Assembly (NCBI RefSeq): GCF_036345015.1
Contig: NZ_CP084098.1
Span: forward strand, 2,555,326 to 2,619,325
DNA length: 64,000 bases
Origin: Cyanobacterium sp. Dongsha4
GTDB taxonomy: Bacteria; Cyanobacteriota; Cyanobacteriia; Cyanobacteriales; Cyanobacteriaceae
Direction of reading: 5' to 3'
The position numbers and the translations under genes were made by a program. Of the stretch, positions 1 to 64,000 are shown one piece after another. Each line of letters begins with the position of its first letter. The stretch's first letter is position 1. The notes below the pieces were generated by a model. That model was not told where the DNA came from, did no database searches, and saw nothing but the letters and a program-made list of their open reading frames with translations.

Positions 1-1
1 A

Positions 2-370
2 GGTGGATGCCCCAATCAAACCCGTTTAGCACGTCCCTATGTTGATAAACTAAATATAGCGGAGTTAGAAACATTTTTAGAACCATTATTGGTTTATTTC
101 CGTGATTCTAAAAAGAAAAAGGAAACTTTTGGACAATTTTGTCATCGAGTCGGCTTTGATGCTTTACGCACCTTTGCCAATGAATATCAACCTAATGCAG
201 AAAATGTTATGAAAAAGACGACTAAAAAATCTCGTGGTACAAGAAATGAGCATCGCATCAGTGTTAACGATGAATGGTATCAAAAATTAAAAACCATCTC
301 CAAAAACGATAACAAGCCTATGAGTCAAATTGTATCTGAGGCTTTAGAAAATTATTTTACTAACAAATAA
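2..370 (+). CDS. sir: Ferredoxin-sulfite reductase, C-terminal end (5' truncated by window), with ribbon-helix-helix-like tail
   Basis: The frame is open from base 2 and encodes GGCPNQTRLARPYVDKL, then a stretch ending FGQFCHRVGFDALRTFANEY. This is the usual C-terminus of cyanobacterial ferredoxin-dependent sulfite reductase, which reduces sulfite to sulfide with a siroheme-[4Fe-4S] centre in the cytosol. The cluster cysteines lie outside the window. After the normal end comes a basic linker (KKTTKKSRGTRNEH) and about 36 residues with the pattern of a CopG/Arc ribbon-helix-helix fold: HRISVNDEWYQKLKTISK, then MSQIVSEALENYF. An internal ATG at 89 only marks a later methionine in the same frame. 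Assignment to sulfite reductase is firm. The DNA-binding reading of the tail is inference. Confidence 0.85.
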   Translation, partial: GGCPNQTRLARPYVDKLNIAELETFLEPLLVYFRDSKKKKETFGQFCHRVGFDALRTFANEYQPNAENVMKKTTKKSRGTRNEHRISVNDEWYQKLKTISKNDNKPMSQIVSEALENYFTNK

Positions 371-400
371 GCAGTAGGGATTGGGGTATTGGGGAAAAAC

Positions 401-433
401 GAGTTAGGAGTTAGGAGTTAGGAGTTAGGAGTT
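401..433. repeat. Heptamer tandem repeat (GAGTTAG)n
   Basis: Four full copies of GAGTTAG are followed by a partial fifth. This resembles the short tandemly repeated repetitive heptamers common in cyanobacterial spacers. It lies between sir and the small gene at 619. TTTGCCCTTTGCCC modules follow downstream, around 490-510. Confidence 0.8.
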
Positions 434-618
434 ATTAATTCTTGATTCTTAATTATTAAACCATTCCCTATTCCCTATTCCCTATTTACCTTTGCCCTTT
501 GCCCTTTGGTTTCTTTCGACAATTTTATGAACTTCAAAAGAAAATTTTTAGGTTTGTTTTTTCTTTTCCCATATATATTGAAAATAGGTAAAAATAATTA
601 GTCTGTAGGGAAAATATT

Positions 619-807
619 ATGTCTGAAGATACCCAAAAATTAAGGAAAATGATTGAAAATGCTTTAGCGGATGGGGTTTTGTCTCGTGCTGAAAGTGAAA
701 TGATAAAAAGAGAAATCTATGCCGATAAAAAAGTTACTCCCGAAGAAGCTAGACTTTGGCAAGATTTACAAAGAAAAATATCCGATGGAGAAATAGAAAT
801 TAATTAA
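619..807 (+). CDS. Small acidic protein of unknown function (62 aa)
   Basis: A short, helix-rich, highly charged protein without membrane segment or signal peptide. Two similar halves can be seen: ADGVLSRAESEMIKREIYAD and ADKKVTPEEARLWQDLQRKI. Each has an A-D-(G/K)-x-(L/V)-(S/T) loop followed by an amphipathic helix, reminiscent of TerB-like or EF-hand-like small domains. No true calcium-loop signature is complete. A purine-rich stretch (TAGGGAAAA) sits just before the ATG. The function is unknown, and the gene stands alone between sir and a convergent glycosyltransferase. Confidence 0.6.
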   Translation: MSEDTQKLRKMIENALADGVLSRAESEMIKREIYADKKVTPEEARLWQDLQRKISDGEIEIN

Positions 808-863
808 AAAAGTCGGAATTATAGCAACTTAATCTTATCCAGTTTAGTATATTTATCCTAAAA

Positions 864-1973
864 TCACAGTTTTGAGTACAGATGCTCTAACTTGGTGACA
901 TTGTCACTGAGAGTATATTTTTCTAACACTCTTTTCCTTGCCTTTTCTCCTAATAAGTAATTGATTTCTGGGTGATGAGAAAATAAAGGTAATATTGTCT
1001 TGAGTTGGGTGGTAACGTCTTGGGTAGAAATGACAATTCCCGCATTGGCTAAAACTTCTCCATCAGCACCAGCATCGGTAGCAACACAGGCTAAACCGCA
1101 ACTCATCCCTTCTAGTAAAGATAGAGATAAGCCTTCTACTAAAGAGGGTAAAATAAAAACGTCTGCTCCTCGCAAAATATCAATACGTTTTTCTTCGTCA
1201 ACGATCGCACCTAACCAGATAACATTATCATCTTGATTATATAGTGGTTTGAGATTTGGAGTTAAAGGACCATCTCCAATAATTAAAAGTTTTCCTTGTT
1301 GACTAATTCCTGAGTGTTTCCAAGCCTTCAGTAAAGACTCAACATTTTTTTCTACGGCAATTCTTCCTTGATAAACATAAAGCAAATCATTGGGATGTTG
1401 TTGCTTAAAATAGGATTTTCCGGGGGTATATTTTTGAGTATCCACTCCATTAGGAATAATGGCTAATTTTTCCCTTGGCACACCCAATTTAATTAATAAA
1501 TCTCTCTGTAATTCTGAGAAAATAATAATTTGATCATATTTTGCCAAAAAAGGGGCATATAGTTGATAAGTTAGATATTGAGTGCTAGATTTGAGATTTC
1601 TCAAACGACTGTCAAAAGGTGGATGAAAGGTTGCCACTAAAGGGATATTTAGTTTTTGACAAATTTCGGGAAGGGTAAAGTCTAAAGGAGATAGGGTTAA
1701 GGAAGCATGGACAAGATCAGGTTGTAACTCACGAAGCGATCGCAGTAATATCTTACTAGATTTTGGTGCAGGAATAGTATAAATTTGAGATTTATAAAGA
1801 AAAGGAAGGCTAACTTCTGTAGAATAATGATCTTGCTCCGAATCATCATTATCTTGGCTAAAATGAAGGAAACTCACTTTATAGCCTCTTTTCACCAAAG
1901 AAGTTGTTATTTCTCTACTATAAGTAACGTTGCCACAAAAAGGGGTTTTTTTTCCAAGCCAAGCAATGTGCAT
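864..1973 (-). CDS. Glycosyltransferase family 4 (GT-B) protein
   Basis: This 369-residue GT-B enzyme probably transfers a sugar from a nucleotide or lipid donor to a cell-envelope or exopolysaccharide acceptor. The N-terminal acceptor domain begins MHIAWLGKKTPFCGNVTYSR with the glycine-rich loop of the family. The linker has IPNGVDTQKYTPG, and the donor domain has YQGRIAVEKNVESLLKAW. The EX7E-type element follows: PSLVEGLSLSLLEGMSCG, with the two glutamates spaced as in GT4 enzymes. No membrane segment is seen. The gene is single, convergent with the small gene at 619 and divergent from the DUF1997 gene. The sugar substrate cannot be read from sequence. Confidence 0.85.
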   Translation of the reverse strand: MHIAWLGKKTPFCGNVTYSREITTSLVKRGYKVSFLHFSQDNDDSEQDHYSTEVSLPFLYKSQIYTIPAPKSSKILLRSLRELQPDLVHASLTLSPLDFTLPEICQKLNIPLVATFHPPFDSRLRNLKSSTQYLTYQLYAPFLAKYDQIIIFSELQRDLLIKLGVPREKLAIIPNGVDTQKYTPGKSYFKQQHPNDLLYVYQGRIAVEKNVESLLKAWKHSGISQQGKLLIIGDGPLTPNLKPLYNQDDNVIWLGAIVDEEKRIDILRGADVFILPSLVEGLSLSLLEGMSCGLACVATDAGADGEVLANAGIVISTQDVTTQLKTILPLFSHHPEINYLLGEKARKRVLEKYTLSDNVTKLEHLYSKL

Positions 1974-2336
1974 TCAATTATACTTCTATGAAAGATGGAC
2001 GAGATAATTTAAGTTTTAAGTAATTTAGTTTAGTAGCATAAATAGTTTAAACCAAAACAGGTTTTTTGAGTAACGACTCATAGGTTAAAAGTAGTGTCTC
2101 TCGGTTTCAGTTTACTGAAAATAATACATTGCCGATCATTTAATTACTAATTCCTCATGGAAATTTCCGCTTCAATGTAAAATAAGATACAAACACTTAC
2201 TTTATCAGAATATAAGAATAAAATCTTATTCGGTAATCCACAGTGTTTAATTCACAATTATATTAAGTTATATTAATAAATAAGCGTTAATAACTTTACA
2301 TAAATAACTTTACATAAATATAAGTATAGATATAAT
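1974..2336. other. Divergent spacer (363 bp) with hairpin and tandem 14-mer
   Basis: No gene is seen. A 7-bp-stem hairpin (TTTCAGT-TT-ACTGAAA) lies at 2105-2120. A perfect tandem duplication of the 14-mer TAACTTTACATAAA occupies 2291-2318, just before the DUF1997 gene. The spacer must hold the promoters of the two divergent genes. Confidence 0.6.
2291..2336 (+). promoter_or_regulatory. Tandem 14-mer and TATAAT abutting the DUF1997 start codon
   Basis: Two adjacent perfect copies of TAACTTTACATAAA (2291-2304, 2305-2318) are followed by TATAAT at 2331-2336, directly against the ATG at 2337. If TATAAT were a -10 box, transcription would start inside the gene and a downstream start would be needed. 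More likely it is an A/T-rich leader with a direct-repeat operator candidate. Experimental support is absent. Confidence 0.25.
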
Positions 2337-2906
2337 ATGCAAATTTGTTTTCAAGCAGAAGAAACGGTAAAACTAGAGGTAAAACAACAAGCAATACCTA
2401 TTCAACATTATCTTAGACAACCTTCAAGATTAGTAAAGGCGATCGCAGATCGAAAATTGATGACTGCTTTAAAAGATGACTGTTATCGCCTTCAAATGCA
2501 CCCCCTCAGTTTTTTGGAGATGTATCATTTTCAACCTACGGCAGTGTTAAAGGTTTGGTCTGGTGCTTCTGGAAATGTTTATGTTAATTCTGTATCCTGT
2601 GAAATTAAAGGGATAGAATATCTAAATCGCCGTTTTTCTCTACAGCTTAAAGGAAAACTAACCCCAACGGAAATCGAAGGTAAAGTTTATTTACAGGGAA
2701 AAGCAAACCTTACGGTTACTGTTGATTTGCCTCCTCCACTTTGGTTAACTCCTAAACCTTTATTACTAACTACGGGTAATGGCTTACTTAAAGGGGTTTT
2801 AGTAAGAATTAAAAATAAATTGATGTCACAACTTTTAAATGATTACTATGACTTTGTTAAAAGTGAGCAAGAAAAAATCAATTCCCTTGGTTGGCAAGAA
2901 GCCTAA
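2337..2906 (+). CDS. DUF1997 family protein
   Basis: This 189-residue protein has the conserved cyanobacterial/plastid DUF1997 layout. The start is MQICFQAEETVKLEV and continues with IPIQHYLRQPSRLVKAIAD. The beta-rich middle resembles START/SRPBCC-like coenzyme-binding folds, with FLEMYHFQPTAVLKVW. The C-terminus has PPPLWLTPKPLLLTTGNGLL and an amphipathic helix. There is no signal peptide. The biochemical function of the family is not established to my knowledge. The ATG at 2337 gives the family's usual N-terminus. The following permease gene starts 54 bp downstream on the same strand, so cotranscription is possible. Confidence 0.75.
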   Translation: MQICFQAEETVKLEVKQQAIPIQHYLRQPSRLVKAIADRKLMTALKDDCYRLQMHPLSFLEMYHFQPTAVLKVWSGASGNVYVNSVSCEIKGIEYLNRRFSLQLKGKLTPTEIEGKVYLQGKANLTVTVDLPPPLWLTPKPLLLTTGNGLLKGVLVRIKNKLMSQLLNDYYDFVKSEQEKINSLGWQEA

Positions 2907-2960
2907 ACTTAGGTTTTGTTAGAATAAGACATCACACAGTAGATGTAGTCTTAATCAGCG

Positions 2961-4178
2961 ATGAAACTTAACGATGCTCTAAAAATGGCAATGACGACTA
3001 TTTTTGCCAATAAAATGCGTAGTAGCTTAACTATGTTGGGTATAGTAATTGGAAATGCTTCCGTTATTGCGATGATTGGCATTGGAGAAGCGGCTCAAAG
3101 ATTGGCGGCAGAACAGTTTGAGACATTAGGGGCTAATGTTCTTTTTGTTGTACCAGGTAGTAGGGAATCTCGTCGCACTACTTTTGAAGTTCCTAAAACT
3201 TTAGTGTTAGATGATGCTGATGCGATCGCATCTCAAGTGCCGACGGTGGAAGAAGTTGCACCTCAAATAAATTCTCGCTTATTGGTGACTTATCGTAATC
3301 GAAATAATAATGTATCCATAATTGGCACGACTCCAGAGTTTTTGACAGTGCGTAGTTTTGATGTTGCTCAAGGGCGTTTTATTAATGATAGTGATTTAAA
3401 ACGAAATAATCGGGTTGCAGTGTTAGGTTGGCAAATAGCAGAGGAATTTTTTCCCAACGAAAATCCCATTGGTAAGCGTTTACGAGTTAAAAACGTTTCT
3501 TTTGAGGTAATTGGCATTATGGAGGCAAAAGGTTCGTTTCTAGGTACGAATCAGGACGAAACTATCTATCTACCCCTGACTACTATGGCGAATCAAATTG
3601 TCGGCAAGACTTCTAATTATGGTTTAGAATTGAGTTTCATTTCTGTTTCAGCTAATTCCTCTGACTCCATTGCGGCGGCACGATTTCAAATCGAAAACTT
3701 ATTGCGCTTACGACACAAAATTAATGGGGAAGATGATTTTCGGGTGGAAACTCAGAAGGATATTCTTAGTATTGTCGGAACTGTAACCAGTGGACTGACA
3801 ATGATGTTAGGTGCGATCGCAGCTATTTCCTTGTTAGTAGGCGGTATTGGTGTGATGAATATTATGCTGGTATCAGTGAGTGAAAGGACTCAAGAAATAG
3901 GTTTGAGAAAAGCAGTCGGTGCAACTGAGAATAATATACTATCACAATTTTTGATTGAAGCAATTATTATTTCTGCCATTGGTGGTTTAATTGGCACTGT
4001 GATTGGAGTTAGTGGTTTAATTATTATTGGTTTGGTTTCTCCTTTACCAACCGCCATTTCTGCTAACACCATTATTTTAGCGGTAGGAGTTTCTGGAGGT
4101 ATTGGCTTATTTTTTGGAGTAATTCCTGCCCAACAAGCGGCTAAATTAGATCCAATTGTCGCTTTACGTAGTGCATAA
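2961..4178 (+). CDS. MacB/FtsX-type ABC transporter permease
   Basis: A 405-residue permease with the MacB topology. It has a first membrane helix (LTMLGIVIGNASVIAMIGIG), a long periplasmic MacB_PCD-like domain (about residues 50-270), and three C-terminal membrane helices with the FtsX core: GGIGVMNIMLVSVSERTQEI, then GLRKAVGATENNILSQFLIE. The length fits the roughly 400-residue permeases that pair with a separate LolD/MacB-like ATPase. No ATPase or membrane-fusion partner lies next to it here, so the partner must be encoded elsewhere. The substrate cannot be inferred. The family takes part in mechanotransmission, efflux or lipoprotein handling in the inner membrane. Confidence 0.85.
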   Translation: MKLNDALKMAMTTIFANKMRSSLTMLGIVIGNASVIAMIGIGEAAQRLAAEQFETLGANVLFVVPGSRESRRTTFEVPKTLVLDDADAIASQVPTVEEVAPQINSRLLVTYRNRNNNVSIIGTTPEFLTVRSFDVAQGRFINDSDLKRNNRVAVLGWQIAEEFFPNENPIGKRLRVKNVSFEVIGIMEAKGSFLGTNQDETIYLPLTTMANQIVGKTSNYGLELSFISVSANSSDSIAAARFQIENLLRLRHKINGEDDFRVETQKDILSIVGTVTSGLTMMLGAIAAISLLVGGIGVMNIMLVSVSERTQEIGLRKAVGATENNILSQFLIEAIIISAIGGLIGTVIGVSGLIIIGLVSPLPTAISANTIILAVGVSGGIGLFFGVIPAQQAAKLDPIVALRSA

Positions 4179-4182
4179 AAGC

Positions 4183-4262
4183 AAAGGGCAAAGGTAATTA
4201 ATTATTTTCTCCCTAATACCCTAAGCCTCTATTTTTCCCCCTCCCCTCATCCCTTGATTTCG
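4183..4262. repeat. Composite spacer repeat (GGGCAAAGG / CCCTAATACCC modules)
   Basis: GCAAAGGGCAAAGGTAATTA is followed by TCTCCCTAATACCCTAAGCC and a C/T-rich run. The same modules recur in the spacers near 17270, 36390, 40080, 41160, 45880, 46640, 49730, 53860 and 56320. Here it lies between convergent genes. Confidence 0.7.
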
Positions 4263-4268
4263 ATATAT

Positions 4269-6692
4269 TCATATCATTTTTGTATCGGAAAAATCAACAT
4301 TAGTTAAATTCGCACCATCAAAATTTACCCTAATCAAATTCGCACCTATAAATTTAGCGTTTTTTAAGTTAGCATTGCGAAAGTCAATATCTTTTAAATC
4401 TGCATTGATAAACTTTGCTTTTTCTAAGGAGGTTTGTTGAAAATTAATTTTTTCTAAGTTACTACCAATTAAATTAATATTATCTAAGCAACACCCCTTA
4501 AAACTTTCCCCCGATAAACGTAAATATTTAAAATTTCGATTTCCCAAGGCAAATCGTTTCAATAACTCCTCTTTTTCACTAGCTTTGATGATATTCTCAG
4601 GTAAATTACGTAAGGTTAAATTAAAACTATCTCCTTTGACTGCTAAAACTTCTTTTAATTCCGAATACATCACATAGTTTCCCACACCGCTAAGATACAC
4701 CCATCCTTTACTGCGAGTTAAAGCCACAAATAGTTGATTCCTTAAACTAATATTATCTTCTTCTTTAGCGATGCGATCGCATCCTATAATATAAACCAAA
4801 AATGCTTCATTTCCCTTTGCCTGATAAACATTACAAACCGTTACCGCCCCATCTTGCCAAAATTGACGAGAATTATCCTGATGAGGAAAATATACTGAAA
4901 TGGCATTTCTTTCTAAAACATCCCGACATTGATTTTCAATAATTTGACTTTCATAACCATTCCCTAAAACAATTACTAAAATTTGCCGACTAGGACGTAA
5001 ACCATCATATCGTAGATTATATAAAATTTTTTCTGCTAAATAATTTAACTCCTCTTGACGAGAATAAAAAGACTGAAAATTGATTATTTCTCCCCTATCA
5101 AAATTATCTAACGGATGAATATATTTATTATTTTTTCTCTCAATGGTAATATTATTATTTAACTGTAAATTACCCTTCAACTCATAACCCATTTCCCGCC
5201 AATTATGAGCAGATTTTATCATACTTAAAACACCCAAAGGACGGCACCAACCCATATTAATAGCAAAAGCAGTATTGATAATTTTTTTAGGAGTGCGATA
5301 ACTATTAGTTAAAGTATAAATTTTTTCTGATGGATGCTTAGAAGGTAAAATATCAGCAAATAATCCCCTTTGATAACTTTCACCAATTTGATTTAAACAT
5401 TGAATTTCATCATAAGCATAAATAAGTTTTTTTCTCTCTTTTCCATTGATATAATTAGGAGCTAAAGCATTATAAACTAAATACAAAAAAGGTTGTTTAC
5501 CTTGAAAAAGCCATCGGGAAGATAAAAAATCTTGAGCCTCATCTAAAATTATTAAATCAAATAAAGTAGGAATTTTTTTGCTCTCTAATAACTGACAACA
5601 AACTTCTGCCAAACTATCATTAGGTGATTGACTATAAGTATCATTAACTCTTAGTTTACTCGATTTAGTTTGATGACATATTAAACTATAAAAACCTTCT
5701 TGATTTTTATTACCCCAGCCATGAAGAATTAACAAATTTTTATTAAAAGGATCATATCCTATTTGATTATTACTATAATGTCTTAACCACTTATCAATTA
5801 AAGTTATTATCTGTTCATATAAACTACGACTAAAAAAGATAAAAGCAATTTTCCATTCAGGATATTTTAAATGAAAATAAGCCGCTTTTTGACATAAAAG
5901 TAATGTTTTGCCTGTTCCAGCAGTTCCTTTAATACCCTCAATTGCATTAATATTTTTTTTACTAATTATTTCCTGTTTTAAATCTAAATGATGATAATAA
6001 TTAACTAATTTATTAATAATCTTTCCTTTACTATTATCTTTAGTTAAAACTCTATAAGTAGGAGGAGTAATAACTGATTTTCCGGTGATAATAGATAGTA
6101 ATGTTTTCCATTGTTGGCTATCTAATTCCTTTCCTTTAACCACTGTAGAAGTGTTAATAATTTTTTCTTTCAACGAGTTTAAATTAAGTAAATCATTAGC
6201 AAAAATAATAGGAGGATTACTAGGTAATTTATCAAAACCTTTTTCTTGCCATGCTTCGCTTTTGATGAAGGGTAATGCAATTAAAACCCGTCCTTTGATT
6301 TGTTGAGATAAACTAGGTTCAGTAGAAAAATAATCTAAAATATTAAAAAGTTGATTTTCAGCTTGTTGATAAGGATTTCCTTGATTAGTATAAAAATTTT
6401 GATACTGCCAAAGATGTCCATTTATGCTTACTATTTGCTCAATATTTATTGCTTTTACTTCTATAATAACAACGCCTATCTTTTTCTGAAAAATAAGTAT
6501 GTCTGGCTCTTTTCTTTGATTTTTAGTATTAAATAAAGGATAACGCCAATAAGCTAAAATCTCATGATTAATAAAAGCATTTTTTATTGATTGCCAAACA
6601 AAATATTCCCCTTTTTCACCCTTATTATCTAACTTCTCTGTAGCGATAAAACAGCTCTTAGGCAAGTTTATATCAGTCATTACTAGACACAA
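4269..6692 (-). CDS. NERD nuclease-UvrD-like SF1 helicase-pentapeptide repeat fusion
   Basis: An 807-residue three-part protein. Residues about 25-140 are a NERD (nuclease-related) domain with GEKGEYFVWQSI and EPDILIFQKKIGVVIIEVKA, which carries the acidic/lysine pattern of restriction-like folds. Residues about 250-690 form an SF1 helicase core: Walker A GIKGTAGTGKTLLL, Walker B DLIILDEAQDF, motif IV-like TNSYRTPKKI, motif V CNVYQAKGNEAF and motif VI LFVALTRSKGWVYLSG. Residues about 735-807 are pentapeptide repeats (A-[D/N]-L-x-x-x-x-F style, such as ANLKNAKFIGANLIRVNFDG). Single methionines near the N-terminus leave the start slightly uncertain. NERD-helicase proteins are thought to act in DNA repair or defence. 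The pentapeptide tail is uncommon. No defence partner is adjacent. Confidence 0.85.
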   Translation of the reverse strand: MCLVMTDINLPKSCFIATEKLDNKGEKGEYFVWQSIKNAFINHEILAYWRYPLFNTKNQRKEPDILIFQKKIGVVIIEVKAINIEQIVSINGHLWQYQNFYTNQGNPYQQAENQLFNILDYFSTEPSLSQQIKGRVLIALPFIKSEAWQEKGFDKLPSNPPIIFANDLLNLNSLKEKIINTSTVVKGKELDSQQWKTLLSIITGKSVITPPTYRVLTKDNSKGKIINKLVNYYHHLDLKQEIISKKNINAIEGIKGTAGTGKTLLLCQKAAYFHLKYPEWKIAFIFFSRSLYEQIITLIDKWLRHYSNNQIGYDPFNKNLLILHGWGNKNQEGFYSLICHQTKSSKLRVNDTYSQSPNDSLAEVCCQLLESKKIPTLFDLIILDEAQDFLSSRWLFQGKQPFLYLVYNALAPNYINGKERKKLIYAYDEIQCLNQIGESYQRGLFADILPSKHPSEKIYTLTNSYRTPKKIINTAFAINMGWCRPLGVLSMIKSAHNWREMGYELKGNLQLNNNITIERKNNKYIHPLDNFDRGEIINFQSFYSRQEELNYLAEKILYNLRYDGLRPSRQILVIVLGNGYESQIIENQCRDVLERNAISVYFPHQDNSRQFWQDGAVTVCNVYQAKGNEAFLVYIIGCDRIAKEEDNISLRNQLFVALTRSKGWVYLSGVGNYVMYSELKEVLAVKGDSFNLTLRNLPENIIKASEKEELLKRFALGNRNFKYLRLSGESFKGCCLDNINLIGSNLEKINFQQTSLEKAKFINADLKDIDFRNANLKNAKFIGANLIRVNFDGANLTNVDFSDTKMI

Positions 6693-7082
6693 TCAAAAGT
6701 TTCTTCAATTAATTAGACAGACATTTTCAAAAAACATCGGAACAAACTTGTGGTGAGGGCTTCAACTTTAATTATTATTTATTAATATATCATACTGCTT
6801 AATGGTATATTCAAAAAATAAAACAGGCTTCAATTAATATTTCTTAAAGGGTTATTAAATTAATTTGGCTCTTCAATTTTTTTCTTAGTTTACTCTTTCC
6901 AAAAACAAAACAATAGGCTATGAATTCAATAGCCCACTCTTAACAATTTATTCTTTTAACAATAAGCCAAGACGCATTTAACTGGACACTTTTATTAATT
7001 TTTGAAAATTACAATAACTATTTACTTTTGCCTTTTGCCTACCTTCATTGGTAAACTTGTGATGCGTCCTAACTCATTTTAG
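6693..7082. other. Spacer (390 bp) without recognisable gene
   Basis: The spacer is AT-rich and lies upstream of the NERD-helicase gene. A/GGACGCAT-like short inverted words occur near 6968-6976 and, inverted, near 7061-7070, about 100 bp apart. These could be worn ends of a small mobile element, but the match is only 8 of 9 bases. CTTTTGCCTTTTGCC is present near 7025. No RNA gene was seen. Confidence 0.5.
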
Positions 7083-7319
7083 TTAATCAGATTCCCAATT
7101 TTCACAAGCAATTAAATCACCAATTTGATCTCTTAATAAATAATCGCATTGTTCTAATTCACATTCAACACAAACCCATTCTCTAGCCGGGATGTATTGA
7201 CATAAAATGTAAATGGGTTGATGACGACTAACAACTCCTTTTTCCACTAAATGACGTGCTTCGTCTCTAATCATCTCAATTGAGTAATCCGTGGCGTTTT
7301 TGGTTAAAGTTTTCATCAT
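7083..7319 (-). CDS. DUF4327 family protein
   Basis: This small 78-residue protein is conserved across cyanobacteria. It is recognised by YSIEMIRDEARHLVEKGVVS, QPIYILCQYIPAREWVCVEC and a C-terminal LLRDQIGDLIA. It lacks membrane segments and a signal peptide. The CVECELEQC cysteines suggest possible metal or redox chemistry, but not a complete zinc ribbon. Two adjacent ATG codons (7319 and 7316) are available. The gene is monocistronic, and the function is unknown. Confidence 0.8.
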   Translation of the reverse strand: MMKTLTKNATDYSIEMIRDEARHLVEKGVVSRHQPIYILCQYIPAREWVCVECELEQCDYLLRDQIGDLIACENWESD

Positions 7320-7473
7320 TTTTGCCCCGTTAATTTTTATCCTGTTTCAATACTTAATATAGTCTAACCCAAGGAAATTGATTATAGTTACTTAATGTAT
7401 CTTAAATTACATTTTTCTCAAAAAAAATCAGATATTCTAAAGGGTTGCTATAAGCCCCATAGAGAAAAAAATA

Positions 7474-9066
7474 CTATAAAAAATCTCCTTTAACAATGTC
7501 AAATTTTCCTGACAAATTAAATAAGGATTTTAGGGCTAATTCTTGAGCAATAGGCATTTGTCCATAGGAAAACACCCAAGGTATAGATTTTGGCATATGA
7601 GATAAAAACCAATTTTTAACATAAGGGCTACCGTAAATCACCACCCCTTGAAGATTATTTTGGGATAACAATTTCAGATAAACTTCCTGACTTTCAGGGG
7701 TTAAACCTGCCCTTCCTCGAAAGGGATTTCCTCGTAGAAAAATCTGTAACAGTAATGGTTGTTGAGCATTTTGCACAGAAAATAGATTATATTCATCAAA
7801 AACCCGACGATGATAACCCCTTGTTTGTGGTATTGTAATAGCGGGTGAACTGCGATCGAGATATTCACAGTTTAATAAATCTTCCACTACAACTAAATTT
7901 ATTCCCTCAGAGGCATTTTGAATGGGTATATTACCCCCTTTACTCATACTTTGGGCTAAAATTTCATTTATTACTTGACTGGCATCTGAACTATAAATGT
8001 TAGCCATAGAATGAGATTGAGAACTAACACCTTCACTAAATAGTTTTTGTTTTGCACAAGTAATCCTTGAATAACTTTCGTCAATGCGACTTTCCGATAA
8101 AATACCCGAATCTATGGCTTTAATTACTGATTTAATTGCTATCTCTGGATTATCGGGCATGAGTAAAATATCCGCCCCTGCCTGTAGTGCTTTAACGGCG
8201 ATTTCCTCTGAGGAAGCATATTTTTTTACTCCCCCCATAATTAAAGCATCGGTAATAATCAAACCCTCAAAACCCATTTTTTTCCGTAACAAATCCGTTA
8301 ACACCTTTGGCGAAAGAGTCGCAGGATTGTGGGAATCTAGGGCATTTACTAACAAATGGGCAGTCATAACGCTATCAACTTTTTCCTTGATAACCTTTTC
8401 AAAAGCACTTAATTCGAGGGATTGTAAACGCTCTAAACTATGATTAATAGTGGGTAAATCAAGATGAGAATCCGTTGCAGTGTCACCATGACCGGGAAAA
8501 TGTTTTGCACTTGTTAAGATAGGATAATTATGACAACCCCTAACAAAAGCAGAAGTTAAATCTTCCACAGTTTTTAATTTATCTCCAAAAGCACGAACAT
8601 TAATAACGGGATTATCAGAATTGTTATTAATATCTGTCACAGGGGCTAGAATCCAGTTAATACCAATAGCAAGGGCTTCTAGGGCAGTAATTTCTCCCAT
8701 TTTTTCAGCATATTTAATCCCCAAACTTGGATTCTCGTTGTAAATTTCCGCTAATGCCATAGGAGGGGGAAACCAAGACGCACCAGAAAATCTTTGCCCT
8801 ACTCCTTCCTCTATGTCGGCGGCAATAAATAAAGGTGTTTTCGCCCATGTTTGCAATTGTTGAGTGCGATAGGTAATTTCTGCACAGCTACCTCCTAATA
8901 AAATAACTCCACCTAAATTCAACTCTTCTATCCATTTTTTTAATTGAGGTTGAGTGGCTTCCCATGCGGGATAACGTATTTGATGATCAAAAATATAACC
9001 TGTGGTGCGTACAATAATTAGTTGTCCAATTTTTTCAGGCAGAGAGAGTTTTTCGACTGGTAACAT
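7474..9066 (-). CDS. Glycoside hydrolase family 3 protein, beta-N-acetylhexosaminidase-like
   Basis: A 530-residue GH3 enzyme. The N-terminal TIM barrel (about 1-340) has ADIEEGVGQRF, the GH3 NagZ-type acid/base motif KHFPGHGDTATDSHLDLP, and the nucleophile strand EGLIITDALIMGG. NagZ-type enzymes cleave beta-N-acetylglucosaminyl linkages in peptidoglycan turnover. The protein is longer than simple NagZ (about 340 residues). A C-terminal alpha/beta domain (about 370-530) resembles the second GH3 domain, as in other cyanobacterial and Bacillus NagZ relatives. No signal peptide is seen, so it is probably cytosolic. The gene stands alone, and substrate specificity is inference. Confidence 0.85.
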   Translation of the reverse strand: MLPVEKLSLPEKIGQLIIVRTTGYIFDHQIRYPAWEATQPQLKKWIEELNLGGVILLGGSCAEITYRTQQLQTWAKTPLFIAADIEEGVGQRFSGASWFPPPMALAEIYNENPSLGIKYAEKMGEITALEALAIGINWILAPVTDINNNSDNPVINVRAFGDKLKTVEDLTSAFVRGCHNYPILTSAKHFPGHGDTATDSHLDLPTINHSLERLQSLELSAFEKVIKEKVDSVMTAHLLVNALDSHNPATLSPKVLTDLLRKKMGFEGLIITDALIMGGVKKYASSEEIAVKALQAGADILLMPDNPEIAIKSVIKAIDSGILSESRIDESYSRITCAKQKLFSEGVSSQSHSMANIYSSDASQVINEILAQSMSKGGNIPIQNASEGINLVVVEDLLNCEYLDRSSPAITIPQTRGYHRRVFDEYNLFSVQNAQQPLLLQIFLRGNPFRGRAGLTPESQEVYLKLLSQNNLQGVVIYGSPYVKNWFLSHMPKSIPWVFSYGQMPIAQELALKSLFNLSGKFDIVKGDFL

Positions 9067-9280
9067 AGCTTAATCGATGAAAAATTAAGAATTATTTAAA
9101 ATCTTCTAGTATTTACTATACTCAGTGAAGGAATAAAATATTAATACGAACTCTACATCATAGAATAATAACTGCAAAATTCTTGTCTCTTGTTTATCCT
9201 CACTTAAACACTGTTTGAGTAGGTTTTTTTCAAGGCTAGTATCAAAATGTTTTACCCTCACCTCCAACTCCCTCCCACAG

Positions 9281-9668
9281 GCAGGGCTGTTTCATTCTAA
9301 AATTTTCTGGTTAAGGCAGGGGATACCTGAGTTCGGAGTTCGGAGTTCGGAGTTCGGAGTTAAAAGTAATAATTATTGACAAAAAAGCTCAATAAATTGA
9401 TTTTAAATGAGTTTTTCCTAAATTTAATAATTTTTTATTCCAAAATTGGCTCGATGATAACTCGAAGGCGCTTTATTTTTCGATACTTTTTTCATCGAAC
9501 TCAGTTGGGGAATAGGCACTCTTGCAATAGTTTTTAATGGTTTATGGTTATAAATTGATAATCTCAACATTTTTAACTACTTCTTAATCCTCAAAGCTCT
9601 AAAACCCTATATTCTTTTACTGGCAATAGTTTTAGCGTTTTTGTATTTCTACTTTGAAACCGCCCTGC
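9281..9668. mobile_element. 388-bp miniature inverted-repeat element with 9-bp target duplication
   Basis: The left end GCAGGGCTGTTTCA (9281-9294) and the inverted right end TGAAACCGCCCTGC (9655-9668) match at 13 of 14 positions. The nonamer CTCCCACAG lies immediately outside both ends (9272-9280 and 9669-9677), as a target-site duplication would. The interior has no transposase ORF, only a 30-codon open stretch near 9461-9553. The structure is that of a MITE or internally deleted insertion sequence. The parent IS family is not identified and no full-length relative is in this window. Confidence 0.8.
9329..9361. repeat. Heptamer tandem repeat (GAGTTCG)n
   Basis: Four full GAGTTCG units plus a partial one, nested inside the 388-bp miniature element. 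The unit differs from the GAGTTAG repeat at 401-433 by one base. Confidence 0.8.
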
Positions 9669-9812
9669 CTCCCACAGGGCGACGGGAGAGTTTTTCAAAT
9701 AATTGATTAATTAATCGTTAATAATTGCCGTATTTGTCACTACCTATTAGTTTTAGAAATTAATATTTCCAAGAATGAAAACATCCCCTGCTTTTTGAGT
9801 AATCTCTAATGA

Positions 9813-10349
9813 TTATTGATTATTTTCTCGAAAGCAGTAAGCACACATTCCCCAACGGTTTAATTCTCCCTCTGGGCAAAAACTTTGACAACAGGGGCAA
9901 GTAGAGTTATTTTTTGCTCTTTGTTTAATAATTTCAAACCATTGTTGCAGGGCTTCTTGAGGAGTTTCTGTAGGTTGTGTTATAAACTCCGTAGATTCAA
10001 CTAAACTGGGATGACTTAAGTTTGTTTCTGCTTCTGGAATGGGGGCAGTGTGTTGACTATACCATTTTCCAAAAACAAAATATATGTCTTTGATGGGATT
10101 TTGAATACGGCGATTAATTTTGATAATCAAGGTGCGTCTTTGTAAGGATAATTCTTGAGCCCATACTGCACTTTGAGTGGCGATGAAAAATACTTCTTCT
10201 TTAAGATAAATAGGAGATGTATGTTGTGCTATCTTTTGATTAACAATTTCATACCAGATTTTTTTTAACTCATAGTATCTTCTTTGTTTTTCCCATTGTG
10301 GTTGAGAGAGAATAGAATTTAGTAACTTATCGATCGAATTTAAGGTCAT
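9813..10349 (-). CDS. DUF721/DciA-like protein with C-terminal zinc ribbon
   Basis: A 178-residue protein. Residues about 1-90 carry the DUF721 (DciA) fold: IDKLLNSILSQPQWEKQRRY, WYEIVNQKIAQHTSPIYLKE, then VFFIATQSAVWAQELSLQR. DciA proteins assist loading of the replicative helicase in bacteria lacking DnaC. A roughly 50-residue linker leads to a C-terminal CPCC...CAYC four-cysteine cluster (residues about 150-175), a treble-clef or ribbon often seen in cyanobacterial members. The start codon lies only 10 bp from the divergent start at 10360, so promoters must overlap the neighbouring reading frames. Family assignment is good. The helicase-loading role is inferred. Confidence 0.75.
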   Translation of the reverse strand: MTLNSIDKLLNSILSQPQWEKQRRYYELKKIWYEIVNQKIAQHTSPIYLKEEVFFIATQSAVWAQELSLQRRTLIIKINRRIQNPIKDIYFVFGKWYSQHTAPIPEAETNLSHPSLVESTEFITQPTETPQEALQQWFEIIKQRAKNNSTCPCCQSFCPEGELNRWGMCAYCFRENNQ

Positions 10350-10359
10350 TATATAGATT

Positions 10360-11274
10360 ATGAGTAAAGTACCGATGTCAGTTCATCCCCTGATAAAAAA
10401 AATTATACAAAATTTAGATTTAGATCTTGGAGCAGAATTAAGACGCTATGAAAAGAATACAGTGGATAGTAATATTCTAATTCCTGAATTGATGGAAACT
10501 GAATCTATTGACTTGCCCTCGAATTCTAGTTCTTTAGTTTATCATCCTCCTCTCGATAACTATGATGAAGATGAGCCAATACCTGTTGCTTCCCGATTAA
10601 TAAGCCGCGATCGAACTTCCTTACTAGATTTAATCTTAACTCCTTGGGGAATTTTTGGAATAATTATATTTTTCGGAACAAATATTTTGATATTTTTAGG
10701 CATAAATAACTTTAATTTCAAAAGTCAAAACCAAGAAAAAGAAATTGTTGAACAGACTATAGAAGAGGAAAAAATTGTCAATGACATGACTCCAGAAACA
10801 GAAAAAAAAGATAGTAAAATGATAGAAGAAAATGAAGAAAAATTTCCTCCTTTACCCTCATCTCTTCCAAGTGCAGATAATAATGCAAATATTATGAATA
10901 ATATTCCTGCATCTCCTTATCCTGATTTAAAAACAGCTTTAATGAAGGAAATTAATAATAACGAATTAAGTGAATCCTCTTTACCATTACCGCCACCTTT
11001 ATTGGAAGAAAATTCAAATACATTACCGAGTCAAGATGAACCTATAGAGGTTAATTCATCATCTCCAAATAATCAAAAAAAAGAGTATATTGTATTAACT
11101 AATTATGAAAATATGACTCAATTTAGTAATATAAAAAAAGAAATTCCTAACGCTTTTATAACTAATATTGCAGGAGAAATGAAAATTCAATTAGGAGTTT
11201 TTAAAACGGAAATGGAAGCTAAAACAAAATCTCAACAATGGCAAAAACAAGGTATTAAGACCTTTTTGCAGTAA
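10360..11274 (+). CDS. Single-pass membrane protein with C-terminal SPOR-like domain
   Basis: A 304-residue protein. The cytosolic N-terminus is acidic. One membrane helix spans about residues 95-116 (TPWGIFGIIIFFGTNILIFL). A low-complexity Glu/Pro/Ser/Asn linker covers about 120-240. The C-terminal 60 residues (YIVLTNYENMTQF to WQKQGIKTFL) show the spacing of SPOR peptidoglycan-binding repeats, including IQLGVFKTEMEAKTKSQQW. This predicts a protein anchored in the inner membrane that touches septal or wall glycan, but SPOR sequences diverge strongly and this call is inference. An alternative start is the ATG at 10375. The gene is divergent from the DciA-like gene. Confidence 0.6.
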   Translation: MSKVPMSVHPLIKKIIQNLDLDLGAELRRYEKNTVDSNILIPELMETESIDLPSNSSSLVYHPPLDNYDEDEPIPVASRLISRDRTSLLDLILTPWGIFGIIIFFGTNILIFLGINNFNFKSQNQEKEIVEQTIEEEKIVNDMTPETEKKDSKMIEENEEKFPPLPSSLPSADNNANIMNNIPASPYPDLKTALMKEINNNELSESSLPLPPPLLEENSNTLPSQDEPIEVNSSSPNNQKKEYIVLTNYENMTQFSNIKKEIPNAFITNIAGEMKIQLGVFKTEMEAKTKSQQWQKQGIKTFLQ

Positions 11275-11379
11275 CTTATTTCTCTTAAAATTTTTTAATA
11301 TTAACTATCCTAATCTGACATAATTTTTATCTAAATACAGGACAAAAAAATACTAATCAGAGAAAAAGTAATATTAATC

Positions 11380-11832
11380 TTAATTGACTTTTAAAGTCCA
11401 ATCTTCTTCAATGGGTTCATAACCAATATCAATTTCCTCCTTTTCAATAATACTTCTAACTTTTTCAAAAACCTCTATTCCTTTAGGTCTAATAGCTGCA
11501 ATAATATATTCTTGATCTCGTTTTTCCCTAACATCTCTAATTAACTGCAAAAAAGCTGAATCAGAATTTTCCAGTTGATTTGTAGGAATAAATTCTTTAC
11601 TAGGATAAATAACCACCCCATCTTCCTTGCATTCTATATAACGAGGCTGTTTTTGTTGATTTGCACCATCTTCGCTTTGTGCAATAATCTTAACTTCAGG
11701 GTTAGAATCTAAAGTTTGAGTGCTTACTACAATAATTAATAAAATTAAACTGCCAATAGTACAAGCTAAAACCGAGAGAAATGGAAACAATTCTAGTTCT
11801 ATTTTTTTATGAGATTTTCTAGTCCTAGACAT
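11380..11832 (-). CDS. ExbD/TolR-like (or ZorB-like) single-pass membrane protein
   Basis: A 150-residue protein with a short basic N-terminus (MSRTRKSHKKIELELFPFL), one membrane helix (about 18-40, SVLACTIGSLILLIIVVSTQ) and a periplasmic alpha/beta domain, as in ExbD/TolR. It is encoded 66 bp downstream of a MotA/TolQ/ExbB-like gene on the same strand, so the two probably form an ion-driven motor or energiser. Oddly, the membrane helix has no aspartate at the place where ExbD, TolR and MotB carry the essential proton-binding residue. The nearest acids are the glutamates just before the helix. The OmpA-like peptidoglycan domain of MotB/ZorB is also absent. Confidence 0.65.
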   Translation of the reverse strand: MSRTRKSHKKIELELFPFLSVLACTIGSLILLIIVVSTQTLDSNPEVKIIAQSEDGANQQKQPRYIECKEDGVVIYPSKEFIPTNQLENSDSAFLQLIRDVREKRDQEYIIAAIRPKGIEVFEKVRSIIEKEEIDIGYEPIEEDWTLKVN

Positions 11833-11898
11833 AATGATATTTTGGATATTTAATTATATTTAAAGTTTCTTAATTTTAATAATTCTTCATTCTTCATT

Positions 11899-13332
11899 TT
11901 AGTTATCAATTTGTTCCACTAAACGAATAACTCTGGGTTTACTTAAATCCTGTAATGTGGGTTGAATACCCGTAATTTTGTCTTGAATATTGACCAATGT
12001 TTTTTCAATATCTCCAACATTATGTAAAACTTCGACTATTTTCTCTAGGTTAGATTGTAAAGATTTTAACTCAGCAATTCTAGCACTAGATGCTTCTAAA
12101 GAAGTAACTTTTTCTTCTAAACTGATGGCCGCTTTATTTAATTGTTGACTGATAGCTTGAGATGCTTCCACTAAACCTTGACTGTTAGTTTCGTTATTTT
12201 TTTGGACTAAATCCACTAATTCTTTTATGTTAGTAATTATGGACTGATTCAAATCATTTTGTTGTCCGAAGGTTTGAATAAATTTGTTTCTATCTTCTAA
12301 GATAGCGGCATTAACTTCTTTAATTGTATTAAGTAATTGTTGCTCTTGTTCATAAATTTTCTGAAACTGATTCACAAATTCTGTTACTAAATTTTTAGCG
12401 GCTTCTTGAGCATAAATTTGGGCGGGAGAAATCAATTCTTCTGGGGTGGGAAGTGCTTCTTTTATTGGTTTAATTAATTCTTCTTTTGTCGGTAATTTTT
12501 TCTCAAGGGTTGTATTGATTGTATTAATAATAACTTCTGTATTGAGGTCATTTTTCTCGCCAGTTTGTTTCTCATTTAAACGAGGTAAAATATAATCGTT
12601 AATATAAATATCTGTTGCTAAAAGTAAGTTTGATTCCATCCTTTCAATTAAAACAAGGGGAATCATTACAACCACAGATAACAATAAAGCCAATAGGGTG
12701 GTATCAAAAGCCACTGCCAAACCACTGGTAACAGTTCCTATACCTTCTTTTATTTGGTCTATTTCGGCGGTATTTTCCAAAAAGCCAGTAAAACCATTCA
12801 CCGCACTGCTAATACCTAATACTGTACCAATAAAGCCCAATAGAGGAATAGCCCATACTAAAATTCTTGGCACTGCGTAGGAAGATTCAGAGGCACTTAG
12901 ATAAAATGATGAATCATCAAGGGCAAAATCTGTAACGGTTTTTCTACTTCCTGAGTTGATATAGGCATTAATGACTCTCCTTAAGCGATTAGTTATCATG
13001 GTAGAGGTGCGAGATAAGTCTTCTTGAAGATGGAGAAGTTGCACTGATTGATGATTTTCAAAGGAAAATTCTTCGGGGATTCCTAACTTTTTAAAAACTT
13101 TATTTTCTTTGCTAATTTTTAGATATTTATCAATAGTAATAGTAATAACTAAAAAAGCACAAAAAACAGTTAAAAATTGGGTAAATCCTCTTTTTAATAA
13201 CAGCATTCCCACATAAGTTTCTTGAAAGGGTAAAGCCAAAACATAAATTAATATTGTGAGGACTAAGGCGGCAATTATTGTATTAAGAAAATTAATGTCT
13301 AATTCTTGACGGTTATTATTTTTTTGACCCAT
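11899..13332 (-). CDS. MotA/TolQ/ExbB-family channel protein with long coiled-coil tail
   Basis: A 477-residue protein. Two N-terminal membrane helices lie at about 15-70. The TolQ/ExbB signature occupies about 160-235: PLLGFIGTVLGISSAVNGF, a G-I-G-T-V-T-S-G-L-A-V-A-F-D-T-T stretch, and a fourth helix, TLLALLLSVVVMIPLVLIE. The C-terminal 230 residues are soluble and heptad-rich (about 250-460), predicting a long cytoplasmic coiled coil. This shape resembles ZorA-like motors more than the compact ExbB. The partner is the downstream ExbD-like gene. No ZorC/ZorD, TonB or Tol genes are adjacent, so the energised process is unknown. The start is the ATG at 13332. Confidence 0.75.
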   Translation of the reverse strand: MGQKNNNRQELDINFLNTIIAALVLTILIYVLALPFQETYVGMLLLKRGFTQFLTVFCAFLVITITIDKYLKISKENKVFKKLGIPEEFSFENHQSVQLLHLQEDLSRTSTMITNRLRRVINAYINSGSRKTVTDFALDDSSFYLSASESSYAVPRILVWAIPLLGFIGTVLGISSAVNGFTGFLENTAEIDQIKEGIGTVTSGLAVAFDTTLLALLLSVVVMIPLVLIERMESNLLLATDIYINDYILPRLNEKQTGEKNDLNTEVIINTINTTLEKKLPTKEELIKPIKEALPTPEELISPAQIYAQEAAKNLVTEFVNQFQKIYEQEQQLLNTIKEVNAAILEDRNKFIQTFGQQNDLNQSIITNIKELVDLVQKNNETNSQGLVEASQAISQQLNKAAISLEEKVTSLEASSARIAELKSLQSNLEKIVEVLHNVGDIEKTLVNIQDKITGIQPTLQDLSKPRVIRLVEQIDN

Positions 13333-13522
13333 GATTGCGAATATTAATAGTTTAGTTGAGAGTATATTTTACATTAGAATATTTCAAATAATAAATAAAT
13401 TTTATTGATGAAGAGTGATTTTTTCTTAATGTTTAAAGAAAGATTTGATTTGATTATAGATAGTAAATCAGAGATAATAATTTGGATAGGTAAATAGTAG
13501 CGTAAAAGCAAGAGAATTGATA

Positions 13523-14662
13523 ATGACAAAGAATGTTGGGGTAATTGGAGGTGGGCAATTAGCATGGATGATGGCTCTTGTTGCACCAAAAGAAAATATT
13601 AAAATTTATATTCAAACTCCTCATGAGACTGATTCGGCGGTGTGTTTAGGGGAAAGAACTATTTTTGCCCCAGTTGATGATGTTTCGGCAACAGCAGAGT
13701 TAGCAAAATATTGTGATGTAATAACTTTTGAAAATGAGTTTGTTGATTTGGAAGGTTTACAGTCTTTGGTGAGGGAAGGTGTGTGTTTTTATCCTCGTCT
13801 TACCAGTCTTTCTCCTTTGCTAGATAAATTTGATCAAAGGTCATTTTTTCAATCTCAGGGTTTTCCCGTGCCTCGTTTTTCTCTGTATGAGTCGGATTCG
13901 GATTTACAAAATTTTTCTTTTCCTTTAGTTTTAAAAGCTCGTCGTCATGGTTATGATGGACAGGGAACTGTAATTGTTAAAACTCCTTTTGAATTACAAT
14001 CAGCGTTGAAAAAATTTAAACAAACACCATTATTGATAGAGGAATTTATCCCCTTTGAGAAAGAATTAGCGGTAATGGCGGCAAGAAGTGCCACTGGAGA
14101 AATTAAAGTTTATCCTGTAGTAGAAACCTATCAAAAGAATCAAGTTTGCCGTTGGGTGATTGCCCCTGCTTTAATTAATCAGAATATTAGAGAAATAATA
14201 AGTGCGATCGCATCTAAATTATTAATAAGTTTAGACTATGTGGGAATATTAGGAATAGAATTTTTTATGAAGAATAATGGAGAGGTGTTAATTAATGAAG
14301 TTGCCCCTCGCACCCACAATTCTGGACACTATACCCTAGATGCTTGTGAAACTTCCCAATTTGCCATGCAACTACAGGCAATCACAGGAAAAAAATTAGG
14401 TAATACTAAATTAAAAAGCTCAGGTGCAGTGATGATTAACTTATTGGGGTATGAATCCGCCCAAAGTGAATATTTATCCCAAAGAAAAGAAATAGAGCAA
14501 CTAGGAGCATTTGTACACTGGTACGGTAAAACAGAATCTCGTCAAGGCAGAAAATTAGGTCATGTGACAGTATTATTAGACGAAAAATCACCTGAAAAAA
14601 TGTATCACCAAGCCCAAATGATGATCGAAAAAGTAGAATCTATTTGGTATCCCCAGAGGTAA
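13523..14662 (+). CDS. purK: 5-(carboxyamino)imidazole ribonucleotide synthase
   Basis: PurK is an ATP-grasp enzyme of de novo purine synthesis. It converts AIR, bicarbonate and ATP to N5-CAIR in the cytosol. The 379-residue protein starts MTKNVGVIGGGQLAWMM, a Rossmann-like loop typical of PurK. The ATP-grasp features are FPLVLKARRHGYDGQGTVIV, LLIEEFIPFEKELAVMAAR and the metal site EVAPRTHNSGHYTLDAC. I chose the ATG at 13523; a TTG six bases upstream is also in frame. The gene is divergent from the ExbB-like gene and is followed 127 bp later by the carotenoid oxygenase gene. No other pur gene is nearby. Confidence 0.92.
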   Translation: MTKNVGVIGGGQLAWMMALVAPKENIKIYIQTPHETDSAVCLGERTIFAPVDDVSATAELAKYCDVITFENEFVDLEGLQSLVREGVCFYPRLTSLSPLLDKFDQRSFFQSQGFPVPRFSLYESDSDLQNFSFPLVLKARRHGYDGQGTVIVKTPFELQSALKKFKQTPLLIEEFIPFEKELAVMAARSATGEIKVYPVVETYQKNQVCRWVIAPALINQNIREIISAIASKLLISLDYVGILGIEFFMKNNGEVLINEVAPRTHNSGHYTLDACETSQFAMQLQAITGKKLGNTKLKSSGAVMINLLGYESAQSEYLSQRKEIEQLGAFVHWYGKTESRQGRKLGHVTVLLDEKSPEKMYHQAQMMIEKVESIWYPQR

Positions 14663-14789
14663 TAAGAGGGAAATCGGGGCTTAGGGTATTGGGCTATTGG
14701 GGTATTAGGGGGAAATTAATTCTTGATTTAGCTGTTAGTTATAATAAGCTGTATGTAAAGAAATATTAAGTAATTTTACGAATATAACA

Positions 14790-16253
14790 ATGCAACAGCT
14801 AGAAAAACCAATTCAAAAACCATATAGCCTAGAAGACTGGCGAAAAGGTTACGAATCTCAAAAACAAGAATTAGAATATTGGGTTGAAGATATAGAAGGA
14901 GAAATTCCCCAAGAATTATCAGGTACACTATATCGCAATGGACCTGGATTTTTAGATGTATATGGAACACCTTTACAACATCCCTTTGATGGTGATGGTA
15001 TGATTACCGCTTTTACTTTTAATGAAGGTAAGTGTTTTTTTCGTAATCGATTCGTTAAAACCAAAGAATTTTTAGAAGAACAAAAAGCAGGTAAAATGCT
15101 TTACCGAGGTGTATTTGGTAGCCAAAAACCGGGGGGATGGTTAGCTAACTTATTTGACCTCAAAATTAAGAATATCGCCAATACTAATGTTATTCACTGG
15201 GGAGATAAACTTCTTGCTTTGTGGGAAGCCGCTCATCCTTATCACCTTAATCCCGAAAATCTCGAAACTGTAGGCTTAGATAACTTAGATGGCATTTTAG
15301 AGACTGGAGAGGTATTTTCTGCCCATCCTAGAATTGATCCTACTTCTAGTTTAAACAATGGAAAACCATCTTTAGTTAATTTTGGTGTCAAAACTGGACT
15401 TTCTAGCACCATTACTATCTATGAATTGGATGAAAAAGGCAAATTATTACAGAAATATAGTCATATCATTGACGGTTTTTCTTTTATTCACGATTTTGTA
15501 ATTACTCCTAACTACTGTATTTTTTTCCAGAATCCGACTACTTATAATCCCTTTCCTTTTCTTTTCGGTTTGAGAGGTGCAGGAGAATGCGTAAAATTTT
15601 TAGACAATCAACCCACCAAAATTATTCTTATCCCTCGTAATGCACCCCATAAAGATGTGATTACCTTGGAAACGGAGGCCGGATTTATTTTTCATCATGC
15701 CAATGCCTTTGAAGTAAATGAACAGGAAATTGTCGTTGACTCTATCTGTTATGCTAAACTAAGTCAAATTGATCCAGATACTAGCTACAAAGAAGTAGAT
15801 TTCGATAAACTAGCACCGGGTCAACTATGGCGTTTTCAACTTAACTTACAAGATGGTAAAGTTACGAAAAAATTAATTGATCCTCGTTGTGTAGAATTTC
15901 CCAGCATTCACCCCAATAAAGTAGGCAGAGATTATCGTTATCTGTTTATTGGTTCTGCTCATCATCCCACAGATAACGCTCCTTTACAAGCCTTACTCAA
16001 ATTAGATTTACAGACTAACGAACAACAATTCTATTCTTTTGCTCCGAAAGGTTTTGCCGGTGAACCTGTTTTTGTACCTAAAGCAAATCCTCAATCGGAA
16101 GATGACGGTTGGGTATTTAATCTTATCTATGATTCCAGTCGTAATAAATCCGATTTAGTTATTTTTGATGGTAAAGACATTTCTGCTCCTGTAGCTACTT
16201 TGCACTTAAAACAACATATACCCTATGGACTTCACGGTAGTTGGAAAAGTTAG
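14790..16253 (+). CDS. Carotenoid cleavage oxygenase (apocarotenoid-15,15'-oxygenase-like)
   Basis: This 487-residue non-heme iron enzyme of the RPE65/CCD family is close in length and sequence style to Synechocystis apocarotenoid oxygenase (ACO, about 490 residues). ACO cleaves apocarotenoids to retinal-type products. Early family motifs are GTLYRNGPGFLDVYG and HPFDGDGMITAF. Four iron-binding histidines are recognisable in their usual settings: SAHPRIDP, FSFIHDFVITP, FIFHHANAF and the C-terminal YGLHGSW (His about 482). There is no signal peptide. A hydrophobic patch could allow membrane contact as in ACO. The gene is monocistronic between purK and an IS1-like element. Confidence 0.9.
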   Translation: MQQLEKPIQKPYSLEDWRKGYESQKQELEYWVEDIEGEIPQELSGTLYRNGPGFLDVYGTPLQHPFDGDGMITAFTFNEGKCFFRNRFVKTKEFLEEQKAGKMLYRGVFGSQKPGGWLANLFDLKIKNIANTNVIHWGDKLLALWEAAHPYHLNPENLETVGLDNLDGILETGEVFSAHPRIDPTSSLNNGKPSLVNFGVKTGLSSTITIYELDEKGKLLQKYSHIIDGFSFIHDFVITPNYCIFFQNPTTYNPFPFLFGLRGAGECVKFLDNQPTKIILIPRNAPHKDVITLETEAGFIFHHANAFEVNEQEIVVDSICYAKLSQIDPDTSYKEVDFDKLAPGQLWRFQLNLQDGKVTKKLIDPRCVEFPSIHPNKVGRDYRYLFIGSAHHPTDNAPLQALLKLDLQTNEQQFYSFAPKGFAGEPVFVPKANPQSEDDGWVFNLIYDSSRNKSDLVIFDGKDISAPVATLHLKQHIPYGLHGSWKS

Positions 16254-16426
16254 TTGAGTAATGATTAAATAAGTAATCAGCAATATTGTGGATAGGAGAT
16301 AGGGGTTTGGGGAATTGGGGAAAATGACTATTCATCATCTCTCTTTTATCAAACGCTGCAAAAACTTGCAATTTGATAGATTCTATAACTATTGTATATC
16401 AATCCCTAGAAATAATATTGAGAGCT

Positions 16427-16843
16427 TCAACTAAGTAATGTTAGTCTTTGATTTATTAACGAATCGATCGTTCCATTTACTCTAAATTTTGCAAATAGTC
16501 CCATTGTTAAATCCACCATTTCTATTGATTTTGATACTACTTTTGTTTTTCTATGAAAGCGAGCAAACCAATGACGATTATCGGAATTATTTCTTTCTAT
16601 GGCTATAGTTTCGCTTTTTGTCATCACATGATACGCATCTGGATGTTTAGATAATAACTCTTGGTACGGTTTCCAATCATCAGTACAGTAGACTGTTACA
16701 TCCCATTTTAGTAATCTAATTAAAAGTTTTTTGAGGGTTTCACTATCACGCTTTCCCAATTCCCAGTCGATAAGTCTGTTAGTATTACGGTCATAAGCTT
16801 TCCAGATCCATAACTTGTTTTTTTTGACTCTATAAAATGCCAA
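16427..16843 (-). CDS. IS1-family transposase, second ORF (InsB'-like, frameshift product)
   Basis: The downstream ORF is in the -1 frame relative to the first. It carries the remaining catalytic part: VTVYCTDDWKPYQELL (second aspartate) and TIAIERNNSDNRHWFARF, the conserved IS1 glutamate/asparagine region. It is probably translated only as the C-terminal part of a fusion. A frame change at the A8 run joins ELDELWHFIESK to NKLWIWKAYDRNTNRL. The annotated ATG is therefore unlikely to be used alone. Confidence 0.8.
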   Translation of the reverse strand: MAFYRVKKNKLWIWKAYDRNTNRLIDWELGKRDSETLKKLLIRLLKWDVTVYCTDDWKPYQELLSKHPDAYHVMTKSETIAIERNNSDNRHWFARFHRKTKVVSKSIEMVDLTMGLFAKFRVNGTIDSLINQRLTLLS

Positions 16844-17151
16844 AGTTCATCTAGTTCCACAACCACCGCTTCGCAGGGTTCAGGCTTTTCATAATTTTCT
16901 AGTGCCAAAGCTCTAATCCAATTTAAAATAGTCTGAGCAGAAACATTGAGAAGCTTTGCGATCGAATTCATAGACATTCCACTGCAATACAGAATTGCTG
17001 TTTCTAGTTTCATCCACATAGGTTTACCTCGATCAATCTTATCAGTGGTGAACTGATAGTTACAGTGCTTACATTTAAACCTTTGTTGACCACGAGCAAA
17101 ACCGTTTTTGATGATTTTAGTATTATGACATCGAGGGCATTGATGAGACAT
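16720..17151 (-). CDS. IS1-family transposase, first ORF (InsA-like)
   Basis: A 143-residue upstream ORF. It has an N-terminal zinc finger (CPRCHNTKIIKNG, then FKCKHCNYQFT) and a helix-turn-helix (MSMNSIAKLLNVSAQTILNW). It ends after the start of the catalytic domain (VVVELDELWHFIESKK, the first DDE aspartate). In IS1, InsA binds the ends and represses. The active transposase is an InsA-B' fusion made by -1 frameshifting. The ORF overlaps the second ORF by 124 bp, with a run of eight A residues in the coding strand at the expected slip position. Confidence 0.85.
   Translation of the reverse strand: MSHQCPRCHNTKIIKNGFARGQQRFKCKHCNYQFTTDKIDRGKPMWMKLETAILYCSGMSMNSIAKLLNVSAQTILNWIRALALENYEKPEPCEAVVVELDELWHFIESKKTSYGSGKLMTVILTDLSTGNWESVIVKPSKNF
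16818..16825 (-). other. Candidate programmed -1 frameshift site (A8 run)
   Basis: The coding strand reads GAGTCAAAAAAAACAAG. Eight consecutive A residues allow tandem slippage from the InsA frame (S-K-K-T-S) into the InsB' frame (K-K-N-K-L-W), as known for IS1-family elements with A-rich heptamers. Confidence 0.7.
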
Positions 17152-17554
17152 GGTTAATTAATGATGATAGGATCAGTCTATATCATAACATTACTTAATT
17201 GATACTCTCATAATATTTAACCTGAGTTCGGGATGAATTTTCATCTATGAGTGATGGCGAAAAGGGCAAAGGGCAAAGATAAATAGTTGATAATTAAGAA
17301 TTAAAAACTCTGAACACTTATCACTCATTAATTATTTCCCCCTCATCCCCTAAACATCCTAACATCTGTAACCTTAAACCTACCCTTACCCGATATTCTT
17401 AAACCGAACTGAGGTTATTTAATATGATAAAATCCATCAAAACTTTAAATGGGTAAATTTGACTCTGTAGTATAACTCAATCCTTAGTTTCCAAGTACTT
17501 TGAAAATATTTAATAATAGTTAAAATTGGGAAGTAATAAAAAAGGGTTATACAC
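17152..17554. other. Spacer (403 bp) holding the IS1 right end and a miniature element
   Basis: It contains the right end of the IS1-type element (to 17210), eight bases, a complete 198-bp miniature element (17219-17416), and about 140 bp of AT-rich sequence after the stop of the giant gene (which ends at 17555). No gene is seen. Confidence 0.7.
17219..17416. mobile_element. 198-bp miniature element with IS982-like terminal inverted repeats
   Basis: The left end is AACCTGAGTTCGG. The right end read inward is AACCTCAGTTCGG, so 12 of 13 bases match. Both closely resemble the ends of the resident IS982-family element at 59326-60291 (AACCTGAGTTTTGG and AACCTCAGTTTTGG). ATTT flanks both sides. 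The interior is non-coding and carries GGGCAAAGGGCAAAG modules and a subterminal hairpin (GATGAA-TT-TTCATC). Partial relatives occur at 34203, 36324 and 53807. Mobilisation by an IS982-type transposase is inferred from the shared ends. Confidence 0.7.
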
Positions 17555-20500
17555 CTAGCTGATGACTTCAAAAGCTATGCCCTCCTCTACAAAGGCATTA
17601 GAGTAATTATCAATAATGCTTTGTCTTTCTTCACTTCCGACAAAGATATAACTACCCGGATTCAATAAACTTTGAAAACGATAGATAGATTCACCTGTAC
17701 TGCTACCCGGAGTGGCGGCATAAAAGGCAATACCTTCCTCTTTGAAATTACTATAATTTGCTCGAATATTTTGGCTTTCTACTTCTCCTGCAAATAAATA
17801 AGCACCGGGTATATTCATATTTTGGAAGCGATTAATCTTCATTAAATTATCGTCTTCATTGGCAACATTAAAGGCAAATCCCTCTTCGATAAAGTTCGGG
17901 TAATTGTCTCGAATATTTTGGCTTTCTACTTCTCCTGCAAATAAATAGGCATTTGGTACATCTGTATTTTGAAAACGATACATTGATGTATTGAGAATAT
18001 CATAACTAATTTCTGTACCATTTTCTCCTTGCTCTATTATAAATAAGGCATTACTGAAGTCTCCTTCAAGAGTAATAGTAGAATCAGTGTTACCATCGTT
18101 ATTGCTATCAATATCCAGAATAGCTGAGCCAAGAGAGAATTTCACTTGATCTGCATTAAATATGTTATCTTCGATGATAATTTTATCAGTGCGATCGAAT
18201 CCTTCTATAATATCCTCGTTTAATTCGGCTAATGTACCTTGAATAGTATTCGTACCTCCACCAGTAAGATTGAACAAATCAGAAGCACTACTAGGTTCAA
18301 AAATATTGTCTCGATTATCTGCGATAAATTTTGTCGCAGTGTCAGGATTGGGGGGAGTGATAATTTCACCATCAGAAAAAGAGGAAGCATTGATAATTAC
18401 TCTAGTTGAACTATCAAAATTAAAATTGAGTTGATCTGCCACTAAGAGTGTGGAAGTAAGTGAAGTATAGATATTGTAAGTATTCTGGTTAGAATCGGTA
18501 TAAGTACCTTGATTTATCCAATTTCCATCGGCTTGAACTGTACCAGCTAAACCTGTTACTGTCAAAACATGAGAATAACTTTGATTGTTAATAGAAAGAA
18601 CTTGATTTGTGATGTCATAAACACTTCTGGTATTAACTACTAAAGTGTTATCAATTCCTAAATCAATTACCTCGATATTTTTCAGGGAATTATTGGGAAT
18701 ATCCTTTAAGTTTAGGGTTTTTTCCGAGATAAGATAAGGATTAAGGAGTAAGGTATCAACTCCACTACCACCATCAATACGATGGAAGTTAAAGTCACCA
18801 ATAGAAATAATATCGTTTCCTAAAGCACCGTACATCACAACGGTGCCTCCCACTGCTTCTAAATAATCATCTCCTTCTAAAGCATTCATAATCACGGGAT
18901 TATCTGATGTAGCTACATAATCTGCCTGCAATATGTCATTATCGGCTGTACCTCGTTGGGTTAATTCTCCGGTAAAATCACCGCCATAGAGGGCATAACC
19001 ATTATTGGCAGTGCTAACATCTGAACCCATCATCATATCAGCAAAGCCATCTCCGTTGACATCACCGCCACCTCCCACGGGTGTACCTGCGGTTATCGGG
19101 ATTCCTGAATAATTAACCTCAAATCCTTGAATTTCAAATCCATTATCGCCATTCAATCCATTTGATGAGCCAAAAAAGACATTGGCATAGGGTGTGCCAC
19201 TAGCATTATAGAGAGAATTACCGATAATGAGATCGTCATAACCATCACTATTTATATCTCCGGGACTTGCTAATGTGACCGTTTCTGCCGAACCAAATGA
19301 TTCACCAATAGATAAATTAGTTACATAGGATGTGAAAGGAGTTGACGAAGGCAGACTAAGGGTGCCACTAGATAGATTATTAAATTGATCTCCCCCGTAA
19401 ATTATATAAGTCAATTTAGAGACTCTATTTTGATTACCTATAGCTCCTTGAAACTCATATACACTGATTGCAATGTCATTATAGCCATCACCATTAAAAT
19501 CACCATATCCGGCCCCTTGCACTGGAGTGTTTGGGTCTTCTATATTGCCTGTGGTAACCTTAACACCATTATCACCATTGAGTTGATCAAGATTAATACT
19601 TTGTGATGGACTACTGTTCCCAAAAAGAATATAAAATCCGTAGGATGAAGAATTGTTTAATCCGAAAAGAGCAACATCATCATAACCGTCACCATTTACA
19701 TCTCCAATTCCCGCAACTGAAATACTTAATTCATGAACATCTTGGATAGCTAAATTAGGAAAATTACCAATAATTTCGATCGAAGATAGAGTAGAAGATT
19801 CCCCTCCTAAAAAGATGGTATTTGTAGAAGTAGTATTAAGTTGATAATTTCCTGAATTGGTTTCCTGTGTCAATAAACTGCCTACAATAAGGTCACTATA
19901 ACCATCCCCATTAAAGTCTCCGATTCCATCGGCAGAGGTAAAAACTGTTGGTTGATAAAAAGCCCCGTTATTATTATTGTCATTACTCACCAATGTCATA
20001 TAATCATCATATTCTCCGACGGGATTGGTTATTTGTGGACTTCCAAAAAACAAATTGGTTGCTAAAAGATTATTGATAACAAAATCGGCATAACCATCTT
20101 CGTTAATATCTCCAACGCCCTTTACATAGTTAGATAAAGGGAAAGGATAACCTTCATAAACATTGAGTAAAGCTACGCTGGTATGGACAGTATTGGCCGC
20201 TCCCCCAAAGACTAATTTACCAATGGAATTAAAATTAGCACTTGTAGTTCCTACTAAGACATCATCGTAACCATCACCGTTTACATCTCCAGCATTATTA
20301 ACAGAGTAAGGACTAACTTGGGACCCAAAAGGAATAATAAAACCCAAAGAGCTTCGCAATTTGGTTAAATCAAAACTCTGTCCTCCTCCCATCCATGCTT
20401 TACCATATAAGATATAAGTATTAGTTAAGTCACTGCCATCAGTACCATTATTGGGAGCACTAATTAACATATCTGGGATTTTATCCCCATTCACATCTCC

Positions 20501-23500
20501 TGCCGAACTAATAACCGTACCTGTATAACCAGAATTAATCTGAGCATTATTTACATCAACGGGTAATAAATTACCATTAAGATCCATAATACGAGAGTTA
20601 TTTTGTTGTGAATCTAACTGAAAAGTATTACTGCCATTGACCCCCAATTCAGTGATTTCACTACTACCAAACAAAATATAGCCTTGTCCAGCATTAGCAT
20701 AGGCATTAGGCGCGCCAACTAATAAGTCATCAATACCATCTTGATTAACATCTCCTGCTCCTGCAACGCTAAAACCTGCTCCTCCTTTGTCAGCAACCCC
20801 TTGCAAAAATAGTCCTGATATAGAATTATCGGTATTATTGTTGAGTGTAGTTAAATCAAAGCCATTTTCATCGACTCTATTCCAGTAATCACTATCACCA
20901 CCAAACACTACATAGGCTTTTCCTAGGCTTCTATTTTGGTTTAAAGATGCCGTAGGAGCTCCAATAATTATATCTTGATAACCGTCATTATTAATATCTC
21001 CTGCTAATGAAACACTACTTCCTGCTTGATCTGTATAAGCCACATCAGGATAAGGATTACTAGGAATGTTTTCAACAGGATTACTATCGGAATTAGAAAT
21101 AATGGTTGCCTCTCCCTTTAACAGCACACCGTTACTACCATCCAGTTGGGATAAGTCCACAACACCGTTTTTTCCGACACTTCCCCCCCCAAATACCACA
21201 TAAACTTCTCCACCATTACCAATAGTTGAACCTGATTTATTTTTTATCGCATTAGTTTGGGGTGCACCGATAATAATATCTTCAATATTATCATTATTAA
21301 CATCCCCCACTGCAACGGAAAAACCAGTTGAAATATCTCCATTTTTTAAGATATAGCCATTATCTCCATTCAAATTATTAAGAGCAAAAGTACCTGTTTC
21401 TGACAATGCTTTATTAAAAACGACATAGACTAAGCCTTTACCAGTAGCACCAATGACTAAGTCATCTTCTCCATCTCCGTTCACATCTCCTACTGCGATC
21501 GCATCTCCCAATTGATCCCCATCTTGCCCGGCACTTAAAACCAAACTATTATCACTGTTTAAGTCAACAGAATCCTGTTTTGCTATATTTGAGTAAGACA
21601 ATGTATAAACTTGACCCGGTTTAGCATTAGGATTTGTTGCAACTCCAGGAGCACCAACGGCAATAAAAGAATTGTTGTCACTGTAAGCTAAACTATTTCC
21701 TGTCAGCAAACCCGAGACCGTACCATTAAGAATGGTGCCATTATTGCCATCAAGTTGGTCTAAATTAAGGTTTTCATCTGTAACATCAACCTGCGCAGCA
21801 CCATAAACAAGATACACGACTCCATTATTAACCCCTGTTGCCCCGATTAAAAAATCATCATAACCGTCATTGTTAACATCTCCTGCTGAACTGAGAGAAA
21901 CTCCTACATTGCCACCATTTTCACCATTAACGATAAAACCAGCATCAATGTATTTTAGGGCAGTGGGTTCATCATCAATAATTGTACCAGTAGCTTCTAC
22001 GGTAGCATTTTGGTCAACAGCATATTGTCCTACCAGAGGATAGGCTTGAAGACTATCACTATTTAAAATCAATCTGAAAGTTTCTGGTTTTCCTTCGTAA
22101 TAGTCATCATTGATTAAGTTAACAGTAATTTCTTTGGTGGTTTCACCTGGTGCAAAAGTGATTAACCCTTGGGCTTTTTCATAATCTGAACCTTCAGTAG
22201 CCGTACTATCTAGGGTTTTATAGTTTAAAGTTAGAGGTTGAGAAATATCACCACTACGGTTAATTTGAAAAACCATTACCGAGTCATCTTCCGGTGCTTG
22301 TGCTGATTCCACATCAATAAAACTAACGGCATTGTTATTTTGAGGAATAGCTAAAATAGTGTTGCCACTAACACCGGTAGAACTATTTCCATAGGCAAAA
22401 AGAGGATCTAATGTTGCTTCTAAAACAGAAGAATTACTCCATTGCTCAGTTTTTTGGTCAAAGATACTATAGTGAATTCGAGAAACAACATTACTGTCAA
22501 ATCCGCCACTAGAATCAGGGGAATTGGGATCATTAACCGTCTGAGTCCACATTAAAATTAAATTTTTTTCATCGCCCACTTCATGGAGAGTCGGAGGAAT
22601 ATTAGGGTTAATCGGACCACTATTTACTAAAACAGGGTTTTCCCATTCGCTACCATTCCAAATGGCGGCATAAATTTTTTGTTTATCATCTTCAGAGTTA
22701 GGAGAAATCCAAGCGATAACTAATTCTCCTGAATTTTTTTGATAGGATGTAGCTTTACCAACTATACCTTCCACTCCTGGTACTTGAGTTGCGTCACCCC
22801 AAGTATATTCTCCTGAGTCATTTAAAGTGCCGATAGAATATTTGAGCTTACCATTTTGTACGTCTTCTTGAAGAGCATCTATATTCAAAATATTGGGAGC
22901 ACCAATGGCAAAGTCTTGAATCCCATCGCCGTTAATATCTCCCAAACCAGAGACAGAAGTACCAAAAGCCTGATCAGATTCAGCACCAAATATGGTCATT
23001 CCTCTTTCACTGCCTATTGTTTGCAGTTCGCTAACATTGACAACTCCATTGGTCCACTCATAACCAAAAGGGTCTCCATAAATAATATAAGAAGCACCGG
23101 CATTAACGTTATTGTCAACGGTTGTTTCTGGCGCTCCTAAAATTAAATCTCGATAAGAATCCCCATTTATATCCCCACTATTAACCGAAGCCCCCGCCCC
23201 TTGAACAGAAAAACCATTACTTCCATCCAAACTATCGAGATTAAAAGTTAACTCATTATCCAAAGATTCACTACCAAACACAACAAATGATTGGCTAGGA
23301 ACATTTTGATTATTGATAGTTGTAGAAGTTACCCCTAAGACAATCTCATTGATGCCATCTCCATTCATATCTCCAGCATAGCCTACTTGTAATGTGGCTA
23401 AACTAATATTGCTATCACTTTGAAAAATGACCCCTTGCCCTTGCTCTAATTTTGCTAAATCTAAGTTTGTTCCAGTGTTAAAATCCTTTGAACCAAAAAT

Positions 23501-26113
23501 TAAATATGCTTGTCCATTCGAGCCAATAATAAAATCGGTGATATGATCTCCGTTAACATCACCAATTAAACTTACTGTTTGTAAGGAAGATGATTGCACT
23601 CCATTATTCGCACTTTGACTGTTAATAATGTTTCTTCCCCAGTATTTAGCTTCCATTTCCTCTAATAGTATGGTGTCGGGTCGTTCATTCCAACCAAAAA
23701 GAATATTTATTTGACCAGTACCACCATTTAATCCAGGAGAGCTAATGATTATATCGTTGTAACCATCATCATTGACATCCCCAAAACTTCCCACCTGAGT
23801 GCCGATGTTTCCTTGAGGATATTCTTTAGTTTTAATCTGAAATCCGCCCTGAGAATTGCCAATATCATTGAGTTTAATCGCAGACTCAAATGGTGATTGT
23901 GTGGTGTCTTTGCCGTAAAGTACATAGACTTTTCCTGTTTCTACTTGTTCATTATTAACGCTTGATAAGGCACTGGGAGAACCAATAATGAGATCTCCAT
24001 AGCCATCCCCATTTATATCCGCTCCAAAAACACTAAATCCAGCTTGAGAGAGGTTATCACCTTCTAAGGCAAAACCATTAGTTCCATCGAAATTATCAAC
24101 ATCAAATATAATACTGGTAAATCCGTCCCAGTGTTGACCAAACATTACATAAGCCTTGCCATTTTGAGATTTAGCATTAGGTGCACCAATAATAAAGTCA
24201 TCCAAACCATCTCCGTTGACATCTCCCGCCCCACTTACTGACCAACCTGTTTGATCTAATAATTCACCCCCCACAATTTGAATAATACTCATGAAATTGA
24301 AAGTTGAAACATCGCCCAGATCATAGGGGTTGTACTCATCCCCTTGATTATATTGCTGAGAACCGAGAAAAATATAAACTTCTCCGGGCGGAATATTAGT
24401 AACAGAATCCGCATTGGCATTCGTCCAAATCACCACGGGTTGATTTTGGGGATCAAATTCGATAAGAGGATTAGAATTAATACCACTACTGCCGGGGATT
24501 TTCTGAGCTGGTTGCCACTCTCCATCAATATATTGAGATACCACCACATTAGTCAAATCCTTAGTTTCATTGGGAGCATCTTTGACAAAAGCCATTAAGG
24601 TTTCGTTGTTATCCCCTAATGCTAATACTGGAACTCCATCATTGGTAAGATCGCTATCTCCTAACACCGCACTAGAGCCATAATCTGTAGTTGTTCCCCG
24701 AATGGGGTCATAGAAGAAATTACTATTACTTTGGGTTGCTCCGAAATTCTCATCAAATTCAATACTACCACTGACCTTAAATGGTCCAATACTAAAACTA
24801 TAGTTAAATATTTCTTGCAAACCTAATAAACTTTGATTGGGTTCGACCTCTATGTTCGCATTAACCAATCCCGAAAGGTCAGCTTCGATACCACCGTCAA
24901 ATAAAGTAATATCCCCATCAATACCCAATCCAGCTAAAAATGTTAAAGACTGCTCAAAATCTTCTGTCTGCGTGGTGCTTGATAAATTTTCAAACAGATA
25001 ACTGAAGAATTGGTCTATATTCATCGACACTGTTAATTCAGAAGGATCATCACTAGAAGTTGCTGGTTCTCCGTTTTGATTGACTAGCTGAATAATATCA
25101 GTCAAAGGATTTGACTCTTGGGCGAAAGATGCGAGATTTTCCGAAAATTCCCATTCAAGTTGAAAATTTACCTCAATACTAACTGTGGCTTGTCCTAAAG
25201 GTTCAACGCTAACCGTATAAACAGGTATTTTCAAAAGAAGTGTTGCTTCTAATTCCCCTCCTAACTCCACCGCATCCCAGTTTTGCTCTCCATCGTCTGA
25301 TATTCCAAAGGTAAAGCCAGCTTCTAATAGCCCTTTTATGTTAATAATCTCATTAAAAAGTGATATTTCAACTTCTAACTCAGATTCTTCTGAGGGACTT
25401 CCCGTTACAGCATTCACACTACCTATGGCAGACAAGACAATTTCTAATTCATTTTTATACTCTTCCAGACCCTCCAAGGGTTCCAGTTCTATTTTATATG
25501 TGCTACTAAAAGTTCCATTAAAAGGGGCATCAAAAGAAAATGAACCATCAGAGTTATTTGTGGAATTTTCTACTTTTAAGGTTTTGGCTACAAAAGGGCG
25601 ATCGCTGTCATAATTATAAGTTAGGTCTTGAGGTTGTGATGAAATAATGTAAGAATACAAATCCGTATCAGCATCTGGGTTATTTTTATCTGATTTTTGA
25701 GTTACTACTAAAACATTTTCATCATCAAGGGCGATCGTTGCTAAACCTTGATCCGCCACTTCGTCATTTGACAACTGGTTGGGTGTACTCCAATTCCAAC
25801 GACCAAAAGCATCTACAGTGCCAATGGAATAATAAGCCTCTTTTTCATTACCTTGCCCTGAAACCCAAGTTGCCTGCATTCCACTACCGCTTTTAGCGAG
25901 TTTTAAGTTAAATCCACTAGGAATATTCGCAATGGTTTCTCCTCCTATCCACTGATTGAGATTATTGTTATAAATTGCGTGATAGATATAGCCATTCTGA
26001 TTCCAGATAACATGAGAAGTGTCTTTACTATCTTTCGCTAAAACTGCATTAGAGATGTTGGGAATACTACCAATAGGATTAATCGGTTGCGGTTGTGAGG
26101 ATGCTTGTGTCAT
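17555..26113 (-). CDS. Giant FG-GAP beta-propeller/Calx-beta protein (2852 aa)
   Basis: Probably a very large secreted or surface protein. Residues about 1-600 are beta-rich, with propeller-like pieces (VIWNQNGYIYHAIYNN) and a sandwich-like region. FG-GAP repeats with calcium-loop cores of the GDVNGDGLDDFIIGAP type follow: seven at about 620-1065, then thirteen canonical plus one degenerate at about 1410-2355. A Calx-beta domain lies between them (about 1265-1385, with ATEGSDY and FAPGETTKEITVNL). RTX-like Asp/Gly strands (GALGNDIISIGDF, IDGGSGVDTLLL) occur at about 2395-2460. Three C-terminal repeats of about 45 residues (YRFQNTDVPNAYLFAGE style, DUF5648-like) finish the protein. No N-terminal signal peptide is visible, so type I secretion through the C-terminus is plausible. 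The ligand or adhesion partner is unknown. Confidence 0.85.
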   Translation of the reverse strand: MTQASSQPQPINPIGSIPNISNAVLAKDSKDTSHVIWNQNGYIYHAIYNNNLNQWIGGETIANIPSGFNLKLAKSGSGMQATWVSGQGNEKEAYYSIGTVDAFGRWNWSTPNQLSNDEVADQGLATIALDDENVLVVTQKSDKNNPDADTDLYSYIISSQPQDLTYNYDSDRPFVAKTLKVENSTNNSDGSFSFDAPFNGTFSSTYKIELEPLEGLEEYKNELEIVLSAIGSVNAVTGSPSEESELEVEISLFNEIINIKGLLEAGFTFGISDDGEQNWDAVELGGELEATLLLKIPVYTVSVEPLGQATVSIEVNFQLEWEFSENLASFAQESNPLTDIIQLVNQNGEPATSSDDPSELTVSMNIDQFFSYLFENLSSTTQTEDFEQSLTFLAGLGIDGDITLFDGGIEADLSGLVNANIEVEPNQSLLGLQEIFNYSFSIGPFKVSGSIEFDENFGATQSNSNFFYDPIRGTTTDYGSSAVLGDSDLTNDGVPVLALGDNNETLMAFVKDAPNETKDLTNVVVSQYIDGEWQPAQKIPGSSGINSNPLIEFDPQNQPVVIWTNANADSVTNIPPGEVYIFLGSQQYNQGDEYNPYDLGDVSTFNFMSIIQIVGGELLDQTGWSVSGAGDVNGDGLDDFIIGAPNAKSQNGKAYVMFGQHWDGFTSIIFDVDNFDGTNGFALEGDNLSQAGFSVFGADINGDGYGDLIIGSPSALSSVNNEQVETGKVYVLYGKDTTQSPFESAIKLNDIGNSQGGFQIKTKEYPQGNIGTQVGSFGDVNDDGYNDIIISSPGLNGGTGQINILFGWNERPDTILLEEMEAKYWGRNIINSQSANNGVQSSSLQTVSLIGDVNGDHITDFIIGSNGQAYLIFGSKDFNTGTNLDLAKLEQGQGVIFQSDSNISLATLQVGYAGDMNGDGINEIVLGVTSTTINNQNVPSQSFVVFGSESLDNELTFNLDSLDGSNGFSVQGAGASVNSGDINGDSYRDLILGAPETTVDNNVNAGASYIIYGDPFGYEWTNGVVNVSELQTIGSERGMTIFGAESDQAFGTSVSGLGDINGDGIQDFAIGAPNILNIDALQEDVQNGKLKYSIGTLNDSGEYTWGDATQVPGVEGIVGKATSYQKNSGELVIAWISPNSEDDKQKIYAAIWNGSEWENPVLVNSGPINPNIPPTLHEVGDEKNLILMWTQTVNDPNSPDSSGGFDSNVVSRIHYSIFDQKTEQWSNSSVLEATLDPLFAYGNSSTGVSGNTILAIPQNNNAVSFIDVESAQAPEDDSVMVFQINRSGDISQPLTLNYKTLDSTATEGSDYEKAQGLITFAPGETTKEITVNLINDDYYEGKPETFRLILNSDSLQAYPLVGQYAVDQNATVEATGTIIDDEPTALKYIDAGFIVNGENGGNVGVSLSSAGDVNNDGYDDFLIGATGVNNGVVYLVYGAAQVDVTDENLNLDQLDGNNGTILNGTVSGLLTGNSLAYSDNNSFIAVGAPGVATNPNAKPGQVYTLSYSNIAKQDSVDLNSDNSLVLSAGQDGDQLGDAIAVGDVNGDGEDDLVIGATGKGLVYVVFNKALSETGTFALNNLNGDNGYILKNGDISTGFSVAVGDVNNDNIEDIIIGAPQTNAIKNKSGSTIGNGGEVYVVFGGGSVGKNGVVDLSQLDGSNGVLLKGEATIISNSDSNPVENIPSNPYPDVAYTDQAGSSVSLAGDINNDGYQDIIIGAPTASLNQNRSLGKAYVVFGGDSDYWNRVDENGFDLTTLNNNTDNSISGLFLQGVADKGGAGFSVAGAGDVNQDGIDDLLVGAPNAYANAGQGYILFGSSEITELGVNGSNTFQLDSQQNNSRIMDLNGNLLPVDVNNAQINSGYTGTVISSAGDVNGDKIPDMLISAPNNGTDGSDLTNTYILYGKAWMGGGQSFDLTKLRSSLGFIIPFGSQVSPYSVNNAGDVNGDGYDDVLVGTTSANFNSIGKLVFGGAANTVHTSVALLNVYEGYPFPLSNYVKGVGDINEDGYADFVINNLLATNLFFGSPQITNPVGEYDDYMTLVSNDNNNNGAFYQPTVFTSADGIGDFNGDGYSDLIVGSLLTQETNSGNYQLNTTSTNTIFLGGESSTLSSIEIIGNFPNLAIQDVHELSISVAGIGDVNGDGYDDVALFGLNNSSSYGFYILFGNSSPSQSINLDQLNGDNGVKVTTGNIEDPNTPVQGAGYGDFNGDGYNDIAISVYEFQGAIGNQNRVSKLTYIIYGGDQFNNLSSGTLSLPSSTPFTSYVTNLSIGESFGSAETVTLASPGDINSDGYDDLIIGNSLYNASGTPYANVFFGSSNGLNGDNGFEIQGFEVNYSGIPITAGTPVGGGGDVNGDGFADMMMGSDVSTANNGYALYGGDFTGELTQRGTADNDILQADYVATSDNPVIMNALEGDDYLEAVGGTVVMYGALGNDIISIGDFNFHRIDGGSGVDTLLLNPYLISEKTLNLKDIPNNSLKNIEVIDLGIDNTLVVNTRSVYDITNQVLSINNQSYSHVLTVTGLAGTVQADGNWINQGTYTDSNQNTYNIYTSLTSTLLVADQLNFNFDSSTRVIINASSFSDGEIITPPNPDTATKFIADNRDNIFEPSSASDLFNLTGGGTNTIQGTLAELNEDIIEGFDRTDKIIIEDNIFNADQVKFSLGSAILDIDSNNDGNTDSTITLEGDFSNALFIIEQGENGTEISYDILNTSMYRFQNTDVPNAYLFAGEVESQNIRDNYPNFIEEGFAFNVANEDDNLMKINRFQNMNIPGAYLFAGEVESQNIRANYSNFKEEGIAFYAATPGSSTGESIYRFQSLLNPGSYIFVGSEERQSIIDNYSNAFVEEGIAFEVIS

Positions 26114-26398
26114 AGAGAGTTAACTATTAACATTTATCAGCTCATTATCCTTTTAATTCTTATGTAGAGACATCAAAAACCACCTAATTTTAACTATTAT
26201 TAATAAATCATAAAAATTACAAATGTGCGATAATTATAAAAATTACCACATTATTTTGAATAGATGTAATAATCTTAATTGTAACTGATCATCTGAACTT
26301 AATATTAGACATATTAAATGTTAATCAAATTTAAAATACAAATCAATTTTTATTAAGAAAACATCAAAATTAATCCTGTTATTTTTTGTTACTATATT

Positions 26399-26776
26399 TT
26401 AATTTTTATTTTTGCTGTCTATGGGAGAGGATTGATAAAGTAAAAAAAATTGATTAAATATTCCTAAAGTTTGGCTTTTATATACAGGAGTTTTAACTTG
26501 ATAAATACTAAAAATAAGATAGTTATTTCTGATGGTATTTTCTGATAAAAATTGCTCGATCGCACCTGAACTTTGATCAGCTACAAAGTTACAAGTTAGA
26601 CTTTTTAAACTACTTAATATATCCTCTGACTTATTAGTATTACAAATTTGGTCTTTTAATGAGGCTTGGGTATTTTCAGTAATAAATTCATTAAACTTTT
26701 GTTCATTGGGATTAGTGAAGTAGCTGTAACCAAAAAAAACAGCTAATATTAGTAAAGAAATTCGAGATAATTTCAT
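26399..26776 (-). CDS. DUF4359 family protein
   Basis: A 125-residue protein with an N-terminal hydrophobic segment (ISLLILAVFFGYSYFTNP) that could be a signal anchor. A small predicted extracytoplasmic domain follows, with two cysteines (DQICNTN, LTCNFV) and the family-style ending YLIFSIYQVKTPVYKSQTLG. The layout fits cyanobacterial DUF4359 proteins, whose function is unknown. It lies 32 bp downstream of the lptC-like gene on the same strand and may be cotranscribed with it. Confidence 0.7.
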   Translation of the reverse strand: MKLSRISLLILAVFFGYSYFTNPNEQKFNEFITENTQASLKDQICNTNKSEDILSSLKSLTCNFVADQSSGAIEQFLSENTIRNNYLIFSIYQVKTPVYKSQTLGIFNQFFLLYQSSPIDSKNKN

Positions 26777-26808
26777 AATTTTTACACTTAAAATAAACTA
26801 CAAAAAAA

Positions 26809-27945
26809 TTATTCTTCGGGATAAATATTGGTAATCACTCTGGTACTATTATCTCCTTGGACAGTAATATTTTTATCTCTAAGATTACCCCATGCTTTAA
26901 TACCTTTTAAGTTTAAATCTGGATTTAATTGACGATAATAAACATTTCCCTCTGCATTAATTTCCTCATTATCTACATTCCAAACCATTTTATCTGCATA
27001 AATTTCTGACTCTTTATCTTTAGTTTCTCCGTAAATTCCTTCTTGTAAATAAACCTGATTTTCCTCTAAATTAAATTTAACAAAATTGGCAGTTAAAGTT
27101 GTTCCTTTATCTGGTTGTATCAACTTAGTTGGTTGATTGGATTCCATGATGCGATCGCCGTAATACCAAACAACACGAGTTGTTGCCGCTTGAAGAGAAG
27201 GCTTAATCGATTGATATTCCACATCACCACTTATGACGGCTACGCTATTATTCAAATCAACTTCTACTTGTTGGCTATTTAGTTTATCCGTGATAATTTT
27301 TTCATCAAAACGAATCATATTTAAAGGCTTATTACCAATCACTTTATCTTGAGGGATTCGCCAATATAAATGTTCCGTAGTTAATTGTAAAGTTGGTTTA
27401 TTAGTAGTTGCGAAAACATCTTGACTTAACTCTAAAACTTGGTTTTTCGTATTATATATTCCTTCCTTTGCCGTCACTATTAATTTTTCATGACTAGCCT
27501 TAATTTTATCTTTTCCTGTTACAACCAAAAAATTATCCTCTGGTTTCCAAACCACTTCTTCTCCTCTAAATTCAGCTTTATTTCGAGGATCAATAACTAA
27601 AATATTTCCCTCTAAAAAAATTTCTTTTCCCTCTTTTGTCACCTCTCCTCTATCAGCTTTTACCTTCAAAATAATCTCATTATTTTCAAATAAGTTACCT
27701 ACTATTTCCTCTATTTTTGCACTTTGATTATCCTGAGCATAAATTGCTTTTTCGGTACTAATTCTCCAAAGAGTATTACCATCAGCATTAGATTGTTCAA
27801 TGGTAGAATTATAAAGAACTAAACCTTGTTCTACTTCCCTATTAGTCTCATTATCATTAACTTCTTGAGGAGGTTGACTTTGACCCTGACAACTAACTAA
27901 GAAAAAGCACAAGCAAAGAAAAGCAAAAGATTTTTTAATGAACAT
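26809..27945 (-). CDS. lptC: LptC-like LPS export periplasmic lipoprotein
   Basis: A 378-residue protein with a lipoprotein signal (FLCLCFFLVSCQGQ, lipobox L-V-S-C, Cys about 19). A long repetitive beta-strand domain of the LptA/LptC/OstA type follows, with recurring phrases such as GKEIFLEGNILVIDPRN and LEENQVYLQEGIYGETKD. In E. coli, LptC links the LptBFG ATPase complex to the periplasmic bridge for lipopolysaccharide. Cyanobacterial LptC proteins are about this long, much longer than the roughly 190-residue E. coli form. The downstream neighbour is the DUF4359 gene, and the upstream def gene ends 58 bp before its start. Confidence 0.8.
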   Translation of the reverse strand: MFIKKSFAFLCLCFFLVSCQGQSQPPQEVNDNETNREVEQGLVLYNSTIEQSNADGNTLWRISTEKAIYAQDNQSAKIEEIVGNLFENNEIILKVKADRGEVTKEGKEIFLEGNILVIDPRNKAEFRGEEVVWKPEDNFLVVTGKDKIKASHEKLIVTAKEGIYNTKNQVLELSQDVFATTNKPTLQLTTEHLYWRIPQDKVIGNKPLNMIRFDEKIITDKLNSQQVEVDLNNSVAVISGDVEYQSIKPSLQAATTRVVWYYGDRIMESNQPTKLIQPDKGTTLTANFVKFNLEENQVYLQEGIYGETKDKESEIYADKMVWNVDNEEINAEGNVYYRQLNPDLNLKGIKAWGNLRDKNITVQGDNSTRVITNIYPEE

Positions 27946-28003
27946 TATTTGTTTTCAATAAGTCTTAAAATTGTTGACTAAAAATAACTCAAAACTGAAA
28001 ATT

Positions 28004-28522
28004 TCATACCAAAGATTTATCCAGTTTTAGCTGTGCCTCCGACATCAAATCCTCTTGAAGATGATCCACAAAAAGAATGCCATTAAGATGATCTAATTCA
28101 TGTTGAATAATTCTAGCGATAAAATTATTATATTGTTTTCGATGCCATTGACCATCACGGGTAAAATATTCTACCTCTATATCTCGATAACGGGCAACCA
28201 TACCTCTTTTTTGCTTAACACTTAAACATCCTTCTTCTTTTATCACTATTTCCTGAGAATGATTAACAATTACAGGATTTATCATGGCAAACGGTGACAT
28301 AAAAGGTGCGTCAGGATAACGAATATTGGGATGAGAAGCCACAACAATGATTCTTTTTGACATTCCCACTTGAGGGGCGGCAATACCAACACCATGAGAC
28401 TTGAGAGTTAAATCTAATAGCTCATCAATAATATTTTGTATTTCTTGGCAGTGAACATCTTTAACTTCTTGTGCAATTTCTCTTAAAACTGGTTCACCTA
28501 TTTGTAAAATTTCCTTGATCAT
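28004..28522 (-). CDS. def: Peptide deformylase
   Basis: A metalloenzyme that removes the formyl group from nascent N-terminal methionine in the cytosol. All three catalytic motifs are present: GVGIAAPQVG, EEGCLSV (metal-binding Cys) and HELDHLNG (metal-binding His pair and the catalytic Glu). I place the start at the ATG at 28522 (MIKEILQIGEPVLREIA), giving 172 residues, typical for the family. A longer frame from a TTG at 28552 would add ten non-conserved residues. It precedes the lptC-like gene on the same strand. Confidence 0.93.
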   Translation of the reverse strand: MIKEILQIGEPVLREIAQEVKDVHCQEIQNIIDELLDLTLKSHGVGIAAPQVGMSKRIIVVASHPNIRYPDAPFMSPFAMINPVIVNHSQEIVIKEEGCLSVKQKRGMVARYRDIEVEYFTRDGQWHRKQYNNFIARIIQHELDHLNGILFVDHLQEDLMSEAQLKLDKSLV

Positions 28523-28722
28523 AATCACATTTTTAAAACCATTGTTGAACAACCAATTATCTGTCCTAGTATATCGTTTTCCCTAATCACATCAACTGAA
28601 TGTATAAACCGCATTACCTGACGATTATTGGTATCGAGCAACACAAATTTTTCCAAACTTCTTCTTATACTTTTCTTAATTATTTCTTAATTTTTTCTTA
28701 AATCACTGGTGTGAGGTCTTCA

Positions 28723-30309
28723 ATGTCGAAAAAAAATATTTATTGCCTAGCCACCGTTTTAAGTGTCTTAGCAACCCCTGCTATCGCCCAAGAAACTCTA
28801 TATAGTTTCAATGAAGCAGATTCCATGGCACAAATTAATTCTGTGTCGCAATTAAGAGATGTTTCTCCCACTGATTGGGCATTTGAAGCCTTAAGAAGTT
28901 TGGTTGAGCGTTATGGTTGTATTGTCGGCTATCCCGATCGCACCTATCGAGGAAATAGGGCTTTAAGTAGATACGAATTTGCCGCAGGTTTAAACGCTTG
29001 TATGCAACAGATGGAAAGACTTATTGCCCAAAGTGAAAGCGTCTTAAAAGAAGATATAGAAACCCTCAAACGCCTGATGGGAGAATTTGAAACAGAATTA
29101 GCCGCCCTCGGTACAAGAGTTGACAACCTCGAAGGCAGAGTAGCATTTTTAGAAGATCATCAATTTTCTACCACCACCAAACTAGGGGGGGAAGTTGCTT
29201 TTACCCTTGCTCAAGCCTTTGGGGACAAAGTTACTAATCCAAATACTGGTATTAGCGACGATTTAGACACTCAGACTGTTTTAACTACTAGGGTAAGACT
29301 TCAGTTAACCACCAGTTTTACAGGTAAAGATATGTTACTCACTCGTTTGACGGCGGGTAATTTAGGACCATCTTTTGCACGTCAAACCTTTACCGATGAA
29401 GGGCGTTTTGCTTATGATGGACAGTTAAACAATGATGTTACAATTGATCGTCTTCATTACTACTTTCCCGTTAACAACAATCTCAGAATGTTTGTTATGG
29501 CAAGTTTAGGAGGACATCACTTCTATGCAGACACCTTTAACCCCGGTTTAGAAGCAGGAGGAGGAGCAAATGGTGCATTATCTCGATTCGCAGAAAGAAA
29601 CCCCTTATATCGTCTTGGTTTAGGTGGTCAAGGGGTAGGTTTCCGATACAAACTAGGCACAAATTTTGAACTATCCGCAGGTTATTTGGCAAGAGGAGGA
29701 AATGACCCTTCTGAGGGGCGAGGCTTATTCAATGGTAATTACTCCGCCATGGGACAATTAGTCTATAAACCTACTGACAGAATTAAATTTGGTTTTAGCT
29801 ATTTAAACGGTTATGATCCTAACGGAGTCGGTTCTGCATTTTCCTTTGGCGGTACGGGTACAAGATTTGCAAACTTACAATTAACAGGTTTAGGAGTTCC
29901 TAACCGTCCAATTTCTAGCAATTCCTATGGCTTACAAGGTCAATTTGATATTACTCCTAATTTCAGTCTTCGAGCTTGGGGGGGCTATACTTCTGCTAAA
30001 CTAATCGGCTTAGGTGAAGGAGAAATTTGGAACTATGCCCTTGCTTTAGCCTTTCCAGACTTAGGAAAAGAAGGAAGCATGGGAGCGATTATTGTTGGTG
30101 CTGAACCCTATTTAGGAGGTTTAGATGTGCCTCAAAATCCTCGTTTAGTCAACGATACTCCCTTACACGTAGAGGTTTCTTACAAATATCCCCTAACGGA
30201 TAATATTACATTAACCCCGGGCTTAATCGTTTTGGCCGCACCTAATCAAAATAGTGGCAGAAATGATCCCATCTATATAGGTACTATCAGAACAACCTTT
30301 ACCTTTTAA
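28723..30309 (+). CDS. SLH-domain outer-membrane porin (cyanobacterial iron-uptake porin family)
   Basis: A 528-residue precursor with a signal peptide (MSKKNIYCLATVLSVLATPA, cleavage near AIA-QE). An SLH domain follows (about 45-105: LRDVSPTDWAFEALRSLVER, YGCIVGYPDRTYRGNRALSR), which tethers the porin to the peptidoglycan-linked polysaccharide. A short coiled coil (about 110-150) leads to a 16- to 18-strand OprB-like barrel ending in TTFTF, with a terminal aromatic residue for BAM recognition. Relatives are implicated in inorganic ion and iron permeation. The ATG at 28723 is preceded by TGAGG at proper spacing, so I prefer it over the GTG at 28711. Confidence 0.88.
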   Translation: MSKKNIYCLATVLSVLATPAIAQETLYSFNEADSMAQINSVSQLRDVSPTDWAFEALRSLVERYGCIVGYPDRTYRGNRALSRYEFAAGLNACMQQMERLIAQSESVLKEDIETLKRLMGEFETELAALGTRVDNLEGRVAFLEDHQFSTTTKLGGEVAFTLAQAFGDKVTNPNTGISDDLDTQTVLTTRVRLQLTTSFTGKDMLLTRLTAGNLGPSFARQTFTDEGRFAYDGQLNNDVTIDRLHYYFPVNNNLRMFVMASLGGHHFYADTFNPGLEAGGGANGALSRFAERNPLYRLGLGGQGVGFRYKLGTNFELSAGYLARGGNDPSEGRGLFNGNYSAMGQLVYKPTDRIKFGFSYLNGYDPNGVGSAFSFGGTGTRFANLQLTGLGVPNRPISSNSYGLQGQFDITPNFSLRAWGGYTSAKLIGLGEGEIWNYALALAFPDLGKEGSMGAIIVGAEPYLGGLDVPQNPRLVNDTPLHVEVSYKYPLTDNITLTPGLIVLAAPNQNSGRNDPIYIGTIRTTFTF

Positions 30310-30517
30310 TTATTTTGGCTCTTCTACTTTGAGTATGATAAATTGTTAGTTAAGATAGAAAAAGGGGAAGAAGCAATTTAAATAGGTTTTAGTTTACCTA
30401 AATTTTAGATATTAGACTTGTTGTGAAATAATGTCTTAAAATGCTTGAAATCCTTGGTATATAAGATTTACAAACACTTCTAGCCTCAATGGCTACAACT
30501 TATACCCAGTAAAGTTT

Positions 30518-31435
30518 TCAGACGTTTTTTTTGTTATTTTGCAACAACTCTATTGTTTCTAAGGTTTTTCCTAATCCCAATCTTGCCATTTGCCATGCGT
30601 GGAGAGATCTACGAAATTCAGGATCTTCATAACGAGGCATTTTATCCAACATTGCTTTAAAGTATCCCACAACAATTAAAATCCCACCAATGACATAAGG
30701 TTTTTCCCACATTCGGTATAAACCAATGGCGAATATATACAAAGGGTGTGTACCCATAAAATATTGTCCTTTTCCCCATCTTAATCTTCCTTCAATAATC
30801 CCTTTTTCAGATGAACCCATTAACCGTTGATGGATAAACATTAAATTCGGATCATTAATACTACGAGTTCGCCATCCCTTCATTCTCGCCCGATGAAAAG
30901 CAATGCCATCCCAGTGAACTTCTCTTACTAACCCCCCAATATCTTCAAAACATTGACGACGATAGAAATTAATTTGTCCGGCTACCATCTCGTCTGCCAT
31001 TCTTTCTAAAGTAAGTTTACCATCTTCTAATAAGTATGATTTTCCACTAGCAGAGCCTAAATGGGGATCTTCTCGAAAATATGCTAATAAACTGGAAAAA
31101 TACTCTGGTTTAAACTCTAAATCTCCATCTAACTTGCCAATAAAATCATAATCTTTTGTTTTTAATCTTTCATAACCATAGTAAAAGGCTTCTACAACAC
31201 CTGGTCCTACAGAACGTTTACCTCGATCTGGTTTTGTAATAACGTGGATCCATGAATATTTTTCAGCGGCTTTTTGTAAGATTTCTGAAGTTTTATCCGT
31301 TGAACCATCATCGACGATTAGCCATTCTTTGGGGGTTAATTTTTGATTTGCAACGGATTCGATTGTTTTTTCCAGATAGTGTTCCTCATTACGTACAGGA
31401 GAAATTAATACTATTTTCGATTCAAACTCACTCAT
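30518..31435 (-). CDS. Glycosyltransferase family 2 protein
   Basis: A 305-residue GT-A enzyme. The nucleotide-binding start is VLISPVRNEEHYLEKTIES, with WLIVDDGSTDKTSEIL. The DXD-equivalent is GKLDGDLEF, and the acceptor-side region has REVHWDGIAFHRARMKGW. A hydrophobic C-terminal segment (PLYIFAIGLYRM, then VIGGILIVVGYFKAML) suggests membrane association. The substrate is unknown. Polysaccharide or lipid-linked sugar synthesis is the usual role. It lies 57 bp downstream of clpB on the same strand. Confidence 0.85.
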   Translation of the reverse strand: MSEFESKIVLISPVRNEEHYLEKTIESVANQKLTPKEWLIVDDGSTDKTSEILQKAAEKYSWIHVITKPDRGKRSVGPGVVEAFYYGYERLKTKDYDFIGKLDGDLEFKPEYFSSLLAYFREDPHLGSASGKSYLLEDGKLTLERMADEMVAGQINFYRRQCFEDIGGLVREVHWDGIAFHRARMKGWRTRSINDPNLMFIHQRLMGSSEKGIIEGRLRWGKGQYFMGTHPLYIFAIGLYRMWEKPYVIGGILIVVGYFKAMLDKMPRYEDPEFRRSLHAWQMARLGLGKTLETIELLQNNKKNV

Positions 31436-31492
31436 TTTTTTTTGTAAACTGAATTGTGGATTAATGAAACAATACCTATTACTCGTTACTGA

Positions 31493-34132
31493 TTACTCAT
31501 TACTTTTCTCCTCTTTCTTACTAAATACTAAATGATCTTTCTCAAAACTAACTAACACCGTATCCCCTTCCGTAAAAGTCATTTCTAAGATTTTCGTAGC
31601 CAAAGGATTTTCTAATTCCCTCTGTATTGCTCGTTTTAAAGGGCGTGCACCATAGATAGGATCATACCCCACATTTACAATGTAATCCTGTGCCTCTGGG
31701 GTTAACTCAATGGCAATTCTTTGTTCACTCAACAGATTCTCAAGGCGTTTGAGTTGTAAAGTAACAATATGCCTTAACTCCTCTTTCTTCAAGCCATGAA
31801 ATATAATTAAATCGTCAATGCGGTTAAGAAACTCAGGGCGAAAATGCTTTCTTAATGCCACTAATACCTTATCTTTCATCGGTTCATAGTTGTTATCATC
31901 CCCTGCTAATTTGAGGATGTATTCACTACCTATATTTGATGTCATCACAATAATCGTATTGCGGAAATCCACTAAACGCCCCTGACTGTCGGTAATTCTA
32001 CCATCGTCTAACACCTGTAAAAGAATGTTAAACACATCCCGATGGGCTTTTTCCACCTCGTCTAACAATACCACTGAATAAGGGCGACGGCGTATTGCCT
32101 CCGATAATTGCCCTCCTTCTTCATAGCCTACATACCCCGGCGGTGCGCCAATGAGACGGGAAACTGCGTGTTTCTCCATGTACTCTGACATATCAATTCT
32201 GACCATTGCGTCTTCAGAGTCAAACAAGAAACCTGCTAAAGCCCTTGCTAATTCGGTTTTTCCGACCCCTGTAGGTCCCATGAACAAAAATGACCCGATC
32301 GGGCGATTGGGGTCTTTCATACCCGCCCTCGCGCGTCTAATGGCTGCTGAAACGATGGATACCGCCTCGGTTTGTCCGATCACTCTTTCATGAAGATGGG
32401 ATTCTAATTCGAGGAGTTTTTGTCTTTCGGTTTCTAAAAGGCGATTAAGGGGGATTCCAGTCCATCCTGCCACGATTTCTGCTATATCCGCTTCGGTGAC
32501 ATCTTCCCTCAACATGGCATTGTCTTGGGATTGAATTTCGATTAATTTCGCCTCTTTTGCTTCGATGTCTTGTTGTAAAGTCTCTAGTTTGCCATATTTG
32601 AGTTGGGCGGCAGTATTTAGATCATAAGCCCTTTCTGCCTGTTCTACTTGCAAACGCAATTCTTCTTCTTCTTCTTTGAGGGCGTTAATTTCGTCTAAAA
32701 ATTCTTTCTCGATTTGCCATTGAGATGACAATTCCCTCTGTTTCTCCTTCAATTCCTCTATTTCTTTGGAAATGCGATCGAGGCTTTCAAGGGTAGCTTT
32801 ATCGGTTTTCTCCTCTCCAGATAAAGACAGTTTTTCCATCTCTAACTGCATCAAACGGCGATCGAGGTTTTCCAATTCAACGGGTTTAGAGGTAATTTCC
32901 ATCTTTAATTTAGCCGCCGCCTCATCCACTAAATCAATGGCTTTATCAGGTAAAAAACGCCCTGTTATATAACGATGGGATAAAGTTGCCGCCGCCACCA
33001 AAGCAGAATCGTTGATTTTCACCCCGTGATGGACTTCGTAACGCTCTTTTAAACCCCTTAAAATAGAGATGGTATCCTCAACACTAGGTTGCTTGATATA
33101 AACTTGCTGAAAACGCCTTTCAAGGGCTGGATCTTTTTCGATGTGTTTCCTATACTCATCAAGGGTACTCGCCCCAATACAACGCAATTCTCCCCTTGCT
33201 AACATGGGTTTGAGGAGGTTTCCAGCATCCATCGCTCCTCCTTCCCGTGAACCTGCACCGACTACGGTGTGTAATTCATCGATAAATAAAATAATTTGTC
33301 CATCGGAGTTGATGACTTCTTTTAACACACCCCTCAATCTTTCTTCAAATTGTCCCCGATATTTCGCCCCTGCGATTAAACTACCCATATCAAGGGAAAT
33401 TAGTTGTCTATCTTTGAGGGAATCTGGTACATCACCGTTAACGATTCTTTGGGCTAACCCCTCGGCGATCGCAGTTTTTCCCACCCCCGGTTCACCAATC
33501 AAGACAGGGTTATTTTTGGAACGTCTGGACAATACTTGAATGACTCTACGCACTTCTTCATCCCTACCGATAACGGGATCAAGTTTTCCTGCTCTGGCTT
33601 CTTCCGTCAAATCTCGTCCAAATTTAGTTAAAGATGGTTCAGATTCGGTTTTTTCGGTCTTTTCTTCCGTTTCTGCTTCCATTTTCTCGATTTTAACTTT
33701 GAAATCTCTTACTTTCTGTTCAAAGTCTTGGGGATCGAGGTTGAAACTGCGTAAGGTTTTTTTACCGATTCTTTGATCATCTGCAAAGGCAACCAATAAG
33801 TGAGAAACACCGATATATTCATCCTGCCAACTAATCCGACAATTCTCGGCGCGATCGAGCATTAAATCCAAACTACGACCTAAGTATAACTGATCCACGC
33901 TATACATTCTCGGTTGACGGGTGGCAAAGGTTTGTAATTGTTTTTGCAACCTATTAATTTCCACATTCGCCTTTTGGAATATTTGTACAGCGATGGTATC
34001 TTCTGCTAGTAAGGCAAGGAGCAAATGTTCTACTTCCAAATTCTGGTTTTTTAACTCCTTACAAATCTCCTGCGATCGCACGATCGCATCCCAAGCAATT
34101 TCAGTAAACTTATTTGGATCAGTTGGCTGCAT
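31493..34132 (-). CDS. clpB: ATP-dependent disaggregase ClpB
   Basis: A Hsp100 chaperone that extracts polypeptides from aggregates together with DnaK. The 879 residues show an N-domain (about 1-150), a first AAA+ module with Walker [16 protein letters not shown] (about 205-220) and Walker [16 protein letters not shown], the middle coiled-coil domain (about 410-530), and a second AAA+ module with [15 protein letters not shown] (about 610-625) and [11 protein letters not shown]. The N-terminus [17 protein letters not shown] resembles the heat-inducible cyanobacterial ClpB1 type. No CIRCE element was found in the 250 bp upstream. Confidence 0.95.
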
Positions 34133-34202
34133 TTTATGTCAATTATCGGTTTTCACAAATCTAATTATTAATCTTTTTTAACATAAGTGTCAAAGGTTAT
34201 TT

Positions 34203-34320
34203 GACCTCAGTTCGGTTTTAGAATATCGGATAAGGGTAGGTTTGACGGTTGCAGGTTGCCTCTTACCGTGTGCATCGTTACCCATTACTCATTGTCTTTG
34301 CCCTTTTTTATTTCCGATTT
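34203..34320. repeat. Partial copy of the IS982-like miniature element
   Basis: ACCTCAGTTCGGTTTTAGAA, followed by TATCGGATAAGGGTAGGTTT, matches the right end of the 17219-17416 element almost base for base. The copy then diverges and ends in a CTTTGCCCTTTTTT module, with no opposite terminus visible. Confidence 0.65.
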
Positions 34321-34380
34321 CAGCAGATAATGCTAAAGTGGAGGGAGTATATTTTTTTAAAGTACGGGGAATAAATTTTA

Positions 34381-34767
34381 GTGAAACCGAACTTTAACAA
34401 CAGAATAATTAATGTTAATGACTCTGGACTGGGTTGCTTACTCACCTTAGTAATAGTTAGCCTATTATTGGGAGCAGTGGGTTTACAATGGGTTGTTAAC
34501 AGCTTTTTAATTCTCATCGCTTTTTTAATTATTAGTCCTGTTATTGCTTTTTGGGGTTTTCGTTGGTGGTTAAAAAGAAATTTAGTAGAGGATTCATGCC
34601 CTGTCTGTAACTATACTTTTACTGGCTTTAATAATACTGATTGTCGTTGTCCTAATTGTGGCGAATCTCTCCGAGTAGAGTCTGGAAAGTTTATAAGAGA
34701 AACTCCACCCGGTACAATTGACGTGAAAGCAGTAGATGTTGATGTTTCTGGAAATAATAACGAGTAA
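34381..34767 (+). CDS. Small membrane protein with zinc ribbon
   Basis: A 128-residue protein starting at GTG (34381) after a GGGGA stretch. Two closely spaced membrane helices (about 18-60: LLTLVIVSLLLGAVGLQWVV, then ILIAFLIISPVIAFWGF) are followed by a cytosolic four-cysteine ribbon (CPVCNYTF...CRCPNCGESL) and a short beta-like tail. This layout is common in cyanobacteria, but I do not know a characterised function. It is convergent with the Fur-family gene, the two stop codons being one base apart. Confidence 0.65.
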   Translation: MKPNFNNRIINVNDSGLGCLLTLVIVSLLLGAVGLQWVVNSFLILIAFLIISPVIAFWGFRWWLKRNLVEDSCPVCNYTFTGFNNTDCRCPNCGESLRVESGKFIRETPPGTIDVKAVDVDVSGNNNE

Positions 34768-34768
34768 T

Positions 34769-35176
34769 TTAAGAGAATTCTTTTTCCTGACAGGCTTCAC
34801 AAATTCCAAAAAACTCCAAAGTGTGATAGTACAACTTAAAGTTTTGAGAAGAACACCACTGATTAAACATATCATCTACGGGACATAGTTTCTGCTTTAA
34901 AAGAAAAGACTCTCCACAATTAATACAATTAAAATGATGTGTGTGATGGTGATTGTCACTAATTAAAGAATATAGAGATTCGCCGTTTAAACGATTTCTT
35001 TCTTGAACAAATCCCTTGAGATGTAAAGTTTTAAGAGTTCTGTAAACCGTTGCCAAACCTATTTTTAACTTACTTTCTCTTAATTTTATATATAATTCTT
35101 GTGCTGTAATTTCTTGATTAATAGATTTTAGTATTTGCAATATTTTTTGTTGATTTTTAGTAAGTTTAATAAGCAT
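34769..35176 (-). CDS. Fur-family metal/peroxide-responsive repressor
   Basis: A 135-residue regulator. The winged-helix N-terminus has LTKNQQKILQILKSINQEIT and LATVYRTLKTLHLKGFVQE. The C-terminal dimer domain has the His-rich HHHTHHFNCINC and a second Cys pair, CEACQ, giving the structural zinc site (CxxC...CxxC). The histidines of the regulatory metal site are present, but they do not by themselves distinguish Fur, Zur and PerR. A perfect 7-1-7 Fur-type palindrome lies 135 bp upstream of its start, close to hemB, suggesting auto- or neighbour regulation. That link is inference. Confidence 0.85.
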   Translation of the reverse strand: MLIKLTKNQQKILQILKSINQEITAQELYIKLRESKLKIGLATVYRTLKTLHLKGFVQERNRLNGESLYSLISDNHHHTHHFNCINCGESFLLKQKLCPVDDMFNQWCSSQNFKLYYHTLEFFGICEACQEKEFS

Positions 35177-35253
35177 TTTTTGTTGATTATTTTAGTCGCT
35201 AAATAATAGATTTTAGGTAATTTTAAATACTTTTAATACTTTATCATTCTTAA

Positions 35254-36315
<1,062 letters not shown>

Positions 36316-36323
36316 GTTAATGT

Positions 36324-36520
36324 AACCTGAGTGCAGGATAAATTTTCTCCGTCATGATGACAAAAGGGTAAATCCCCCTTTATCTCACTGAAATAGGGGT
36401 AGGGCAAAAGGCAAAAGTTTTTAATTAACTTCCCTCTAATACCCCAACACCTCAAAACCCAAATCCCCCAAAACCCTCACACCTGTAACCTGATACTTGT
36501 TTTAGGGATAATTTATCATA
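36324..36520. repeat. Degenerate miniature-element copy/composite spacer repeat
   Basis: It begins AACCTGAGTGCAGGATAAAT, a variant of the IS982-like left end, and continues with GGGCAAAAGGCAAAAG, TTTTTAATTAACTT and CTAATACCCCAACACC modules. It ends near ATAATTTATCATA, a tail also seen at about 49890. It fills the spacer between the convergent hemB and gun4. Confidence 0.6.
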
Positions 36521-36545
36521 TCCAAAGTAAGAGAGCCATAATAAT

Positions 36546-37229
36546 TTATTTTTGCCATGCAGGATGAGAAAGTAAAGCATCCATAACTCTTACACCCCGG
36601 AGTTGATTGGATAAGGGTAAATGCCCGATGGGTGCAGATAAATCCCAAATGAATTCTTGAGGATATTTTGTCCATTTATTACCGCTTTTCCATTTTAATT
36701 TAGTCCAAAGTTGACTATAATCTTTGCCTAAAGATAACCATAATTGACGTTGAATTTGATAACCAAATTTGCCTTCAGAGTAGGTTTGCCAAAGAGTATC
36801 AATCGTTAACAAATCCGTTTCTGAGAATTTTTCTACTTCTGTGAAATATACCCATTTCCTTCTAATGGCTGTTTCTCCAGCTAATTCACAAAGTTTTACT
36901 CTGGTTAAAGTATCTGCTTCTTGATATTTTTTTCCTATCAATAATATTTGTAATTCACTGTAATCAATATTCTTTTCTGAGGATAATTGAACGATTCCTT
37001 GAGGAAAATGTTGATTTAAAAAGGTCTCATTTTCTGAATTATTACTATGTTTTAATACTTGATATATTTTTCCTTTTAGTGGTGATATTTCTTCTGGATT
37101 AGATAATAAAAAATCTCTTAAAAATTGGTAATTTTCTTCTCCTTTTTCAACAATCTCATCGATTAAAGCTATTTTATTTTTATCAGAAGTTTTAGTAAAT
37201 TTATCTTTAAGGGTTTCTAATTCATTCAT
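36546..37229 (-). CDS. gun4: GUN4 tetrapyrrole-binding regulator of Mg-chelatase
   Basis: Gun4 binds protoporphyrin IX and Mg-protoporphyrin and stimulates Mg-chelatase through ChlH. The 227-residue protein has an N-terminal helical bundle (about 1-80) and the GUN4 core (about 85-227). The core has KLCELAGETAIRRKWVYFTE, TIDTLWQTYSEGKFGYQIQR and the conserved ending FIWDLSAPIGHLPLSNQLRG. This is the two-domain layout of Synechocystis Gun4 (about 230 residues). It is encoded close to hemB, an earlier step of the same pathway, but convergently, so the two are not an operon. Confidence 0.93.
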   Translation of the reverse strand: MNELETLKDKFTKTSDKNKIALIDEIVEKGEENYQFLRDFLLSNPEEISPLKGKIYQVLKHSNNSENETFLNQHFPQGIVQLSSEKNIDYSELQILLIGKKYQEADTLTRVKLCELAGETAIRRKWVYFTEVEKFSETDLLTIDTLWQTYSEGKFGYQIQRQLWLSLGKDYSQLWTKLKWKSGNKWTKYPQEFIWDLSAPIGHLPLSNQLRGVRVMDALLSHPAWQK

Positions 37230-37481
37230 TGTTGATTATTTATTATTTTTAAATATTATTTTTAAGATAATTGCTACTATCTCTAATTCAAGATTCAATT
37301 TTGAATAATGACTAATAGTTTTTTATATTTTTAGAAATTAGTTAGATAGTTATTATAATTTTATGAGTTAAATAAAAAAGCAATAATAAACTAAATTTAT
37401 CAATTATTATTTTTTCATCTTTACCATTTTACCATTATGATCTTGGGAAAGAAAAGGAGAATTGAGGTGAATCTTTAATAA

Positions 37482-38243
37482 TTAGGTAAAGGTGACATGA
37501 TAAAGAAACAATAACATAGTGGCAATAACTGCACCCAGAAAAGTATTAATAATATTGACAATTTCATTGGTTAACCAATCTATTTTTTCCTGTAAAGTTG
37601 CCCCGATAACGCTTTCTAGGTTAGTAGCGATGAAAGCTGAGATAAGACATATAACAATACCAATCGGATTGATTAAATTAGTAAGATAACCTAAAAGTGC
37701 GATCGCACCACTAGCAATTATACCAGCTATCGTACCTTCTAAACTAATTGCCCCTTCTGTGCCTCTAGCCACTGGCTGTAAAGTAGTAATTAAAAAAGTG
37801 CGTTTACCGTATGCTTTACCAATTTCACTCGCGCAGGTATCGGATAACTTAGTAGCAAAACTAGCTACATAAGCGATGAGAAAAAAATCACCCCCAGAAT
37901 CGGTGAAACCATAACCTAAAGCACACACAAAGGCAATCAAAGCACTGCCCCATACATTTTCTACACTCCTTACTCCTTCTCTTTTTTCGGCAATTCCTTC
38001 CGCCATTTTCTGTGCCATGCCTACTTTAGTAATACCAGAGCCTACTAAAAAATAGAACATAACGACAAGATACCCCTGCCATTGAAGACAACCCCAGACA
38101 ACTACTCCTAAAATCCAAGCATTGAGATAACCCATAACTGTTAGTAACTTTTTGGGGAGCAAAAGTGCGATCGCTAGTAATATTGTATTAATAGTAATCC
38201 CCAATAGCCATGGGTTTTGCAAAATCAAGTTAATGATATTCAT
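37482..38243 (-). CDS. DUF92/TIGR00297 membrane protein, phytyl-phosphate kinase (VTE6)-like
   Basis: A 253-residue polytopic protein with about six membrane helices. Family markers are GSGITKVGMAQKMAEG, ENVWGSALIAFVCALGYG, SFATKLSDTCASEIGKAYGK, TLQPVARGTEGAISLEGT and a C-terminal SVIGATLQEK segment. Arabidopsis VTE6 of this family phosphorylates phytyl phosphate, feeding phytol from chlorophyll breakdown into tocopherol and phylloquinone. The same role is likely but not proven here. It lies 88 bp downstream of the cysC stop on the same strand. No other tocopherol gene is adjacent. Confidence 0.8.
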   Translation of the reverse strand: MNIINLILQNPWLLGITINTILLAIALLLPKKLLTVMGYLNAWILGVVVWGCLQWQGYLVVMFYFLVGSGITKVGMAQKMAEGIAEKREGVRSVENVWGSALIAFVCALGYGFTDSGGDFFLIAYVASFATKLSDTCASEIGKAYGKRTFLITTLQPVARGTEGAISLEGTIAGIIASGAIALLGYLTNLINPIGIVICLISAFIATNLESVIGATLQEKIDWLTNEIVNIINTFLGAVIATMLLFLYHVTFT

Positions 38244-38331
38244 TGTTTTATTCTCAACCCTTAATAGTATTTACCTAACACCCTAATTCCTAAGCTATTG
38301 TCAAATTTTGTGTTTACAAATTTATTGACTC

Positions 38332-38877
38332 TTAAGCACTAACTGGTTGAGAAAGATAACCTAATTTTTCTAAACCTTGTAAAACTTTGTTAACGCTTTC
38401 GTCTAATTCTTCAAGATCTGTGCGACACTCAATTTCAGGATTAGTAGGAGGTTCATAAGGGTCACTGATACCAGTAAACATCTTGATTTCACCTGCGCGG
38501 GCTTTTTTATACAATCCTTTAACATCCCTATCTTCACAGACGGCAAGAGGTGCATTTACGAAAACTTCAACAAAGTTACCTATTTTAGCCCTAACTTCTT
38601 CTCTGATAGCACGATAGGGAGAAATAGCAGAAACAATTACGATTACACCATTACGGGTTAATAGTTGAGAAACAAAACCTATACGGCGGATATTTTCGTC
38701 TCTATCTTCTTTACTGAATCCCAATCCTTTGGTTAAATTAGTACGTACAATGTCACCATCAAGTACTTCTATTTTATAACCTTGTTCTCTTAATTTTGCC
38801 TCTACTTGTTTACTAATGGTTGTTTTACCCGCACCACTCAAACCAGTAAACCAAATTGTTGCACCCTTATGTTCCAT
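38332..38877 (-). CDS. cysC: Adenylylsulfate kinase
   Basis: CysC phosphorylates adenosine 5'-phosphosulfate to PAPS in sulfate assimilation. The P-loop is GLSGAGKTTISKQ. APS-kinase signatures follow: EVLDGDIVRTNLTKGLGFSK, the conserved serine region IVIVSAISPYRAIREEV, VFVNAPLAVCEDRDVKGLY and YEPPTNPEIECRTDLEE. I set the start at the ATG at 38877 (MEHKGATIWFTGLSGAGK), matching the family N-terminus; an in-frame TTG three codons upstream is less likely. It is one of several sulfur-assimilation genes in the window. Confidence 0.94.
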   Translation of the reverse strand: MEHKGATIWFTGLSGAGKTTISKQVEAKLREQGYKIEVLDGDIVRTNLTKGLGFSKEDRDENIRRIGFVSQLLTRNGVIVIVSAISPYRAIREEVRAKIGNFVEVFVNAPLAVCEDRDVKGLYKKARAGEIKMFTGISDPYEPPTNPEIECRTDLEELDESVNKVLQGLEKLGYLSQPVSA

Positions 38878-39097
38878 ATTTTTCAATAGTATTTTTGTCT
38901 ATAAGTTAATATTCTTTTGAGTATTGTACAAGTGCCTGTTACTCCAGACAAGAAATAAATGATAATGGGGTGTTAGGGCATTGGGGGATTAGGGAGATTT
39001 TTGACTTGCAGATTTTAAGTAACAATAATAAAATCTTGAAACAATCAATATCTAGTTATAGATTATAAAAATCTATTTTTCTTGATAAATTTAGGGC

Positions 39098-39943
39098 TTA
39101 TTTTCTACTACCTAAAAAATTGATTATCAAAGGTGATATTTCTTCGGAAAAATGTTCTTGAGGATAGTGTTTTGCTTCTGGTAATGGTGTTAATTTTAGT
39201 TTATTATTTGTTTTAACTAAGTTTTCTACAGACTCAATTTCTAACCAAGGATCTTCATTTCCCCAAATAATTAAACAAGGTTTTTCCCATGTTTTTAAAG
39301 CTGTTTCTATTTCTTTTGTTGTTTGTTTTAATTGTAAATTTTTGACTATAGTTACTAACATTCTTCCTGCGGCGGATGAGGTAACAATGGGTTTTCTATA
39401 TAAGGCCAAATTATTATCAGAAATAACAAATCCTGAACCTTTTTCTAAGGTGCGATCGACAATTAAGGGATCTTGTGTTACCATATCTCCCAAAAGGGGA
39501 AATCCGCATTGGGCAATCTGCCAAGGTAATTTTGCCTCAGTCGTAATGGGGGCATTTAATATTACTAAATGGTCTATTTTTTCGGGATATTTAAGAGCGT
39601 ATTGAATGCCAATTGTTCCTAGAAAACCTTGAATAATTAAGGATACTTTTTCTAATTCTAACGTTTCAATAAAATCTTTTAAAGCCTCAATAAAATTATC
39701 TGGTTTGTAGCCAAATTCTCTTTTTTCTGGGATGTCTGAAAATCCCCATCCTAACCAATCAGGTGCGATCGCACGATAGCCATATTCTGCTAAACTAGGC
39801 ATTATTTCCAACCAACTAAAACTTTGAGAGAATAAACCATGTAATAAAATTACTGGAACTTTATTATTCTCTTGGGGAGGTAATATTTCCCGATAAAACC
39901 ATTCAAAATCACCGACTTTAATTTTATTTTCTTGTATTTTCAC
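39098..39943 (-). CDS. Alpha/beta-hydrolase-fold protein lacking the usual nucleophile
   Basis: A 281-residue single-domain protein. Family features are PVILLHGLFSQSFSWLEIMP (oxyanion-loop HG), APDWLGWGFSDIP and a late acid/base pair (LIIWGNEDPWL and EAKHYPQEHF). At the nucleophile elbow it reads LIIQGFLGTIGIQYA: the serine of G-x-S-x-G is replaced by phenylalanine. The remaining Asp and His are in place. It may be a non-hydrolytic member or use another chemistry. The substrate is unknown. The gene is monocistronic between cysC and the YeeE genes, and no signal peptide is seen. Confidence 0.8.
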   Translation of the reverse strand: MKIQENKIKVGDFEWFYREILPPQENNKVPVILLHGLFSQSFSWLEIMPSLAEYGYRAIAPDWLGWGFSDIPEKREFGYKPDNFIEALKDFIETLELEKVSLIIQGFLGTIGIQYALKYPEKIDHLVILNAPITTEAKLPWQIAQCGFPLLGDMVTQDPLIVDRTLEKGSGFVISDNNLALYRKPIVTSSAAGRMLVTIVKNLQLKQTTKEIETALKTWEKPCLIIWGNEDPWLEIESVENLVKTNNKLKLTPLPEAKHYPQEHFSEEISPLIINFLGSRK

Positions 39944-40059
39944 AGATTTTTGTTAATTGTTAAATAGTTTTTAAACAAATTACAGCATTTGCCGTTGTAA
40001 GATTAATTAAACTATTTTTTGTTCTTTTACTCAAATTTTTCTTACTTTCAGAAGCTATT

Positions 40060-40140
40060 GGGCAAAGGGTAAGAGGCAAGGGGCAAGAGTGTTTAATTAA
40101 CTTCTCCCTAATACCCCATTTCTTCCTAACACCTCAATCA
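40060..40140. repeat. Composite spacer repeat
   Basis: GGGCAAAGGGTAAGAGGCAA and GGGGCAAGAG are followed by TTTAATTAACTTCTCCCTAA, then TACCCC and AACACCTCAA. It has the same module order as the spacers at 36390 and 41160. Confidence 0.65.
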
Positions 40141-40192
40141 GACTATAATAAATATTGTTATAAAGTTATATGATTAATTAATTATTGGTATT

Positions 40193-40615
40193 ATGACGAT
40201 CGCATCTAGTTGGATTTATGGATTAATGGGGGGTATTCTCATTGGAGTAAGTGCCAGTATTTTACTCGCATTTAATGGGCGTATTGCAGGAATTAGTGGC
40301 ATGATTAACGGAGTATTGGAATTTTCGCCGACTCAACGATGGCGTTGGTATTTTTTAGGGGGAATGATTGCAGGGGGATTTATTTATGAGTATATTTTAC
40401 CTCTTCCCTCCACTCCTGCTTCTGGTGTCGCTGTTATTCCCATGATTTTAGGCGGTTTATTAGTTGGTTGGGGGACAAGAATGGGGAATGGTTGTACTAG
40501 CGGTCATGGTGTTTGTGGTTTAGGTAGGTTATCGATGCGATCGCTTGTATCAGTTATTAGTTTTTTGGCATCAGGAATGATAACTGTTTATATCACTAGA
40601 CATTTAATCAATTAG
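40193..40615 (+). CDS. YeeE/YedE-family sulfur transporter subunit, first of a pair
   Basis: A 140-residue membrane protein with about four helices and the YeeE/YedE (DUF395) signature GWGTRMGNGCTSGHGVCGLGRL. The cysteine in GNGCTSGHG is the proposed sulfur-relay residue of TsuA-type transporters. The N-terminus has LMGGILIGVSASILLAFNGR. Family members take up thiosulfate or other reduced sulfur. Split two-gene forms (PmpA/PmpB-like) often accompany persulfide dioxygenase. It is followed 99 bp later by the second half-transporter. Confidence 0.85.
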   Translation: MTIASSWIYGLMGGILIGVSASILLAFNGRIAGISGMINGVLEFSPTQRWRWYFLGGMIAGGFIYEYILPLPSTPASGVAVIPMILGGLLVGWGTRMGNGCTSGHGVCGLGRLSMRSLVSVISFLASGMITVYITRHLIN

Positions 40616-40714
40616 AGTAATTTAGTCTATCTTTTCTTCATTCATCACCTCGTTTTCTATTTCCATCAGTATTTTTATTGTCTTACTAAATATAACTAAA
40701 ATTAAATTGAAAAA

Positions 40715-41137
40715 ATGATGAAAAAACAAAGTGTAATTGCCCTAATTAGTGGATTATTATTCGGTTTAGGATTAAGTATTTCTCAGATGGTTGACAGAGA
40801 AAGAGTACTAGGATTTTTAGATGTGGCAGGTAAATGGGATGCAACTTTAATGTTTGTCTTGGGAGGTGCAGTAGGAGTAACTTTGATTACTTTTCGTTTT
40901 ATTCTCAAATTCAAACACCCTCTTTTTGAGCAAAAATTTTATTTGCCTAGCCGTCAGGATATTGATCTAAAATTAATTTTAGGAGCAGTTATTTTTGGTA
41001 TTGGTTGGGGTATTGGCGGTTATTGTCCCGGACCTGCTGTTACTTCCTTAGTACAATTGAGTATCAACCCGATTATTTTTATTATTGCTTTTATTATCGG
41101 CTCATTAGGATATGAAAAAATTATGGGCAATGAGTAA
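40715..41137 (+). CDS. YeeE/YedE-family sulfur transporter subunit, second of a pair
   Basis: A 140-residue membrane protein (about four helices), paralogous to the preceding gene but of the DUF6691-like branch. It has SGLLFGLGLSISQMVDRERV, LGFLDVAGKWDATLMFVLGG and GIGWGIGGYCPGPAVTSLVQ, whose GYCPGPA cysteine is the second conserved sulfur-contact residue. Two half-size proteins together make the unit equivalent to a fused TsuA. Two adjacent ATGs (40715, 40718) are possible starts. Confidence 0.85.
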   Translation: MMKKQSVIALISGLLFGLGLSISQMVDRERVLGFLDVAGKWDATLMFVLGGAVGVTLITFRFILKFKHPLFEQKFYLPSRQDIDLKLILGAVIFGIGWGIGGYCPGPAVTSLVQLSINPIIFIIAFIIGSLGYEKIMGNE

Positions 41138-41139
41138 TT

Positions 41140-41325
41140 AAAACAAGGCAAAAAGCAAAGAGTAAAGTTAGAAGGGTAAGGGGCAAACTTCCCTTTATTC
41201 TCCCTAAATAGGGAGAAGGGCAAAAGTGTTTAATTAACTTCTCCCTAATACCCTAATATCCCAAGCCTCTACTTCCCCAATCCCTCAATACTCCAACATC
41301 AAAATCTCTTAATCCTCTAGTATCC
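41140..41325. repeat. Composite spacer repeat with small hairpin
   Basis: It carries GGCAAAAAGCAAAGAG and GGGGCAAACTTCCC, then CTCCCTAAATAGGGAG (a 6-bp stem), GGGCAAAAGTGTTTAATTAA and CTCCCTAATACCC. The block TTTAATTAACTT next to GGGCAAAAG recurs at 36415 and 49805. Confidence 0.65.
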
Positions 41326-41329
41326 GCTT

Positions 41330-43348
41330 ATGGAAAGTAAATTACTGCGAGTCGAACGTTTATTGAAAGGAGTTGCTGATGCTACAAATTATTTACTCAC
41401 AGTAAAAGATTATAATAAGGGTATTAATCAGGCTTTAGATACTTTAGGAAAAGCAACAAAAGTCGATCGCATCTATATATTTAATGTACATCCTCATCCT
41501 CAATGGGATAAACCTGCTTATAGTCAATTATGGGAATGGGTAGCCGAAGGAATCACCCCAGAAATAGATAATCCTTACTTACAAAATATGCCTTTTGATG
41601 ATTTTATACCCCGTTGGTATAACATACTTTTATCGGGTGACACAGTAGCAGGAAATGTAAGAGATTTTCCCGAATTAGAAAGAATTGTTCTTCAACCTCA
41701 AGGTATTTTATCTTTATTAGTTGTACCTATTCTTATTAAAGATGAATTTTGGGGTTTTGTGGGTTTTGATGATTGTCATAGTGAACGAAATTGGACTGAA
41801 ATTGAAATTTCTACCTTAAGAGCGATCGCAGGTAGTATTGGGGGTATAATTGCAAGAAGTCAAGCTGAAAAAGAATTACAAAATCTTAACCAAGAATTAG
41901 AAAAAAGAATTGAAACTAGAACCCAACAACTATTAATAGCAAAAGAAGAAGCCGATAAAGCCAATCAGGCAAAAAGTGAATTTTTAGCAAGAATGAGTCA
42001 TGAATTACGCACTCCATTAAATGGCATTTTAGGGTTTTGTCAACTACTCAATAGAGACGAAAATTTGACTTATTTACAAAGAGAAAACTTAAAAATAATT
42101 AATAGTAGTGGAGAACATTTACTTAACCTAATTAATGATATTTTAGAATTAACTAAAATCGAAGTGGGTAAAATATCTCTTAATCTTGCTGACTGTGACT
42201 TGGATAAATTACTAGACAGTTTGAGGGATATGTTTTATCTTAAAACCTCAGAGAAAAATTTAGAGTTAATAATTATCCGTGATATTGATATACCAAATCA
42301 TCTTCGCTTAGATGAAAGAAAACTCAAACAAGTATTAATTAACCTAATTCATAATGCCATTAAGTTTACTAACCAAGGAAAAATTAGCATCAAAATACAA
42401 TCTATAAAAGATAATCAAAATACAGAAAAAATTAATCTATTATTTATAGTAGAAGATACTGGAGTAGGCATTGCCCCAGAAGAATTAAAAATTATTTTTG
42501 AACCTTTTGAACAAACACAATTGGGAATTAAATCTAATCAAGGAAATGGTTTAGGACTTTCTATTTCTAAAAATTTAGTTAAATTAATGGGAGGAAATTT
42601 ACAAGTAAAGAGTAGCTTAAATCATGGTTCATCTTTTTATTTTCAGATTCCAGCTACCATTATTCAAACAAATAAAAATGTATTAAATCCTTCATTTAAA
42701 AATAAGTTAAATTTAAAAGCATCTCCAGAAAAGAATAAGATTTTAATAGTAGAAGATATAGAAGTAAATAGCCAATTTTTAATCAAATTATTAACTCCTA
42801 TGGGCTTTGATATTTCCGTAGCGGAAGATGGAGAAAAAGCCCTTAATATGTGGGAAAAATATTTACCAGATTTGATATTAATGGATATACAAATACCTAT
42901 TTTAAGCGGTTTAGAAGTCACACAAATTATTCGAGAAAAAAAAGACTTACCTCAACCTAAAATTATTGTTGTTTCTGCTAGTGCCTTTGCTAATGATGTT
43001 GAAAAAGCTACTTGTAAAGGTTGCGATGATTTTGTCATGAAACCTATTGTTGAAAATATATTACTAACCAAAATAGCTCAACATTTAGGTATTAATTTAG
43101 ACACAAACACATCAGTTAATGACACTAAAGAAAGTTTAGACGTAAAAGAAAAACTGATCAAAAACACTTTACAAAAAATGCCATCAGAATGGATTAATAA
43201 ATTAAATAAAGCCGCAAAAGAATTAAATAGAGACAAAATATCTCTACTTCTTCAGTTAATTCCTTCTGAATATGATCCACTACTAAAAATATTAAATAAA
43301 ATGATAAAAGAGTATGATTTTGAGCAAATAATCAGGCTAACTCAATAA
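41330..43348 (+). CDS. Hybrid histidine kinase (GAF-HisKA-HATPase-REC)
   Basis: A soluble 672-residue kinase. The GAF domain (about 15-180) has [21 protein letters not shown] coiled coil (185-215) leads to HisKA with phospho-His in [14 protein letters not shown] (His about 225). HATPase_c (about 325-455) has N-box [12 protein letters not shown]1 [10 protein letters not shown] and G2 [10 protein letters not shown]. The receiver domain (about 468-585) has phospho-Asp in LILMDIQIP (Asp about 517). The last 70 residues are helical without a clear HPt histidine. No membrane helix is present, so the signal is probably internal or tetrapyrrole-type, though no bilin cysteine is evident. It is followed 7 bp later by a REC-GGDEF-EAL gene, almost certainly its operon partner. 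Confidence 0.9.
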
Positions 43349-43355
43349 ATTACCA

Positions 43356-45191
43356 ATGAATATGTTACCCCAGCAAAACTCATTAGGCAGTATTTTAATT
43401 GTTGATGATGTTTTAGAAAATCTTGATTTATTATCACAAACTTTGACTTCTCAAGGTTATCAAGTGCGTTGTGCGAAAAATGGTTATTTGGCTTTGATGA
43501 GTATTAAACATGAATTACCAGATTTAATTTTACTAGATATAAAAATGCCCGGGATGAATGGCTATCAGGTTTGTCAAAGTTTAAAAGAAAGTAATAAAAC
43601 GAAAGATATACCGATAATTTTTTTGAGCTCTGCCGACGAAATACAAGAAAAAATACAAGCCTTTGCTATTGGGGGAATAGACTATATTACAAAGCCTTTT
43701 GAAGTTGCCGAGGTATTAGCCAGAGTTGACACCCAAATGGGTTTGTTGAGGACAAGATTAGAATTAAAACAATTAAATCAAGAGTTAGAAGAAAGGGTAA
43801 AAATAAGAACTGATGAACTAGAAAGATTAAATCAAGAGTTACGGCTAGAAAATGAGGAAAGAAAAAAAATTCAAGAAAAGTTGATTTACGATGCTTTACA
43901 TGATTCTTTGACTAATTTACCTAATCGCAGTCTGTTTATTGACAGAGTTAAGATGTTAATTCGTCATTGTCATCGTTTTCCCGATTATCAATTTGCTATT
44001 TTATTTATAGATTTAGATCGTTTCAAATTAGTTAATGATAGCTTAGGACATCACGTAGGCGATCGCCTTTTGATTTTTTGTGGACAATTATTCCAACGCT
44101 GTATAAGAGAAAGTGATACTGTTGCCCGTTTAGGAGGGGATGAATTTGGTATTTTACTAGATAATATTAGCGATGTTACCCATGCCATTGAGACAGCAGA
44201 AACTATCAAAATGCAGTTGAGTAAATCATCTCCGTTGTTTAATCATCATTTTAGCCCTTCCGCCAGTATTGGTATCGTTATTGGTAATTATCAGTGTCAA
44301 AATGCCGCCGATTTATTACGCAATGCCGATATAGCCATGTATCGAGCCAAAGAAATGGGGAAAGCTAGATACGCCATTTTTAACCAAGAATTACATCAAC
44401 AAGCTATCCAACGTTTAGAAATAGAAAGCGATTTAAAAAAGGCACTGGCATTCAACGAGATGCGGGTATATTATCAACCAATAGTTGAATTGAAAACAAA
44501 GCGTTTGAAAGGATTTGAATGTTTAATTAGATGGCAACATCCAAAAAAAGGTTTAATTTCACCCCTAGAGTTTATTCCCATCGCCGAAGAATGTGGCTTA
44601 ATTTCTTCTCTGGGAAATTGGGTATTACAAGAATCCTGTCGTCAATTAAAGCAGTGGCAAACAATATATAATCATCACTCAGAATTAAGCATCAATGTTA
44701 ATTTTTCTCCCAAACAATTTGAAGATATTAATTTACCCCAAACAATTCATAATGTGTTACTCAACAATGAATTAAAATCTCATCATCTCAACATAGAAAT
44801 TACGGAAAATGTTTTTTTGTCTAACAACATTACGGTGAGTAAAATTTTAAGCCAACTGGATAAGTTACGAATACCCATAAGCCTAGATGATTTCGGCACG
44901 GGTTACTCTTCTCTTAGTTATCTTCATCGCTTCCCCATTAGTGTTATTAAGATAGATGGCTCATTTATTCGACAAATGCAAAACCATAACAAATATTTAG
45001 AAATAGTGAAAACTATTACTACTTTAGGACATACTTTAGGGATGAAAATTATTGCCGAAGGAATTGAAACAGAGAAACAACTGCACACACTGCAAGAATT
45101 AGGATGTGAATTTGGTCAAGGATATTTTTTCGGCAAACCCCTTCAAGCCTCTGTCGCCGAGAAATTAATTCAAATATCTAACGAAAATTAA
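43356..45191 (+). CDS. Response regulator with GGDEF and EAL domains
   Basis: A 611-residue protein that makes or breaks cyclic di-GMP under two-component control. The receiver (about 10-128) has phospho-Asp in LILLDIKMPGMNGYQ and the lysine of YITKPFE. A coiled coil (130-170) joins GGDEF (about 180-345; intact RLGGDEFGILL, with FIDLDRFKLVNDSLGH). The EAL domain (about 355-605) reads ECLIRW in place of EALLRW but keeps the other catalytic elements: NVNFSPKQF, EITENVF, LDDFGTGYSSLSYL, VIKIDGSFI, AEGIETE and GQGYFFGKP. Both activities are therefore plausible. It is cotranscribed with the upstream hybrid kinase. Confidence 0.92.
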   Translation: MNMLPQQNSLGSILIVDDVLENLDLLSQTLTSQGYQVRCAKNGYLALMSIKHELPDLILLDIKMPGMNGYQVCQSLKESNKTKDIPIIFLSSADEIQEKIQAFAIGGIDYITKPFEVAEVLARVDTQMGLLRTRLELKQLNQELEERVKIRTDELERLNQELRLENEERKKIQEKLIYDALHDSLTNLPNRSLFIDRVKMLIRHCHRFPDYQFAILFIDLDRFKLVNDSLGHHVGDRLLIFCGQLFQRCIRESDTVARLGGDEFGILLDNISDVTHAIETAETIKMQLSKSSPLFNHHFSPSASIGIVIGNYQCQNAADLLRNADIAMYRAKEMGKARYAIFNQELHQQAIQRLEIESDLKKALAFNEMRVYYQPIVELKTKRLKGFECLIRWQHPKKGLISPLEFIPIAEECGLISSLGNWVLQESCRQLKQWQTIYNHHSELSINVNFSPKQFEDINLPQTIHNVLLNNELKSHHLNIEITENVFLSNNITVSKILSQLDKLRIPISLDDFGTGYSSLSYLHRFPISVIKIDGSFIRQMQNHNKYLEIVKTITTLGHTLGMKIIAEGIETEKQLHTLQELGCEFGQGYFFGKPLQASVAEKLIQISNEN

Positions 45192-45295
45192 AATTAAACT
45201 TATGTAACTCGATCGCATCTTTATAAGAATGATTGCATAAAATGAAAAATGGAGACTGATATATAAAAAGAAACCACAAGAGAAAAACTTAAATC

Positions 45296-45871
45296 ATGGC
45301 AATTTCATTACAAAAAGGGCAAAGAGTCTCACTAGATAAAGTAGCCCCCGGATTAAATGCGGCTTTCATTGGCTTAGGTTGGGATGTAAATACAACAGAT
45401 ACAGGAGGAGATTTTGACTTAGATGCCTCTGTTTTTCTGCTCAATAGCAATGAAAAGCTAATTTCTGACCAGCATTTTATCTTTTATAATAATCTCACCA
45501 GTCCAGACCCTGAAAAGTCCATTAAACACATGGGAGATAATCTCACAGGAGAAGGAGACGGAGACGACGAAGTTATTATCGTTGACTTAAGAAAAGTACC
45601 AACAGATGTCAACCGCATAGCTATAACTGTAACTATTTATGATGCAGATAAGAGAAAACAAAATTTTGGTCAAGTTAGAAACGCCTTTGTCAGATTAGTA
45701 AATGTAGAAACCAAAGAAGAAGTTTTACGCTATGACTTAGAAGAAGATTTTTCCACAGAAACCGCTTTAATTATGGCAGAAATTTACCGCAAAGATGGTG
45801 AATGGCGCATGAATGCCGTTGGGGCTGGTTATCAAGGAGGCTTACAGGCTTTACTCAATCGTTATCAATAG
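45296..45871 (+). CDS. TerD-family stress protein
   Basis: A 191-residue TerD domain protein, of a calcium-binding family linked to tellurite and general stress resistance. Signatures are LQKGQRVSLDKVAPGLNAAF, GLGWDVNT, the acidic calcium site DFDLDASVFLLNSNEK, HMGDNLTGEGDGDDEVIIVD and FGQVRNAFVRLVN. The length is the family norm and no signal peptide is present. It is the first of two adjacent TerD genes, followed by a Ser/Thr kinase gene on the same strand. Such neighbourhoods suggest a shared stress-signalling role. Confidence 0.93.
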   Translation: MAISLQKGQRVSLDKVAPGLNAAFIGLGWDVNTTDTGGDFDLDASVFLLNSNEKLISDQHFIFYNNLTSPDPEKSIKHMGDNLTGEGDGDDEVIIVDLRKVPTDVNRIAITVTIYDADKRKQNFGQVRNAFVRLVNVETKEEVLRYDLEEDFSTETALIMAEIYRKDGEWRMNAVGAGYQGGLQALLNRYQ

Positions 45872-45990
45872 GAAGCAAGGGGCAAAGTAAAAAGGGCAAG
45901 GGGCAAAGGTGAAAGTTGATAATTAAGAATTAGTTTTTTCCTAATACCCCAATACCCTAATACCCTAACTCCTGACTTCTACTTATTACT
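45872..45990. repeat. Composite spacer repeat
   Basis: It carries GGGGCAAAGTAAAAAGGGCA, then AGGGGCAAAGG, TTGATAATTAAGAATTAG and CCTAATACCCCAATACCC modules, and lies between the two terD genes. Confidence 0.65.
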
Positions 45991-46009
45991 TAATTATTTA
46001 TTAATCATC

Positions 46010-46606
46010 ATGGGAATTAATTTACAAAAAGGACAAAGAATTTCACTAAAAAAAGAAGCCCCTAAATTAGAACAACTAATGTGTGGTTTAGGTTGGGATG
46101 TAGCCAAGAAAAAAGGCGGTTTTTTAAGTGGTTTATTTACCACAGATTTTGATTTAGATGCTTCCGTTTTATGTTTGAACCAAGATGGTAAAATAAAATC
46201 AAATAGTGAAATCGTTTTTTTCGGCAATTTACGTCATTATTCTGATGCGATTAATCACATGGGAGATAATCTAACTGGAGCAGGAGAAGGTGACGATGAG
46301 CAAATATTAGTTAAATTACCTTTGATTCCTAAAAATATTCACAAATTAGTTTTTGTGGTTAATATTTATAATGCCCTCGAAAGAAATCAGGATTTTTCTC
46401 AGGTAGAAAATGCCTTTGTGCGTCTGGTTAATTTAAGCAATAATCAAGAAATTGCTCGTTATACCCTCTCTGGAAATGGTTATCAAGGAAAAACGGGAAT
46501 GGTTATGGCCGAAATTGCCCGTGTAGATGATGATTGGGAAATGACTGCCAAAGGCGAGGGTTTTCAGGTAAAAAGTTTAGGTGATGTGATGAAACTTTAT
46601 AGTTAA
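46010..46606 (+). CDS. TerD-family stress protein, second copy
   Basis: A 198-residue paralogue of the preceding gene, with LQKGQRISLKKEAPKLEQLM, CGLGWDVAKKKGG, DFDLDASVLCLNQDGK, HMGDNLTGAGEGDDEQILVK and FSQVENAFVRLVN. It carries a short insertion (GGFLSGLFTT) just before the acidic calcium site, and one cysteine near the start. Divergence between the copies is large, so this is an old duplication. It is followed by the kinase gene. Confidence 0.92.
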   Translation: MGINLQKGQRISLKKEAPKLEQLMCGLGWDVAKKKGGFLSGLFTTDFDLDASVLCLNQDGKIKSNSEIVFFGNLRHYSDAINHMGDNLTGAGEGDDEQILVKLPLIPKNIHKLVFVVNIYNALERNQDFSQVENAFVRLVNLSNNQEIARYTLSGNGYQGKTGMVMAEIARVDDDWEMTAKGEGFQVKSLGDVMKLYS

Positions 46607-46775
46607 TAATGAATAATGAATGGTTAATGGATTCACAAGGGCAAAGGGCAAGAAGCAAAGATAAATAGTTGCTAATCAAGAATTAAAAACTCCGAACCCA
46701 GAACTCCGAACCCAGAACTAGTCTTCCCTAACACCCCAATCTCTGAAACTATTATTTCTCAAATCCTAATTCTTA
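46607..46775. repeat. Composite spacer with 14-bp tandem duplication
   Basis: It carries GGGCAAAGGGCAAGAAGC modules, a perfect double AACTCCGAACCCAG (46688-46715), then CTAACACCCCAATCTC. It lies between terD and the kinase gene. Confidence 0.65.
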
Positions 46776-46781
46776 AAATGT

Positions 46782-48311
46782 ATGTTTAAACCTCTATCTG
46801 ATTTGGTTAAATCTTTCGGTAAAGACTCTGGCAATTTATTGGCAAATCGCTATCAGTTAGTTAGTCAAATAGGTAGGGGTGCAATGGGGCAGGTTTATAG
46901 AGCGATCGATACTCAATCAGGTGACAATCTTGTTGCTATTAAATTTTTGTCTCAAGCCCTATTAGATGATAAGATGCGTTTTCGTTTTGAAAATGAAGCG
47001 AAAATAAGTGCTTTATTAGGGGAGCAAAGTCAGCATATTGTTAGGGTTAAAGATTATGGAATTAGTGAAAATCAAGTTCCTTTTTATGTAATGGAGTATC
47101 TTGAAGGGGATGATTTAGATAGCCTCATTAAGAAAAAAACTATTTCTGTTGGCAGATTTTTATATTTAATTAAGCAGATTTGTTTAGGATTAGAATGCGC
47201 CCATAATGGTATTTTAGTCAATGGAGAATTAGCCACTATTATTCACCGTGATATTAAGCCTAGTAATATTTTCTTAGCCAAGACTGGAGAAGGGGATGTT
47301 ATCGCTAAAATTCTCGATTTTGGTATTGCTCAAATTCAAGAACCACAACAGGGTTCAACTCAACAACGTTTCATGGGTACTCCAGAATACTGCTCCCCTG
47401 AGCAAATGGCGGAAGAAGAGTTACAGCCTACTTCAGATATTTATAGTTTGGGCGTATTAATGTATCAAATGTTAACCCAAAAAACTCCTATTACTGCAGA
47501 TGGCAAAACTTTTCAGGCATGGTTTAAGGCACATCATGAGAATATTCCAAAGCCTTTACCTAGTTATTTGGCGTTACCTCCTGAGTTACATGATTTAGTG
47601 ATGAAATGTCTATCTAAGTCAAGATGCGATCGCCCTCAAAATATAGGTGAAATTTTAAAGATTATTACACCTTTAGAGAGAGAATATAATAAAAAAAATA
47701 ATTCTGAAATTAATAGTAATCCTGATTCCTTTGCGAGAAGAAAAACAGTATTTAGTGAAAATTTACCGTTACTAACTGTTTATGCTCAAAGTAGTTGGCC
47801 TAAAGATAAACCTCAGAAAAAAATTGTTTTTCCCTGTTTAACAGAAGCTCAAGAAGGTAATTTTTCCAGTTTATGGACTATGTTAGAGTCAGATGAAGTT
47901 AATCGTTTTATTCCTAAATCAACTTTTTGTTTTAATCATTTTCTATTTCAATTAAGCCCTCATCCGATGATTCTATGGGCTAATTTATTATATCGCCGTA
48001 ATTATGAGCCTAAATGGCTACCTTGTTATTTAGATTTAAAAACAGAAATTGGTTCTCAAATAGTTAACAATTTAATCAGTAAAAATCTCTACTATATTCT
48101 TTTATTTGAATTAGGAAAACCTCATAAATATAAGCAATTATTAACAGTAAAAATTAATGACGATAAAGCTCAAAAAATAGAACAATTTTTAGGAAAAATT
48201 ACCCCTTCTCCGTCTTCTAGCTCTCAAGCACAAATAAGCAAAATCGCCTTGAAAAAACAGTTTGAATCTGTTAAAGATACTATTATTGCGGCAATTAGTC
48301 GCAGTAAATAA
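46782..48311 (+). CDS. Serine/threonine protein kinase
   Basis: A 509-residue Hanks-type kinase. The kinase domain (about 24-290) has the glycine loop GRGAMGQVYRAI, the VAIKFL lysine, the catalytic loop HRDIKPSNIF, DFG (ILDFGIAQIQE), and activation/APE elements FMGTPEYCSPEQM and DIYSLGVLMYQML. No transmembrane segment is seen. The remaining roughly 180 residues (330-509) are of unknown fold, with Asn/Ser-rich linkers. It follows two terD genes on the same strand. Its 3' end is 2 bp from the convergent histidine kinase stop. Confidence 0.92.
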   Translation: MFKPLSDLVKSFGKDSGNLLANRYQLVSQIGRGAMGQVYRAIDTQSGDNLVAIKFLSQALLDDKMRFRFENEAKISALLGEQSQHIVRVKDYGISENQVPFYVMEYLEGDDLDSLIKKKTISVGRFLYLIKQICLGLECAHNGILVNGELATIIHRDIKPSNIFLAKTGEGDVIAKILDFGIAQIQEPQQGSTQQRFMGTPEYCSPEQMAEEELQPTSDIYSLGVLMYQMLTQKTPITADGKTFQAWFKAHHENIPKPLPSYLALPPELHDLVMKCLSKSRCDRPQNIGEILKIITPLEREYNKKNNSEINSNPDSFARRKTVFSENLPLLTVYAQSSWPKDKPQKKIVFPCLTEAQEGNFSSLWTMLESDEVNRFIPKSTFCFNHFLFQLSPHPMILWANLLYRRNYEPKWLPCYLDLKTEIGSQIVNNLISKNLYYILLFELGKPHKYKQLLTVKINDDKAQKIEQFLGKITPSPSSSSQAQISKIALKKQFESVKDTIIAAISRSK

Positions 48312-48313
48312 CC

Positions 48314-49663
48314 TCAGTTGATTAAACAAGGAATAGTGACGATAAAATTACAACCCTCATTTTCTTTACTTTCTACCTTGATTTTTCCCTGATGATTTTC
48401 CACAATAGCAAGTGCGATCGCAAGTCCTAATCCTGTGCTAGAATTACCAAAACTATTATTGCTACGAGCAGAATCTCCCCGATAAAATCGCTCAAATAAA
48501 TGAGATAACATCGATTCTTTGATACCAACGCCATTATCTTTAACTTCTACTTGATGATAAATTTTTTGATGTTTTTTATAACTGCTTAATTGTACTTTAA
48601 TTACTAATTTTTCTGATAAATTTTTATCTCCTTTACCATGAATTATGCTATTACTAATTAAGTTGGTAAATAGACGATTTAATTGAGTCCAATCACCAAT
48701 AATAGTATAAGGTTCATTATTTAATTCTTGCCAGTTTATATCACTATCTAAAATATCAAAAAGTAAATCTATATTACTATTATTAGCAATAATTTTCTGT
48801 TCTTCAATGACTTCTAATAATAAACCATCTAAAGGTATTTCTCCAAAATTATAATTAACAATGCCACTATCATTTCTAGCTAAAAATAATAAATCATTGA
48901 CTAAATTATTTAATCTTTCTGTTAATCTATCTAAAATTTTTAACTGTTTTTGTTGAGTATTAATATCTATATCTGGATAGGATAATAAACTTTGAATATT
49001 CGTTTTAATAGTCGCTAAAGGATTACGCAATTCGTGAGAAGCATCCGCCGTAAATTGTTTTAAACTTTGGTAAGAATCTTTAACTGGTTGAATAGCAATA
49101 CCTGACAAAAACCAACCAATAGCGCCGACACTAATAATTAGTAATATAATGCCCAAACTCAAATCAACTATTAATTGTTGAATAGGTTTAACCACATCAA
49201 ATAAAGGGTGACTTACTCGCAAATATCCTAAAACATAACGCCCTTTTTCAATCCTTTTCGTGATTTGACGTAATAAGTAATCATCAGAAATGCGGATGGT
49301 TTTTCCTCCAGAGTGAAAAGAAAGAGGAATTGGTAAAGGTTTTTCTAAAGTTTCCCATAGTAACTCACCATTAGGACTAAACCATTCTAAATCAATATGA
49401 TCATCTTCTACTTGATTAGTGGCATGAGGATGTTGATAAAAACTTTTGTCTAAATTAACTCGATACTTTCCTTCCGCAACTGCTATTTCTTCTATTACTA
49501 AAGATGGTTCAACTATTTCAATAACGTGTTTTAATGTATCATCAATACGATCTAACAAAGTTTTATAAACATATCCATAAATACCTGTGGCAAAAATAAT
49601 TAACAAGATTGCAGTAATACTTGTGTACCAAATGGCTAAACGACGACGAGTGGCTTGAAACAA
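48314..49663 (-). CDS. Membrane sensor histidine kinase
   Basis: A 449-residue kinase. Two membrane helices (about 12-34 and 165-188) flank a periplasmic sensor loop of about 130 residues rich in acidic and histidine residues. HisKA carries the phospho-His in ASHELRNPLATIKTN (about 214), and HATPase_c has NLISNSIIHGKG, VKDNGVGIKES and STGLGLAIALAIVE. No HAMP domain is obvious. No response-regulator gene is adjacent, so the partner lies elsewhere. Relatives exist across cyanobacteria. I do not assign a stimulus. Confidence 0.88.
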   Translation of the reverse strand: MFQATRRRLAIWYTSITAILLIIFATGIYGYVYKTLLDRIDDTLKHVIEIVEPSLVIEEIAVAEGKYRVNLDKSFYQHPHATNQVEDDHIDLEWFSPNGELLWETLEKPLPIPLSFHSGGKTIRISDDYLLRQITKRIEKGRYVLGYLRVSHPLFDVVKPIQQLIVDLSLGIILLIISVGAIGWFLSGIAIQPVKDSYQSLKQFTADASHELRNPLATIKTNIQSLLSYPDIDINTQQKQLKILDRLTERLNNLVNDLLFLARNDSGIVNYNFGEIPLDGLLLEVIEEQKIIANNSNIDLLFDILDSDINWQELNNEPYTIIGDWTQLNRLFTNLISNSIIHGKGDKNLSEKLVIKVQLSSYKKHQKIYHQVEVKDNGVGIKESMLSHLFERFYRGDSARSNNSFGNSSTGLGLAIALAIVENHQGKIKVESKENEGCNFIVTIPCLIN

Positions 49664-49689
49664 AGCAATAAGGAATTAAGTAATTAGGA

Positions 49690-49900
49690 GTTGACGAAAA
49701 GGTATTTTGACAAAGGTAGGCAAAAGGCGATGGGCAAGGGGCAAATCCCTCTGTGTTTCCCCTTAAAAGAAACCCCCCTTTATCTCTTCTCTTGAGAGAG
49801 GAAGGCAAAAGTGTTTAATTAACAATAACTTTAACACCTACAACCGTCAAACCTGCTATCTGTCATCTGAAACCTTTTTCAAGAAATAGTTTATCATAAT
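49690..49900. repeat. Composite spacer repeat
   Basis: It carries GGCAAAAGGCGATGGGCAAG and GGGCAAATCCC, then CTCTTCTCTTGAGAGAGGAA (a hairpin around TTGA), GGCAAAAGTGTTTAATTAAC and a tail ATAGTTTATCATAA shared with about 36520. It lies upstream of the histidine kinase gene. Confidence 0.6.
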
Positions 49901-49923
49901 TACTGTGTGAAAGAATTTTAATG

Positions 49924-50706
49924 TTATCTTGCAATTAAGATAAAAACTGCAACTACTAAGACAAAGTAACCGAAGGCTTTTTGTAAAGATTTTGCCTCTA
50001 TTTTTTGACCTAATTTTGCTCCGACAATAATACCTAAACTAGCAAATAAGCTAAAAGTTATCATTACAAACCAATTTAATTCTACCTGATTTAAGTAGCC
50101 AAAAAAAGCACTGGCGGAATTAGTGGCAATAATTAAAAGAGATGTTCCAACTGCTTCTTTCATAGGAATTCCCCCGACTAATACTAAACAGGGAATGATT
50201 AAAAATCCTCCACCTACTCCGACAAATCCTGTTAAAATACCAACTCCTAATCCTTGAAAAGTTGTGAGAATTATTTTTTGATAAATGTTATTTTGATAAA
50301 TGATTTTTTCTGAATTTACTTCTTTATTAATTTCACTTTTTTTACCGCTTTTTTTTATCATGAAAATACTGGCTAGTAACATAATTATTGCAAAACTAAC
50401 CAGTTGAATAGTATCAGTAATAAAGGGTAGAGTCGTTATTTTTGATCCTAAAAAAGCCCCTATCATAGCAGGAGGAATAAAACTAACTGCAACGGGTAAA
50501 TTAACATTCTTTTGTTGCCAATGGGGTATTAAACCAACTATACTAACTATTCCAACTATAAATAGACTCATGGCGATCGCTTCTTTTGCTGTTACACCTA
50601 CTACATATTTGAGAATAGGCACAGCTAAAATCGAGCCACCGCCACCAATTAAACCGAGACTTAAACCAACTAAAACTGCTAAAAATAAGGCGATTGTATA
50701 ACGCAT
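49924..50706 (-). CDS. TauE/SafE-family sulfite (sulfonate) exporter
   Basis: A 260-residue polytopic protein with two homologous halves. Each has the family glycine motif: GLSLGLIGGGGSILAVPILK near the start and GILTGFVGVGGGFLIIPCLV in the middle, followed by MKEAVGTSLLIIATNSASA. TauE/SafE proteins export sulfite or other sulfonates. It is last in an operon-like run with a rhodanese gene and a persulfide dioxygenase-like gene, which together fit removal of the sulfite formed from persulfide. Confidence 0.9.
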   Translation of the reverse strand: MRYTIALFLAVLVGLSLGLIGGGGSILAVPILKYVVGVTAKEAIAMSLFIVGIVSIVGLIPHWQQKNVNLPVAVSFIPPAMIGAFLGSKITTLPFITDTIQLVSFAIIMLLASIFMIKKSGKKSEINKEVNSEKIIYQNNIYQKIILTTFQGLGVGILTGFVGVGGGFLIIPCLVLVGGIPMKEAVGTSLLIIATNSASAFFGYLNQVELNWFVMITFSLFASLGIIVGAKLGQKIEAKSLQKAFGYFVLVVAVFILIAR

Positions 50707-50727
50707 ATCACAAATAAAATATTTAGG

Positions 50728-51069
50728 TTACAACTCAACGGGAAGATGATGAGATTGCCACCCCAAAATACCTCCTTCTAAATCAAAAACAAATTTTTTA
50801 CCCATCGCAATCAATTGTTGTGCCACATCACCAGAGCGTTTTCCAGAACGACAATAAATGACTAAATTATCCTGTTGGGCAAGATTATGTAATTCTTGGG
50901 TAGTTAGTAAAGAAGTAGGCTTGAGTAATGCTCCAGTAATATGTCCTTGCTTATATTCTGATAATTCTCGGACATCAACTAAAGTAACAGATTCTTGACT
51001 TAACTTAGCGTATAATTGTAGAGGCGAAATCAAAATGATTTTTTCTTTTTTTACAGGAATACAGACCAT
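50728..51069 (-). CDS. Single-domain rhodanese-like sulfurtransferase
   Basis: A 113-residue protein. The rhodanese domain has VTLVDVRELSEYKQGHITGA, the active loop VIYCRSGKRSGDVA (catalytic Cys about 82) and the GGILGW ending. It transfers sulfane sulfur between thiols, such as glutathione persulfide and thiosulfate. It lies between the persulfide dioxygenase-like gene (69 bp upstream) and the TauE/SafE gene (21 bp downstream). The N-terminal ten residues are hydrophobic/basic, but not a clear signal peptide. Confidence 0.9.
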   Translation of the reverse strand: MVCIPVKKEKIILISPLQLYAKLSQESVTLVDVRELSEYKQGHITGALLKPTSLLTTQELHNLAQQDNLVIYCRSGKRSGDVAQQLIAMGKKFVFDLEGGILGWQSHHLPVEL

Positions 51070-51138
51070 TTTTCCTCCTGATTGATGAGTAGAAAGATTC
51101 GTTTTTTATTACTACTTGAAAATTATTGTTTTTAATGA

Positions 51139-51837
51139 TTAAACTAAGCTAGGAATATTACCACATTGTTGATTTGCGGGGATAGCTTCCATGATTTTAG
51201 TCGGATTAGGTAAATTTAGATTATTCATAATCTCGACAAATTCCGCTTTGTTTTTATGGGCAATCCGAGGATTAAACTGTTTTTCTTCCTTAATAGTTGA
51301 CACCATTTGCCCTCGATAATCATGACCGGGATAAACTAAAGTATTATCTGGTAAAGTAAAGAATTTTTCCGTAATAGACTCGTACAAATCCCCCGCATTG
51401 CCACTCTGAAAATCAGTTCTACCACAACCTCTGATAAATAAAGCATCCCCTGTTAAAAGATGAGTACCATCTACTAAATACGCAAAATGACAATCTGTAT
51501 GTCCGGGAGATGCGATCGCTTTTATTTCGATTTTGCCCACCTTAAGGACTTCTCCATCGAGAATGTGTCGATCGGCACAACTAACCTTAGCTTTTTCAGG
51601 TACTATGCCAATACAATGGGCTAATTGTTTCAATTTACCAGTACCCGTAATATGATCCGCATGAACATGGGTTTCTAGGCAAAAAATTAAATTTAACCCC
51701 AATTCTTTGATTAACTGAAAATCACGATCAACTTGTTCTAAAACAGGATCAACTAAAACCGCTTCCTTGCTATCCTCGTCGGCAATTAAATAAGTATAAG
51801 TCCAAGTATCCTGATCAAATAATTGACGAAACAACAT
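51139..51837 (-). CDS. MBL-fold persulfide dioxygenase (ETHE1/PDO-like)
   Basis: A 232-residue metallo-beta-lactamase-fold protein. It has the metal motif THVHADHITGTGKL, SPGHTDCHFAYLVDG, and the ETHE1-type stretch LFIRGCGRTDFQSGNA with YPGHDYRG. The single iron site and glutathione-persulfide pocket of ETHE1-like dioxygenases fit this pattern, so it probably oxidises GSSH to sulfite. It is first in the run with rhodanese and TauE/SafE genes, an established sulfide-detoxification trio. The CIGIVPEKAKVSC insertion is not examined further. Confidence 0.88.
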   Translation of the reverse strand: MLFRQLFDQDTWTYTYLIADEDSKEAVLVDPVLEQVDRDFQLIKELGLNLIFCLETHVHADHITGTGKLKQLAHCIGIVPEKAKVSCADRHILDGEVLKVGKIEIKAIASPGHTDCHFAYLVDGTHLLTGDALFIRGCGRTDFQSGNAGDLYESITEKFFTLPDNTLVYPGHDYRGQMVSTIKEEKQFNPRIAHKNKAEFVEIMNNLNLPNPTKIMEAIPANQQCGNIPSLV

Positions 51838-52022
51838 AATATCTTAAGTTATTTATATTGATTATATGACCATTCTACTATCTGGTTATATAATTGTAAA
51901 GACTCAGTTAGAGAAAAACATAAAGAGGTTTCTTTGAAGGGTAGATACGGAAGGGTTTACCTCTTGCCCTTTTCCCTTTTTTTCCACCATTGCTAGTAAA
52001 TTTGATGATTAATGTCAAGAAT

Positions 52023-53750
52023 TTAATATTTTCTTTCCTTTGGTTCAAACATATTTACCACAACAGGCATATAATCGATTTTTACTCCGTCTGAAGAATA
52101 GTAAGCAAGGGTATGTTGTAAGTATTGTTGATCATTTCTTGTAGGAAAATCCTCCCGTGAATGAGCACCTCTACTTTCTTGACGGTGAAAAGCAGAAGTT
52201 AAAATTATTTCCCCGACTACCATAATATTTTGCAATTCAAGGGCTTCGATTAATTCTTGATTCCAATAATGCCCCTTATCATCAAGATATATTTGACTAT
52301 ATTTAGCTTTTAACTCTTGAATACAGCTCAATCCTTCTCCCATAACTTCCTCAGTGCGAAATACGCCACAATGCTCCGTCATACAGTCTTGAAATTCCTT
52401 TCTTAAACTATTGATGCGGATATTGCCTTCTTGGTTAAGTAAATCTTTAATGCGTTTTTCAGCTTTAGTTAAATATTTCTTTTCATCAATGTCAGGTAAA
52501 TTACGATTAGGCACATAAGATGCGATCGCACGTCCTACTCTTCTACCATAAACCACACATTCAAGGAGGGAATTACTACCGAGACGATTTGCACCATGCA
52601 CAGAAACACAGGCACATTCTCCTGCCGCAAAAAATCCTTCTGTCAATTCTTCCCCATTAAGTCTCACTCTACCATCGGTATTGACGGGAATCCCCCCCAT
52701 ACAATAATGGGCTGTGGGACGCACGGGCATCGGTTGAGTTACCGCATCCACCCCCACTAAACGATGAGCTTCTTCCCAACAAAACGGCACACGACTCATT
52801 ATCTTTTCCTTGCCCATATGGGTTAAGTCTAAATGAACGTAAATACCGCCACTACTACCATCGGGATTAATGCCCCTTCCTGCTCGAATTTCCATCACTA
52901 TTGCACGGGAGGTAATGTCACGGGGTGCTAATTCCATCTGATTGGGGGCGTAATGTGCCATAAATCTTTCCCCTTCGCTGTTGCGCAAATATGCCCCTTC
53001 TCCTCGCACTGCTTCAGAAATTAAAACTCCCACAGGATACAACCCCGTTGGATGAAACTGTACAAATTCCATATCTTCTAAGGGTATGTTAACTAAGGCA
53101 CTCATTGCCAAACCATCCCCAGTGGAGGCGTAATCATTGGAAGTGGTGTTAAATACCCTACCATAACCACCAGTGGCAAACATTATCGCCTTAGCGGAAA
53201 CTATTTCTAAACGCCCATCACCGATGTTAAACATCACTACCCCTTTGGCTTCTTTTCCTTCAAAGATTAATTCCATCACATACCATTCTTCGTAGATAGT
53301 GACACCAAAACGGCGTAAATTATTCACTAATTCATGGAGTATAGCATGACCTGTTTTATCGGCGGCGTAACAGGTGCGTTTATGGGAATGCCCTCCAAAT
53401 GCCCTCTGGGCAATTCTACCATCTTCTAAACGGGAAAATAATACCCCTAAATGTTCTAATTCGATGATCACTTCGGGGGCTTCTTTGGTAAGATATTCCA
53501 CAGCGTCTTGATCTGCTAAATAGTCTGAACCTTTGACAGTGTCAAAGGCGTGGGCTTTCCATTCGTCATCTGGATCAACGTTTTTCAAACTGGCGGCAAT
53601 ACCTCCTTGCGCTGCCACAGAGTGCGATCGAATCGGGTGAGTTTTTGCCACTAAAGCCACATCTAAGGTAGGATTTTGTTTTTTTATTTCCAATGCCGCA
53701 CGACATCCTGCTAAACCGCCACCAACAATAAATACATCATGCTTGAACAT
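52023..53750 (-). CDS. sdhA: Succinate dehydrogenase/fumarate reductase flavoprotein subunit
   Basis: SdhA carries FAD and the dicarboxylate site of complex II at the thylakoid or plasma membrane. The 575 residues begin with the FAD Rossmann motif VFIVGGGLAGCRAALE. The flavinylation histidine lies in RSHSVAAQGGIAASL, active-site residues in QFHPTGLYPVG, and the C-terminal FAD/catalytic region in AHYCMGGIPVNTDGRVRL and FHRQESRGAHSREDFP. No sdhB or other subunit gene is adjacent, as is usual in cyanobacteria, where the sdh genes are scattered. Confidence 0.94.
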   Translation of the reverse strand: MFKHDVFIVGGGLAGCRAALEIKKQNPTLDVALVAKTHPIRSHSVAAQGGIAASLKNVDPDDEWKAHAFDTVKGSDYLADQDAVEYLTKEAPEVIIELEHLGVLFSRLEDGRIAQRAFGGHSHKRTCYAADKTGHAILHELVNNLRRFGVTIYEEWYVMELIFEGKEAKGVVMFNIGDGRLEIVSAKAIMFATGGYGRVFNTTSNDYASTGDGLAMSALVNIPLEDMEFVQFHPTGLYPVGVLISEAVRGEGAYLRNSEGERFMAHYAPNQMELAPRDITSRAIVMEIRAGRGINPDGSSGGIYVHLDLTHMGKEKIMSRVPFCWEEAHRLVGVDAVTQPMPVRPTAHYCMGGIPVNTDGRVRLNGEELTEGFFAAGECACVSVHGANRLGSNSLLECVVYGRRVGRAIASYVPNRNLPDIDEKKYLTKAEKRIKDLLNQEGNIRINSLRKEFQDCMTEHCGVFRTEEVMGEGLSCIQELKAKYSQIYLDDKGHYWNQELIEALELQNIMVVGEIILTSAFHRQESRGAHSREDFPTRNDQQYLQHTLAYYSSDGVKIDYMPVVVNMFEPKERKY

Positions 53751-54051
53751 TTTGGCTTTCCCTTTTTTACCGTCACGTTTCCACTTTTCTTCTATTTTAT
53801 ATACATAACCTGAGTTCGAGATAAATTTTATCTATGAGTTATGAGGAAAAGAGCAAAGAAAAAAGGTCAAAGGGCAAGGGGCAAGGGGCAAAGGTAATAA
53901 ACAATTAGTAATTAGTAATGATGCCGTTTAAGATTTAATTTCTCCCTAATACCCCAACACCCTAATACCCCAAATCCCCTATTTTATTACTGTCTCTATG
54001 TTGAACAAAGACTTTTTGAGTAAAGCCTAATAATTAACTATAATTATTTTG
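53751..54051. other. Divergent spacer with miniature-element relative
   Basis: About 300 bp between divergent sdhA and the WD40 gene. It holds the half-element at 53807 (listed separately) and the recurrent GGGGCAAGGGGCAAAGG and CCCTAATACCCCAACACC modules. No RNA gene is seen. Confidence 0.6.
53807..53990. repeat. IS982-like miniature-element relative (left end) with spacer modules
   Basis: AACCTGAGTTCGAGATAAAT, then TTTATCTATGAGTTATGAGG, parallels the left 50 bp of the 17219-17416 element. The subterminal hairpin is GATAAA-T-TTTATC here and GATGAA-TT-TTCATC there, so paired bases changed together. The right terminus is not recognisable. Confidence 0.6.
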
Positions 54052-56232
54052 ATGCCCCTAAATACAAATTTAAGTCTTATGGATGAGGATAAATTAAAGA
54101 AACTAGAAGAACAACTATACAATGATACTCCCTTCTTCGGCGATCGCATCCGACAAAATGCCGCTAAAGAGTTAATTGAAGAAAAAACTCCTCAAGCCTT
54201 GGAATTATTAATCAGAGCTTTTATTTTCAGTCAAGACAAAACTTTTCGTAATCTGATTTTAAGCAGTTTAAAAAGCATCAAAATTCAAGAAACTGCCTTA
54301 ACAGATGTAATATGTCGAATATGGGCAGAAACCAGAGATGAAGAATTAAGTAAACTTATTAAGTTAAAAGGATGGGTAACAACAAGCCCCCCTGAATTGA
54401 GATTGTTAACAGCTTTAAATTTAGGATGGCGGGGCATTATCGACGAAAAAGGAACAGGAATTATTGCACCTTTAATTGATTTATATCTAACAGAAAATGA
54501 TGCTTTTATCAAAAAAATAGCTCAAATGTGGCTCACTACCCTCTCTCAACCCGAACTACAAGAGGAAGTTTGTCGTCTTGCCAGTGAAGAAAATAATCAA
54601 GAAGCATTAACCTTAGCTACCGAATGCGGTTACACTCCCTCAGATCCATCTCAAGCCGCTTTATTCTGTTATTTTACACAGCAATGGGATAAATATCGAG
54701 AAATTGACCCCGATTATCAACTTTTAGAGAATTTTTACTATCATACTGCTTCAGAATTACAAGAAAGAATAGAAAAACATGGTATCGCCTTTAAAAGATT
54801 AGAGTGGATTTGGATTGTATTGGGGGGCAAAAAAGGCAGACGACTAAGAGAAATTAATAAAAGTCAATGGGAAAATATTATTCAAACAATGGTGATGGGG
54901 CAACACTGGAATTTATTAATGTCATTTGTGCCCATAGTTCCCGCAGTTTTTAGCCAGAAAATAGTTAAAAAGCTCGAAACTAAACGTTTAGCCATTAAAG
55001 AACCCGAATTAAAGCAAAAATTAACTCAATTAAGTCAATTATTTCAAAATATTAAAAGCAATATTCCTCCTCAAGGAAATTTAGTTCGTTGTTACCACAC
55101 CTTAGAAGGACATTCCAAAGCTATAGAAGCGATCGCAATTTCTCCTGATTGTAAAACATTAGTTAGTGCAGGAGATGAATTAATTAGAGTCTGGGATATA
55201 AATACAGGACAACTGTTGAATACTCTTAACGGACATTTAAAACCCATTACTAGCCTCTGTTTAAGCGGTGATGGCACGATTTTAGCTAGTGGCAGTCGAG
55301 ATAAAACAGTTTCTTTATGGCGTTTACCTGAAGGTAATTTAATTGGTAATTTATCGGCAAATACTGCTTCTGTATGGTCTTTAGCTATGACGAAGTCCGC
55401 TAAACTGATAGCTAGTGCTAGTTACCAAGAAATAAGGTTATGGCAATATCCCCAGAGTAGATTATTTAAAAATTTACGGGGACATCAAAGGGAAGTAGAA
55501 AAAGTGATTCTATCCCAAGATGACAGTTTGTTAATTGCTGGAGGGGGAACAAAAGATAATAGTATCAGAGTATGGCGTTTACCAGAAGGAGATCATCTTT
55601 ATAATTTATTTGGTCATCAGGATGCCATTTGTGATTTAGCTGTTACCTCGGATAACAAAATTTTAGCTTCTGCCAGTAAAGATCACACAATTAAATTATG
55701 GTCTTTAGAAGAAGGAAAAGAAATTGCTACTTTAGAAGGACATTTAGGGAGAGTTTGGTGTTTAGCAATTACCTCTGATAATGAAAACCTTGTGACTGGT
55801 GGTGATGATGGTACAGTGAAAATATGGTCATTAACCACCCATAATCTATTAGATACTTTTACTGGTCACGAAGATGGTATTTTTTGTTTAGATATTAGCC
55901 CTGATGGACGCTTATTAGCTACGGGAGGAAGAGATAAAACCGTGAGAATGTGGGATTTAACCACAGGAGAAAATGTTAATACTTTAAATGTACATCAAGG
56001 AATTATCACTCGAATAAAATTTACTGATGATGGTACAAACTTAATAACAGGAAGTGGCGATCGCACCTTAAAAATATGGCGTTGGGATTTATCCCGACTA
56101 TGTAATATGTCACCCCGCTTAATGACCAAAGAAGATAAACAATGGCTTAAATCAGCCCTAGAAAGCGGACATCTCACCCCCCAAGAACAAGAATGGATTA
56201 CCTTATTAGCTAAGTTGCAAAAGAATGAGTAG
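54052..56232 (+). CDS. WD40-repeat protein with helical N-terminal half
   Basis: A 726-residue scaffold. Residues about 1-340 are helical, with HEAT-like segments (KELIEEKTPQALELLIRAFI). The remainder is a beta-propeller of eight WD40 repeats, recognisable by GH and WD/WS endings (HTLEGHSKAIEAIAISPD, then IRVWDINTG, KIWSLTTHN, RMWDLTTGE and KIWRWD). A short C-terminal helix follows (TKEDKQWLKSALESGHLTPQ). The start is placed at the ATG at 54052 rather than a TTG one codon upstream. The function is unknown. Such proteins organise complexes or signalling. It is divergent from sdhA. Confidence 0.88.
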   Translation: MPLNTNLSLMDEDKLKKLEEQLYNDTPFFGDRIRQNAAKELIEEKTPQALELLIRAFIFSQDKTFRNLILSSLKSIKIQETALTDVICRIWAETRDEELSKLIKLKGWVTTSPPELRLLTALNLGWRGIIDEKGTGIIAPLIDLYLTENDAFIKKIAQMWLTTLSQPELQEEVCRLASEENNQEALTLATECGYTPSDPSQAALFCYFTQQWDKYREIDPDYQLLENFYYHTASELQERIEKHGIAFKRLEWIWIVLGGKKGRRLREINKSQWENIIQTMVMGQHWNLLMSFVPIVPAVFSQKIVKKLETKRLAIKEPELKQKLTQLSQLFQNIKSNIPPQGNLVRCYHTLEGHSKAIEAIAISPDCKTLVSAGDELIRVWDINTGQLLNTLNGHLKPITSLCLSGDGTILASGSRDKTVSLWRLPEGNLIGNLSANTASVWSLAMTKSAKLIASASYQEIRLWQYPQSRLFKNLRGHQREVEKVILSQDDSLLIAGGGTKDNSIRVWRLPEGDHLYNLFGHQDAICDLAVTSDNKILASASKDHTIKLWSLEEGKEIATLEGHLGRVWCLAITSDNENLVTGGDDGTVKIWSLTTHNLLDTFTGHEDGIFCLDISPDGRLLATGGRDKTVRMWDLTTGENVNTLNVHQGIITRIKFTDDGTNLITGSGDRTLKIWRWDLSRLCNMSPRLMTKEDKQWLKSALESGHLTPQEQEWITLLAKLQKNE

Positions 56233-56405
56233 AGAGTTCGGAGAGAACGCTCGAGCGCTCGTACACTCCTTTCAGTCGTGAACGGAGTTCGGTTACAGAT
56301 GTCAAGGTATTGGGGTATTAGGGTATAGGGAGTGTTACGGGGAGGTTAATTAAACTCTTTTGCCTTTAACTTTGCCCCTTTAACTTTGCCCTTTTTGCAA
56401 TCAAT
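56233..56405. repeat. Spacer with GC-rich palindrome and composite repeat
   Basis: Near 56250 is AACGCTCGAGCGCTCGT, containing the overlapping palindromes CGCTCGAGCG and CGAGCGCTCG. GAGTTCGGTTACAGATGTC follows (like an inner part of the miniature elements), then GGTATTGGGGTATTAGGG and CTTTGCCCCTTTAACTTTGC modules. Confidence 0.55.
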
Positions 56406-56407
56406 TA

Positions 56408-57559
56408 ATGTCTTCTTTAAACAATTATCTTTCTCAATCTTTAAATACCATCAAAAAAGCCCATTGGTATCGTCAAGAAAAACTGATAACGGGTTTGCCT
56501 TCTGCTGTGGTAGAAATGGAAGGACAAAAATTAGTTAATTTTGCTAGTAACGATTATCTCGGATTAGCAGGAGACTCCCGACTTATTCAGGCAGGAATTG
56601 AAGCCTTAAAACAATATGGTACAGGTAGTACAGGATCGCGCCTTTTAAGTGGACATAGGAAATTACATCAAGAATTGGAAGATGCGATCGCATCATGGAA
56701 ACAAGTCGAAAAAGCCCTTGTTTTTAGTTCGGGATATAGTGCGAATATCGGCACAATCACCGCTTTAGTTAAACAAAAAGATCTAATTTTAGAAGATGAA
56801 TATAATCACTCTAGTTTAAAAAATGGAGCAAAACTAAGCCAAGCAAAAACAATTGAGTATAAACACGGAAATATTCAAGATTTAACCGAAAAAATAGCTC
56901 AAAACCGTCACCAATATCGCCATTGTTTAATTGTTACCGACAGCGTTTTTAGTATGGATGGAGATTTGTGTCCATTACCCGAATTAGTTGCCATTACCGA
57001 AAAATTCGATTGTTGGTTACTGATAGATGAAGCCCATGCCACGGGAGTTATAGGTAAAACAGGAGCAGGTTGCTTGGAACATTTTGGGGTAAAAGGAGAT
57101 AATATTATTCAAATTGGGACTTTAAGTAAAGCAATTGCTAGTCTGGGAGGTTATGTTGCAGGGAGTCAATTACTAATTGATTTTTTACGTAACCGTTGCC
57201 CCACATGGATTTATACCACTGCCCTTTCTCCTGCGGATACCGCTTCAGCATTAGCCGCTATTAACCTGATTCAAAAATACCCTGAAATAAGAACCCGATT
57301 ATGGCAAAATATCAACTTATTTAAAGAAATATTAACTACACTCAAAATCGACTTTTTTCCAACAGAATCAGCCATTATCTGCGTAAAAAACAAAACTGCG
57401 AAACAAGCACTACAATGGAGCTTAAAACTGCAAGAGAAAGGGTTTTTCGTTCCTGCTATACGTCCGCCTACAGTCCCCACCAGTCGCCTTCGTTTTTCCG
57501 TTATGGCTACCCATGAAAAACGTCATTTCGATGATTTACAATCTTATTTGGGGAGTTAA
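56408..57559 (+). CDS. bioF: 8-amino-7-oxononanoate synthase
   Basis: BioF condenses pimeloyl-thioester and alanine to 8-amino-7-oxononanoate, the first committed ring-building step of biotin synthesis. The 383-residue alpha-oxoamine-synthase fold shows [73 protein letters not shown] and the PLP-lysine segment [16 protein letters not shown]. It is complete and of normal length. Alternatives within the family (Kbl, serine palmitoyltransferase) are less likely from length and active-site context. Other bio genes are not in the window. Confidence 0.92.
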
Positions 57560-57673
57560 AACTATCTGCTTAACCCCCCAATTTAAAATTTTTCACACCT
57601 AAGTGTTTTTTTAAAGATAATATAAAGAGAAAAAAATATATAGAATCTTTATTTATTTTCAGTATAAGCACTT

Positions 57674-58177
57674 ATGCAAGTTAAGATGGTATTATCAAAC
57701 TCAATCATTAATGATTTACCTAGAGAAGGGTCAACAATGACAAAACATCCTGCACAACCCCACAAAGCCCATATCTTAATCGTAGAAGACGATAAAGGCA
57801 GAAGGGAACTTTTACTCAGGAAAAGTAAATATACTATTGGTAGAGCGCAACAATGTGATATTAGGATTCACTCTCCTTTCGTGTCACGTTATCACGCCAC
57901 TTTAATTAGACAGTTTGATAATCAGGGATATATTTACTATCAAATTTGCGATGGAGACGGCAAATCTAGTTTTAGTGCAAATGGTATATTAGTCAACGGA
58001 AAAAAGGTTGCCAATCAAGAGTTAAAACACGGTGACAAAGTAATTTTTGGACCACAAGTATCAATTACTTATCAACATTGTCAGAGAGACATATTCCCTT
58101 CTTTACCTCCTGATGATCCTTTTGATATAACTTTAATTGATCCTGCGATGATGGTGAGTGAATGGGAGGAGGTTTGA
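57674..58177 (+). CDS. FHA-domain protein
   Basis: A 167-residue protein with a forkhead-associated domain at about 35-140: SKYTIGRAQQCDIRIHSPFV, SRYHATLIRQ, then NGILVNGKKVANQELKHGDK. FHA domains bind phosphothreonine. The conserved Arg/Ser/His/Asn residues are present. The N-terminus has a second possible start at the ATG at 57737 (MTKHPAQPHK), preceded by GAAGGG. The longer start is kept with doubt. A C-terminal acidic tail (DPFDITLIDPAMM) follows. Target kinases are unknown; the Ser/Thr kinase at 46782 is a possible but unproven partner. Confidence 0.85.
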   Translation: MQVKMVLSNSIINDLPREGSTMTKHPAQPHKAHILIVEDDKGRRELLLRKSKYTIGRAQQCDIRIHSPFVSRYHATLIRQFDNQGYIYYQICDGDGKSSFSANGILVNGKKVANQELKHGDKVIFGPQVSITYQHCQRDIFPSLPPDDPFDITLIDPAMMVSEWEEV

Positions 58178-58346
58178 AGCGAAATTATTGGTTAGGGGTT
58201 TAGATTAGATATTGAGGATTCGGAGATGCACAGAGAAAGATTAACAACTATTAATAACTATTAATTCTTAAAATTCTTGACAGAAAATAAAGGATCATGA
58301 AAAATGAATTGAGTTCATCAAGGCTCTATGAGATGGGATTATTATA

Positions 58347-59327
58347 ATGGCTTTTACTCTTACTTTTTTGGTTGGTAGTTTTTTGATCAGTTTGCTATCT
58401 GTTTTCATTATTATACAAAACTTTAGTAAGCAACTTTTGGATATACCCAATGAGCGTAGTTCTCATGTTCGCCCCACTCCGAGGGGAGGAGGCTTGGGTT
58501 TTATTATTAGTTTCATTATCGCTATACTATGTTTACAGTTTGTTTCTACTCCTTATTTTACGGTTGACCCTTTTTTATTGGTAATTATTTTACCTTTAGC
58601 TATTATTGGCTTTTTAGATGATCGTTTGAATTTACCTTCTTTGGTAAGATATGGGGTGCAATTAGTCACAGCCATTTTAGGGGTGATTCATTACGGTATT
58701 TTTCCTCAACCTTGGTTAACTAATATTGGCTTAGTTGGTGTTATTATTGCAGGAATTTTAACGGTTATTGGTTTTACTGCTTTAATCAATTTTTATAACT
58801 TTATGGATGGTTTAGATGGTTTTGTGGTTAGTATTACTATCATCCAATTGAGTTTTATCGCTTTTTATCTCAATCAACCGATTTGGTGGCTTTTGATTGG
58901 GGCTTTATTTGGTTTTTTGTGGTGGAATTGGTCTCCTGCTAAAATTTTTATGGGAGATGTGGGCAGTACTGTTTTAGGTGCTATAAGTGCGATCGCACTT
59001 ATTCAAGTTCAAGATACGACTATTGCTTGGTCAAGTTTAGCCATTACTCTACCCATTACTGCTGATACTATCTATACTTTGATTGTCCGCCTACGTCGTA
59101 AAGAAAATATATTTCAAGCCCATAGAACCCACATTTATCAAAGATTACAACAATCTGGCTGGAGTCATCGTCAAGTGGCCTTAACTTATAGTATTCTCAC
59201 AGGTGCGATCGCACTTTTAATTATTAATTTACAAGTAATTGGTAGTTGGTTAAGTTTAATGCTTGTAATTGGTTTAATTTTCTTTGCTGAAAACTATATA
59301 TCACAACAAATGACTAAACTAAATTAA
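58347..59327 (+). CDS. WecA/MraY-family polyprenyl-phosphate glycosyl-1-phosphate transferase
   Basis: A 326-residue polytopic enzyme (about ten helices) that transfers a UDP-sugar-1-phosphate to undecaprenyl phosphate, starting envelope polysaccharide or O-antigen assembly. Signatures are ERSSHVRPTPRGGGLGFI, IGFLDDRLNLPSLVRYGVQL, NFYNFMDGLDGFVVS, KIFMGDVGSTVLGA and the histidine-rich QAHRTHIYQRLQQSGWSHR, typical of the WecA/WbpL branch rather than true MraY. The stop codon lies at the junction with the IS982 element: the first T of TAA is genomic and the two A residues belong to the element. Confidence 0.9.
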   Translation: MAFTLTFLVGSFLISLLSVFIIIQNFSKQLLDIPNERSSHVRPTPRGGGLGFIISFIIAILCLQFVSTPYFTVDPFLLVIILPLAIIGFLDDRLNLPSLVRYGVQLVTAILGVIHYGIFPQPWLTNIGLVGVIIAGILTVIGFTALINFYNFMDGLDGFVVSITIIQLSFIAFYLNQPIWWLLIGALFGFLWWNWSPAKIFMGDVGSTVLGAISAIALIQVQDTTIAWSSLAITLPITADTIYTLIVRLRRKENIFQAHRTHIYQRLQQSGWSHRQVALTYSILTGAIALLIINLQVIGSWLSLMLVIGLIFFAENYISQQMTKLN

Positions 59328-60291
59328 CCTGAGTTTTGGTTAAGCAGATTGAGGTAAAATCCATTCTAAGGAAAGGTGGGGCTTTTTTGGTTGATGACAA
59401 TATGCGATTAACCCACATAATATATTGACACAGAAATTTATTGGTGAACGATGACGAGAATGTTCTATTTGTGATATGTTTTTGAGCTGATCATTGATTG
59501 TTTCGACAATCGCTCGTTTCCGAGATAAAAGTTTGTCATGAAGTCTCATTAATTTGTTCTTCATATTGCGTCTGGGTTTAGCAAAAAACTCAATACCAAA
59601 ATCTTTCAGTAGCTTTGTGGCTAATTTTTGTGAGACATAACCTCTATCACCAAAAACTTTTCCCCAAAGCTCTTTTAAAAGATCGACTACAGGTTTACGG
59701 TCATCGACATTACCTGGGGTTAAACTCATATTCACAATTTCCCCCAGTTCATTGACTACCAGATGGAGTTTAAAACCAAAAAACCAATCCACAGAGGTTT
59801 TGCCTCTTTGAGCTAAATTTTTAAATACTTTATGTTGGCGAATACGGCGATTATGACAAACTTGGATCTTAGTAGAATCAATAAAACTAATTCCGGTACA
59901 GTTACCAAAACAGTGCTTGAGGTAAACACACAAGGGAATAATCGTTGATGGAATCCATTGGACAAAACGTTGATAACTGGGAAGTTTGGGAAAAGCAGAA
60001 GTCCAATATTGTTGAACGTGATTAAGATAAAAATGTTTGAAATTACGGTAATGATTTTGGTGAAAAGCAATGAGAATAGTCATAATTTCACTTAAACACA
60101 GACTTTTAGTACGAACACGTTGGACAGCACCATGAGAGATAAGTTTTTGTTGCCATTGAGGCTCAAATTGTTGGCAGAAATCATCGACATGACAAAATAA
60201 ATAATCTAAATTAAACATAGGGCAGTAGTTAGTTGATGGTTTGTTATATTCAGCTTACTATCTGCCTGTTTTCTTATCCAAAACTGAGGTT
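59326..60291 (-). mobile_element. IS982-family insertion sequence (966 bp)
   Basis: The terminal inverted repeats AACCTGAGTTTTGGTTAAG (59326-59344) and, inverted, AACCTCAGTTTTGGATAAG (60273-60291) match at 17 of 19 positions. AAATT flanks both sides (59321-59325 and 60292-60296), a probable 5-bp target duplication. It encloses one intact transposase gene. It sits at the abutting 3' ends of two convergent genes. Confidence 0.88.
59340..60218 (-). CDS. IS982-family transposase
   Basis: A 292-residue DDE transposase. The N-terminal region has LFCHVDDFCQQFEPQWQQ and SLCLSEIMTILIAFHQNHYR. The catalytic triad regions are ISFIDSTKIQVCHN (first Asp), KVFGDRGYVSQKLA (second Asp) and RAIVETINDQLKNI (Glu). 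It is full length with both element ends present, so the copy could be active. It starts at the ATG at 60218. Confidence 0.93.
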   Translation of the reverse strand: MFNLDYLFCHVDDFCQQFEPQWQQKLISHGAVQRVRTKSLCLSEIMTILIAFHQNHYRNFKHFYLNHVQQYWTSAFPKLPSYQRFVQWIPSTIIPLCVYLKHCFGNCTGISFIDSTKIQVCHNRRIRQHKVFKNLAQRGKTSVDWFFGFKLHLVVNELGEIVNMSLTPGNVDDRKPVVDLLKELWGKVFGDRGYVSQKLATKLLKDFGIEFFAKPRRNMKNKLMRLHDKLLSRKRAIVETINDQLKNISQIEHSRHRSPINFCVNILCGLIAYCHQPKKPHLSLEWILPQSA

Positions 60292-61292
60292 AAATTAGTC
60301 TGAAAACTTTTAACTTTAACAGGTTTAATATAGACAGTTTGATCATAAATCAAATTAAGATTATCAAATTCTTCTCTACTTAAATGAGCTGTAATTTCCC
60401 AACCATCATTTAATAATAATTGTACCTGAATTTCCCATCCCAAATGAATAATTCTCTTCACCTTTGCTTCACTACTAAAATCATCTTTTTCTAGTAGAAT
60501 ATCTAATTCATGAGGGCGAATAAAAATCTCAGAATTTTGATGATTATTCATATTAAATAAAGGCACATGACTAGGTAAAACATTCACCTCACCAATAAAC
60601 TTCATTACAAAAGGTGTCGCAGGATGATCATAAATTTGGGCAGGAGTGCCAATTTGTTCAATTTTACCCTGATTCATGACTACAATTTCGTCTGCAACCT
60701 CCATCGCTTCTTCTTGATCATGGGTAACAAATACGCTAGTCACATGGACTTCATCATGCAATCTTCTTAACCATGCTCGTAATTCTTTCCGCACCTTTGC
60801 ATCCAATGCCCCAAAAGGCTCATCCAATAGTAATACTTGAGGTTGCACCGCCAAAGCCCTAGCCAGAGCAACTCTCTGCCGTTGCCCACCAGATAATTGA
60901 GAGGGGAGGCGATCGCCCAAACCTTCTAATTGAATTAAACTTAATAATTCGTCAACTTTTGCCTTAATACGTTGTTTTGATACCTTGCGAATTTGTAAGC
61001 CAAAAGCAATATTTTCTCTGATAGTCAGGTGTTTAAATAAGGCATAATGTTGAAAAACAAATCCAATATTTCGCTTACGAATATCAAGATTAGTGGTATC
61101 TTTTCCATTGATAATAATTTGACCAACATCAGGAGATTCTAAACCTGCGATCGCCCTTAAAAGAGTTGATTTACCTGAACCAGAAGGACCTAATAAAGCC
61201 ACTAAAGTATTAGGTTTTACCTCTAAATTAATATTATCTAAAGCGAGGAAAGAACCGAAATTTTTAGAAACGTGATTAACAATAATACTCAT
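60258..61292 (-). CDS. cysA: Sulfate/thiosulfate ABC transporter ATPase (C-terminus altered by IS982)
   Basis: A 344-residue ATPase of the CysTWA-SbpA importer. Walker A is [18 protein letters not shown], the signature is [16 protein letters not shown], Walker B is [14 protein letters not shown] and the switch His is [18 protein letters not shown]-terminal TOBE-like domain follows (about 245-335). The last ten residues ([10 protein letters not shown]) are read from inside the IS982 element. Removing the element and one AAATT copy gives a frame ending QTNLV then stop. The ATPase core is unaffected. It is the last gene of the sulfate operon, 130 bp after cysW. Confidence 0.95.
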
Positions 61293-61373
61293 AGAATTAA
61301 GAATTAAAAATTAAGAATTAAGAATGAATAATGAAAAAATTAAAAATTTAAAAAATTAAAAAAGTTGGTAGTT

Positions 61374-61408
61374 ACGACTTTAGTCGTTAACCAAAGGCTA
61401 AAGCCTTT
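61374..61408. repeat. Double short hairpin between cysW and cysA
   Basis: Two adjacent perfect stem-loops, ACGACT-TT-AGTCGT (61374-61387) and AAAGGCT-AA-AGCCTTT (61393-61408), form a recognisable dispersed cyanobacterial repeat (TAGTTACGACTTTAGTCG style). They occupy the operon gap before cysA, so they could influence transcript stability or cysA translation. Confidence 0.65.
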
Positions 61409-61422
61409 ACCACAAGCCAAAG

Positions 61423-62235
61423 TTAAACTTCCTTGATTTTTGTCTTTCTTTCGAGAATTTCCTTAAAAATCAGAGTTAAAGCCGCTAAAAATCCCAATAC
61501 CACCGCCGCACTAAAAGCCGTTTGAGTTTGATAATTTTTATAAGCCAACTCCACAAAAATAGGTAAAGTCGCAGTTTTGCCAATGATACTCCCAGAAACT
61601 ACCGCCACCGCACCAAACTCCCCCATCGCACGGGCATTACATAACAAAACCCCATACAACAACCCCCAACGGATACTTGGTAACGTCACCCGCCAGAAAA
61701 TTTGCCAATCACTAGCACCTAGAGTTCGAGCCGCTTCTTCTTGCTCTGTTCCTACTTCCTGTAATACTGGGATGACCTCCCTCGCCACGAAGGGAAAAGT
61801 AACGAAAATAGTAGCTAATACCATACCGGGTAAAGCAAAGATGATTTTAACGTCGAAATACTCCAATAAAGGATTAAACCAACCATTTCTGCCGTATAAA
61901 AGCACAATCATCAAACCAGCCACCACAGGAGAAATAGAGAAAGGTAAATCAATCAAACTCATTAAAAACGCCTTTCCCTTAAACTCATTACGGGCAATCA
62001 CCCAAGAGGCACATAAACCAAAAATCGTGTTTAAAGGTACACTAATGAAAGCGATAATCAAAGTCAGTTTAACCGCTTCAATAAATTCCCTTTGTTGTAA
62101 AGCCTCCCAAAAAGGTTGCATCCCTAAATGGAAAGCCTCATAAAAAACCGCCACCGCTGGAATTAACAATACCAATGCCAAATAACCAACGGCAATGACA
62201 ATTAACCATGTTTCCAAAGACTTAACTTTCTGCAT
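61423..62235 (-). CDS. cysW: Sulfate ABC transporter permease CysW
   Basis: A 270-residue inner-membrane permease with about six helices. The BPD_transp_1 EAA-type loop is EEAARTLGASDWQIFWRVTL, followed by PSIRWGLLYGVLLCNARAMG. The N-terminal helix is WLIVIAVGYLALVLLIPAVA. It pairs with CysT to form the sulfate channel. Its start overlaps the 3' end of cysT by 14 bp, suggesting translational coupling. Confidence 0.94.
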   Translation of the reverse strand: MQKVKSLETWLIVIAVGYLALVLLIPAVAVFYEAFHLGMQPFWEALQQREFIEAVKLTLIIAFISVPLNTIFGLCASWVIARNEFKGKAFLMSLIDLPFSISPVVAGLMIVLLYGRNGWFNPLLEYFDVKIIFALPGMVLATIFVTFPFVAREVIPVLQEVGTEQEEAARTLGASDWQIFWRVTLPSIRWGLLYGVLLCNARAMGEFGAVAVVSGSIIGKTATLPIFVELAYKNYQTQTAFSAAVVLGFLAALTLIFKEILERKTKIKEV

Positions 62236-63085
62236 AACGTCTCCCCCATTGTTGTAGCAAATTAATTACCAGTAACAGAATTAAAGAAATAAATAGTAAA
62301 ACAGTACCAATAACTGTTGCTCCCACATAGTCATATTCTTCCAAGCGTTGAAAGATTAACACTGGTGCGATTAAATCTTGAAAAGGAATATTAGAGGAGA
62401 TAACCACAATTGAACCATATTCTCCCACTGCCCGAGAAAAACCGAGAGCAACCCCTGTTAAAATAGGCGGAATTAAAGGGGGTAAAATGATTTTAGTGAA
62501 AGTTTGCCAATCCGTTGCCCCTAAACTCCAAGCCGCTTCTTCCACTTCCTTTTCCATTTCCTGCAATACAGGCTCTAAAGTACGAACGACAAAGGGCAAA
62601 GAAATAAACAACATCGCCACAAATACTCCTAATTGAGTAAAAGCGATTTTGATGCCAAAAGGTGCAAAAAATTGTCCAATCCAGCCCGTATCACTATAAA
62701 CTGTTGCCAAGACTAATCCCGCCACCGCAGTGGGTAAAGCAAAGGGAATATCAATAGTCGCATCGATAATTTTACGAAAAGGAAACTCATATCTCACTAA
62801 AACCCATGCCACCAATGTGCCGAGAATCCCGTTAATCCCTCCTGCCAATAACGCAGTAATAAAGGTGACATTATAGGTAGCAATAGCGATGTCAGATGTG
62901 GCAACTTGCCAAAATTGAGAGAATCCCAAAGTAGAAGACTTAATAATTAAAGCTATCATGGGAATAATGAGAATAATCGTTAAATAACCGATAGTTATTG
63001 CCCAGGGAAGGGAAATTTTCTCAAAAATGCGGGTAATATCTTTCATTTTTGTCGTGAAAGGTGGCTCGTAGAATAAATTAACCAT
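62222..63085 (-). CDS. cysT: Sulfate ABC transporter permease CysT
   Basis: A 287-residue permease partner of CysW. It has VEEAAWSLGATDWQTFTKII and ALGFSRAVGEYGSIVVISSN, and about six helices. The first methionine (63085) gives a 13-residue extension over an alternative start at 63046 (MKDITRIFEKISLP). Family N-termini vary, so either is possible. It lies 89 bp downstream of the small NIL-domain gene in the sbpA-NIL-cysT-cysW-cysA order typical of cyanobacteria. Confidence 0.93.
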   Translation of the reverse strand: MVNLFYEPPFTTKMKDITRIFEKISLPWAITIGYLTIILIIPMIALIIKSSTLGFSQFWQVATSDIAIATYNVTFITALLAGGINGILGTLVAWVLVRYEFPFRKIIDATIDIPFALPTAVAGLVLATVYSDTGWIGQFFAPFGIKIAFTQLGVFVAMLFISLPFVVRTLEPVLQEMEKEVEEAAWSLGATDWQTFTKIILPPLIPPILTGVALGFSRAVGEYGSIVVISSNIPFQDLIAPVLIFQRLEEYDYVGATVIGTVLLFISLILLLVINLLQQWGRRYAES

Positions 63086-63104
63086 ATAAAATTAAGAATT
63101 TAAG

Positions 63105-63139
63105 AGGTGTCAGGTGTCAGGTTTCAGGTTTCAGATGTT
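63105..63139. repeat. Heptamer tandem repeat (AGGTGTC/AGGTTTC)
   Basis: Two AGGTGTC units are followed by two AGGTTTC units and a degenerate AGATGTT, between the NIL-domain gene and cysT. It is a third heptamer-repeat variant in the window and lies inside an operon. Confidence 0.7.
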
Positions 63140-63174
63140 ATTTAATTTCTCTTCCCTACTTACTTATTACTTAC

Positions 63175-63480
63175 TCAATCTTGTAATAACCAACCTTCAA
63201 AATCCCAGTCTTGGAGTAGGATTTGTTTATTATCTTGATTTGTCCAAACTTCTATTTCTAAGGTAGAAAGATATTCAAGGGCGAGTCTGAGAGAGTTTTT
63301 TGTGCCTGTTAAGATTAAATTAAACCAACCATCTCCATCGGCTTCTTCTCCCAATAAGGCGGAGGTAATGTTAACTTTTAAATTGCAGGTGGAGGCTAAG
63401 TCGAAAATGATTGACTGTTGCAAGTATTTTGGGGGGATATGTAAGGATATTTTCAAAGATTGTGGTTGAGTGATAGTCAT
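63175..63480 (-). CDS. NIL-domain protein of the sulfate operon
   Basis: A 101-residue single-domain protein. It has a ferredoxin-like NIL pattern (LKISLHIPPKYLQQSIIFDL, then ADGDGWFNLILTGTKNSLRL), as found at the C-terminus of methionine-importer ATPases and as stand-alone cyanobacterial proteins. In cyanobacteria a small NIL gene lies between sbpA and cysT, as here. It may sense a sulfur metabolite and regulate the transporter, which is inference. It starts 12 bp after the sbpA stop. Confidence 0.8.
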   Translation of the reverse strand: MTITQPQSLKISLHIPPKYLQQSIIFDLASTCNLKVNITSALLGEEADGDGWFNLILTGTKNSLRLALEYLSTLEIEVWTNQDNKQILLQDWDFEGWLLQD

Positions 63481-63492
63481 GTCATTAATACC

Positions 63493-64000
63493 TCATTTTT
63501 TATTAATACGAGCGAACATTTGATCGAATACTCCTCCTTCGCCAAAAAATTGATCTTGAACTTTTGCCCAACCACCGAAATCATCGATGGTAAAGAGATT
63601 TTGAATGGGAGGATATTGGCTTTCAAATTCCTTGAATACCTCTGGATTGGAAGGGCGAAAACCTACTTTGGCAAATTCTCTTTGGGCTTCTGGGGTGAAT
63701 AAATACTCGACAAAGGCTTCTGCTACTTCCCTTGTACCGTTTTTATCCACATATTGATCAACTACAGCAACAGGGTTATCAATGGAGATATTGTAGTCAG
63801 TGGGAACAACGTAGGGTTGTTTTTCTCCTTTCAATTCAGCGAGGAGAATTTCATTTTCATAGTTAAGAAGAATATCCCCTTGCCCTTGTTTATAGAATAC
63901 GTCACTGGCTTCCCTTGCATCTTTGGGCAGTATTGGCACATTGCCATAAATTTGAGTAACGTAGTTTTCCGCTTGTTGGGTAGTGCCTCCAGACTGAATT
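63493..64000 (-). CDS. sbpA: Periplasmic sulfate-binding protein, C-terminal part (truncated by window)
   Basis: The frame is open to the window end and encodes SGGTTQQAENYVTQIYGNV, VPILPKDAREASDVFYKQGQ, GDILLNYENEILLAELKG and TPEAQREFAKVGFRPSNPEV, which are sulfate/thiosulfate-binding protein motifs. A GTG at 63939 is an internal valine, not a start. The signal peptide and N-lobe are outside the window. It heads the sulfate-uptake operon that continues through the NIL protein, cysT, cysW and cysA. Confidence 0.92.
   Translation of the reverse strand, partial: IQSGGTTQQAENYVTQIYGNVPILPKDAREASDVFYKQGQGDILLNYENEILLAELKGEKQPYVVPTDYNISIDNPVAVVDQYVDKNGTREVAEAFVEYLFTPEAQREFAKVGFRPSNPEVFKEFESQYPPIQNLFTIDDFGGWAKVQDQFFGEGGVFDQMFARINKK

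Follow-up and report, generated by a model that had tools for sequence, protein, structure and literature searches.

The window, a 64,000-nt stretch of the Cyanobacterium sp. Dongsha4 genome, encodes on its minus strand a protein in which a NERD nuclease is followed, in a single frame, by an SF1/UvrD-type helicase and a pentapeptide beta-helix of about 100 residues. This triple fusion is real. The plus-strand frame over the same interval is interrupted by many stops, the residues of nuclease and helicase are intact in the minus-strand frame, and the same architecture occurs full-length in other genera at about 40-59% identity. An earlier note on this DNA had placed the gene at 4269-6692, which is correct, without naming the strand, and had described a nuclease-related domain, a complete UvrD-type helicase and a pentapeptide tail in one chain, in agreement with our data. 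It had suggested to search other genomes for the same architecture, and at least 95 of the 388 genomes of the order carry the tailed form. Of three findings that it named as speaking against its proposal, two do not apply: the tail is conserved among orthologues, and nuclease residues align, with E29, D64, E78 and K80 all present. The reading that we favour, with slightly less than even confidence, is a single-polypeptide chromosomal helicase-nuclease that is vertically inherited in part of the order and has a docking or regulatory tail, a housekeeping role being somewhat likelier than an anti-phage role. The features of the gene are listed in Table 1.

Table 1. Position of the gene and of its predicted domains and motifs in the window.
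Feature	Position	Strand	Basis and remarks
Whole ORF	4269..6692	minus	807 codons from TTG 6692; likely start ATG 6680 (803 aa); the ORF of a congener begins at the same place
NERD-type PD-(D/E)XK nuclease domain, residues ~14-200	6093..6653	minus	Family profile PF08378, model, fold matches
E29, predicted nuclease active site	6606..6608	minus	74/74 tailed rows; 81/81 in the larger set
D64, predicted nuclease active site (RKEPD motif)	6501..6503	minus	Alignment
E78-V79-K80, ExK of predicted nuclease active site	6453..6461	minus	E78 and K80 in 74/74 tailed rows
SF1 (UvrD/Schlafen-like) helicase, residues ~241-695	4608..5972	minus	UvrD_C_2, PADLOC 'Helicase', fold matches to SLFN11/14, UvrD, AddAB
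Walker A GTAGTGKT, residues 256-263	5904..5927	minus	K262 in 132/132 rows
Pentapeptide-repeat tail, residues 706-807, cap helix first (as in cyanobacterial stand-alone pentapeptide proteins)	4272..4577	minus	PF00805, Alr5209/HetL models, HetL fold
Conserved tail face N720, N740, K760, K780 (and I742, 762, 782, G783), 20-residue spacing = one helix coil	4353..4535	minus	Conservation and model

TTG, GTG and ATG are in-frame start candidates near the 5′ end of the ORF. Since the frame of the congener opens at the same place, the ATG was taken as the probable start and is likely to be the best of the three. Comparison to this congener, a single pair, gave a dN/dS of 0.14 for the whole protein and of 0.11 for the tail, where the two sequences differ by 8 synonymous and 4 other substitutions.

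The NERD model of Pfam did not match the window's own protein. PF08378 was above its cut-off in seven of nine NERD-SF1 family proteins scanned, among them two of three tailed proteins (L053 and L016; no match in L087) and the tail-less L155, L156, L158, L162 and L104 (no match in L164), while the DUF2290-type helicase L166, which was scanned for comparison, showed no NERD match. The window protein has the residues that are invariant in the family alignment A1, and E29, D64, E78 and K80 make up a complete predicted PD-(D/E)XK site. Among the 21 tail-less rows of the smaller alignment E78 is kept in 17 and K80 in 13. When the nuclease domain was folded alone together with 10 relatives, a pTM of 0.79 was obtained, and the best fold matches were the PD-(D/E)XK nucleases Can2 (Z 9.6), Cdn1 (9.1) and McrBC (7.9); Card1 and XisH were also aligned (Z 7.4-9.6 for all five). 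None of the matches listed is named as NERD, which has no bearing on the assignment. Because model confidence is moderate and Z stays below 10, the assignment of the nuclease fold rests jointly on the motif, the family profile and the model.

Evidence for the helicase comes from several lines. Walker A, DEAQD, YDEIQ, SYRTP, QAKGNEA and VALTRSKG motifs were seen by eye, UvrD_C_2 of Pfam matched with E 3e-8, and the PADLOC model 'Helicase' (PDLC03002) matched residues 190-695 on positions 144-643 of its 707-position profile (1.1e-78). The SF1 motif residues K262, D384, E385, Q387, D428, Q431, R466, K626, G627 and R660 do not vary across the 132 proteins of the family. The model superimposes on UvrD with Z 24.8 and 3.5 A over 363 residues; AddAB (Z 21.9) and AdnAB (Z 20.1) also match. 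For the full-length model the pTM is 0.56, and the packing between the domains is not resolved in it. It is likely that the predicted helicase-nuclease has a DNA-processing activity.

To follow the history of the tail we calculated a tree of 132 proteins, from which the tail and the catalytic columns had been removed, and rooted it on haloarchaeal and Gloeocapsopsis plasmid proteins, an outgroup of our choice. It is a quick tree without bootstraps, in which some plasmid branches are long, and L157 and L159, which meet, may be misplaced. When rows were collected for alignment, proteins below 500 bits (the partial L023, the stop-broken L072, the divergent L011-L014 and a second helicase each at L107 and L108) were left out, and proteins of identical sequence were represented once. 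All 81 tailed rows form one clade with an SH-aLRT of 100, and the tail label changes only once over the rooted tree; Deinococcus and other plasmid forms branch outside the tailed clade. The simplest reading is that the tail was gained once, by fusion to an ancestral tail-less NERD-SF1 enzyme. A broken copy on a Chondrocystis plasmid (L163), which has no tail in the next ORF, stands outside the tree.

The four nuclease residues E-D-E-K are complete in 81 of 81 tailed rows, compared to 26 of 51 tail-less rows. Within the tail-less sister clade of 38 rows 14 keep all four, and 24 are without at least one of them, whereas each of the 38 has a full set of SF1 residues. Since the single change of the tail label amounts to one independent pair, the association between tail and nuclease retention is a plain observation.

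The gene is unevenly distributed. Of the 15 genomes of its own family, 4 gave a match at E<=1e-30; only three of these have the tailed form, and the fourth (G010) has divergent copies without tail only. Within the order 185 of 388 genomes match, and the number of tailed genomes given above, a lower bound, is a hand count of genomes with a copy that reaches residue 786 or beyond. Among the matches listed, tailed and tail-less copies occur together in 11 genomes, and one more genome (G241) contains a tailed copy and a second copy with internal stops. This patchy presence implies that the gene is not essential. In the phylum sample outside the order, matches below 1e-100 were restricted to two genomes (G587 and G428), both tail-less, and weaker ones reached 1e-60 at best; the G428 genome has 9% contamination. 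In a plasmid-only collection 79 records matched, 20 of them over at least 80% of the query, and the pentapeptide tail was absent from 10 of 10 plasmid relatives read at full length. Full-length tail-less plasmid relatives stem from Deinococcus, Haloarcula, Halapricum, Leptolyngbya, Nostoc, Calothrix and Gloeocapsopsis. Four phage records matched, each in the tail region only.

The tailed proteins follow their hosts. Over 77 tailed rows the host family label changes 17 times for 18 families, which is the minimum, while shuffling of the labels gave a mean of 55.8; 40 tail-less rows show 13 changes for 11 families (minimum 10). The window copy lies on a contig of 4.25 Mb. Among 40 tailed loci that were retrieved, 16 are on contigs >3 Mb and the others on shorter ones, which may be chromosomal or not. 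The best reading of these data is that the tailed proteins are vertically inherited with host families, unlike a mobile defence gene.

Recurrent neighbours were clustered for 77 loci (56 tailed, 21 tail-less). Neighbours that recur next to tailed genes are lineage-specific, and those that can be named are housekeeping genes. NCBIfam assigned two of 10 such neighbours to magnesium protoporphyrin methyltransferase (both tested) and one each to SelO/YdiU, adenylate kinase and a stand-alone pentapeptide protein; one UptA/DedA-like protein and one ABC exporter stayed below the curated cut-offs, and three had no match. PADLOC was applied to 150 of 181 eligible neighbours from 40 tailed loci, where neighbours that exceed 900 aa or are cut by the end of the locus were omitted, and nine loci were listed for exclusion because they nearly duplicate others. 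Among 25 of 27 families listed this resulted in single cases and in eight 'mad2' matches, which in our view are cross-hits of the ChlM methyltransferase. Proteins of a defence type near tailed genes are a Cas7b-like and a Cas5b-like one, each seen once, and a GmrSD_N gene adjoins one tailed copy (L076). In the surroundings of the window gene defence models gave nothing beyond weak cross-hits of ZorA and LolE type, and Pfam found no DUF2290 among the 10 neighbouring window ORFs. The window protein itself gave only weak GajB matches, and no GajA or OLD-type partner, and thus no Gabija system, was seen among the neighbours scanned.

The scan of 118 neighbours of tail-less genes yielded 59 families, versus 27 on the tailed side (25 of each listed), and among those listed are Csx1 (3), Helicase (2), PD-T4-6 (2), MkoA (2), mad6 (2) and Cas12f-type models (3). 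That more defence families occur near tail-less genes is only a lead, as the reach of the two scans differs (two versus three genes per side) and some of the models presumably also pick up ordinary kinases or transposon genes. Taken as plain counts of neighbours, these results do not support the defence setting that the earlier note had envisaged: the named recurrent neighbours are housekeeping genes, PADLOC matches are mostly single and inheritance follows host families, with the Cas7b-like, Cas5b-like and GmrSD_N neighbours as exceptions.

Inheritance with host families, the small number of defence neighbours and the lack of DUF2290 next to the window gene argue against a resident nuclease that would act as a single-gene system against phages or plasmids, nick and unwind invader DNA in the manner of Nhi and use the tail as a sensor or for self-protection. 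We nevertheless regard this explanation as fairly plausible, if less likely than the favoured one, since the core models matched (C3a187 with 1.7e-14, 'Helicase' with 1e-78) are defence candidates, tail-less relatives occur on plasmids and presence is patchy. Moreover, an ATP-dependent helicase together with a DUF2290 protein is reported to inhibit T7 (PMC9122126), and Nhi is described as a single-gene nuclease-helicase (PMC12904381).

What distinguishes the window protein is its tail. PF00805 (Pfam Pentapeptide) matches it with E 3e-19, and the Alr5209/HetL models match from residue 708, far under their curated cut-offs. Its modelled fold is a quadrilateral beta-helix like that of HetL (Z 19.5 at 1.5 A), with a further match to MfpA (Z 17.2). 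Pentapeptide proteins are described as four-sided rods with four repeats per coil (PMC8145042). The pLDDT is 82-94 from residue 731 on and 49-73 in the cap and the first repeats. Of the four sides one is strongly conserved in its outward positions. In 80 tails N720 is found in 77, N740 in 78, K760 and K780 in 75 each and I742 in 76, and these positions coincide with the modelled strands 720-722, 740-742, 760-762 and 780-782. The truncated tail of L175, one of the 81 tailed rows, was left out of these counts. The mean entropy at position i-1 is 0.32 bits on the conserved side versus 1.66-1.86 on the other sides, and among all 1820 four-position subsets this face has the lowest surface entropy. 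Thinning to 20 rows, so that each family label was represented once, had little effect (N720 20, N740 20, K760 20, K780 18). When tails were retrieved through the cap pattern, 61 of 66 had the NNKK ladder.

Among other pentapeptide proteins with the same cap NNKK is present in none of four, a fifth one being a fragment of the family. One of the four, the 233-aa L077, reads DNKN, a partial likeness to NNKK. A K-K step of 20 residues occurs in 70 of 80 tails compared to 3 of 16 control ORFs, or 2 of 15 without the family fragment L072, the control set being small. The conservation of a single side on a rigid rod makes a binding function most likely, and docking by the tail is somewhat more probable than its absence. 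A precedent is the cyanobacterial pentapeptide protein HetL, which acts through binding the protein HetR (PMC7476756).

The suggestion of the earlier note that the tail might mimic DNA is not supported by our data, whereas autoinhibition or targeting by the tail in another way may still occur. Autoinhibition by such mimicry, in which the tail would fill the DNA site of the nuclease or helicase until displaced, would be in line with the fold shared with MfpA/Qnr, for which DNA mimicry is an accepted function (PMC8145042). By charge count, however, the acidic DNA-like surface of MfpA/Qnr is missing: net charge is +3 for the tail of the window protein, with a median of -1 and a range of -9 to 6 over 80 tails. 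As the tail is not acidic and its most conserved surface bears a ladder of lysines instead of acids, DNA mimicry is disfavoured, and we consider this explanation unlikely.

Fusion to a pentapeptide protein should be easy in a genome that has 27 further pentapeptide-type matches, all to the tail region of the query, and the tail might then be a neutral passenger without role in the enzyme. The fact that the tail label changes only once among 132 rows, a single truncated tail (L175) among 81, the face-specific conservation and the low dN/dS of the tail, known for one pair, make this improbable. An RNA-directed enzyme of the Schlafen-helicase type, with the tail targeting ribosomes or RNA, is very improbable, since SLFN11 and SLFN14 head the fold matches for the full-length model (Z about 25), next to a weak Pfam SLFN-g3_helicase match below cut-off, but align with an rmsd of 16-18 A over the whole span versus 3.5 A for UvrD, and the nuclease resembles restriction-type PD-(D/E)XK domains.

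We return to a vertically inherited helicase-nuclease with a docking or regulatory tail. The housekeeping and docking view is based on the intact nuclease residues in 81/81 tailed rows, the SF1 residues in 132/132 proteins, the single change of the tail label, the conserved face, inheritance with host families, housekeeping neighbours and the HetL-HetR precedent. We infer that DNA is the substrate and is cut, that docking occurs via the conserved face and that the enzyme has a housekeeping role in DNA processing. The SF1 motor would load on single-stranded or end-exposed DNA and translocate using ATP, and the NERD PD-(D/E)XK domain would cut or nick the DNA held by the motor. The pentapeptide tail would be a rigid docking rod, whose Asn/Lys/Ile face may bind a partner protein, another subunit or the protein's own body, and docking of this face could target or restrain the nuclease. 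The enzyme may serve to repair DNA ends or forks or to remove stray DNA. Genome maintenance is only slightly preferred over defence. Counted against this explanation are the patchy presence, the closest named models, which are defence candidates, and the few defence neighbours of tailed genes.

More specifically, and more tentatively, one-time fusion of a stand-alone pentapeptide protein may have made a mobile NERD helicase-nuclease chromosomal. The N-N-K-K/Ile face would license or target the nuclease, so that cutting was kept in tailed lineages and repeatedly lost in the tail-less sister. If this holds true, licensing by the tail would introduce a new principle into the regulation of helicase-nucleases, and a pentapeptide domain of cyanobacteria would, as in few other cases, have a defined task. 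Cyanobacteria have many pentapeptide proteins. According to a review a biochemical function is known for such proteins in only two cases (PMC8145042). In the present case the repeats are fused to an enzyme whose predicted activities can be assayed, the tail-less sister provides a natural control and the conserved face is mapped, which makes the job of the tail directly testable. In addition, a NERD-helicase architecture that the literature consulted treats as mobile immunity is here inherited with host families.

Our literature search for a NERD domain combined with a helicase and a pentapeptide repeat, which covered few subscription papers, retrieved no paper on the combination, and the word 'helicase' does not appear in the main text of the pentapeptide review PMC8145042. 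The view of the earlier note that the combination is not a characterised one thus stands for the triple fusion as a whole, but not for its NERD-SF1 core, which is a PADLOC candidate and has NERD listed for Nhi-like types.

The window protein has a UvrD-like motor in common with AddAB, AdnAB and RecBCD. These helicase-nucleases carry a PD-(D/E)XK nuclease. The window protein differs from them in the N-terminal position of its nuclease and in that only one motor was recognised in its sequence. The tailed gene sits in an order with RecC (PF04257) in 0 of 388 genomes, E. coli being positive as a control. A role as a replacement for RecBCD/AddAB was considered and dropped as a main claim, as the PF12705 nuclease family matches in 376 of 388 genomes including tailed families, so that mutual exclusion does not show. 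With HetL and Alr5209 the tail shares the cap and the quadrilateral beta-helix; the N-N-K-K ladder is absent, as judged by eye, from the HetL-like synthetic solenoids (not HetL itself) that were aligned.

A plasmid relative from Nostoc (C052, 29% identity) is immediately followed by a DUF2290 gene, and the surrounding stretch also contains DarT, type I restriction and VPA1262 genes. From this neighbour we infer that PDLC03002 represents the helicase of the Helicase-DUF2290 system, whose SF1 core would then be homologous to that of the window protein. The Nostoc relative (L166) has neither NERD match nor tail, and the window copy has no DUF2290 gene nearby. NERD is given for Mokosh type I and 'Nhi-like' defence types in Table 1 of PMC10952713. 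Nhi, which is described as mostly plasmid-borne and with anti-phage evidence (PMC11811056, PMC12904381), likewise combines nuclease and helicase in one protein, the window protein being likened to Nhi (SERP2475) by description, not by sequence. Closest are single-chain NERD+UvrD proteins, represented by C3a187, which matches residues 42-683, and by the RefSeq 'nuclease-related domain-containing DEAD/DEAH box helicase'. The window protein belongs to them by its N-terminal NERD domain, its catalytic residues and the SF1 motifs in the same chain. The NERD-SF1 core is therefore of an already known kind; the tailed family extends it at the C-terminus by a pentapeptide beta-helix of which one face is conserved, in the window copy on a 4.25-Mb contig, and this tailed form is the new part.

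In the rooted tree of 132 proteins, the tail-less clade of NERD-SF1 relatives that is sister to the pentapeptide-tailed clade has lost nuclease residues in 24 of its 38 rows, and the ten SF1 motif residues are kept in all 38. The nuclease-losing relatives are candidate nuclease-dead helicases. Example members are listed in the table.

In genomes G113 and G129, a tail-less copy with an altered nuclease lies close to, and convergent with, a second helicase, also of the SF1 type and a relative of the family. Two neighbours of tail-less copies were matched by the PADLOC model "Helicase", which we take to represent the helicase of the Helicase-DUF2290 defence system, and these are probably the second helicases of the two paired loci. 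No DUF2290 gene was identified at either of them. On a plasmid of Nostoc sp. C052 typed as conjugative (L166), a Helicase and DUF2290 pair adjoins DarT, type I restriction and VPA1262 genes; these surroundings are a plasmid-borne defence island.

Near other copies from the host family f33, ORFs similar in size to the psaA/psaB-type gene at L104 were found, and this may reflect conserved synteny.

Four family copies are interrupted or truncated, either through assembly error or through decay. The congener genome G014 carries a second, divergent copy that is apparently broken by internal stops (L012, L014).

The stand-alone pentapeptide protein at L077 has the ladder DNKN, partially resembling the NNKK of the fused tail, and is possibly a relative of the tail's donor.

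Features and loci of the family and its neighbours
Feature	Location	Strand	Remarks
Tail-less clade, example members	L097, L098, L105-L108, L110, L111
Tail-less copy and second SF1 helicase	L107:7004-8551, L108:11116-12633		convergent; G113, G129
Tail-less copy, f33	L104:14780-17011		few kb from psaA/psaB-type gene
Family copy	L072		G357; in-frame stop
Family copy	L175		G101; cut tail
Family copy	L150		G234; split frames
Family copy	L163		Chondrocystis plasmid; C-terminal part lost
Stand-alone pentapeptide protein	L077:6490-7191		two genes from tailed copy; above Alr5209 cut-off
MotA/ExbB-like 477-aa protein and 150-aa partner	window 11380-13332	-	weak ZorA match, 1.1e-5

Apart from the weak ZorA match, the scanned neighbours of the window gene gave no further defence matches. 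The MotA/ExbB-like protein and its partner are either a ZorAB-like pair or an ordinary one of the ExbB type.
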